The notes under the pieces were generated by a model. That model was not told the origin of the DNA. It saw nothing but the letters and a program-made list of their open reading frames with translations, and ran no database searches. Below are positions 1-29,834 of a stretch of DNA of 29,834 nt, piece after piece. The stretch covers positions 1-29,834 of the IMG/VR virus record IMGVR_UViG_3300020219_000054, one strand, 5' to 3'. The position numbers were made by a program, and so were the translations under genes. Each line of letters starts with the position of its first letter. Position 1 is the first letter of the stretch. The DNA comes from a virus.

Positions 1-176
1 TTACCGCCGCACCCTTCGATATAAATATCCGGTATGCGGTACAGACGGTTACCATAAATCCGAAAAAACGCGGCAACTTAGCGAAGTTTGCCGGACAAAA
101 AGTAGATGTGGTTTGCACTACGATTTCCCGGTACTCACCCAGAATAATTTTCTGGATCAAAGCTTCTACTATTTAA
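1..176 (+). CDS. C-terminal end of an unrecognised protein (5' partial)
   Basis: An open frame enters from the left edge (first full codon at base 3) and runs 57 codons to TAA at 174-176. The visible part ends with residues SRYSPRIIFWIKASTI. It is rich in beta-branched residues and has basic stretches (NPKKRGN), with no motif I recognise. The gene is supported by the absence of stops in this frame and by a family A leader starting directly at its stop codon, as happens after other genes here. The start and most of the protein lie outside the window, so no function is proposed. Confidence 0.6.
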   Translation, partial: TAAPFDINIRYAVQTVTINPKKRGNLAKFAGQKVDVVCTTISRYSPRIIFWIKASTI

Positions 177-243
177 TTGTACCGAACCCGGCCTAACACC
201 CCGGGTAAGGAATTTCTTTTCACCTTTCTAAAACAAAAATATC
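174..243 (+). repeat. Family A intergenic leader, copy 1
   Basis: It starts at the stop of the preceding gene (TAATTGTACCGA) and contains a stem CCCGG (187-191) / CCGGG (201-205) with a 9-nt loop. The invariant AAGGAATTTCTTTTCAC (207-223) and CTTTCTAAAACA follow, and the leader ends at the ATG at 244. Three more copies precede the genes at 489, 690 and 1097. The loop carries CTAACACC, a string also found at the head of family B leaders. Confidence 0.8.
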
Positions 244-441
244 ATGAAACACGAAGAAACCGGCACATTGGAAAAGCGGCACGAAGATTTGACCCGAATC
301 TACAACGCCATAGAAGACCTCCGCGCGTTGCTGGGGGATGCAAAAGCGAGTACCCGCGAAGACGCACGTGCGCTGGACGCACTCGTAAGCGGGGTAATGG
401 AAAAAAGGCAGGAACTTTGGCGGGAAAGCGGCGAGGGGTAA
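244..441 (+). CDS. Small charged helical protein, unknown function
   Basis: A 65-residue protein with a very high content of Glu, Arg, Lys and Ala. The segment from EKRHEDLTRIYNAIEDL to the end looks like one long amphipathic helix or short coiled coil, with hydrophobics at heptad-like spacing. There is no Cys, signal peptide or catalytic motif. The ATG at 244 is chosen because it sits at the end of a family A leader, at the same distance from the leader core as in the neighbouring genes. The frame overlapping it from 177 uses a non-ATG start and is a shadow. A small phage accessory or regulatory protein is possible, but nothing specific can be claimed. Confidence 0.7.
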   Translation: MKHEETGTLEKRHEDLTRIYNAIEDLRALLGDAKASTREDARALDALVSGVMEKRQELWRESGEG

Positions 442-488
442 CACGCCGGTTAAGGAATTTCTTTTCACTTTTCTAAAAACAACACAAG
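430..488 (+). repeat. Family A intergenic leader, copy 2
   Basis: The stem here is GGCG (430-433) / CGCC (444-447), with the stop codon of the preceding gene (439-441) in its loop. The invariant TTAAGGAATTTCTTTTCACT and TTCTAAAA core follows. The stem sequence differs from copies 1, 3 and 4 while pairing is kept, which suggests the fold matters. This copy lacks the TAATTGTACCGA head because it overlaps the upstream coding end. Confidence 0.75.
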
Positions 489-626
489 ATGCAAGAAAAA
501 AACATGTGTATTATCGGCAAAATAATTAATGCCCTCGGCGAAATTCTTCTGAGCAAAGAAGCCTTTCGGGACGCCCAGGCCGAAGCGGGCTACCCCTTAG
601 ATTGGGAACCCGAAGACGAAGCTTAA
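489..626 (+). CDS. 45-residue acidic small protein, unknown function
   Basis: A short gene whose ATG lies directly after a family A leader. It encodes MQEKNMCIIGKIINALGEIL, then SKEAFRDAQAEAGYPLDWEPEDEA. The first half is an amphipathic hydrophobic helix and the last twelve residues are strongly acidic. The stop at 624-626 is followed immediately by the head of the next leader (TTGTACCGA), so the gene fills the space between two leader copies exactly. That placement is the main evidence that it is translated. A small interaction or inhibitor-type protein would fit the composition, but this is only a guess. Confidence 0.6.
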   Translation: MQEKNMCIIGKIINALGEILLSKEAFRDAQAEAGYPLDWEPEDEA

Positions 627-689
627 TTGTACCGACCCCCGCTGGCAACCGGGGATGGAATTTCTTTAACTTTTCTAAAAAATAAAATC
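622..689 (+). repeat. Family A intergenic leader, copy 3
   Basis: The head AGCTTAATTGTACCGA overlaps the stop of the upstream gene. The stem is CCCCG (637-641) / CGGGG (650-654) with the loop CTGGCAAC. The core appears as ATGGAATTTCTTTAACTTT, followed by TCTAAAAAATAAAATC and the ATG at 690. The stem has shifted composition relative to copies 1 and 4 but still pairs. Confidence 0.8.
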
Positions 690-1010
690 ATGGTAATTAA
701 CAAAACACCGCACGCAGTTAACATCGTTGGCCCAAATGGGCAAGTTGTTAGAACTTACGAAAAAGGTGACAGTCAAATCCGGCTTGCAGTAATAACAATT
801 CGGGGGATTAACCTGCCCGATGGAACCCCCACCTCTAAAACTGAATTTGGCGACCCGGAAGGACTGCCGGATTTTGAAGCCGGCACATTTTACATAGTGT
901 CGCAAATGGTGCAAACCGCTCTACCCGAACGAAAGGATTTACTGGTACCCGCAGAAATCGTGCGGGACGACGGCGGCAACATCGTCGGTTGTAAATCCCT
1001 CGGGGTGTGA
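690..1010 (+). CDS. Conserved phage protein of unknown function (NKTPHAVNIV family)
   Basis: A 106-residue protein. It opens with INKTPHAVNIVGPNGQVVRT and ends with EIVRDDGGNIVGCKSLGV, with FEAGTFYIVSQMVQTALPER in the middle. I recall this arrangement (xNxTPHxxxI, then YIVSxxVxxAxxxR, then PxxxVRDxxGxIxGxxSL) as a widespread family in phages and mobile elements with no assigned activity. The mostly beta-strand pattern suggests a small globular fold. The ATG at 690 follows a family A leader, and the longer frame from 627 would need a TTG inside the leader. A hairpin spans its stop codon. The family match is from memory and not from a search. Confidence 0.8.
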   Translation: MVINKTPHAVNIVGPNGQVVRTYEKGDSQIRLAVITIRGINLPDGTPTSKTEFGDPEGLPDFEAGTFYIVSQMVQTALPERKDLLVPAEIVRDDGGNIVGCKSLGV

Positions 1011-1020
1011 AATACACACC
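1004..1020 (+). other. Hairpin across a stop codon
   Basis: GGTGTG (1004-1009) and CACACC (1015-1020) form a perfect 6-bp stem with the loop AAATA. The TGA stop of the upstream gene lies in its 5' arm and loop. There is no downstream T tract, so it is not a standard terminator. It might protect the 3' end of the message or separate genes, or it may be chance. Confidence 0.4.
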
Positions 1021-1025
1021 AGAAC

Positions 1026-1096
1026 AAGCTTAATCGTACCGACCCCGGCTGGCAACCGGGCAAGGAATTTCTTTTCACTTTCTAAACAACAAAATC
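1026..1096 (+). repeat. Family A intergenic leader, copy 4
   Basis: The head AAGCTTAATCGTACCGA is followed by the stem CCCGG (1044-1048) / CCGGG (1056-1060) with the loop CTGGCAA, then CAAGGAATTTCTTTTCAC and TTTCTAAACAACAAAATC up to the ATG at 1097. This copy lies between two non-overlapping genes. It shows that the TTAAT(T/C)GTACCGA head belongs to the element and not to an upstream coding end. Confidence 0.8.
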
Positions 1097-1510
1097 ATGC
1101 ACTATTCAGTAATTTTCAAAGCGGTAGATAACAAAGAACTTAGCGGCACAACCTGCGAAAAAGTAGGTAGGGCTTGGGTCGAGCAAATCCGGGAGGAATC
1201 GCAGTGCCCGAAACTACCTTTGGAGTTAATCCAGGGCAATATTTACTCCTTGCAAGACCGCGAGGCCAGCGCGCGGGTATCCGAAGAAACCGCCGAAATG
1301 ACCGAAAACTTCTTAGAAACGAACGAAGTGACCGTTATAGTCCCACCCAAGGGGCTACGAGAATTCTACAACCTAAAGGCGGTTATCCGCCAAAACGACA
1401 CGATCGGCGCGGTTACCGGGGTCTCCGTAGAGTGGGTGTTGGACAAAGAAGCCCTGGTGCTTGCATGGGCTGTGGCGGGGTTCCCGCTTAACTGGAATAC
1501 AGCATATTGA
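1097..1510 (+). CDS. Unrecognised 137-residue protein
   Basis: The protein begins MHYSVIFKAVDNKELSGTTC and continues through EKVGRAWVEQIREESQ, a long acidic helical part (EASARVSEETAEMTENFLE) and a hydrophobic C-terminus (VLAWAVAGFPLNWNTAY). No known motif is visible. The start follows the fourth family A leader. It is the last gene of the leader-associated block, and a strong intrinsic terminator stands 20 nt after its stop at 1508-1510. An overlapping +3 frame (1174-1491) is Arg- and Gly-rich and is a shadow. The function is unknown. Confidence 0.75.
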   Translation: MHYSVIFKAVDNKELSGTTCEKVGRAWVEQIREESQCPKLPLELIQGNIYSLQDREASARVSEETAEMTENFLETNEVTVIVPPKGLREFYNLKAVIRQNDTIGAVTGVSVEWVLDKEALVLAWAVAGFPLNWNTAY

Positions 1511-1530
1511 GTTGGAATTAGGATTCTTTC

Positions 1531-1563
1531 AGTAGTCGTGACCTCGGTCACGGCTACTTTTTT
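1531..1563 (+). terminator. Strong intrinsic terminator
   Basis: AGTAG and CGTGACC pair with GGTCACG and CTACT around a 2-nt loop, with a single T/G pair interrupting the stem. The stem is followed by a run of six T. It ends the transcription unit of the family A genes, and a new gene begins 20 nt later. Confidence 0.9.
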
Positions 1564-1583
1564 CCTGTTTAAAACAAAAAAGT

Positions 1584-2225
1584 ATGAAAGAGCGATTACT
1601 TAAAACCCTGCTTAGAGAAAACCCAAAGCATCGGGCTTTACTTTTCGATCTTGCAGAAACCGTGGGGGCGTATATCGTTAAGACCACGCCCCGGGGTGCA
1701 ACATTCGAGGATTTTGGCGGGAGAACTCAAACCAGCGGAATAAAATTCTGCGATATCGATGCAAATGGCCACGTAGAGTTTTATTGGGGCTATGACCCCA
1801 TTGCGTCAGCAAATAGCGTCGTAATACGGCGAAAAGCCCTAAAAGCTTTCGAGAAAAAACTTTTAGCAAGCGTCGCAGATTTGAAATTTTTTATAGCCCA
1901 AATTGAACGGGCAAAAAAACTCGCGGTGGCCGAAATCCGCACAGCCTTTGCCGACTACGTAACGCTCGAAGGTTGCGAAAGTGAAAAGCACGATGCAGCA
2001 GAAAAGCGCCTCGGAGCGTTGCTAAAGGCGAAAAAGTCCGCCGATAAAGCGGGGTATAATTGGTGTAAATACACAACCGAGCCGGGAAAACTCTTAAACG
2101 AATCGGAGGTATTTAGCATAAAACAATTGGGGGAACAGAAATACCCGCATGCCGATATTGCCCTTAGATACGGCGTAACCCCGGAAAGAGTTAAAAATAT
2201 TATTAACGAAGATAACGAAGACTAA
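1584..2225 (+). CDS. Unrecognised protein with C-terminal helix-turn-helix-like segment
   Basis: A 213-residue protein. Residues 1-85 are mixed alpha/beta, and residues 85-165 form a long lysine/alanine-rich helical region that may be coiled (IERAKKLAVAEIRTAFADYV, AAEKRLGALLKAKKSADKAG). The last 40 residues (LNESEVFSIKQLGEQKYPHA, then DIALRYGVTPERVKNIIN) have the spacing of a helix-turn-helix, like the HTH tails of phage HNH/NUMOD-type proteins. No HNH or GIY-YIG catalytic residues are seen, so DNA binding is inferred only from this tail. The gene follows a strong terminator and so probably has its own promoter. The next gene starts 1 nt after its stop, so the two are co-transcribed. Confidence 0.75.
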   Translation: MKERLLKTLLRENPKHRALLFDLAETVGAYIVKTTPRGATFEDFGGRTQTSGIKFCDIDANGHVEFYWGYDPIASANSVVIRRKALKAFEKKLLASVADLKFFIAQIERAKKLAVAEIRTAFADYVTLEGCESEKHDAAEKRLGALLKAKKSADKAGYNWCKYTTEPGKLLNESEVFSIKQLGEQKYPHADIALRYGVTPERVKNIINEDNED

Positions 2226-2226
2226 A

Positions 2227-2418
2227 ATGAACCCCGAAAAAATTTATTGGACACAGAAAAATGGGTGTAAAATTGACGTGGATGACATGTCAGAAACGCA
2301 TCTGAGGAATGCATTAAAACACATTTTACGTAATCAAAATATTGGCGTAGTACCCTTTTCAGAAGCTGAAATAGAGGCAATCGCCGCCGCGCAAGGGGAT
2401 GATTGGCTGTGGAAGTGA
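2227..2418 (+). CDS. Small unrecognised protein
   Basis: A 63-residue protein beginning MNPEKIYWTQKNGCKIDVDD. The later parts are an amphipathic helix (ETHLRNALKHILRNQ) and an acidic tail ending DDWLWK. The pattern -WxxxxGxxIxxxxMxxxHLxNxLxxI- resembles small phage proteins of unknown role that open with a strand-turn-strand and then a helix. It starts 1 nt after the stop of the previous gene, which supports translational coupling. No function can be assigned. Confidence 0.7.
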   Translation: MNPEKIYWTQKNGCKIDVDDMSETHLRNALKHILRNQNIGVVPFSEAEIEAIAAAQGDDWLWK

Positions 2419-2452
2419 ACTAAACGTATTTAAATTTAACACAGAATTTTAT

Positions 2453-2740
2453 ATGGAAAATGAAACAGCATTAAACCAAGAAACCCCGCCTATTGCAAAT
2501 GTGCCGTTAGCGGTAGTGTTCCCTCGTAAATTGGTTCACTCGGGAAAGCGAAGAGCTTTTGCCTCGTGTTTTGTTTGGGATTGCCCTGCTTGCGGAAAGT
2601 GGAACATCCTGCAAACAAGAAACCTATTCGGAATATCGATAACCACCTGCCAGGATTGTAAAACAGGGATTAAATTAGATAAGGAGAACCCCGTAGAAGA
2701 AATAACACGAACAAAAGCTACGAAGTCAATTATAGATTAG
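2453..2740 (+). CDS. Zinc-ribbon-like small protein
   Basis: A 95-residue protein starting at the ATG at 2453 (MENETALNQETPPIANVPLA). A CPAC pair (CVWDCPACGKWNI) and a CQDC pair (ITTCQDCKTG) about 20 residues apart form a plausible four-cysteine zinc ribbon, followed by a charged tail. An upstream ATG at 2399 in the same frame would extend it by 18 residues overlapping the previous gene, but its sequence is less natural and the gap before 2453 is AT-rich like other starts here. Small zinc ribbons in phages often bind nucleic acid or RNA polymerase. That is family knowledge only, and the role here is unknown. Confidence 0.7.
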   Translation: MENETALNQETPPIANVPLAVVFPRKLVHSGKRRAFASCFVWDCPACGKWNILQTRNLFGISITTCQDCKTGIKLDKENPVEEITRTKATKSIID

Positions 2741-2768
2741 CGGTTCGGGCTTCTCCGCTTTTAGAAGC
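2739..2768 (+). promoter_or_regulatory. Two overlapping hairpins (terminator or attenuator candidate)
   Basis: AGCGG (2739-2743) pairs with CCGCT (2755-2759) followed by TTTT, a weak terminator shape. GCTTCT (2749-2754) also pairs with AGAAGC (2763-2768). The two stems interlock, so they exclude each other or form a pseudoknot. The site lies in the 48-nt gap between the zinc-ribbon gene and the P-loop ATPase gene. Confidence 0.45.
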
Positions 2769-2788
2769 TCAAAATATAATAAATAAAA

Positions 2789-3163
2789 ATGAAAAAATCA
2801 ATTTTAATTACTGGCCGCCAAGGTAGCGGCAAAACGACAAAAGCAAAAGAAATTGCAAGTCAGTTTCAAATAGATGAAGTGGTATTTCTTCCGTTTCAGG
2901 GCGCGATGAACGACAAGTTTCTTTTTTCTGAATGCACAGAGAAAACAAAGTTGATAGTGGTCGATGATCTTTCCGACCTTGCCCAAGTTCAATTGTTTTT
3001 AAATCCTATTGTAGTAGTAAACAAGAAAATGAAAGAACCCTTTTCAATCAATCCGCAATTTGTACTGGTTTGCCAAAGCGATATTCAACCCGATCAACTT
3101 GTCGAGCTCGGTGCAAATTTTGAGGTTATTAACTGTCAATTTAGGGCAGCCGCTAACTCGTAG
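2789..3163 (+). CDS. Mini P-loop ATPase
   Basis: A 124-residue single-domain NTPase. The Walker A motif GRQGSGKTT is at residues 9-17, directly after a hydrophobic strand. A Walker B motif LIVVDD is at 55-60. A further strand, FVLVCQSD, at 91-98 is placed like a sensor-I strand. There is no room for a lid or a partner domain, so it is far smaller than AAA+ initiators, and it lacks the RecA, DnaC or kinase residues I would look for. It may act in a complex with another phage protein. The end of the gene (CCGCTAACTCG) resembles the head of the family B leader, which begins 8 nt after the stop. The ATPase fold is well supported; its role is not. Confidence 0.8.
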   Translation: MKKSILITGRQGSGKTTKAKEIASQFQIDEVVFLPFQGAMNDKFLFSECTEKTKLIVVDDLSDLAQVQLFLNPIVVVNKKMKEPFSINPQFVLVCQSDIQPDQLVELGANFEVINCQFRAAANS

Positions 3164-3225
3164 CTTTGCACCTAACACCCCACTTTGCGTAGGTGGCGCT
3201 TCCACCACAAAAGTAAATTTGAAAG
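3161..3225 (+). repeat. Family B leader, copy 1, with two promoter-like -7 boxes
   Basis: The core TAACACCCCACTTTGCG begins at 3173. The hairpin GGTGG (3192-3196) - CGCTT - CCACC (3202-3206) is followed by ACAAAAG. TAAATTTG (3214-3221), a perfect Bacteroidota -7 box, ends 4 nt before the ATG at 3226. A second -7-like box, TAGCTTTG, lies at 3161-3168 just before the element. TTTG before and CAAA after the hairpin can extend the stem across an internal loop. Confidence 0.85.
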
Positions 3226-3453
3226 ATGAAAGAGGATATAACCACAAATGTTCAAGCTGAGCTATTCGCCCTGCCTGACGCAAAGTTAGCTGCGGGGCTT
3301 ACTTGTAACACCTGTGAACACCGCCAAAAACACCAATGCAATAGTAAGGTGTTTCAATATTGCGGTGTTCGTAAGAGCAACCGAACTAACAATAGCTTGC
3401 TAAAAATTAAATGTAAAACCGCTGCTTGTCCGCTTCACCAGCCTTGCAGCTAA
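3226..3453 (+). CDS. Cys-rich small protein (putative metal-binding)
   Basis: A 75-residue protein. After a variable N-terminus it has TCNTCEHRQKHQCN, then YCGVRKSNRTNN, and ends KTAACPLHQPCS. Seven cysteines and several histidines at CxxCxH / C / C / CPLH / C spacing suggest one or two zinc sites. I recall similar short Cys/His proteins as recurrent hypothetical proteins of Bacteroidota phages. The start is fixed by the -7 box 4 nt upstream in a family B leader, which would give an almost leaderless message. No catalytic role is apparent, and nucleic-acid or protein binding is possible. Confidence 0.75.
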   Translation: MKEDITTNVQAELFALPDAKLAAGLTCNTCEHRQKHQCNSKVFQYCGVRKSNRTNNSLLKIKCKTAACPLHQPCS

Positions 3454-3457
3454 TTTG

Positions 3458-3465
3458 TAGATTTG
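3458..3465 (+). promoter_or_regulatory. Possible promoter -7 box
   Basis: TAGATTTG matches the Bacteroidota -7 consensus TAnnTTTG, but no TTTG is found at the expected distance upstream. It lies in the 72-nt gap before the MazG-like gene, which has no family B leader. Transcription from here would give a leader of about 60 nt containing GGAGG at 3480-3484, too far from the ATG at 3526 to serve as its ribosome-binding site. Confidence 0.35.
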
Positions 3466-3525
3466 CGTTCGGTTATCGGAGGCACTTCTTTCGGAATGAT
3501 TAATTAACAATTAAATAAAAAGAAT

Positions 3526-3900
3526 ATGTTAAACCAATTAGCGACAGAAATTCACGAAAACGCCAAATCAAAAGGATTTTTTGATGGTGAAAAAAACATT
3601 GGCGAAATGCTTTGTCTGATACATTCGGAAGTTTCCGAAGCATTAGAGGCAGACAGAAAGAATTATTACTCCAATATTTCGGAAATAAAATTAAAAGGGT
3701 TAGCCGATGAAAATTCAGCTGAAAAATTTAAAGATGTTTTTACCGAATGTGTAAAAGACACATTTGAAGATGAATTAGCAGATGTTGTTATAAGAGTTTT
3801 TGACCTATGTGCTTTTAAGGGGATTGATATTGAAAGTCACATTAAAGCCAAAATGAGATATAACGCAAGTCGTCCTCATAAACACGGTAAGTTGTATTAG
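3526..3900 (+). CDS. MazG-like nucleoside triphosphate pyrophosphohydrolase
   Basis: A 124-residue all-alpha NTP pyrophosphatase of the MazG-like type. The metal-binding glutamates appear in LIHSEVSEALEA (E35, E38, E41) and in FEDELADVVIRVFD (E83, D86), with the usual K/R-rich tail KAKMRYNASRPHKHGK. Members hydrolyse (d)NTPs to the monophosphate and pyrophosphate. In phages they are thought to clear non-canonical nucleotides or lower the host alarmone response. The length equals one catalytic domain, so it probably works as a dimer or tetramer. The gene is followed 3 nt after its stop by a family B leader. The fold assignment is firm; the substrate cannot be read from the sequence. Confidence 0.9.
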   Translation: MLNQLATEIHENAKSKGFFDGEKNIGEMLCLIHSEVSEALEADRKNYYSNISEIKLKGLADENSAEKFKDVFTECVKDTFEDELADVVIRVFDLCAFKGIDIESHIKAKMRYNASRPHKHGKLY

Positions 3901-3903
3901 GGT

Positions 3904-3965
3904 TGCCGCTAACACACCACTTTGCGCAGGTGGCGCTTCCACCACAAAAGTAAATTTGCAACGAA
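3904..3965 (+). repeat. Family B leader, copy 2
   Basis: TTGCCGCTAACACACCACTT is followed by TGCGCA, the hairpin GGTGG (3929-3933) - CGCTT - CCACC (3939-3943), ACAAAAG and TAAATTTG (3951-3958), a perfect -7 box 7 nt before the ATG at 3966. It is almost identical to copy 1 from the hairpin through the -7 box, although the flanking genes are unrelated. Confidence 0.85.
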
Positions 3966-4148
3966 ATGAAAAAAGGAATGATTTTCGACCTTTACCAAGA
4001 GGGTAAATCGACAAGAAGAGTAATGGCAATTAATGAAAAAGATGTGATGTGTTTAGACGGATGCATAGGAGAAGTTATTAAATTTATTGACTTCGACAAT
4101 GAAGTAGAAAGGGTTTTGATTGATAACATCTTTGATTGCGGAATGTAG
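3966..4148 (+). CDS. Small acidic protein, unknown function
   Basis: A 60-residue protein beginning MKKGMIFDLYQEGKSTRRVM. It continues with strand-like segments (VMCLDGCIGEVIKFIDFDNE) and ends DNIFDCGM. The alternating hydrophobic pattern suggests a small beta-barrel or SH3-like fold, but no motif is recognised. It is the only gene between two family B leaders (copies 2 and 3), i.e. a single-gene cassette. The ATG lies 7 nt after a perfect -7 box, so its message would have a very short leader. Confidence 0.65.
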   Translation: MKKGMIFDLYQEGKSTRRVMAINEKDVMCLDGCIGEVIKFIDFDNEVERVLIDNIFDCGM

Positions 4149-4152
4149 CAAT

Positions 4153-4210
4153 GCCCGCTAACACCCCACTTTGCGCAGGTGGCGCTTCCACCACTAAAAC
4201 TTAATGCCGT
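4153..4210 (+). repeat. Family B leader, copy 3
   Basis: GCCCGCTAACACCCCACTTT is followed by GCGCA, the hairpin GGTGG (4178-4182) - CGCTT - CCACC (4188-4192), and CTAAAACTTAATGCCGT up to the ATG at 4211. The -7 box seen in copies 1 and 2 is missing, so the hairpin and not the promoter box is the part kept in all copies. Confidence 0.85.
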
Positions 4211-4480
4211 ATGGACAAAAAACAATCACCGATAAACAATTGCGATTGCTTGATAGGATTTTTAAGCGGAGAACAAGTCTCCAAATCCAATATCGATTTT
4301 GAAGTGCAAGCTATTGTAAATATCCAACCGACTTTTAAAAAATATGGGTTGCTGAATGGCGAACCGCAAAGTAAAAGTCAAATTGTGGACGGTAGAAAAG
4401 GCTATTTAAGCCGCTTTAGTTACTGCCCTTTTTGTGGCGAAAAAGTGAATTGGAAGCAGGTTCTTAGCAATTGCACATAA
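4211..4480 (+). CDS. Small protein with Cys pairs (zinc-ribbon-like)
   Basis: An 89-residue protein beginning MDKKQSPINNCDCLIGFLSG. It has a CDC pair at residues 11-13, a middle beta-strand region and a typical half zinc ribbon SYCPFCGEK near the end, followed by a last Cys (SNCT). I recall small phage proteins with a C-terminal FCPxCGxxI motif as common but unassigned. Its stop codon lies inside the head of the next family B leader (CACATAACAC), so the cassette boundary cuts into the coding end. The start follows copy 3 of the leader. Confidence 0.7.
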   Translation: MDKKQSPINNCDCLIGFLSGEQVSKSNIDFEVQAIVNIQPTFKKYGLLNGEPQSKSQIVDGRKGYLSRFSYCPFCGEKVNWKQVLSNCT

Positions 4481-4538
4481 CACACCACTTAGCGCAGGTG
4501 GCGCTTCCACCACTAAAAACTTTAAAAACAACAATAAA
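4471..4538 (+). repeat. Family B leader, copy 4
   Basis: TTGCACATAACACACCACTT is followed by AGCGCA, the hairpin GGTGG (4497-4501) - CGCTT - CCACC (4507-4511) and CTAAAAACTTT, then 16 AT-rich bases to the ATG at 4539. Where other copies have TTTG before the hairpin this one has TTAG, and where copies 1, 2 and 6 have CAAA after it this one has CTAA, so the outer pairing is kept. Confidence 0.85.
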
Positions 4539-5192
4539 ATGGCTGAAATTAATCTTTATAATATAGATTGTATGGAGTTGCTGAAACAATACCCCGACAA
4601 TCACTTTGATTTGGCTATTGTTGACCCACCGTATGGAATTGATATAAACAATCAATCGCAAGGTAAGGGAGGCGGTGTGGCAAGGAAAATTGATTACACT
4701 AAATACGATTGGGACAAACAAGCACCGAACAAAGAATACTTTGATGAGTTGTTTAGAGTAAGCAAAAATCAAATCATTTGGGGTGCAAATCACTTTATTG
4801 AAAAGATACCATACAATACAAGTTGCTGGATTGTTTGGGACAAAGATAATGGAGAAACTGATTTTGCTGACTGTGAATTAGCGTGGACAAGTTTTAAAAC
4901 TGCGGTGCGAAAATTCAAATGGAAATGGGCAGGAATGCTTCAGCAAAATATGTCAAACAAACAACAACGAATACACCCTACCGAAAAGCCCATACAGCTT
5001 TATCAATGGCTTTTGAAAAAGTACGCAAAGGAAGGGGATTTAATTTTAGATACTCACATAGGAAGTGCCTCTATTGCGATTGCTTGCCACAGAGAAAAAT
5101 ATGATTTAATAGGGTGCGAATTAGTAACTGAATATTATGTTAAAGGACTAAACAGATTAAAAAATGAACAAGCGCAAACCTCTTTATTTTAA
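4539..5192 (+). CDS. Orphan DNA methyltransferase (N6-adenine/N4-cytosine, beta class)
   Basis: A 217-residue protein of the N6_N4 methylase family. The catalytic motif IV DPPY is at residues 29-32, near the N-terminus. RIHPTEKPIQLYQW (145-158) follows, and then the cofactor-binding motif LDTHIGSASIAIA (170-182), in place of the more usual DPFxGSGT. Catalysis before SAM-binding is the beta-class order. It transfers a methyl group from SAM to adenine N6 or cytosine N4. There is no linked restriction enzyme, so it is an orphan, as common in phages, where it may protect against host restriction. The target cannot be read from the sequence. There is no separate recognition domain, so recognition probably lies in the variable part at residues 40-140. 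Confidence 0.92.
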   Translation: MAEINLYNIDCMELLKQYPDNHFDLAIVDPPYGIDINNQSQGKGGGVARKIDYTKYDWDKQAPNKEYFDELFRVSKNQIIWGANHFIEKIPYNTSCWIVWDKDNGETDFADCELAWTSFKTAVRKFKWKWAGMLQQNMSNKQQRIHPTEKPIQLYQWLLKKYAKEGDLILDTHIGSASIAIACHREKYDLIGCELVTEYYVKGLNRLKNEQAQTSLF

Positions 5193-5245
5193 AATAAGAA
5201 AATTTATTAAAAAAATGTGCGGAGGGATTTTTTCTTTTTTAAAAC

Positions 5246-5305
5246 TTGCACATAACCACACACTTTGCGCGGGTGGCGCTTCCACCACTAAATTAAAATT
5301 GAAAA
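5246..5305 (+). repeat. Family B leader, copy 5
   Basis: CTTGCACATAACCACACACT is followed by TTGCGCG, the hairpin GGTGG (5272-5276) - CGCTT - CCACC (5282-5286), and CTAAATTAAAATTGAAAA to the ATG at 5306. TAAAATTG, one base from the -7 consensus, ends 4 nt before the start. The 53 nt between the methyltransferase stop and this copy are AT-rich and hold no convincing gene. Confidence 0.85.
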
Positions 5306-5635
5306 ATGGAAAATAATTCTGAAGAAGCACAAAACCTCGCCTTGGGGGTAGGTGCTGTTAGTGGCCGCCGTTTTTCTGTCGCGGATTTAGATGCTTGTTG
5401 GGGCGATTACACAACGGAAAGGCTCCGCGACATATTAAATAATGATTATAATATCGACGATGCAAGGGCTGACTTAATAAGCCTTATCGGATCTAAACAT
5501 GACCCTCGTGAAAAGCCCCCCGAAGATAAAAATATATTGTTATGTCGAAAGTGTTGCAAACCCCACCTCCTACGAGATGAGGATGCGGGTAGTGATAGAG
5601 AAGACCTTAGGCTGTGTGTTCGATGTTTCCTTTAA
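5306..5635 (+). CDS. Unrecognised protein with C-terminal Cys pairs
   Basis: A 109-residue protein. Residues 1-60 are helical and acidic (DLDACWGDYTTERLRDILNN). The C-terminal third carries LCRKCCKPHLLRDEDAG and then RLCVRCFL, two Cys pairs separated by about 25 residues, so a treble-clef or ribbon zinc site is likely. No enzymatic motif is visible. The start is set by family B leader copy 5. The next gene begins 17 nt after its stop without a leader copy, so these two probably form one unit. Confidence 0.7.
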   Translation: MENNSEEAQNLALGVGAVSGRRFSVADLDACWGDYTTERLRDILNNDYNIDDARADLISLIGSKHDPREKPPEDKNILLCRKCCKPHLLRDEDAGSDREDLRLCVRCFL

Positions 5636-5652
5636 ATATAAATTGAAAGACA

Positions 5653-5877
5653 ATGATACAAGTTATTAAATACAAATGTTGCGGACAGATATTCGCTGCT
5701 TGTTGCGAGCCTGAATGTTACACCGAAAAAGATTGGTTGAAAGATATGCGAAAATATGCACTAAGGGGCGATAAGGTAGAAATGAGGGAAAGCGGAAACG
5801 TTAAGTTGGGTAAATGTACTTGTGCAAATGCAGAAACTTCTAAAAACCTATACTTATTTAGTGCGGTGGCTGGATAA
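5653..5877 (+). CDS. Cys-rich small protein (YKCCGQIFAAC type)
   Basis: A 74-residue protein beginning MIQVIKYKCCGQIFAACCEP, followed by ECYTEKDWLKDMRKYALRGD and a late GKCTCANAE. The pattern KCCGxxFAACxEPxCYTxKDWxKDxxKY is one I recall from small unassigned proteins of Bacteroidota phages. Seven to eight cysteines in close pairs suggest one or two metal sites. The C-terminus (SAVAG) ends 8 nt before family B copy 6. Longer frames crossing into the leader are shadows. Confidence 0.75.
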   Translation: MIQVIKYKCCGQIFAACCEPECYTEKDWLKDMRKYALRGDKVEMRESGNVKLGKCTCANAETSKNLYLFSAVAG

Positions 5878-5884
5878 TTTTATT

Positions 5885-5938
5885 TCCGCTAACACACCAC
5901 TTTGCGCAGGTGGCGCTTCCACCACAAAAACAAGCTAT
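5885..5938 (+). repeat. Family B leader, copy 6
   Basis: TCCGCTAACACACCACTTTG is followed by CGCA, the hairpin GGTGG (5909-5913) - CGCTT - CCACC (5919-5923), and ACAAAAACAAGCTAT to an ATG at 5939. It is the last copy before the non-coding switch region. Confidence 0.85.
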
Positions 5939-6229
5939 ATGCAAAACCTTTTAAGAGCCGCCGTTTGGATTTCATCCGGCGTTCATTTTGGGAATCTGAA
6001 CGTTCCCGATACCGGCAAATATGCCGACCCCGGCGAACGGAAAAACCTCCTATCGTGCCTGTCGTTGGATATGTGGGCATCCTGTTTGTCTGTTCGTATT
6101 CTCCGAGTACGGCTTCGAACGGCGGGCAGCGGGATCGAGGACTTTCACGACCGCGCGCTTTTCGGAATAGCGTTACACCGAAAAGGCTTAATAATCGAAA
6201 TTATGTTTACGCAAATCTGTTTTGCCTAA
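5939..6229 (+). CDS. Doubtful 96-residue ORF after family B copy 6
   Basis: The first ATG after the leader opens a 96-codon frame (MQNLLRAAVWISSGVHFGNL at the start, ending IMFTQICFA). The position after the leader argues for a real gene. Against it, the base composition is visibly more GC-rich and CG-dense than its neighbours, the protein has no recognisable motif, and an overlapping +3 frame (5902-6285) is equally open. It may be a decayed or recently acquired cassette insert, with the true frame obscured by an indel. No function is proposed. Confidence 0.3.
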   Translation: MQNLLRAAVWISSGVHFGNLNVPDTGKYADPGERKNLLSCLSLDMWASCLSVRILRVRLRTAGSGIEDFHDRALFGIALHRKGLIIEIMFTQICFA

Positions 6230-6305
6230 TTAAAGTGGAGCGACAAACCGTTAAAACTAATTCGCAAAACGGGTGGTTTGGTTAACGCTTTGCCCAATAT
6301 GTTAG

Positions 6306-6649
6306 TTTTTGTTACATGCCTCTTAAATTATGTTAGTTATTGTACTAATAGGACAGAATGTAACATAATTCAAAAGGCATAGTACAGAATGTAACATAAT
6401 TTTGGGGTTTTGGCCAAATAGGTCGTTTTGCCCTTAAAACGAGAAACAAAGAAAAGCCGTTTTGGGGCAACTCAAAAAACTTTTGTTACTTTCTGTCCTA
6501 TTTTAAGGGCAAAAAGCGAACATTTTGTCCTATTAGGAATAAAACCCCAAAAAAAAAAACAGGAAAACAGGAATACAGGATTTCTATAGAGACCCTAACT
6601 ACTTTTGTTACTTTTTGTATTATAGGGTATAGTACAGAAAGTAACATAA
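6306..6649. repeat. Iteron-like 20-bp motif in both orientations
   Basis: Direct copies: TAGGACAGAATGTAACATAA (6349-6368), TAGTACAGAATGTAACATAA (6380-6399) and TAGTACAGAAAGTAACATAA (6630-6649). Inverted copies: TTATGTTAGTTATTGTACTA (6328-6347), TTTTGTTACTTTCTGTCCTA (6481-6500) and TTTTGTTACTTTTTGTATTA (6603-6622). Degenerate inverted pieces occur at 6307-6318 and around 6520-6532. Some copies form dyads, back to back with 1 nt between (6328-6368) or 7 nt between (6603-6649). This looks like a binding-site array for a dimeric protein, either replication iterons or operators. Apart from the low-confidence ORF to 6229, nothing codes between 6230 and 6754. Confidence 0.8.
6400..6552. repeat. Nested inverted repeats
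   Basis: TTTTGGGGTTTT (6400-6411) is the exact reverse complement of AAAACCCCAAAA (6541-6552). TTTTGCCCTTAAAA (6426-6439) is the exact reverse complement of TTTTAAGGGCAAAA (6501-6514). The arms are nested around a core of about 60 bp that holds one inverted copy of the 20-bp motif. It could extrude as a cruciform or form a long hairpin in RNA or single-stranded DNA. Confidence 0.8.
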
Positions 6650-6700
6650 GTAGTTAAGACTGCATAGGAAATCCTGTTTTCTTGTTTTCTTGTTTTTTTT
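6552..6700. repeat. 149-bp imperfect palindrome centred on 6626
   Basis: The outer arms 6552-6584 and 6668-6700 pair at 30 of 33 positions (repeats of ACAGGA, then GGATTTC). The inner arms 6597-6622 and 6630-6655 pair at 23 of 26 (AACTACTT, GTTACTTT, TGTA). Both pairs share the same centre and are separated by 12 unpaired bases on each side. The inner arms are built from one inverted and one direct copy of the 20-bp motif. The right outer arm ends in a T run (TGTTTTTTTT), so on the plus strand it also has the shape of a very large terminator. Confidence 0.85.
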
Positions 6701-6742
6701 AAAATAATCGTCTAATAATTAGGACGGTATTGAAAACCTTAT

Positions 6743-6750
6743 TAAATTTC
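6743..6750 (+). promoter_or_regulatory. Weak -7 box before the first late gene
   Basis: TAAATTTC differs from TAnnTTTG only at the last base and ends 4 nt before the ATG at 6755, the same spacing as at 3226, 9149 and 11520. No TTTG is present at -33. It lies just right of the palindrome, so it would be the natural target of a protein bound there. Confidence 0.35.
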
Positions 6751-6754
6751 GCGC

Positions 6755-7345
6755 ATGAACAGAAATCCATTAACCCTCTTCTGCGATGCATACTTCACCT
6801 TCGGTATGCCGATAGACCTTTCGGCCAAATACGCATATCAAGCTCGGCCATACGCAAAAAGCTGGGAGTATTTTGGTAAGCAGCTTTTAAAGCAGTCGAG
6901 GGGAACCGCCCGTCGGCAGGTTGCCGATTCTGCGACGACCCTGACGCGTTATTTGCCGCTGCAACAGCACGCGTTCTGTATACTGGAGAAAGTGGGCTAC
7001 AGCGCAGCAGAAGCGGCCATGCACGCAAAAATCCGGCTGCCCCCAGGCATGACCGGAGAGACGCTACTCAAAAACGACCAAATAGCGCTTTTTATGGGCA
7101 AGCTGAGCGAAAGCTTCGTGTTGCGTAGGCAAAACGATATAGAGCCCCACCCGGGTTGGCCGGAGTTGCAAAGGTGCAACTTAACGATAAAGCAAAGCGT
7201 TTTTTGCGCGCTCGTTGCAAAAGATGTCTGCATAAAGGATGCGGCCATTTTAGCTGGATATTCGCGCCCGGGATCGCAGCTACTAATCCGGCAAAATCGC
7301 GCCATAATTGCAAACCTTAAACATTTAGAAAAATCAAACTTTTAA
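6755..7345 (+). CDS. Terminase-small-subunit-like DNA-binding protein (putative)
   Basis: A 196-residue protein. The C-terminal part (LTIKQSVFCALVAKDVCIKD, then AAILAGYSRPGSQLLIRQNR and AIIANLKHL) has the arrangement of the helix-turn-helix of terminase small subunits: Lt-x-kQ-x-F, then AAxxAGYS, then LxRxxxVxxxL. The middle also has a HTH-like stretch (YSAAEAAMHAKI). A clearer small terminase lies at 9149, so this may be a diverged second copy, a regulator using the same HTH, or the partner that recognises the pac site. It is the first gene after the non-coding palindrome region, which could be its binding site. The function is inferred from motif shape only. Confidence 0.55.
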   Translation: MNRNPLTLFCDAYFTFGMPIDLSAKYAYQARPYAKSWEYFGKQLLKQSRGTARRQVADSATTLTRYLPLQQHAFCILEKVGYSAAEAAMHAKIRLPPGMTGETLLKNDQIALFMGKLSESFVLRRQNDIEPHPGWPELQRCNLTIKQSVFCALVAKDVCIKDAAILAGYSRPGSQLLIRQNRAIIANLKHLEKSNF

Positions 7346-7349
7346 GAAA

Positions 7350-7808
7350 ATGAAAAACAAATTCATCGTTTTCGTAATTTCGCTATTCGCCATAATGGCA
7401 ACTGCGATTATCGGTGCTGCGCAAGCGCGTTTTGTGGACTCACCCAAAGCCGCTTATGCCACCGCACTGGAGGTGGATCAGGTCATCCACCTCCAGACGT
7501 ACACGCCTGAACGGGGGGACGGTGTTATATATCCGACTATGAGCATTACCGTTACGGGCGACTACGGCGGCGACCTGTTCGTAAAAGTCGAAAACTTGCG
7601 CGTTAGCACAGCCGCAATTTGTGTCGAGCTTGCAGCCCTTCCCGAATATTGGCAGACGGAAGAAGTGGATGGCGGCGTTTTGGTGCGACCCAACAAAAAT
7701 AAAAACCCCTCTACCGTTTTGCGGGTTTTGTGCAATCAGCTTAAAGGCGCTTTCGGGGTGTATTTCACGCACGCGATGCTGAAAGACGCAATAAAAAATA
7801 AAAAATGA
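7350..7808 (+). CDS. Exported protein of unknown function
   Basis: A 152-residue protein with a clear Sec signal: MKNKF, a hydrophobic core FVISLFAIMATAIIGAAQA and a likely signal peptidase I site AQA|RF near residue 27. The mature part has beta-strand character (VIYPTMSITVTGDYGGDLFV). Its last 18 codons, from 7755, are the left boundary of the tandem duplication. The same sequence reappears, detached from its gene, at 8560-8612. The next gene starts in ATGA overlap with its stop. An exported protein within an otherwise intracellular early-late module is unusual. Superinfection exclusion or lysis accessory roles are possible but unsupported. Confidence 0.75.
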   Translation: MKNKFIVFVISLFAIMATAIIGAAQARFVDSPKAAYATALEVDQVIHLQTYTPERGDGVIYPTMSITVTGDYGGDLFVKVENLRVSTAAICVELAALPEYWQTEEVDGGVLVRPNKNKNPSTVLRVLCNQLKGAFGVYFTHAMLKDAIKNKK

Positions 7809-8143
7809 AAAAAGCAAAAGAACACGCTTCGGAACTATTAGCAGTTTACGCTGAAGCGATTAGGCAAGAAAATTGGGAGCTCTTCACGGAAAAAGTAACG
7901 GACGTATTCTGGGAAGTGGTATTAAATGAAGTTAAGGAAATGCAAAAGGCAAGAAACATTTCGTTGGACACAGGTTTAATACCAATTTACAAATCGCAGC
8001 GTGAAAAATATGGCGTAATTTGTAAAATTGTGAACGGGGCACACGCCAATTTACTGGCGATTACCGATTTTGATGAGGTGGTGGAAGCTATTCACCCAAA
8101 AATTTATGAGTGGTATGCGTCGGCAATATTGCTGAAAAAATAA
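7805..8143 (+). CDS. Duplicated-unit gene A, copy 1 (unknown function)
   Basis: A 112-residue protein, overlapping the stop of the exported-protein gene in ATGA. It is helical and charged (KKAKEHASELLAVYAEAIRQ), with a conserved-looking core PIYKSQREKYGVICKIVNGA and DFDEVVEAIHPKIYEWY. The pattern (IPIxxSQxxKYxxIC, then DxFxxxxxxxxPxIYxWY) is one I recall from unassigned Bacteroidota phage proteins located near terminase genes. The paralogue at 8610 has 9 extra residues (TAYNMRTIL region) and is fused to the end of gene B. Copy 1 ends at ILLKK, where the paralogue continues. Confidence 0.75.
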   Translation: MKKAKEHASELLAVYAEAIRQENWELFTEKVTDVFWEVVLNEVKEMQKARNISLDTGLIPIYKSQREKYGVICKIVNGAHANLLAITDFDEVVEAIHPKIYEWYASAILLKK

Positions 8144-8156
8144 AAAAAACACGCCC

Positions 8157-8489
8157 ATGAAAATCTGGAAATTCTGGAAATTCACGCTAAAAAAAGCGAG
8201 AACGCAACTGGTTAAAATGCCTGTAAAATCTAAAATACTGGATATTCAGTTGCAAGAGGGCGGGCTATCCATGTGGGTACTTGTCAGCCCCGAAACGGAA
8301 GAAACGGAGATTAAAATAAATAGGTTTGGGCCTGGGGAAGAAATTCCCGAAAATGTTTTGAAAGACGACTATCTTGCACCCGTTCAGGATGGTGAATATG
8401 TCTGGCACTTTTTCCGCGCGCCCGCTATAGTTTTCTCTCGCGGGATATTTTTCTATAGCGGGCACGCGGAAAATGGGTTTGAAGATTAA
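8157..8489 (+). CDS. Duplicated-unit gene B (unknown function)
   Basis: A 110-residue protein with a basic, aromatic N-terminus (MKIWKFWKFTLKKARTQLVK) and a beta-rich body (LQEGGLSMWVLVSPETEETE). Its last 30 residues (EYVWHFFRAPAI, then GHAENGFED) match the last 30 residues of the fused paralogue ending at 9125 (EVVWRFLRVPTI, then YAQNGFED). The start codon lies in a short tandem repeat (TGGAAATTC twice). The -33 element of the terminase promoter copy lies in its final codons. No function is recognised. Confidence 0.7.
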   Translation: MKIWKFWKFTLKKARTQLVKMPVKSKILDIQLQEGGLSMWVLVSPETEETEIKINRFGPGEEIPENVLKDDYLAPVQDGEYVWHFFRAPAIVFSRGIFFYSGHAENGFED

Positions 8490-8508
8490 ATTAATTATTG
8501 TATTTTTG
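8478..8508 (+). promoter_or_regulatory. Duplicated terminase promoter, upstream copy
   Basis: TTTG (8478-8481), 19 nt, TATTTTTG (8501-8508): a full match to the Bacteroidota -33/-7 consensus. The sequence equals that of the promoter at 9114-9144, but here it reads into a truncated terminase start and the second duplication unit. Confidence 0.75.
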
Positions 8509-8512
8509 CAGA

Positions 8513-8587
8513 ATGCTTTTAGACAGCCAAAAATTAACCGAGACGCTGAATGCCCTGTTGGGGTGTATTTCACGCACGCGGTGCTGA
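8513..8587 (+). pseudogene. Stranded 5' fragment of the small terminase gene
   Basis: The first 17 codons (MLLDSQKLTETLNALLG) are identical to those of the small terminase gene at 9149. The sequence then jumps at GGGGT into the duplicated 3' end of the exported-protein gene, in another frame (CISRTRC, stop at 8585-8587). A 24-residue peptide could still be made from the promoter copy just upstream. Confidence 0.85.
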
Positions 8588-8609
8588 AAGACGCAATAAA
8601 AAACAAAAA

Positions 8610-9125
8610 ATGAAAAAAGCAAAAGAACACGCTTCGGAACTATTAGCAGTTTACGCCGAAGCGATTAGGCGAGATAATTGGGAGCTCTTCACGGAAAAAG
8701 TAACGGACGTATTCCGGGAAGTGGCAGTAAATGAAGTGCAGGAAATGCAAAAGGCAAGAAACATTTCGTTGGACACAGGTACAGCATATAACATGCGCAC
8801 CATTTTAATGCCAATTTACAAATCGCAGCGCGTAAAATATGGCGTAATTTGTAAAATCGTGAACGGGGCACACGCCAATTCATTGGCGGTTGAAGATTTC
8901 GATAAGGTGGTGAAAGCGGTTCACCCAAAAATTTATGATTGGTATGCGTCGGACATTTTGGAGCTCGGAAAACCAGAACTTGAAAAATGTACGTGGTCTG
9001 CGCAAAACGGGGTTGTAGATTCAGGCGACGAAGTTGTCTGGCGCTTTTTGCGCGTGCCAACCATAGAAAAATATCCGGCGATAGTAAAATATAGCTGGTA
9101 CGCGCAAAACGGGTTTGAAGATTAA
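8610..9125 (+). CDS. Duplicated-unit fusion gene A-B, copy 2
   Basis: A 171-residue protein. Residues 1-125 are a diverged copy of gene A at 7805 (KKAKEHASELLAVYAEAIRR, PIYKSQRVKYGVICKIVNGA). The C-terminus (EVVWRFLRVPTIEKYPAIVK, ending YAQNGFED) corresponds to the end of gene B at 8157. Between them is a linker (LELGKPELEKCTWSAQNGVV) not found in unit 1. Either the long form is ancestral and unit 1 was split by an insertion, or a deletion fused A to the end of B in unit 2. The start at 8610 mirrors that of copy 1; the longer frame from 8550 is a product of the duplication junction. Function unknown. Confidence 0.75.
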   Translation: MKKAKEHASELLAVYAEAIRRDNWELFTEKVTDVFREVAVNEVQEMQKARNISLDTGTAYNMRTILMPIYKSQRVKYGVICKIVNGAHANSLAVEDFDKVVKAVHPKIYDWYASDILELGKPELEKCTWSAQNGVVDSGDEVVWRFLRVPTIEKYPAIVKYSWYAQNGFED

Positions 9126-9144
9126 ATTAATTATTGTATTTTTG
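9114..9144 (+). promoter_or_regulatory. Promoter of the packaging genes
   Basis: TTTG (9114-9117), exactly 19 nt, then TATTTTTG (9137-9144), the complete Bacteroidota -33/-7 arrangement. The start codon ATG (9149) is only 4 nt beyond the -7 box, so the transcript would begin at or within a few bases of the start codon. Confidence 0.8.
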
Positions 9145-9148
9145 CAGA

Positions 9149-9745
9149 ATGCTTTTAGACAGCCAAAAATTAACCGAGACGCTGAATGCCCTGTTGGGGT
9201 ACGAGGTACGGTTTTGCCGCGAATTAATGGTGGATTTTAAGCCTTTGCAAGCGCTTGCCCGGGCGCGCGTAAACGGCGGTAAAGGGAAAGCTGCTAAAGA
9301 TACGCTCGTTTTAACTATATTAAACAAACCCCAGGCACAAACATACATCGCGCATCTAAAAGCCGAAATGGAGCTGCAAACCGGCGTAACCCCAGAGCGG
9401 ATATTAGACGAAGTTCGTATTATAGCGTTCCAAAATGTCCGCGATATATTAAAAACGGAGGGGCAAAACGTTGTAATGCGCGATCTGGAAGATATGGTAA
9501 ATACCGGCCAAATTAGGAAAATAAAAATTAGCAAAATTAAAACCGCAGACGGCGAAGACACGGCGGGGCAGATAATAGAGATCGAGTGTTACGACAAGCT
9601 TAAAGCGTTAGAATTGTTAGGAAAACAGGAAGGTCTGTTTATAAAGCGTGTAGACGTTACTACAAACGCAAAAGAAATAGTAACGAGTAACGTGCAAAAT
9701 TTAATTATTAACTACCGTAAAGCGGGTGAACCGTTAGCGGACTAA
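9149..9745 (+). CDS. terS: Terminase small subunit
   Basis: A 198-residue protein with the Terminase_2-type layout. An N-terminal helical segment (TLNALLGYEVRFCRELMVDF) is followed by an AA-type HTH region (LQALARARVNGGKGKAAKDT), the step LNKPQAQTYIAHLKAEMELQ, and a helical oligomerisation part (VTPERILDEVRIIAFQNVRD). The C-terminal half (YDKLKALELLGKQEGLFIKR) is typical of this family. It recognises the packaging site and hands DNA to the large subunit encoded downstream. The ATG at 9149 is chosen over the TTG at 9134 because a consensus promoter ends 4 nt before it and its first 17 codons are repeated at 8513. Confidence 0.85.
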   Translation: MLLDSQKLTETLNALLGYEVRFCRELMVDFKPLQALARARVNGGKGKAAKDTLVLTILNKPQAQTYIAHLKAEMELQTGVTPERILDEVRIIAFQNVRDILKTEGQNVVMRDLEDMVNTGQIRKIKISKIKTADGEDTAGQIIEIECYDKLKALELLGKQEGLFIKRVDVTTNAKEIVTSNVQNLIINYRKAGEPLAD

Positions 9746-9756
9746 ATTAAAGTCTA

Positions 9757-9963
9757 ATGTTAAAATCTTGGAAAACAACGGCGTTGGGGGTATTGGCGCT
9801 TCTTACAGCCGCAACGGACACGCTTATCGCGTGGTTGGACACCGACGTCACCACAGTGCCCAATTGGTCGTTTGTGATTATGAGTGTAATTTCATTTTTC
9901 ATCGGCCTATTTGCGAAAGACGCGAACGAAACGGTCATCCAACCGACGGCTACAAAGAAGTAA
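9757..9963 (+). CDS. Holin-like small membrane protein
   Basis: A 68-residue protein: MLKSWKTTALGVLALLTAAT (membrane segment at about 8-26), a short polar loop with WLDTDVTTVPNW, a second membrane segment (FVIMSVISFFIGLFA, about 39-54) and a polar tail ending in KK. The pattern MxSWKTTxxGxLA, a loop with a ValPro-Asp/Asn-Trp step, and GLFAKDxN is familiar from phage holin-like proteins in terminase-proximal positions. Two hydrophobic helices fit a class II-type holin that forms lesions in the inner membrane at lysis. No endolysin gene is adjacent, so the lysis role is inferred. It starts 11 nt after the small terminase stop and is followed by hairpins. Confidence 0.65.
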   Translation: MLKSWKTTALGVLALLTAATDTLIAWLDTDVTTVPNWSFVIMSVISFFIGLFAKDANETVIQPTATKK

Positions 9964-9969
9964 GGGGGT

Positions 9970-10022
9970 AAAGCAATACAATTGCTTATTACCGGGGTTG
10001 GCGTTCATGCCAGCCCCTATTT
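9970..10022 (+). terminator. Tandem hairpins with terminator shape before the large terminase
   Basis: The first hairpin is AAGCAAT / ATTGCTT with a 3-nt loop (about 9970-9986). The second is GGGGTTGGC (9994-10002) / GCCAGCCCC (10009-10017), 9 bp with one T/G pair and a 6-nt loop, followed by TATTTT. It stands between the holin-like gene and the large terminase gene and would limit read-through into the head genes. Confidence 0.7.
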
Positions 10023-10035
10023 TAAATTGTGGAGT

Positions 10036-11538
10036 ATGAAATTCAGTAAGCCGCAAGAATATATTTTAACTTCTACGCAGCCTGTAAATTTGTTTTTAGC
10101 GGGCGTGGGTAGCGGCAAAACGCATTTAGGCGGCGCGCTGAGCGGGCATTTTGTTACCGCTTTTCCGGAAGCTTTCGGCTTTGTTGGCGCAAATACTTAC
10201 AACCAATTAACCACTTCGACGCTTTATAGAATGCGCGAAGTATGGCAAATTTTATATGGCTGGAAGGAAGATATAGATTATACCGTTAATAAAAAACCGC
10301 CAAAATATTTTAATTTAGAGCACCATAATTTCGACGACTATAACGGTATAATATCGTTCCGGTCGGGCGCTATAATATTTAAAGGTAGCTTAGACAACTC
10401 TAAAGCGCACGACGGAAAAGAGTTTAGTTGGGCTATATTAGACGAAACAAAAGATAGCAGGGAGGAGGACGTAAAAGATACGATTATCACCCGACTCCGC
10501 CGACCCGGTATTTATGTAGATGCGTATGGACAATTAACCTCGCAGCGTTACGGCGATTTAGGCGAATATAATAGAGGGTTTAACCCGTTATATATTTTAA
10601 CTTCGCCGGCAAAAGTCCGCTGGATAAATGAATGGTTCGATCTTCACAACCATTTTCCGGAAATAAACAATTTAATATATAACGAAGGCGAATTTTTTAT
10701 AAAAGAGTTTAACGATAAATGTGTTGTAATTAGCTCGACTTACCATAATGCCGAAAACCTACCGAAAGACTATATTAATACGATAAAAAATAACAATAGC
10801 ATAGAAGGCGCTAAAAAGCTAATTTTTGCAAATCCTTTCGTTAAAGCGGGGGGTGAATTTTACAGCAGCTTTGACCGGTTAAAACACGTAGGCACGGTGG
10901 ATTTCGACGAAAACCTACCGATACATATAAGTTTCGACCAAAATGTTGTGCCGTATATAACTGCTACGCTATACCAAGTTACAGATTTGCCCAGCGGCAA
11001 AAAGCTGTTTGGGCAATTCGACGAATTTTGTTTAGAAAATCCGCAGAATAAAACCGAGCGGCTTTGTTACGAAATAATTCGTAAATATGGCAGTCGTATT
11101 AAAGGGCTATTTTATTACGGCGATCCGTCAGGGCGGCACGGCGATACGCGGGGTTTAGAACACGACTACAAAATAGTTAAAAGGGTTTTTAGAAAATACC
11201 TGAACAATAATAGCGAACGCGTACCGTATAAACATCCTTCCGTAATTAATCGTAAGGACTTTATAAACAACGCTTTAGAAGGCGTTTACGATATACAAGT
11301 ACTTATAGATAACCGCTGCCGCAGGTCGGTAGAAGATTTCGAGTTTCTGAAAGAGGACATTAACGGGAAAAAGAAAAAAGAGCGGGTAACCAATAAAGAC
11401 AACGGAACTACCTACGAGCCGTACGGGCACACGTCGGATAGTTTCGACTATATATTTTGCGAAGTATTTAAGCCTTTATTTACCCGGCATTTTAAAAGTA
11501 TTTTAATTATATTTGCGCTATGGATAGGGAACAATTAA
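10036..11538 (+). CDS. terL: Terminase large subunit
   Basis: A 500-residue packaging motor. The N-terminal ATPase has Walker A GVGSGKTH (23-30) and Walker B WAILDE (132-137), with an ILTSPAK coupling-motif-like stretch at 188-194. The C-terminal nuclease shows HISFDQN (D301), YYGDPSG (D363) and HTSDSFDYI (D468/D471), the acidic triad of the RNase H-like headful or cos nuclease. It pumps DNA into proheads through the portal and cuts it. The ATG at 10036 is preferred over the TTG at 9982 because the latter lies within the terminator hairpins. The last 19 bases overlap the portal gene, and the portal's promoter box lies within its coding end. Confidence 0.95.
   Translation: MKFSKPQEYILTSTQPVNLFLAGVGSGKTHLGGALSGHFVTAFPEAFGFVGANTYNQLTTSTLYRMREVWQILYGWKEDIDYTVNKKPPKYFNLEHHNFDDYNGIISFRSGAIIFKGSLDNSKAHDGKEFSWAILDETKDSREEDVKDTIITRLRRPGIYVDAYGQLTSQRYGDLGEYNRGFNPLYILTSPAKVRWINEWFDLHNHFPEINNLIYNEGEFFIKEFNDKCVVISSTYHNAENLPKDYINTIKNNNSIEGAKKLIFANPFVKAGGEFYSSFDRLKHVGTVDFDENLPIHISFDQNVVPYITATLYQVTDLPSGKKLFGQFDEFCLENPQNKTERLCYEIIRKYGSRIKGLFYYGDPSGRHGDTRGLEHDYKIVKRVFRKYLNNNSERVPYKHPSVINRKDFINNALEGVYDIQVLIDNRCRRSVEDFEFLKEDINGKKKKERVTNKDNGTTYEPYGHTSDSFDYIFCEVFKPLFTRHFKSILIIFALWIGNN
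11508..11515 (+). promoter_or_regulatory. -7 box inside the terminase end, before the portal gene
   Basis: TATATTTG matches TAnnTTTG and ends 4 nt before the portal ATG at 11520. No TTTG is seen 19 nt upstream. The spacing to the start codon equals that at 3226 and 9149. Confidence 0.5.
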
Positions 11539-13379
11539 TAAACCGCCTTTTTCAGGTCGTCGCATTTGACCTGCGACATAAGCACTACGCGTATACGGTA
11601 GATAAAGCGACTTTGTACACGCAATTAGTTGCGGGCAAAGACATAGCCAAACTACTAAAACAGTTTGTACGCCGGGAAGATACGGCCGAATTTGCGCAGC
11701 GCGTTAACCTAACGCAGCACATTACGGTCGGAGTTTGTAAAAATCTGTTGGACATTTTCTTTAAAATTCCGAGGTCTAATGCCGCACGAAAAACGTTAAC
11801 CTATACCGGCGAAAATGCGGAAAACTTAAAACGCGAATTAGTAGACGTTTTAGGGAATTTTTGGGGTGACGCCTCGTACGATGCTTATATATATGCCCGC
11901 TATATAGAGCTAAACGCCACAGACCCAAACAGTTTTGTGGTATTCGAGTGGCAGGCATTTGACAATACGGTAGAACTTTTACAGCCTTATCCTTTCGAGG
12001 TTTCCAGCCGTGCGGCGGTTGATTATACCTACGAAAACAATACGCTACAGTATTTAATTGTCGAACAATCGCATTTATACGCCACGGATAATATGATGGC
12101 GGATAATATTCCGGTTTTGCGTCGCCCTACTGACGGTAAAACGGAAGGGAAAAAATACACGGCATACGGAAAAAATGAAACTTTCCAGCTGCTACAAATC
12201 GCCGAAAACGACGTATCTAACGCGCTGCCGGTGGACGGTGGCGTAATAAAAACGGTTTATAAAGGCGCGATAATAAACGCTGTAAAGCTTAACGGCAAAG
12301 TGTTTCAGTTTCTCGAATCGGCGGCGCCGCACAATTTAGGCCACGTTCCGGCTTTTCGCGTGGGCTACTGCCGGGATTTGGCTACGAACGGCGAAACTAT
12401 GGTTAGCATGTTATATGCTGTTGAAGCGCATCTATTAAAAACAATAAAAGCGAATAGCGAATTTGATTTAGTCGCAGCGCTTTTAGCGTTCCCCCAGGTC
12501 GTAAAAATGAGTGAAAAGTGTGACGACGAAAGCTGCTATAAAGGTAGACATTCGACGGATGGGAGCCTTTGCGGTACATGTTTAGGCACAGGGTTTAAAA
12601 AGACGGCATTTAGCGCTCAGGATGCAATTGTTTTAGAACTGCCGGAAAACCGGGAAAATGCGATAAAAATAACCGATGTTATTACGTACGTTTATCCCCC
12701 GGTGGAGATCGTAAAATGGCAGGAGGAATATATAGAGCGACTTACGCAAAAGTGTAAGCAAATTATGTTTAATTCGGATGTTTTTTCCCGGCAGGAAATA
12801 GCCGACACGGCGACGGGCAAAAACTTAGATATGCAAAACGTATACGATACTTTATACCCATTTTCGGAAGCAATAGCATATACCTGGGTATTTGGTGTTA
12901 CGACAATTGCGAAATTAATAGATCGCGCGGATAATTTAGTGGTAGGGTTTAAATTCGACAAAGATTTAAAATTAAAGTCTTTGGAAGATTTAATGTTCGA
13001 TTTGTCGGTAGCGGTTAACCTAAATAACCCCACGTTAACTGCGCATTTTAACGACGACGTTGCGGGTATTATATACCACGACAGGCCAATAGAATTACTA
13101 CGTTACCAAACGCAACAATTATATAACCCATTTTCCGGGAAAACGCAATCGGAAATATTGTTGCTAATGGCGTCGGCATTCGTGCAAAATACCGATAAAA
13201 TTTTGTACGCTAATTACGGCAGTATTTTCGACTTGTTGGAATTAGATTACGCGGGAAAACAGCAAAATTTTTACCTGCTACCGCGTGATAAGCAAAGACA
13301 AGCGCTTTACGCAAAAGTGGCGGAAATAAAGGCGGAAATAGACGCCGAAACGCCCGAGCCGGTGTTAGCATTAGAGTAA
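11520..13379 (+). CDS. Portal protein with a four-cysteine insert
   Basis: A 619-residue protein placed directly after the large terminase. The N-terminal part contains the portal-like region VNLTQHITVGVCKNLLDIFF, then mixed alpha/beta wing segments. A long stem-helix region follows (KWQEEYIERLTQKCKQIMFN, then REIADTATGKNLDMQ-type clip sequence), and an acidic end. Portals form dodecamers at the capsid vertex and channel DNA. An insert at about residues 330-360 has C334, C339, C351 and C354 in KCDDESC and CGTCLGTGF, resembling a DnaJ-type zinc knuckle and not part of the core portal fold. The start overlaps the terminase end by 19 nt, and the ATG is supported by the -7 box 4 nt upstream. Confidence 0.85.
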   Translation: MDREQLINRLFQVVAFDLRHKHYAYTVDKATLYTQLVAGKDIAKLLKQFVRREDTAEFAQRVNLTQHITVGVCKNLLDIFFKIPRSNAARKTLTYTGENAENLKRELVDVLGNFWGDASYDAYIYARYIELNATDPNSFVVFEWQAFDNTVELLQPYPFEVSSRAAVDYTYENNTLQYLIVEQSHLYATDNMMADNIPVLRRPTDGKTEGKKYTAYGKNETFQLLQIAENDVSNALPVDGGVIKTVYKGAIINAVKLNGKVFQFLESAAPHNLGHVPAFRVGYCRDLATNGETMVSMLYAVEAHLLKTIKANSEFDLVAALLAFPQVVKMSEKCDDESCYKGRHSTDGSLCGTCLGTGFKKTAFSAQDAIVLELPENRENAIKITDVITYVYPPVEIVKWQEEYIERLTQKCKQIMFNSDVFSRQEIADTATGKNLDMQNVYDTLYPFSEAIAYTWVFGVTTIAKLIDRADNLVVGFKFDKDLKLKSLEDLMFDLSVAVNLNNPTLTAHFNDDVAGIIYHDRPIELLRYQTQQLYNPFSGKTQSEILLLMASAFVQNTDKILYANYGSIFDLLELDYAGKQQNFYLLPRDKQRQALYAKVAEIKAEIDAETPEPVLALE

Positions 13380-13405
13380 TTTTTTAACTTTTTAAATACA
13401 TACCG

Positions 13406-13792
13406 ATGGGAATTTCTGAGCAAATTACCGAGATGATTATCGCAAAAACGGACTTCACTAACGACGAAGCCGAACTCGCAACGGAGAACGTGATTAACGC
13501 CTCAGCCCGGCTTACGCGGGCGGGTATCGCGTTTGAAACGTCGGCAGACGCTAACGAAGACACCGACGCAGACGCGCTAACGGCGGTGGGAAACGCCATT
13601 GTGCAATTTGCCGCCAACACGACAAAGCCTGAAATGTCTAAAGAAGACAGGCAAAAAATGGTGGAGCTATTCGGGGGTTTTTTTACGTCGAATATTCCCG
13701 GCTTGACCGAAGCGGGCGTAGAATTGTTCGCCGCTACGGTTGAAATCGACGGCGCAATTGACGCGCTAAACGCACTGCAAAACGAAGTATAA
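13406..13792 (+). CDS. Helical protein between portal and MuF genes, unknown function
   Basis: A 128-residue acidic, alanine-rich protein. It is predicted all-helical (TNDEAELATENVINASARLT, then AVGNAIVQFAAN), with a hydrophobic middle FGGFFTSNIPGL and another helix to the end. No Cys, His clusters or catalytic motif are present. The position between portal and MuF-like genes and the small acidic make-up suit a head assembly or accessory protein, but I do not recognise the family. A perfect 10-bp hairpin follows 6 nt after its stop and may set off this gene from the next. Confidence 0.7.
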   Translation: MGISEQITEMIIAKTDFTNDEAELATENVINASARLTRAGIAFETSADANEDTDADALTAVGNAIVQFAANTTKPEMSKEDRQKMVELFGGFFTSNIPGLTEAGVELFAATVEIDGAIDALNALQNEV

Positions 13793-13798
13793 AAGGTA

Positions 13799-13838
13799 GC
13801 CCGGCAATTTACGCCTGAATTGCCGGGCAAACTGTATT
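13799..13838 (+). terminator. Hairpin with 10-bp perfect stem
   Basis: GCCCGGCAAT (13799-13808) and ATTGCCGGGC (13819-13828) pair perfectly around a 10-nt loop. The following sequence AAACTGTATTTTT has its T run 8 nt after the stem, so termination may be partial. The next ATG (13842) comes straight after the T run. Confidence 0.65.
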
Positions 13839-13841
13839 TTT

Positions 13842-14723
13842 ATGCCGACAGCGATAGAAATATTTAAGGAAAAACTTAACTTAATTGCGGAGAGCGAAAC
13901 GCAATTAAGTGCTAATGTATTGGCGCACCAGTTAAAAATATATTCGTTAATACTGGATGAATTTTACCCACTTTTCGACCTTAAAGACGGGGTTATAATT
14001 AGCAGCTATAAAAACGACACGCTATTAAATAGTATAGACGAATTATTCGATAAATTAGGCAACGCCCTAAACCGGGATATATTAACACCGGTAATAAACA
14101 ATATTTTAAACACCGCTAAATTAAGCGGTGAATACTACAAAGAATTAGGTTTTACGAATAACGTAGTAAATACAATATTAAACGATAAGGTAGCATTAAC
14201 GCGAAAATTGGGTTTTACGGTGGGCGGAAACCTCAATAAAAACGGGTACTTGTACCAGTTAGGCAAAACCGCGCAGGTGCGGCAGCAGTTAAAAGATTAC
14301 GTGCTTTCGAGTTTAACGGGGGACGTTCCGTTTTTGCAATTTCAGCAGGGGTTTAAAAATTTAATTGTCGGCAACAAAAACGTTTCCGGTGCGATGGCTA
14401 AATATTTCGACCAATACGCTGTAGATTCTTTTGCGCAAATTGACAGTTTTGTTAATAAGCAAATTGCGCACGAACTTAATTTAAGCCATTTTATTTATGA
14501 GGGTTCGATAATTAAAACCACGCGAGCTTTTTGCCGAAAAAGAGCGGGGAAAGCGTATAAAGTATCGGATACAGTAACCTGGAAAGACGACTCAACATTG
14601 CCCGACCAAAAAACCAAAGCGCGCTATAATCCCCTGATAGACAGGGGGCGTTACCGATGCAGGCATGGAATAAGGTACATTACAAAAGCACTTTACGACG
14701 AATTTATTAAAAAACAAAGCTGA
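13842..14723 (+). CDS. MuF-like minor head protein
   Basis: A 293-residue protein. The N-terminal 200 residues are helical (FKEKLNLIAESETQLSANVL). The C-terminal 90 residues carry the MuF-type signature: YEGSIIKTTRAFCRKRAGKA, then VTWKDD, YNPLIDRGRYRCRHGIRYIT, with paired Cys and the CRH motif. MuF domains follow the portal in many phages and act inside or near the portal vertex during head assembly, sometimes as minor capsid components. Here the order portal, small helical protein, MuF, scaffold, capsid is standard. The stop overlaps the next start (TGATGA). The assignment is by motif and position. Confidence 0.8.
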   Translation: MPTAIEIFKEKLNLIAESETQLSANVLAHQLKIYSLILDEFYPLFDLKDGVIISSYKNDTLLNSIDELFDKLGNALNRDILTPVINNILNTAKLSGEYYKELGFTNNVVNTILNDKVALTRKLGFTVGGNLNKNGYLYQLGKTAQVRQQLKDYVLSSLTGDVPFLQFQQGFKNLIVGNKNVSGAMAKYFDQYAVDSFAQIDSFVNKQIAHELNLSHFIYEGSIIKTTRAFCRKRAGKAYKVSDTVTWKDDSTLPDQKTKARYNPLIDRGRYRCRHGIRYITKALYDEFIKKQS

Positions 14724-14962
14724 TGAATGGCAAGCAAGCACAAGTTTTAAAACCTATACCGGATTTGTACAAAAAAAGCGCTTTGTCGCTTCTAATGTTC
14801 GGATTTGTCGTAGGTGCCCGCGAGGCGGTGCCGAATTTAACGGTAAAAGCGGCGATTTTTATGTTTATGGATCGATTTGAATTAACGCACGACAATTATA
14901 ATTACCAATCTGCTTTAGCGGATTTTACGCGTATGCAACAATCTTTTATTAACTTAAATTAA
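14723..14962 (+). CDS. Small protein coupled to MuF gene, unknown
   Basis: A 79-residue protein starting in a 1-nt overlap with the MuF stop, so translationally coupled. It has one hydrophobic stretch LSLLMFGFVVGAREAVPNLT and a helical C-terminus with aromatic residues (FMFMDRFELTHDNYNYQSAL). One membrane-leaning helix is possible, but the hydrophobic run is short and broken by GAREAV, so it may be a buried helix. Nothing in it is recognised. Head-assembly involvement is inferred from position only. Confidence 0.65.
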   Translation: MNGKQAQVLKPIPDLYKKSALSLLMFGFVVGAREAVPNLTVKAAIFMFMDRFELTHDNYNYQSALADFTRMQQSFINLN

Positions 14963-14968
14963 ATTACA

Positions 14969-15379
14969 ATGGCAAAATCCACGGAATCGCCTTACGTTCA
15001 CGTCACGGAGCTGGGGTCAGGGCGCCAGCGCCGCTTCACTAAATTTATTTGGGACGGCATGAAACCCGCAACGCGGGAACAGTACCAAAACGCGGGAAAC
15101 GCGGTAAATGTGAAAGATGATGTTGAGTATCAGAAGCTTGTTAAACGCGCAAGGGGGCTGGAAAAAGATAAGAAGGTTACCGCTGCGCAGGCGCTTTGGG
15201 CAAAAGCGAAAGCGCTGAAACCTGCAAAAGGGATAGACGCTGCGGTGGTAGAAGCCGATAAGGCGTATACCGAAAACGATTTTGTAGGCGCCTTGGAACT
15301 GTACGAAGCGGCGGAAGACCAGTTAAATGAACACGTAATAAACCGAATTGCAGAACTCAGTAAAAACGTAAAAAAATGA
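14969..15379 (+). CDS. Capsid-region protein with TPR-like helices, paralogue 1
   Basis: A 136-residue protein. The N-terminal part (YVHVTELGSGRQRRFTKFIW) resembles a small head-associated domain. The C-terminal part has one TPR-like helix pair, VVEADKAYTENDFVGALELY EAAEDQLNE read in two segments, with the typical A-x-x-x-Y/F/G-A-L-x-x-Y-E-x-A spacing. The gene that follows, overlapping by 4 nt (ATGA), has the same order of an N-terminal domain and a TPR-like pair, so the two look like paralogues. The role is not recognised; decoration or scaffolding partner is possible from the location before the scaffold gene. Confidence 0.65.
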   Translation: MAKSTESPYVHVTELGSGRQRRFTKFIWDGMKPATREQYQNAGNAVNVKDDVEYQKLVKRARGLEKDKKVTAAQALWAKAKALKPAKGIDAAVVEADKAYTENDFVGALELYEAAEDQLNEHVINRIAELSKNVKK

Positions 15380-15723
15380 TAGTGAAAAACAGAGCGACCG
15401 GCGAAAATTACCCGATTTCGGCGGCAACGTGGGCGAAGTTGCAAAGCGACGGCACGGCGCGACGGTACACGGTAGTAGAAGCCGATACGGCGCCGGAAGC
15501 GGCGGTAATGACGCAGGTGGCAGAATACGAAATTGCGGTAAAGCAAGGGACGCAACTACAAAAAGTGGGCGATTTAGACGGCGCACGGCATCTTTTTCAG
15601 AAAGCCTACGCGCTAAAACAAACCACATCGCTAAAAAAACGTATGGACGAATTGGACGCAGAACTTAACGGGGTACGAGAAGAAAACGCACTTAACGGGG
15701 TACGAGAAGAAAACGCACTGTAA
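15376..15723 (+). CDS. Capsid-region protein with TPR-like helices, paralogue 2
   Basis: A 115-residue protein starting in ATGA overlap with its paralogue. The N-terminal part is VKNRATGENYPISAATWAKL, like the short domain seen in phage head proteins, followed by a helix pair (EYEIAVKQGTQLQKVGDLDG, ARHLFQKAYALKQ). It ends with a nine-residue sequence LNGVREENA present twice in a row and encoded by an exact 27-bp tandem repeat, a recent in-frame duplication just before the stop. The function is unknown. The link to head assembly comes from position between MuF and scaffold. Confidence 0.65.
   Translation: MIVKNRATGENYPISAATWAKLQSDGTARRYTVVEADTAPEAAVMTQVAEYEIAVKQGTQLQKVGDLDGARHLFQKAYALKQTTSLKKRMDELDAELNGVREENALNGVREENAL
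15664..15717 (+). repeat. Exact 27-bp tandem repeat in a coding end
   Basis: Two back-to-back copies, 15664-15690 and 15691-15717, each encoding LNGVREENA. The copies look identical. The length is a multiple of three, so the frame is kept. It is followed by CTG and the stop codon. Confidence 0.95.
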
Positions 15724-15755
15724 TTTTTTAATTAACTGAATAACGTAATACCTTT

Positions 15756-16676
15756 ATGGACTTAATTAAAATGCTTTTAGACTTTACGCAAACTGTGTAC
15801 GGTTTAACGGAGGAAGCAGCGGCAGAACTGCTTACAAAAAAATCTGAGGCCGGCGAACGGGAGCTAAAACCCGACGCTTTTGAAATGCTTTTGGAGCAAG
15901 ACAAATCGCGTGTTAACACGTTAAAAAAGGCGGTAGACACTACTACAATTTTTAACGAGGCGCACGCTAAAGCGACAAAAGAGGAGCGGAGAAAAATGGA
16001 AAACGCGTTAGTAAATAAATTCGGTATTACCGGGGAGAAACTAACGTTCGACCAAATTTTAACCGCAATTGCCGAACAGAAAATCCCTAAAACGGAGGAT
16101 TTTTCGGAAGACAATATTAAAAAACACCCTTTATTTTTGCAGTTGGAAAACGCGCAAAAAGCGGAATTAGAGGCGCTGAAAGAAACGTACCAAAACGAAC
16201 TTATCGAACGCGAAAAAGCCGAAAAGGCGAAGAACACGTTTGGCGAGGTTTCGGGTTTGGTGCTAAATTTTTTCGACGAACTAAAGCCGGTATTATCCAC
16301 CGACGCTACGAAAGCTACAAACCAGCGAAACCGCTTTTTACACAACCTAAACGGCTACGAATTTGAAGCTGTCGAAGGTGTAAAAGACGATTTTGTTATT
16401 TTAGGTAAAGACGGTAAAAGGCTGGAAACGGTCCATGGAAACCGTGTTACGCTTAAAGATTTTACGCGGCAACGTGCGGAGATGGAATACGATTTTGCAA
16501 AACAGGAAAACAAGCAAAATGGGGGTAACAACGGCGGTGCAGGCGGTGCACACGGTACTGTAAAAGTGCCGGCAAATATGGACGAATATAATGCTGCGAT
16601 TTTGCTTGCGACCACGTCGGAGGCACGAAGCGACGTACATAACGCGTACACCGCAAGTGGCGGCGTTGTGGATTAA
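15756..16676 (+). CDS. Scaffold protein (putative)
   Basis: A 306-residue protein immediately before the major capsid gene. The first 190 residues are a highly charged, mostly helical coiled-coil-like region (LENAQKAELEALKETYQNEL, IEREKAEKAKN), typical of capsid scaffolds or GP20-type proteins. After residue 190 there is a short globular part (FDELKPVLSTDATKATNQRN, GKDGKRLETVHGNRVTLKDF) that looks like a capsid-binding or conserved fold, then a low-complexity glycine/asparagine linker (GGNNGGAGGAHG) and a helical tail ending ASGGVVD. Scaffolds shape the prohead and are then lost or degraded. No protease motif is visible. The role is by position and composition. Confidence 0.65.
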   Translation: MDLIKMLLDFTQTVYGLTEEAAAELLTKKSEAGERELKPDAFEMLLEQDKSRVNTLKKAVDTTTIFNEAHAKATKEERRKMENALVNKFGITGEKLTFDQILTAIAEQKIPKTEDFSEDNIKKHPLFLQLENAQKAELEALKETYQNELIEREKAEKAKNTFGEVSGLVLNFFDELKPVLSTDATKATNQRNRFLHNLNGYEFEAVEGVKDDFVILGKDGKRLETVHGNRVTLKDFTRQRAEMEYDFAKQENKQNGGNNGGAGGAHGTVKVPANMDEYNAAILLATTSEARSDVHNAYTASGGVVD

Positions 16677-16699
16677 TTCACAACAAAAAAAATAATTTT

Positions 16700-17716
16700 A
16701 TGGCTATTGTAGCAGGAACTTTTACGGCGTCAGCACTGGCAAAATCGGTCTTGCAGGCTGATCGCATGTGGGCTGATTCTATGATTAACGCCGATTTTGT
16801 GGCGGACGTTGAGGTAGTTAAAGCAATTCTCGCCGAACAGAATGCCCGTGTTAGCGAGTTGGTGGACGGGGATAAAGACCGTACTGTTCGCGTACATTGG
16901 TTAAACATGTGCGACGAAGTTCCCGTCCCATGTGATGGCGATGACTGCGATTTGGCGGGCAACCAACTGGGCAGCGACTTTAAAGATTACGCAATAACCG
17001 AGTGCCAGAAATGGAGCTTTACGGTTAACGAAAACGCGTTGCGGTCTAACGATTACAACCTCGAAGACCTGGTTGCAAAAGGGATTTTGAAAGCAGATAA
17101 AATTCTGTCGGAAGAGATCGCAAGGTTTACAATGGAACGGCTCGAAACCTTTAAAGGTGAAAACGTCGTGTCTGACGGTACGGGATCGGTGGTTGCTGAC
17201 GAAACCTACATCGAATCTGCGGATTGGAACGAGCGCCTTTTTGCGTATTTCTACCGCGTTTCAAAACAAAACAAATTTTCTTCGCCGTTTTTGCTTTCGG
17301 GCTCGAATTTGTTCGAAGAAAAGTTTATGACGATGTTAAACGCAAGTAACAGCAACGGCAGCGGCGCAGCAGCGGCGTTTAAATTTATGCGCACATATTT
17401 CGACTTGTTTAACGTGGACGCGTACAATACGCCGGACGCGAAAACATACATGATTAACCGGGGTGCGGTGGCTTTTGCGAGCAAAAACTACTACGGTGCG
17501 GTACCTACGGTGTATAAGTCGCAAGACCGATATAGCGTAGCTTCGCGCAACCTGCCGGGGGTTCGATACGACGTGTTTTACACAAATCGTTGCTCCGGTA
17601 CGACGATTATGCACGATTGGACTTTCGTAGCTAATTTCGACTTGTTCCTGAATCCGCTCGGCTGTACGGCTGAACGGACGGGGGTTCTGTCGTTTATCAA
17701 CGGAACAACTCCGTAA
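16700..17716 (+). CDS. Major capsid protein
   Basis: A 338-residue protein of HK97-fold size. It has an N-terminal helical arm (ASALAKSVLQADRMWADSMI), a mid-region with ITECQKWSFTVNENALRSND and a helix-rich P-domain-like part (LSEEIARFTMERLETFKGEN). Later come KTYMINRGAVAFASKNYYGA and RYSVASRNLPGVRYDVFYTN, patterns of A-domain strands common in phage capsid proteins (a V/I-N-x-G-x-A-x-x-A segment and an xGxxYDVFY segment). It assembles the icosahedral shell. An unusual feature is a Cys cluster CDEVPVPCDGDDCD (four cysteines with the preceding MC). It lies after the scaffold gene and is followed by a terminator, consistent with the highest expression level. Confidence 0.8.
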   Translation: MAIVAGTFTASALAKSVLQADRMWADSMINADFVADVEVVKAILAEQNARVSELVDGDKDRTVRVHWLNMCDEVPVPCDGDDCDLAGNQLGSDFKDYAITECQKWSFTVNENALRSNDYNLEDLVAKGILKADKILSEEIARFTMERLETFKGENVVSDGTGSVVADETYIESADWNERLFAYFYRVSKQNKFSSPFLLSGSNLFEEKFMTMLNASNSNGSGAAAAFKFMRTYFDLFNVDAYNTPDAKTYMINRGAVAFASKNYYGAVPTVYKSQDRYSVASRNLPGVRYDVFYTNRCSGTTIMHDWTFVANFDLFLNPLGCTAERTGVLSFINGTTP

Positions 17717-17732
17717 ATTTCGAGGTTTTCAT

Positions 17733-17770
17733 AAAAAGCGCGGCATCGGGAAACGGGTGCTGCGCTTTTT
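17733..17770 (+). terminator. Terminator after the major capsid gene
   Basis: AAAAAGCGCGGCA (17733-17745) pairs with TGCTGCGCTTTTT (17758-17770) with one mismatch and a 12-nt loop. The A run at the 5' side and the T run at the 3' side make it a bidirectional intrinsic terminator. It ends capsid transcription before a new promoter at 17813. Confidence 0.85.
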
Positions 17771-17812
17771 CATAAAAAGCACAGTGGTTTTAATACTTAG
17801 ATAATTGCGCCT

Positions 17813-17820
17813 TATTTTTG
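17813..17820 (+). promoter_or_regulatory. Promoter of connector and tail genes
   Basis: TATTTTTG is a perfect -7 box. A TTTT stands 21 nt upstream in place of the TTTG expected at -33. It lies 43 nt after the capsid terminator and 18 nt before the ATG at 17839, so the leader is short. It looks like the restart point for the connector and tail operon. Confidence 0.65.
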
Positions 17821-17838
17821 CGTATAAATAATTCCCGA

Positions 17839-18942
17839 ATGTTTGAGTGTTATAACAATATAATAGGACTGGCTAACGAGGACTGCTCCTGCCATCAAAC
17901 TGGCAGACCGGAGGACTACGCTGAAAGCGCTTCCGGGCTTTACCTGTCGGAATTAGCGGATATTGGCGCGTTATTAAATAGCCCAAATTGCGGACAAACG
18001 CTTTGGGATACCTTAGTAGCAGCACGGGCGACGGCGGTAAAAATTACCGTTGCCGACACAAACGTTTTAATGGGGCGGCAGTACAAGCTAAAGCGCGATG
18101 CAATACAGCAACAAGTTATAGGCGAAATTAAAGCGCGTGAAACGTACGACCCGGCGACTAATTACGCGGTTGTCCGCATCGCTTGTAATTCTATAAAAGG
18201 GGGGTATTTTACGCTGCGTTCGGTCGGCACTATTTTCGAGAACGTGGGCGCTTTTGACGTACTGTTGTACGACAATGTAGACGGATATTTAGAGACTTTT
18301 GCGGTAACGTCGCTCGCAAATAAGCATAAAACTAACGCGATAAATAAAAAGTACCCGGTATATTCTAAATACGCGGAATGCTTAGAATACTATTTAGTAT
18401 ACCAATTCGACGAAGATAACTTACCTAAAAATAATAATGTGTCGTGCGGTTGTGGCGACAATAAAATATCTTTTAACCTAAAAAATAACTATTTCGGCAG
18501 CAATTATCGAAATGCGCAGTGGGCGAAATGGGCGATGGTTGGCAGCAGCGTAATTAACAGTTTAGCCGAATTAGAAGATATGCCTAATTTTGCTTCTAAT
18601 AAAATGTTAGGTTTAACTTTAGAGGCGGATTTTGCGTGCGACGTTAACGCGGTTATTTGCGAGAGCGAATTAGACTATTTAGGCTCGAATTATGCGATGG
18701 CGTTAGCTCTCGCGGTGTTCTACCAAACTGGGGTACAAGTTGCAAACCAGTTTTTTAAAACGCCTACTTTAGACCCTAAAAAATTAATTTCTTCCGACGT
18801 TTGGGAAGAAAATTTAATCGAATGGCAGAAAAAGTACACGGATTATTTGCAGGCGGTAATTGCCGAAATACCGTTACAAAATACCGATTGCTACGGTTGT
18901 AAAGACAAAGTAGTAATTAAACGACAAGGGTTGTTCGCGTGA
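17839..18942 (+). CDS. Cys-rich structural protein after the capsid (unknown)
   Basis: A 367-residue protein. It starts MFECYNNIIGLANEDCSCHQ and has TGRPEDYAESASGLYLSELA, a conserved-looking block that I associate with Bacteroidota phage structural proteins of unknown role. Many cysteines occur in pairs (CSCH, CGCGD, CYGCKDK). The middle is mixed alpha/beta, with a hydrophobic stretch LGSNYAMALALAVFYQTGVQ. It is the first gene of the post-capsid operon, a place usually taken by a head-tail connector or adaptor, which I infer from position only. The ATG at 17839 is used because the TTG at 17818 overlaps the -7 box. Its stop overlaps the next start (GTGA). Confidence 0.65.
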   Translation: MFECYNNIIGLANEDCSCHQTGRPEDYAESASGLYLSELADIGALLNSPNCGQTLWDTLVAARATAVKITVADTNVLMGRQYKLKRDAIQQQVIGEIKARETYDPATNYAVVRIACNSIKGGYFTLRSVGTIFENVGAFDVLLYDNVDGYLETFAVTSLANKHKTNAINKKYPVYSKYAECLEYYLVYQFDEDNLPKNNNVSCGCGDNKISFNLKNNYFGSNYRNAQWAKWAMVGSSVINSLAELEDMPNFASNKMLGLTLEADFACDVNAVICESELDYLGSNYAMALALAVFYQTGVQVANQFFKTPTLDPKKLISSDVWEENLIEWQKKYTDYLQAVIAEIPLQNTDCYGCKDKVVIKRQGLFA

Positions 18943-19493
18943 CTTTAGCAGAACAAATAGCGGCATTAGATAAACTTATTATGTTTGTCGAAAATGAGCT
19001 ACCTAAATACGTCGAACAGGTGGCCGCGTCGGATTTAGCGGCATTAGTAGCTAATCGCGTAATAACGACGGGGGAGGACAGCGACGGCGCTAAATTTTCG
19101 CCGTACAGCACAAATAAAAACCGGGCGGCGGCATATATAGGCAAAAGCCGAAACCAAGCCGCAGAACGGAAAATAAAGGCTTTGCAGCGTGCCGGGACGG
19201 CGATAAGCTATACAACATTTCGCGAGTTAAATAACCTGCAAACCGATTTTAAAAGGTATGAATTTACCGGCGAAATGTGGAAAAAATTCGGGGTTACGCG
19301 ATCGGATTTAACCCAGGATAGCTACAAAATAACGATAGGCGGTACAAGTACCGCAGCGCAGGAAAAAATAGACGCAAATAGCGCCTATGAAAACCAGAGC
19401 ATAATCGAAGCCAGTGAGGGTGAACGAGTTACAGTACAAAACACGGCGTCTTCGTGGTTAGAAGAACAAGTTAAAAGAATTTTGATCGCATGA
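18939..19493 (+). CDS. Head-tail connector / tail completion protein (putative)
   Basis: A 184-residue protein starting at GTG (18939) in a 4-nt overlap with the preceding stop. The signature is the run AALVANRVITTGEDSDGAKF and then SPYSTN, the G-x-x-F-x-x-Y/P-Y-S pattern of phage virion morphogenesis / HK97 gp10-like tail completion proteins, followed by helical parts (SRNQAAERKIKALQRAGTAI). These proteins bind the head-tail interface as the tail docks. Neighbours before and after are connector genes, which agrees. The assignment is by motif and position and is not proven. Confidence 0.65.
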   Translation: MTLAEQIAALDKLIMFVENELPKYVEQVAASDLAALVANRVITTGEDSDGAKFSPYSTNKNRAAAYIGKSRNQAAERKIKALQRAGTAISYTTFRELNNLQTDFKRYEFTGEMWKKFGVTRSDLTQDSYKITIGGTSTAAQEKIDANSAYENQSIIEASEGERVTVQNTASSWLEEQVKRILIA

Positions 19494-20095
19494 ATGAGCA
19501 TGTAACTAATTTACTCGCAGAACAATTAATTACTTTACCGTTTGTAACAAAAGCGGCGGGGGTGATTCAGCTTTTGAAGCTACCTAAAACAGACGGTAAA
19601 GCGCAAATTGTTCCGGTAGTTAAAGGGGTATTTAGGAAAGATGGGTACACGGAAATTTGCGAAAATGAAGACCCTTATTTAGATGTTTTGCCGAATAGCG
19701 CGGAAACCGGCATTATTTATTTCGAGGATTTAGGCGCTAAACGCAAAAACATTAACAATTATATTTCGCAAATTACTGGAAGGCTTAAATTAGTCGCGTG
19801 GTTCGACTTTAAAAAAATAGGTGGTACAATAACGTTAACCGATTTGCAACAAGCGGTTTTAGCTACCTTAGCAAATTACCAAATACCCAGTAGCAGCTAC
19901 ATTAGCAGCGCGGTTTTGGAGGTAGAAGCGATAGACCCGAAAAGACCCGACCCTTTCGATAAGTTTGGTTTAGACGAATCGAATGTACAGTATATAACGC
20001 ACCCTTTCGACTATTTCAGTTTAACGATATATTACGTGGCAAACGTTTCGAGTATGTGCGTCCCTGAAATAGAGCTAAACCCTGAAACATGCTAA
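19490..20095 (+). CDS. Tail-proximal protein, possibly tail terminator
   Basis: A 201-residue protein beginning in ATGA overlap with the preceding stop. It opens with MNEHVTNLLAEQLITLPFVT KAAG (read as two parts) and contains LPNSAETGIIYFEDLGAKRK, ISQITGRLKLVAWFDF and SSAVLEVEAIDPKRP, a two-layer beta/alpha pattern consistent with tail terminator folds. No specific motif is recognised. Position between a tail completion protein and the chaperone genes supports the role. The last bases overlap the ATG of the membrane gene (ATGCTAA). Confidence 0.5.
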   Translation: MNEHVTNLLAEQLITLPFVTKAAGVIQLLKLPKTDGKAQIVPVVKGVFRKDGYTEICENEDPYLDVLPNSAETGIIYFEDLGAKRKNINNYISQITGRLKLVAWFDFKKIGGTITLTDLQQAVLATLANYQIPSSSYISSAVLEVEAIDPKRPDPFDKFGLDESNVQYITHPFDYFSLTIYYVANVSSMCVPEIELNPETC

Positions 20096-20409
20096 ACTTT
20101 TACGACATATTTTCGGCGTTGCAATTAGCGGTTTTTGCTTATGTTTTTTCGTGTATATTAATAGCGAAAGACGGCATTTTCGATTTTTACGGCGATTTTC
20201 TTTATTACAAAATAAAGACGTTTACAAACGGCAAAGTGTCTAACGCCTTGGGTTTATGCGAAAAATGCTTTGCAGGTCAAACAGCTTTTTGGTTTTTTAT
20301 CGTAGCTAATATGCACGAATACGCTATTATAAAGCACATACTTTTCACGTGCTTCGCCATAATATTTACACAAATAATTTCCGAAACAATTAAACACTTA
20401 AACACTTAA
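20089..20409 (+). CDS. Membrane protein with CxxCxxGQ motif
   Basis: A 106-residue protein with one N-terminal membrane segment (LQLAVFAYVFSCILIA, about 11-26) and one or two C-terminal ones (FWFFIVANM and HILFTCFAIIFTQII, about 68-97). Between them lies LGLCEKCFAGQTAFW with C57 and C60 followed by G63-Q64. Membrane proteins with the xCxxCxxGQxxFW element occur in Bacteroidota phage tail regions, and I recall them as unassigned. A membrane protein inside a tail operon is unusual; virion assembly at the membrane or host-entry/exclusion function is possible. It overlaps the upstream gene by 7 nt and starts at ATG 20089. Confidence 0.7.
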   Translation: MLNFYDIFSALQLAVFAYVFSCILIAKDGIFDFYGDFLYYKIKTFTNGKVSNALGLCEKCFAGQTAFWFFIVANMHEYAIIKHILFTCFAIIFTQIISETIKHLNT

Positions 20410-20412
20410 AAC

Positions 20413-21012
20413 ATGAACGTTAACGACGTAAAGGCTAAGCTGGAGGCGTTAAAAATCGAAACGCTAAGACGCGAACAGGAATTGTTAGACGGCCTAACAC
20501 CTGCCGAACGGGTCGAGGTTGGCGAACCGATAAAACAAATAAAATATTTGCAAAGCTTTCAGGCTAACGGGAAAAAGTATATTATGCGTACTTCGCTAAC
20601 CCTTAGCCGTTTCGAGGTGTTTCAGGATTTGCAAATTTCCGCCGCTTTTAGCGTGGATTTCGAGAATATTTTTAAGAACCTGCGACAATCTTACGATCTC
20701 TTAGACGAGGGTAAACCCGCGTCAGCGGCGGTGAAGCTGTACAATTTAATGTCGGGCGTAAAGGATAAAATGGACGGTAAAATAGACCCTATTTTATCGC
20801 TTTGTTCGCTTTTTATTTGCACCGAAGATGAGGACGTTACAAAATACGACGCAGAACTTTGCCAAGCTAAAATAACCGATTGGAAAATAGAGGGGATAGC
20901 GGCAGAAAGTTTTTTTTCCTTAGCTTTCACTTTGGTAGACGGATATTTGACCGCTTACAACGAGATTTCCAACGTTATTTTGGTGCGCAAAATGGCGACC
21001 GAAACGACGTAG
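20413..21012 (+). CDS. Tail assembly chaperone, zero-frame product (gpG-like)
   Basis: A 199-residue protein placed directly upstream of the tape measure gene. It is helical, with RREQELLDGLTPAERVEVGE, a short beta part (KYIMRTSLTLSRFEVFQDLQ) and EGIAAESFFSLAFTLVDGYL near its end. In lambda-like phages a gpG/gpGT pair at this position chaperones the tape measure protein, and the longer form arises by -1 frameshifting. Here the frame after about 20.9 kb is followed in the -1 frame by an open stretch without any ATG, and a run of T lies where the switch would occur. The ordinary product ends at the TAG at 21010-21012. Confidence 0.7.
   Translation: MNVNDVKAKLEALKIETLRREQELLDGLTPAERVEVGEPIKQIKYLQSFQANGKKYIMRTSLTLSRFEVFQDLQISAAFSVDFENIFKNLRQSYDLLDEGKPASAAVKLYNLMSGVKDKMDGKIDPILSLCSLFICTEDEDVTKYDAELCQAKITDWKIEGIAAESFFSLAFTLVDGYLTAYNEISNVILVRKMATETT
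20910..20917 (+). other. Slippery sequence, eight T, for -1 frameshift
   Basis: Zero-frame codons read AGT TTT TTT TCC, giving the heptamer T TTT TTT in the X XXY YYZ phase required for a -1 slip. After the slip the reading frame is that of the second chaperone part (20916-21200). Poly-T slippery runs are established for programmed frameshifting. No pseudoknot was identified downstream by eye. Confidence 0.6.
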
Positions 21013-21200
21013 AAAAATACGTTAATATCCAAAAAAGGGATTTAAAACTATTTTGGACTAAATTAAAGCGGCAAGTTGCCCAAAGGGGCGGAATAAGTTA
21101 CACCGAACTGAAAGCGTTAGACATTTTTGAGTTTTTTACGGCTTTGGCTGTGTACGAAAATGAATTACAAGCGGAGATTGACGCGCACAACAAAAAATAG
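20916..21200 (+). CDS. Tail assembly chaperone, -1 frame extension (gpT-like part)
   Basis: Open in the -1 frame to TAG at 21198-21200, 94 codons after the slip. The well-formed part is YVNIQKRDLKLFWTKLKRQV and YTELKALDIFEFFTALAVYE, ending AEIDAHNKK: helical and typical of the T-domain that contacts the tape measure. No ATG occurs in this frame. A TTG at 20880 would be the only near-start and yields a poor sequence, so production by frameshift from 20413 is the simplest reading, giving 168 + 94 = 262 residues. The alternative is reinitiation near the zero-frame stop on a non-ATG codon. The tape measure begins 6 nt later. Confidence 0.6.
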   Translation, partial: FLSFHFGRRIFDRLQRDFQRYFGAQNGDRNDVEKYVNIQKRDLKLFWTKLKRQVAQRGGISYTELKALDIFEFFTALAVYENELQAEIDAHNKK

Positions 21201-21205
21201 CTTTT

Positions 21206-24200
21206 ATGGCAGTTGTTCTGGATTTCGAGGGGTCTTTTAATAATCTTTTGGCGGGTTTAAAATCCGCTAAAGCCGACCTTACCGGCGTTAGCGACGGCTA
21301 CGAAAAGCTCGGGGATACTGAACGAAAAGTCCTGTCGGGTGCAGCGGCTAATCAAGACCGGTTTGCCGGTGCAACCGAAAAAGCGAGCGGCGAAGTAAGG
21401 AAACAACAAAAGAGCATAGAAGCTTTAGAAAACCAGCTAAAAGGGTTAGAGACGGGACAAAAGAAAGCCACCGACCCTGAAACGGTTAAAAGATACAACA
21501 CAGAGATAGCAAAAACGCAGGCTGCGATAAAGCTAACAAAAGGCGAAAGCGTAGGGTTTTTTGCCGCGTTGTCTACGGGTGCAAGCGTTTCAAAAGCGGC
21601 ATTTTCGGCGTTACGCGGGGTGCTTGCCTCGACTTTCGCACCGCTTTTTGCAGTTGGCGCGGTTTTGGCGGGGCTGCGGCAGGTGGTAACACTTGCAAAC
21701 GAATTCGAGCAAGGCGCTGCAGACTTATCGGCAATCACCGGCGCGACGGGCGATGCGTTGGTCTTTTTAAAGGAAGAAGCGATAGCGGTAGGAACCGAAA
21801 CGACGGTAAGCGCTATACAAACTTTAGAGGCTTATAAGTTAATAGCAAGCGCAAAACCGGAGTTATTAGCAAACGCGGACGCTTTAGCCGAATTCACCCG
21901 GCAAACCATAACGCTAACCGAAGCGATGGGGGGCGAGTTGCCGCAAGTGGCCACGGATTTGACCGACATTATGAACCAATTTAGTGCCCCCGCATCGGAG
22001 GCGGGACGATTCGTAAACACTTTAGCAGCGGGTTCTAAGGAGAGCGCTGCGGAGGTGGCAAACTTAGCGGCGGCGCTTGTTGTGTCCGGGGCGGCGGCTA
22101 AAACGGCTAACATAACTTTAGAAGAAAGCGTCGCGACTTTAGAGGCGTTAGCCGAGCAGGGGAAAAAAGGTTCGGAAGCAGGTACGGCGTTTAATAACAT
22201 AGCGTTAAGACTATCGGCCACGGACGTTTTGCCGGTGGAAGCGATAAAACGATTGGAGGCGGCGGGCGTAAATATGGCGGCGTTGTCGGACACAACGTTA
22301 AGTTTTTCGGATAGGTTAAAAGCGTTAAAGCCTGTGCAAAACGACGCAAACGCCTTGGTTGCGGTGTTCGGAGATTCGAATTTTGCGGCGGCGAAGATTT
22401 TGATAGATAGTGCTGAACGTATAGACGTGTTAACCGAAGCGGTAACGGGAACAAATACTGCGCAGGAGCAGGCGGCTATAAGAACGGCCACCGCTTCGGC
22501 GGAATGGCAAAGGCTTAAAAATACGATAGCGGCGTTAGTAGTAGGCGGAACGGGGGGATTGAGCACGTTTTTAGCGGTTATTATTCGTTTTGTTAGAGAA
22601 GGTATATTATTTGTAAAATCCGGTTTTGATGCGCTTAAACCGACCTTCGACGTAATTTATAATGCTTTTGCGGAATTGTTTACGGTAATAGCTAAACTAA
22701 TACCTGCGCAGCAAGAAGCTGGCGAAGGTGCGAGTGTTTTAACGACGATTTTTAAATTTTTGGCTATACCGTTAAAAGTTTTAGGCTCCCTTTTGGGCTT
22801 CGTTATTACGCAATTAGCCGGAACGATAGAATTTTTCGGTAAAGCGGTAAAATCGAGCGGCTTTTTGCAGAAAGCTTTATCCAGCCTGACTTTCCCGTTT
22901 CGGTTATTGTTTTCGGTACTTTCGGAATTGCCTGCTTATGTAGACGGGGGTTTAGCGGCTATTAGCGTTTTCGTATCGGAAACGGGAAAAGCGATAGGGG
23001 GTTTAGGGCAAAAAGTCGGCGCTTTTTTTTACGAGATGTTTAACATAAAAAAATTAATTACTGAGGGCGCGGGCGATTTAAAGAAAGCGGCAAACGAGTT
23101 ATTTATAGACCCGTTTAAAGGAATTGGCGAAAAATCGGCAAAAGCTTTTAGAGACAGTTTTAATAAAGTTAGCGGTATTAAACAAAAAAACCCGGTTACT
23201 AATGTAGTTAGCGAAACCCTGCAAACAACGGGTATAACAAACCAATCTTTTTCGAGGTCGGATGAAGTAGCGGCAGCGCAGGCGAAAAAAGCAGAAGCGG
23301 CGGCGGCAAAAAAGGCCGCAGCAGAAGCGGCGGCGGCAAAAAAAGCGGCGGACGCAGAAAAAAAAGCGGCGGACGACGCTATAAAATTGGCCGAAGAGTT
23401 AGAAAAAGCGAAATTAAACGCTTTAGCCGAAGGCCGCGAAAAACAGCTAATTATCGAAGATTTTAGATACCGCGATTTATTAGCGGAACTGAACAAATTT
23501 GGCTTAGATACTTCGCAAGCTACAATACAGCACGAGACTAATAAATTCGAGATACGGCGTAAATTTATAGAAGAAACGGCTAATTTAGAGCAACTTAGCG
23601 GGGAAGAACGTATACGGTTTATATACGAACAAAATAAAGCGGAGATAGAAGCTTTAGAGAATTCCCTTAAAATCGCCGCGCCAAACGGGGAATTAAGCGG
23701 CGACCAAACAAAACAAATAAACTTCCTAAAAAAGCAAGCCAACGACCAATTTTTAAAGGATTTAAGCGCGTTTCAGGACGACGAAATACAGAAGGCCGAA
23801 AGCCACGAAATCGCGTTATTAGAGCTACAACGAGCGGCATTTGATAGTCAAATAGCCTTCGAAGATTTTAAAGAAAAAGCTATTTTAGATATTCGACTAA
23901 AATATGCAGAGCAAGCTTTAGCCCTTTTAGAAAAAACTAAAGGTGCGGAAAGTGATGCCGCTTTAGCCCTGCGCAAAACAATAAACGAAATTAAAGGCGA
24001 CATTGCCGAATTGGGCGACACGGCAAAAGAGTTTAGTATTTATAAATTAATTGGTTTAGACCCTAACAACCCCGAAGACCAAAAAACAATAAATGGCATA
24101 AATGTAGCGGCACAAAGTGCAATAAACATTATATCCGAGGTTAATGCGCGCAGGGTAGAAGCGGCGGAGACCGCTATTAAAGCGTCCGACGAAGAAATCG

Positions 24201-25012
24201 AAAATATAGATAAAAATATAAAGAAAAAAGAAGAAGAACTTAAAGACGAAAAAGACTTAGGGCAGCAAGGTTTTGCTAATCGGCAAATCGAAGTGCAGCA
24301 GGAAATAGACGTTTTAAAGCAGCAGCAGGAGGCGGAAAAAGTAGAACGCGATAAAGCAGTAAAAGAAAAACAACGCGCGCAAAAAGCGCAAGCTATTTTA
24401 GATACGATTACGCAAGGCAGCAGTTTAATAACGGCGGCGGCGCAGATTTTCCAGTCGGTTGCCGCTATTCCTTTTGTAGGGGTAGGCATCGCGGTAGGGC
24501 TTATTGGGGCGATGTTAGGCGGTTTTATTGCGGCTAAAGCTAAGGTTTTCCAAAATATTAATAAGCAAAAAGCTCGCCACGGCATGTCGGGCAAAGTGAC
24601 CGGGCGGCTGCACACCCAGGGCGGTGAAAATTTTGGCGACCACATCGAAGTGGAACGCGGGGAAGCGTTTGGAATACTTAGCAGGGAAGCAACGGCGGCG
24701 CATGGGGACGCGTTTACAGCGTTTGTAAACGCGGCTAATAATAACGACCTTAAAGGACTATACAAAGCCGTGCGACCCGAAAATAGGTTAAACTCCGAAA
24801 TTGCAAATAATTTAGCGGCGAAAGAGGCTAAAATTATATCGCTGCAAACTACAACCGGGGACGGGCGCGAAATAGCGGAATTACGTAAAAGTAACGAGCT
24901 ATTAACAGAAATTGTTAAACTACAAAGTAAGCCAAAAACGGACTACACAGCGGACGGCAGTAAGATAATTACGACAGGTAAAACCGTTAAAGTAATCCGT
25001 AAAACCGCATAA
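21206..25012 (+). CDS. Tape measure protein
   Basis: The longest gene here, 1268 residues, directly after the chaperone. The N-terminal part is helical coiled coil (VRKQQKSIEALENQLKGLET). A PhageMin_Tail/TP901-type region follows at about 130-410 (AFSALRGVLASTFAPLFAVG, EFEQGAADLSAITGATGDAL, EAMGGELPQVATDLTDIMNQ), then hydrophobic helices, a lysine/alanine tract at about 690-730 and more coiled coil. The C-terminal part has hydrophobic segments at about 1075-1115 and ends with GRLHTQGGENFGDHIEVERG EAFGILS (read as two parts), which is typical of Bacteroidota phage tape measures. It sets tail length and helps DNA exit. The length points to a long non-contractile or contractile tail. Confidence 0.92.
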   Translation: MAVVLDFEGSFNNLLAGLKSAKADLTGVSDGYEKLGDTERKVLSGAAANQDRFAGATEKASGEVRKQQKSIEALENQLKGLETGQKKATDPETVKRYNTEIAKTQAAIKLTKGESVGFFAALSTGASVSKAAFSALRGVLASTFAPLFAVGAVLAGLRQVVTLANEFEQGAADLSAITGATGDALVFLKEEAIAVGTETTVSAIQTLEAYKLIASAKPELLANADALAEFTRQTITLTEAMGGELPQVATDLTDIMNQFSAPASEAGRFVNTLAAGSKESAAEVANLAAALVVSGAAAKTANITLEESVATLEALAEQGKKGSEAGTAFNNIALRLSATDVLPVEAIKRLEAAGVNMAALSDTTLSFSDRLKALKPVQNDANALVAVFGDSNFAAAKILIDSAERIDVLTEAVTGTNTAQEQAAIRTATASAEWQRLKNTIAALVVGGTGGLSTFLAVIIRFVREGILFVKSGFDALKPTFDVIYNAFAELFTVIAKLIPAQQEAGEGASVLTTIFKFLAIPLKVLGSLLGFVITQLAGTIEFFGKAVKSSGFLQKALSSLTFPFRLLFSVLSELPAYVDGGLAAISVFVSETGKAIGGLGQKVGAFFYEMFNIKKLITEGAGDLKKAANELFIDPFKGIGEKSAKAFRDSFNKVSGIKQKNPVTNVVSETLQTTGITNQSFSRSDEVAAAQAKKAEAAAAKKAAAEAAAAKKAADAEKKAADDAIKLAEELEKAKLNALAEGREKQLIIEDFRYRDLLAELNKFGLDTSQATIQHETNKFEIRRKFIEETANLEQLSGEERIRFIYEQNKAEIEALENSLKIAAPNGELSGDQTKQINFLKKQANDQFLKDLSAFQDDEIQKAESHEIALLELQRAAFDSQIAFEDFKEKAILDIRLKYAEQALALLEKTKGAESDAALALRKTINEIKGDIAELGDTAKEFSIYKLIGLDPNNPEDQKTINGINVAAQSAINIISEVNARRVEAAETAIKASDEEIENIDKNIKKKEEELKDEKDLGQQGFANRQIEVQQEIDVLKQQQEAEKVERDKAVKEKQRAQKAQAILDTITQGSSLITAAAQIFQSVAAIPFVGVGIAVGLIGAMLGGFIAAKAKVFQNINKQKARHGMSGKVTGRLHTQGGENFGDHIEVERGEAFGILSREATAAHGDAFTAFVNAANNNDLKGLYKAVRPENRLNSEIANNLAAKEAKIISLQTTTGDGREIAELRKSNELLTEIVKLQSKPKTDYTADGSKIITTGKTVKVIRKTA
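23291..23343 (+). repeat. Repeat in the tape measure lysine/alanine tract
   Basis: Two 23-bp copies with a 30-bp period, GCAGAAGCGGCGGCGGCAAA plus AAA, at 23291-23313 and 23321-23343. They encode AEAAAAKK blocks inside a low-complexity helical linker. Such tracts can change in repeat number without breaking the frame. Confidence 0.8.
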
Positions 25013-25013
25013 C

Positions 25014-26678
25014 ATGAAAGAGGTTAAAATATATTTAGAGAGCGCGATTTTAGATAAAACCGAGGTTTTCCCTAAAATAAAAGGGATTTTTGAATATATC
25101 CGCGATACGGATAAATTATACTATAAACACACGTCTAAAGATACTTTTAGATTTAGCGCTGTAAACGATTACGCGATAGTTAAAGAGCACTACGAAAACG
25201 AATGCACGGAGATTACGGTATTTGTAGAATATACCTGCGCGGGTGAAATAGTAGAATATTGGACGGGATTTTTTACGATGTTTGAAAGTGTGGAAAATCG
25301 CGACAAATGTTATATAGACGTAAAAGTTAAGCCGTTAGACGCCTATAAATGCTTCGAAGCGGCATTAAAACTAACGGCTAATTTATTTGCCGGAACGGCG
25401 GTAACTACGCAAGCGATTGGCGGGGAAGTAGAAGAACAACTTTGCACGGCTGAAACTTTAGACGGCGATTGTGCGGACTATTACGCAGCGTATTACGATA
25501 ATTTAGACACCTGTTTAGCCGAACCGACTAATTGGTGTAAAAAGTCGAACAAAGTATTTGTTAATAATATAGAACAAGAACCGGAATGCTATTTAAACCC
25601 CACCGGGTTGACTATTAGACAGGAAACTACGTGGCACCGGGAAACCTTTACAAATGCTTGCGAAATAGGCGAACCGGTAGAACCTACTTTTGCCGGCGGT
25701 TGGTCGCTGCTATTAAACAGTTGCGCGGGCGACGGTACGGCGGAATGGTGGCGCTGTCCTTCGGGAAATTCGGGGATGGTTTTAGGTGCGTACACACGCG
25801 GGCGAATGTTTAACGGGGTTATCGAAAACCTGGTATCCGGTATGGGCTGTGGGCTTACGGTAAAAAGCGAATTTTTCGGCATTAACGCCATAGACGACGC
25901 ACCCAATAATATAGCTTATGCCTTTGCGGAATTAAATTGCAAAAACATAACTATACACCAAAAAAGCGATATTAAATACAAATCGGTGGTAACACCGAGC
26001 ACCGCCCCGGCGTGGAATGTAAGCCTAAAAAGCTTTTTTGAAGATTTGGATTTTATGTTTAACGTTAAAGTTGTTATAATTAACGGGGTTTTAATTTTGG
26101 AGCATTACAGTTATTTTTCCGCTAATTCAGGAATAGATTTAACGGGAAAAACTAAAAATAAGACGCTTAATTACGGCAGCGTGGATAACGTTAAAACAGA
26201 ATTATTTTACTGGCCTGAAGATGTAAGTTTTGCATTTTTAGCCAATCCGATAGTTTACGATTGCGGCGAAGAAGTTAAAGAGAAACGTTGCACCGTTTTA
26301 CACACCGATTTAGATTTTATCGAAAATACGGCTAATGCGGAGCGCGTAGGTAATTCGGGGTTTGTTTTAGTCTGCAACGAATTAAACGGCACGGATTTAA
26401 TAATTAAAGATTCTAATTCACCTTTTAATTGGGTTAGCTTGCAGGAAAATTTGCATAAGCATGGGAGGCTATTTAAAAGTGGAACTTTAAACGGCAACGC
26501 GCAAACCTTTCTTTCCTGGCTGCCCTACATAAAGCAGGATAAATTTAAGTTTACCCGGTGTTGCGGCGACACGTTTAACCCGGGCGACAGTGTAACGACG
26601 GATTTAGGTGTGGGCTACGTTGCGTCGGCAGAAGAGAACATATTTACCGAATCGGTAGAAATCGAAATTGCATATTAA
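25014..26678 (+). CDS. Tail tip / distal tail-type protein (putative)
   Basis: A 554-residue protein starting 1 nt after the tape measure stop. The N-terminal 120 residues (VKIYLESAILDKTEVFPKIK, YTCAGEIVEYWTGFFTMFES) form a beta-rich region of the type seen in distal tail proteins of Bacteroidota phages, including a Dit-like 'response to deformation' strand order. The rest contains several Cys pairs (CYLNP, WWRCPSGNSG) and beta segments, ending in YVASAEENIFTESVEIEIAY. After the tape measure the Dit and Tal genes are expected, which supports the call, but no catalytic motif is visible. The final 12 bases overlap the frame of the next gene. Confidence 0.55.
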   Translation: MKEVKIYLESAILDKTEVFPKIKGIFEYIRDTDKLYYKHTSKDTFRFSAVNDYAIVKEHYENECTEITVFVEYTCAGEIVEYWTGFFTMFESVENRDKCYIDVKVKPLDAYKCFEAALKLTANLFAGTAVTTQAIGGEVEEQLCTAETLDGDCADYYAAYYDNLDTCLAEPTNWCKKSNKVFVNNIEQEPECYLNPTGLTIRQETTWHRETFTNACEIGEPVEPTFAGGWSLLLNSCAGDGTAEWWRCPSGNSGMVLGAYTRGRMFNGVIENLVSGMGCGLTVKSEFFGINAIDDAPNNIAYAFAELNCKNITIHQKSDIKYKSVVTPSTAPAWNVSLKSFFEDLDFMFNVKVVIINGVLILEHYSYFSANSGIDLTGKTKNKTLNYGSVDNVKTELFYWPEDVSFAFLANPIVYDCGEEVKEKRCTVLHTDLDFIENTANAERVGNSGFVLVCNELNGTDLIIKDSNSPFNWVSLQENLHKHGRLFKSGTLNGNAQTFLSWLPYIKQDKFKFTRCCGDTFNPGDSVTTDLGVGYVASAEENIFTESVEIEIAY

Positions 26679-26679
26679 T

Positions 26680-28167
26680 ATGGAATACGGGATAAAGCAA
26701 CCTTTGCGGATTTACGAAAACTTAGCCGACCGGAATGTATTTGCGCCGGGCGGCGACAATAGCCCGTTTTGTCTAATTTGTCCGGCAAATATGCTGCTAC
26801 CTTTCGAGATTAAAAGGCCGTCCGGTGCGTACCCTTTAACGTCTATAAAGTTAATAGGAAGCAGCGAAATGGAGTTGCTCACGTATATGGATTCGGCGGA
26901 TTTGCAAGTATTTTCTTTCGCCGAATTTGATTATATAGTGCATTACGGCATTTTACCGCATACAGCAACAATACCGGCGGGTAAATATTATTTAATGCTA
27001 TCGGATTCCGTAAACACCTGGTATAGTGAAGACATTAATTTTATCGCTTTTAACGGTAATACTTTAGACCTTTGCGTACCTACAAAAATAACGTATTGGG
27101 ATACGTGCGACGTGGATGCTATATTTTACCGAACCGGCGAAAAGCAATACAAAAATATTATTTATTTAGACGTAGATATAGGTAAACCGGAATACCCGGT
27201 AATTATCGAAGCCAGTGAAGACGCGTTCGGTAGCGAAGTTGTGGAATTCGCTAAACTCGAAAAAACCTATATTTTGCAGGGGGTTTTTCCGCAGTTTATG
27301 GTAGACGCGCTTTGTTTGTTGCCGCTGCATTTTGCTGGCGTTATTGAGGTGCTTACGCATAGAGGTTACACGGGAAACGTTTTAACGGTTACGGTAGACC
27401 CAAAATGGCAAGGCACAAACGGTGCTTTAGCTTTAACAGATATTTCGTTTGTGGTGGATCGCGTAATTAAAACTAATTGCTGCGGCGATTTAGAAACGCC
27501 GAACATTTACTGCTTAACCGGCGCTTTAGAAGCTTTAGCGGTAATTGTAGAAGGTAGCACGAATTACCTAATTTTTGAATATACCAACGCTTTAACCTCG
27601 GCGCAAGTACCGCTGGTTGATGGCGATAAAGTATTAATTAAATATTTGTCCGGTGCTACAAATTACCGGAGATATAAAGCGTCTACGGGTACTTATATAC
27701 CTTCCGGCGTTTTTTTTAACGGCGGGGGCGTAATTGATTTAAACGCCCTAAACGCAGATTTACCGGATGCCGACATTTATTATTACTATAACGTTGCGGC
27801 GGGAAGGTTTTATACAGATCCTGCGATTAGTTCGATAGATACGCCGACAATTATTTCTGCCGTGGGGGACAAAACACTACAGGGGCGCGGTTTCAGGAAT
27901 GCGATAATAGAAGTTTGGGAGATAATTGGGGGCACTGCCGTTAAAGTTTTTATCGCCACGGGTGAACAATTAAATACGGGGGGTATAACTTACCCGCATA
28001 ACCCTGCGGCGACGGTGACGTATATAAAAGCCGTTGGGCTTAATTGCGAATTAGGGGAGAGCAAAAACTATTTTTGGGCAGGTGAACCTTTGGGCATAGG
28101 TATTATGGCAGTGGGTTCTACTTTTATTGTCGGCGAAGACGAAAGCGACGATGATGCTACGGAATAA
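26680..28167 (+). CDS. Tail tip / receptor-binding-region protein (putative)
   Basis: A 495-residue protein starting at the ATG 26680, 1 nt after the previous stop, which is preferred over the TTG at 26668. It is beta-rich throughout (NSPFCLICPANMLLPFEIKR, PAGKYYLMLSDSVNTWYSED). A stretch near residues 375-470 (TPTIISAVGDKTLQGRGFRN, then AVKVFIATGEQLNTGGITY) resembles an Ig-like/IPT module. The end is strongly acidic (GEDESDDDATE). Position after the Dit-like gene, with no enzymatic motif, suits a tail-tip or adhesin component. A terminator follows just after the stop. Confidence 0.55.
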   Translation: MEYGIKQPLRIYENLADRNVFAPGGDNSPFCLICPANMLLPFEIKRPSGAYPLTSIKLIGSSEMELLTYMDSADLQVFSFAEFDYIVHYGILPHTATIPAGKYYLMLSDSVNTWYSEDINFIAFNGNTLDLCVPTKITYWDTCDVDAIFYRTGEKQYKNIIYLDVDIGKPEYPVIIEASEDAFGSEVVEFAKLEKTYILQGVFPQFMVDALCLLPLHFAGVIEVLTHRGYTGNVLTVTVDPKWQGTNGALALTDISFVVDRVIKTNCCGDLETPNIYCLTGALEALAVIVEGSTNYLIFEYTNALTSAQVPLVDGDKVLIKYLSGATNYRRYKASTGTYIPSGVFFNGGGVIDLNALNADLPDADIYYYYNVAAGRFYTDPAISSIDTPTIISAVGDKTLQGRGFRNAIIEVWEIIGGTAVKVFIATGEQLNTGGITYPHNPAATVTYIKAVGLNCELGESKNYFWAGEPLGIGIMAVGSTFIVGEDESDDDATE

Positions 28168-28170
28168 AAC

Positions 28171-28193
28171 ACGGTGCATTTTAACCGTTTTTT
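28171..28193 (+). terminator. Weak intrinsic terminator
   Basis: ACGGT (28171-28175) pairs with ACCGT (28184-28188) around an 8-nt loop and is followed by a run of T (TTTTTT counting the last stem base). The A-rich stretch upstream can extend the stem with a bulge. It separates the tail-tip gene from the small gene at 28216. Confidence 0.55.
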
Positions 28194-28215
28194 CTAATAC
28201 ATTAATTTTACAGGA

Positions 28216-28584
28216 ATGGCTACTAAAGCGGAAATAAAAGATTTTTTTCAAACGGGCGACGTACCTACGGAAGCGCAATTTTATGCGTTTTTCGATAGTA
28301 TTTATTGGTACAACGACGGGTTGGCGCTTTCGGGAACGTTAAACGCGGCGGGGGTGATTAATATACCCGCAACGCGCGAGCTGCTTAAGATAACGTTTTG
28401 GAGCGCTACGGGGCAAAACGTAAAATTAGGGACTTCCGTGGGCTCTGGCAATTTATTCGACGAAGAACTAACAGCAAACACGCCGTTTAGTTTCGATTTA
28501 AGCCGGTTCAGTATTGCCGGGGAAAACTTGCATTTAACCGGCGAAAATTTGGCCGCAATTAACTATAAATTTATACTTTTATGA
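28216..28584 (+). CDS. Tail-associated protein with Bacteroidota phage N-terminal motif
   Basis: A 122-residue protein. The beginning, MATKAEIKDFFQTGDVPTEA and QFYAFFDSIYW, is the recurrent xIKxxFxxGDxPTxxQFxxxxDSxxW motif found at the N-terminus of many Bacteroidota phage tail or virion-associated proteins. The remainder (GVINIPATRELLKITFWSAT, NTPFSFDLSRFSIAGENLHL) is beta-rich and may form a small jelly-roll-like adhesin head. It overlaps the next gene in ATGA, pointing to coupled synthesis. The role in virion attachment is inferred. Confidence 0.65.
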   Translation: MATKAEIKDFFQTGDVPTEAQFYAFFDSIYWYNDGLALSGTLNAAGVINIPATRELLKITFWSATGQNVKLGTSVGSGNLFDEELTANTPFSFDLSRFSIAGENLHLTGENLAAINYKFILL

Positions 28585-29405
28585 AAAACATTATTTTAGC
28601 GTTTATGGCGCTGTTTGTTAGTTTTACCGGCTTTTCGCAATCGGAAATCAGCCGCGATAATTTAACGGCGAAACAGAAACTGGAGATTAAAACCGGCGGC
28701 GTTTTTACGTTTAATGGCTCGCAAATTACGGGTATATCCAACGACCCGACTTTAACCGATTCGCTACCTACGCACCTATTAACTGAAGCTGCGGCGAAAG
28801 CTTATGTAGACGCTGTAACGGGCGGATTTACGGCAAGCTACGTTTCTGGCGATTCTATTTTTCTCGTAACGCCGGCAGGCGATACTATTTTTACCGGTTC
28901 GGCTATTGCGGCAGTAGGGGGTTTAGTTACTGAAGCTGCGTTAACGGATTCTATACAAATATTATTAGACAGTATAGCCGCTTTACGCGACGCATTGGAT
29001 AATATCGGCGCTACTATTAACCAAATAACGCTAAGTGCCTCGGCGGAAACGTCTATGCAATTAAGGTATTTTGGAAGCGGAACGCCGACACTCGTAAAAA
29101 CCGGCGCGGGGAATTTTACGCTAACATTGCCCGATGGGGTTTTACCTAATTCGTTTAAATGGTCGGGGAATAACACAAATTTAGACGGGGGTAACGCAAT
29201 TAATTTACTTATCGTTTCGGTGTCGGGGAATAACGAGTTTTTCGGTTTAGACATACGGGCGGCGAGTAGTGGGAATGTAGTTAATTATCCGGCGTTAAGT
29301 GTAACGGTAGACCAGGATGTAACCGTAACAGGAAGTGTTCAGGCGAAAATAACCAATCTGAACGGTTTTGGAGGTTCAGGCTTTGTAATACTTGCAAAAT
29401 TCTAA
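28581..29405 (+). CDS. Exported tail/adhesin-region protein
   Basis: A 274-residue protein with a textbook Sec signal: MKN, hydrophobic IILAFMALFVSFTGFS, and cleavage likely after FSQ near residue 20. The mature part has repeating beta/turn segments (KTGGVFTFNGSQITGI, SYVSGDSIFLVTPAGDTIFT), a helical coiled-coil-like region at about 115-150 (DSIQILLDSIAALRDALDNI) and a beta-rich C-terminus (GNNEFFGLDIRAASSGNVVN). It lies in ATGA overlap with the upstream tail gene, so it is co-translated with tail proteins although it is predicted to be exported. No enzyme motif is seen. Confidence 0.7.
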   Translation: MKNIILAFMALFVSFTGFSQSEISRDNLTAKQKLEIKTGGVFTFNGSQITGISNDPTLTDSLPTHLLTEAAAKAYVDAVTGGFTASYVSGDSIFLVTPAGDTIFTGSAIAAVGGLVTEAALTDSIQILLDSIAALRDALDNIGATINQITLSASAETSMQLRYFGSGTPTLVKTGAGNFTLTLPDGVLPNSFKWSGNNTNLDGGNAINLLIVSVSGNNEFFGLDIRAASSGNVVNYPALSVTVDQDVTVTGSVQAKITNLNGFGGSGFVILAKF

Positions 29406-29409
29406 TTAT

Positions 29410-29834
29410 ATGCGCTATTATTTGCTATTATTTTCGCTATTATTTTGCACGGCAGTTAAGGCGCAAGTGGATACGTCTTTTGTGTTAGTTGTAGATATTA
29501 CCGACGCGCAAAGCGTTACAGATTCGACTTTTCAGGTCGAAATAATTGCGCCGGCAGACCAATTAGGGTATTTTACGTCGATTAAGATAGATAGCGCGAT
29601 GGGGCTTATCGATGGCAACGGCAGGCTTTTTACCGTTATAGACGTTATAGCTTCGTCTTTTTCGGATGCTACGTTATTAGTTGTTTGCGTCGAAGCTGTT
29701 TGTTTAATGCCTGCGCAAGTGGGTGCGGTTTATCGTAAACGCGCCGATAATCGAATACCTGTACCGGCGAACGGTGCGACGGGAGTTAGCGAGGGGCTGC
29801 AAACGCGTATACATTTACATAATATTTTGCAAGC
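29410..29834 (+). CDS. Exported protein, 3' partial
   Basis: The ATG at 29410 opens a frame that runs off the right edge after 141 codons. It starts MRYYLLLFSLLFCTAVKAQV, a Sec signal with a predicted cut after VKA (the Cys at 13 is not in a good lipobox). The mature part has beta-strand repeats (DTSFVLVVDITDAQSVTDST), then STLLVVCVEAVC-like strands with two Cys. It is the second signal-peptide gene in a row in the tail operon, 4 nt after the previous stop. The function is unknown, and the C-terminal part is outside the window. Confidence 0.75.
   Translation, partial: MRYYLLLFSLLFCTAVKAQVDTSFVLVVDITDAQSVTDSTFQVEIIAPADQLGYFTSIKIDSAMGLIDGNGRLFTVIDVIASSFSDATLLVVCVEAVCLMPAQVGAVYRKRADNRIPVPANGATGVSEGLQTRIHLHNILQ

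Follow-up and report, generated by a model that had tools for sequence, protein, structure and literature searches.

We report that a lake phage carries, within a stretch of DNA of 29,834 nucleotides (hereafter the window; IMG/VR record IMGVR_UViG_3300020219_000054, positions 1 to 29,834), a partly decayed array of integron-like gene cassettes between 2.4 and 6.2 kb, in which six near-identical leaders in front of single unrelated genes represent the left halves of attC-like sites (integron cassette sites). We consider this reading to be likely (probability of about 0.8). Such sites were found in chromosomes of Bacteroidota and in their phages, and it may be that one hairpin both moves a gene and starts its translation. 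The original prediction, made from the sequence alone, held as an observation, since the six repeated leaders are present and are followed by unrelated genes. Its interpretation was partly supported: the idea of a cassette system with a shared leader is right, while the analogy with the promoter-plus-stem-loop cassettes of T4-type phages and the mechanism by which the repeat would act as a homology anchor are not supported.

Six leaders in front of unrelated genes

The six 45-bp leaders all lie on the + strand, with cores starting (T of TAAC) at 3173, 3910, 4159, 4478, 5253 and 5890 (the position predicted for copy 5, 5246, is about 7 nt early). The leader pattern with up to 3 mismatches is expected 0.03 times per shuffled window and was found 5 times, while copy 5 differs by a local rearrangement (AACCACACAC). 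The mean pairwise identity reaches 86% over the 45-bp core, but only 31% upstream and 27% downstream, which is chance level and rules out a segmental duplication. The identity begins at TAAC, just before which stand CCGC (copies 2, 3 and 6), GCACA (copies 4 and 5) or CACC (copy 1), and the distance from the end of CCACCAC to the ATG is 13-25 nt. As predicted, a TAnnTTTG box follows the hairpin only in copies 1 and 2. RNA folding of single leaders was uninformative, and the short hairpin is not more stable than in shuffled sequence over the ~75-nt leaders (z from -0.13 to 1.1).

Copy 1 (3169..3213, +) is the left half of a full attC-like site (3173..3288, +), composed of TAAC (3173), the left arm CTTTGCGTAGG.., a loop with an ATG at 3226, the right arm CCTGACGCAAAG and R' G|TTAGCTGC (3285|3286). 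A covariance model built without the window (hereafter R1) gave here a full-length hit (3173-3288, 18.8 bits, E 0.036), and the right-arm complementarity was reached in 6/500 shuffles. The 5' cassette end TTAGCTGC (3286..3293, +) is the perfect reverse complement (8/8) of the 3' cassette end GCAGCTAA (3446..3453, +), which contains the stop codon of the gene 3226..3453 (+). This gene encodes a Cys-rich protein of 75 aa, has its start codon in the site loop, and its N-terminal codons run through the right arm and R'. The MazG-like pyrophosphatase gene that follows (3526..3900, +) has no copy of this leader in front.

Copies 2 (3906..3950, +), 3 (4155..4199, +), 4 (4474..4518, +) and 6 (5886..5930, +) have no right arm and no R' and are thus half-sites. 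Copy 2 precedes a 60-aa gene (3966..4148, +), copy 3 an 89-aa gene (4211..4480, +) whose stop TAA is the TAA of copy 4, copy 4 an N6/N4 adenine DNA methyltransferase gene (4539..5192, +) and copy 6 a 96-aa gene (5939..6229, +). Copy 5 (5249..5293, +) begins a weak full-length site (5253..5360, +; R' TGCTG|TTAGTGG; R1 hit of 17.1 bits, E 0.085) whose arms are poorly complementary. It is followed by a 109-aa gene (5306..5635, +) and, in the same unit and without a leader of its own, by a 74-aa gene (5653..5877, +). Apart from the methyltransferase and the pyrophosphatase, the genes encode small proteins without a family, and for the gene 5306..5635 only a domain match was obtained (its C-terminal part has a phage relative, in record L114).

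Upstream of the six leaders, a remnant site without a left arm (2411..2512, +; loop-like leader, right arm CCCCGCCTATTGCAAATGTGCCG, R' G|TTAGCGG at 2506|2507) lies in front of and extends into the gene 2453-2740 (weak zinc-ribbon / Lar-like), with an R1 loop hit of 22.7 bits (E 0.005). The sequence TTAGCGGTTCGGGCTTCTCCGCTTTTAGAAG (2737..2768, +) was also found right after an R' site in another record, L016 (5278), before an unrelated gene. Gene 1584-2222 had no viral relative.

Searches for the exact leader found it in no other viral or genome contig, the exact and loosened patterns giving only chance hits (records L007, L014 and L015), and Rfam yielded no convincing family. The near-identical phage contigs (L008-L012) do not cover the array (none covers 3.1-6.1 kb; L009 begins at window position 6146, L011 at 6597 and L008 at 6856), and the whole 39-kb record of L008 has no leader.

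An attC-like family in Bacteroidota and their phages

The kinship of the leader is supported by its best chromosomal match (CTTGGCGAAGGTGGCGATTTCCACCACAAATGT, full site in record L158), which scores 21 against a shuffled-leader maximum averaging 9.8 (0/300). In the analyzed family (58 sites of 115-129 nt, within the 57-142 nt of two-armed imperfect attC hairpins bounded by inverted R boxes) the stem comprises 18 bp. Over 21 sites the stem is 91.6% paired, with 16 pairs showing double changes (2/500 shuffles) and a covariation score of 0.713 against 0.180 shuffled (0/500), although we stress that the covariation count is partly circular, as the sites were first picked by TAAC, GTTA and arm complementarity. 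The ends of a cassette are complementary (43 cassettes, 4.9 of 6 positions against 2.44 shuffled, 0/5000), while the two flanks of one site reach only 2.46. The boxes do not fit the integron consensus (GTTRRRY in 2/58 R' and RYYYAAC in 3/58 R''), although the core GTTA/TAAC is present. Most stems are fully paired with a G-T wobble and lack clear extrahelical bases, while a GCGTTC/GACGC subtype shows, as read by eye, a 3x2 internal loop.

R1 recovered such sites, in arrays, in 139/296 Bacteroidota genomes against 2/149 genomes of another phylum. The arrays often lie beside a tyrosine recombinase: for this recombinase clade, sites were found within about 10 kb in 12/16 loci against 1/14 XerC/D-like controls (Fisher 2e-4). 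The role of this recombinase is inferred from proximity only. Its best hit falls below the TIGR02249 cut-off, it lacks the ~60-residue IntI-specific insert (residues 183-242 of 2A3V are absent) and it has an N-terminal extension. No PF00589 recombinase was found in eight phage records, the window included.

Phage cassettes are flipped relative to the chromosomal ones (phage sense 17 to 1, chromosome sense 5 to 37, p 1e-9). In chromosomes the gene is followed by its site in the polarity usual for integron cassettes (37 of 42), while in phages (17 of 18), and in the window, this order is reversed and the site becomes a 5' leader. Start codons lie in the loop, and 18 of 58 sites have a sense ORF of at least 60 aa from there, against 0 antisense, which supports the predicted shared expression unit, for translation. 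A promoter is another matter: among 73 site loops only 1 carries a TAnnTTTG box (2 of 6 copies in the window), which occurs more often on the antisense strand, and the idea of a Bacteroidota promoter of this type in the loop was dropped.

Gene exchange at TAAC in isolated phages

The comparison of related phages for cassettes exchanged exactly at the leaders, which had been set as a test beforehand, came out positive in isolated Bacteroidota phages with full-length homologues of the leader. In Muminvirus isolates, units of site plus following gene show a deletion (506 bp), an insertion (288 bp), a block move (703 bp) and four swaps, and all the junctions examined lie at TAAC, with about 5-7 nt shared, in agreement with the integron crossover at G|TT of the R box. 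An earlier reading, with the crossover at the right-hand G|TTA, was dropped once these junctions showed the left-hand TAAC. A constant array end (TAACTACAATATTACATG) in Muminvirus is a candidate attI site. The Polaribacter phages P12002S and P12002L give a similar left junction.

The exchange was seen in relatives and not in the window's own lineage, because no near-identical contig covers 3.1-6.1 kb. Here, the methyltransferase has relatives in records L016 (88% aa, in a different cassette context) and L017, and all three share the 3' end GCACA|TAAC, after which the sequence differs. As L016 and L017 share the methyltransferase but differ in the hairpins on both sides, exchange is not always of site plus gene.

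These observations bear on the alternatives. In the T4-like view, a strong promoter and hairpin would serve as a homology anchor and genes would be exchanged by general recombination between identical leaders. Six near-identical leaders in front of unrelated genes favor it, and such identity could recombine inside this phage. Yet, we regard it as unlikely, given the lack of a general promoter signal of the TAnnTTTG type, the few nucleotides shared at junctions in relatives, and the fact that the leader's relatives are attC-like sites with two arms and R boxes. A mobile hairpin (MITE or REP-like) inserted repeatedly between genes would account for the hairpin, the copy number and the intergenic position, but it is very unlikely, since in the Muminvirus comparisons the unit includes the following gene, no empty sites (relatives with the same flanking genes and no leader between them) were seen, and the upstream end varies together with the upstream gene. 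A pure 5' regulatory leader (attenuator, protein-binding or translational control hairpin), multiplied inside the phage by duplication and with no present role in mobility, is suggested by the four half-sites placed 13-25 nt before start codons and by the 45-bp conservation without flanks. It remains doubtful as a full account, considering that copy 1 has a second arm and complementary cassette ends, that full homologues are recombination junctions in isolated phages, and that the short hairpin is not unusually stable; it may nevertheless be what copies 2, 3, 4 and 6 do now.

Interpretation and relation to known integrons

We reason that in an intact site TAAC is followed by a stem arm, a ~70-nt loop (carrying the next gene's start codon) and the complementary arm ending in G|TTA, that the site would fold as a single strand into a hairpin, and that a tyrosine recombinase would cut it at NNNNTAA^C, the integron R-box position. 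The likely source of this recombinase is the host cell, as its clade lies beside chromosomal arrays and the phages searched carry none. In this view, the unit that moves is the site plus the gene after it, up to the next TAA, and the flipped site supplies the A-rich leader and often the start codon. In the window copy 1 is still a complete site, while copies 2, 3, 4 and 6 have lost the right arm and probably now act only as fixed translation leaders. Our analyses show the site homology, the stem covariation, the complementarity of cassette ends, the exact exchange of units in isolated relatives, the opposite gene polarity and the proximity of the recombinase, whereas we infer the folding and recombination of the single strand, the use of the host recombinase, the leader's role in expression and any current activity in this phage. 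We stress that four of the six copies are not complete sites and that the R1 scores within the window are weak.

Clusters of attC sites in phages (CALINs) are already known (Qi et al. 2023, PMC9892861), and they share with the present system the attC-like sites between single genes, the DNA methyltransferase cassettes and the absence of an integrase on virulent phages, some of their sites being recombined by IntI1 in E. coli. Here, the sites are ~126 nt long with GTTANNNN boxes, the gene is flipped, and in the window most sites are halves. An attempt to tie the R1 type to the attC of P12002L, a phage reported in that work whose attC was tested with IntI1 in the literature, failed, as R1 found no site in P12002L but four in its sister P12002S. 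Chromosomal integrons (Vibrio superintegron type) similarly have arrays of single-gene cassettes, hairpin sites, complementary R boxes within a cassette, junctions at G|TTA and a recombinase beside the array, but differ in the R boxes and the recombinase, whose gene here often runs in the same direction as the cassette genes. The T4-type promoter/stem-loop (PeSL) cassettes likewise place a short repeated hairpin leader before small unrelated phage genes, with gene gain and loss; here there is no general promoter of the TAnnTTTG type, the core is site-specific and the site is two-armed in relatives. Fused cassettes in class 1 integrons (PMC4670013) have also lost part of an attC, with genes then fixed next to each other, while here the remaining half is a 5' leader. 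In the literature searched, the flipped polarity, the loop-borne start codon and the spread in Bacteroidota appear to be new.

A further-reaching possibility, which we hold as about as likely as not, is that Bacteroidota have their own class of integron, with ~126-nt sites bearing free but self-complementary GTTANNNN boxes and a non-IntI tyrosine recombinase. Their phages would carry polarity-flipped cassettes in which the recombination site doubles as the gene's leader and start codon, so that any captured gene is expressed wherever it lands, and in the window lineage the half-sites would then have been fixed as leaders.

Integrons are thought to be almost absent from Bacteroidota (IntegronFinder 2.0 reports a single complete one in the phylum proper, in Salinibacter ruber, PMC9024848), yet nearly half of the genomes sampled here carry integron-like sites. 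In phages the cassettes carry methyltransferases and other probable anti-restriction genes, and, as in Baltic Sea Flavobacterium phages the lack of one methyltransferase went with poor plating on one host (PMC7077304), cassette exchange gives a testable route to changes in host range. A site that both moves a gene and starts its translation would solve the problem of expressing captured genes without a common promoter.

Repeated leaders of the phage and their genomic context

The six leaders of the original prediction were recovered as real repeats, with cores starting at positions 3173, 3910, 4159, 4478, 5253 and 5890, all on the + strand. While sequences with up to 3 mismatches to the predicted core are expected 0.03 times in a shuffled window, they occur 5 times. 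The mean pairwise identity of the copies is 86% over 45 bp and falls to chance level on both sides (31% and 27%), which excludes segmental duplication as the source of the leaders (a duplication of this kind, with a spacing of about 805 bp and 94% identity over 232 nt, covers two small genes at 7744-9200). The identity starts at TAAC, the few bases before it being variable (CCGC, GCACA, CACC), and the TAnnTTTG box follows the hairpin only in copies 1 and 2, as had been stated. A second repeated leader family (..CCCCGG..AAGGAATTTCTTTTCAC..TCTAAAA..ATG) lies at 194-249, 439-494, 614-692 and 1021-1099, before four small genes, and two of its copies also begin with TAACAC.

The window is a virus record of 29,834 bases that encodes terminase, portal and head genes, and a dense nest of inverted and direct repeats (TAnGACAGAATGTAACATAA type) lies at 6298-6700, between the array and the packaging genes. 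Five other viral contigs were found to be 99-100% identical in the terminase region, but none of them covers the leaders. The exact leader was found in no other viral or genome contig, and the one loose hit (contig L007) belongs to an unrelated GC-rich phage, in which many degenerate copies spaced 36 nt apart (GAACGAGTCA..GACAGACACA; 4780-6890) possibly form a binding-site or recombination array.

The methyltransferase encoded behind copy 4 has relatives of 87-88% identity in two viral contigs (L016 and L017), where the same gene sits between different genes and different hairpins, and where the shared stretch runs from TTATGTG to GCACATAAC. Around it lie long sites built to one plan: TAAC, an arm, a loop of about 70 nt (often holding the ATG of the next gene), a complementary arm and G|TTA. 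In the window, copy 1 continues into such a site (right arm CCTGACGCAAAG, then G|TTAGCTGC at 3285), and the gene ends in GCAGCTAA, the exact complement of TTAGCTGC. The right arm alone was matched by 6 of 500 shuffles, while copies 2, 3, 4 and 6 have no right arm. Additionally, TTAGCGGTTCGGGCTTCTCCGCTTTTAGAAG stands before unrelated genes in two phages (window 2737-2768 and L016 5278-5309), starting exactly at the R' crossover point.

A family of integron-like sites in Bacteroidota

One pattern scan of genome contigs led to three contigs with such sites, two of them from Bacteroidota assemblies. An alignment of 21 sites (from which the window was excluded) supports an 18-bp stem, with 91.6% of cells paired and a covariation score of 0.713 against 0.180 (0 of 500 shuffles for both), and with 16 pairs showing double changes (2 of 500). 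We stress that this count is partly circular, as the sites were first chosen by complementarity. The covariance model built from these sites (R1) aligned full length starting at window copies 1 and 5, although with weak scores. By using R1 we found sites in 80 of 120 genomes of one order, in 139 of 296 genomes of the phylum and in 2 of 149 genomes of a control phylum (the number of candidates scored per genome was capped, so that counts per genome are lower bounds, and the E-values are rough). The closest known sites to the window leader are chromosomal; none of 300 shuffled leaders reached the best score.

Cassette-end complementarity, which was not used for selection, provided an independent test. 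In 43 cassettes the two ends were complementary at 4.9 of 6 positions beyond TTA, against 2.44 when ends were dealt out at random (0 of 5000) and 2.46 for the two flanks of one site. This follows integron logic, in which the R boxes match within a cassette and not within the intergenic site. A chromosomal array (contig L111, 2408-5127) contains a tandem duplication of a whole cassette with an identical site.

A tyrosine recombinase clade (represented by L111:7747-8880) was found to have R1 sites within about 10 kb in 12 of 16 loci, against 1 of 14 XerC/D-like control loci. The two sets were not matched for distance to contig ends, and two of the 16 loci (L111 and L112) come from the genomes that seeded the search. 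The contigs bearing the recombinase (L156, L157, L159, L160, L166 and L167) often break within a few kb of its gene, as repeats in an adjacent array would cause. The presence of the recombinase correlates moderately with that of the sites (46/58 against 34/62, p 0.006). The protein matches XerC-like and VchIntIA (2A3V) chains equally, but lacks the roughly 60 residues of the IntI insert and has an N-terminal extension. Since its neighbours in L111 and L112 include polysaccharide and NusG-like genes, the proximity could have another cause. No recombinase of this Pfam family was found in the eight phage records searched.

Cassette exchange and polarity in phages

The comparison of related phages, which had been proposed as a check of the cassette idea, gave a positive result in isolated Flavobacterium phages (Muminvirus and Hattifnattvirus). 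These carry up to 12 sites in 9 kb, with five methyltransferases annotated in filifjonk9-1, and the Muminvirus arrays inspected (L191-L198) end in the constant TAACTACAATATTACATGATAAAAAATATTATTT, a candidate attI-like anchor. We detected a deletion (mumin9-1 to mumin6-3, 506 bp), an insertion (snusmum9-1 against hattifnatt9-1, 288 bp), a moved block (703 bp) and four swaps. At each junction the sequence before TAAC comes from one neighbour and the sequence after it from another, and the sites share only about 5-7 nt there; the unit is the site plus the gene after it. A similar left junction was observed in the Polaribacter phages P12002S and P12002L. The paper describing the Flavobacterium phages (PMC7077304) does not mention integrons or cassettes, but links plating on one host to a methyltransferase.

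On chromosomes the gene on the TTA side runs antisense to the site as we orient it (37 of 42), which is the usual integron order of gene then attC, while in phages it runs sense (17 of 18; Fisher 1e-9). The methyltransferase array in L102 (a contig with DNA polymerase and ribonucleotide reductase genes) behaves like a phage. The flip puts the site 5' of the gene: 18 of 58 sites have an ATG in the loop that opens an ORF of at least 60 aa, against none antisense.

Relation to known systems and interpretation

Clusters of attC sites in phages were previously reported by Qi et al. (PMC9892861), with methyltransferase cassettes and IntI1 activity, while Bacteroidota were thought to be almost free of complete integrons (PMC9024848). 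No paper found in our literature search describes these sites, the flipped polarity or the loop start codon, although prior description cannot be excluded (as preprints and most subscription journals were outside the search).

The observation underlying the original prediction, a row of repeated leaders, is thus confirmed. Its interpretation is partly supported, since the idea of a phage gene-cassette system holds, whereas the proposed T4-type mechanism does not. We regard as shown the site family, the complementarity of cassette ends, the exchange of units in isolated phages and the opposite gene polarity, while present cassette exchange by this phage, and any regulation of expression by its leader, could at most be inferred. 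In this view, the leaders are integron-like cassette sites turned into 5' leaders, mostly as half-sites.
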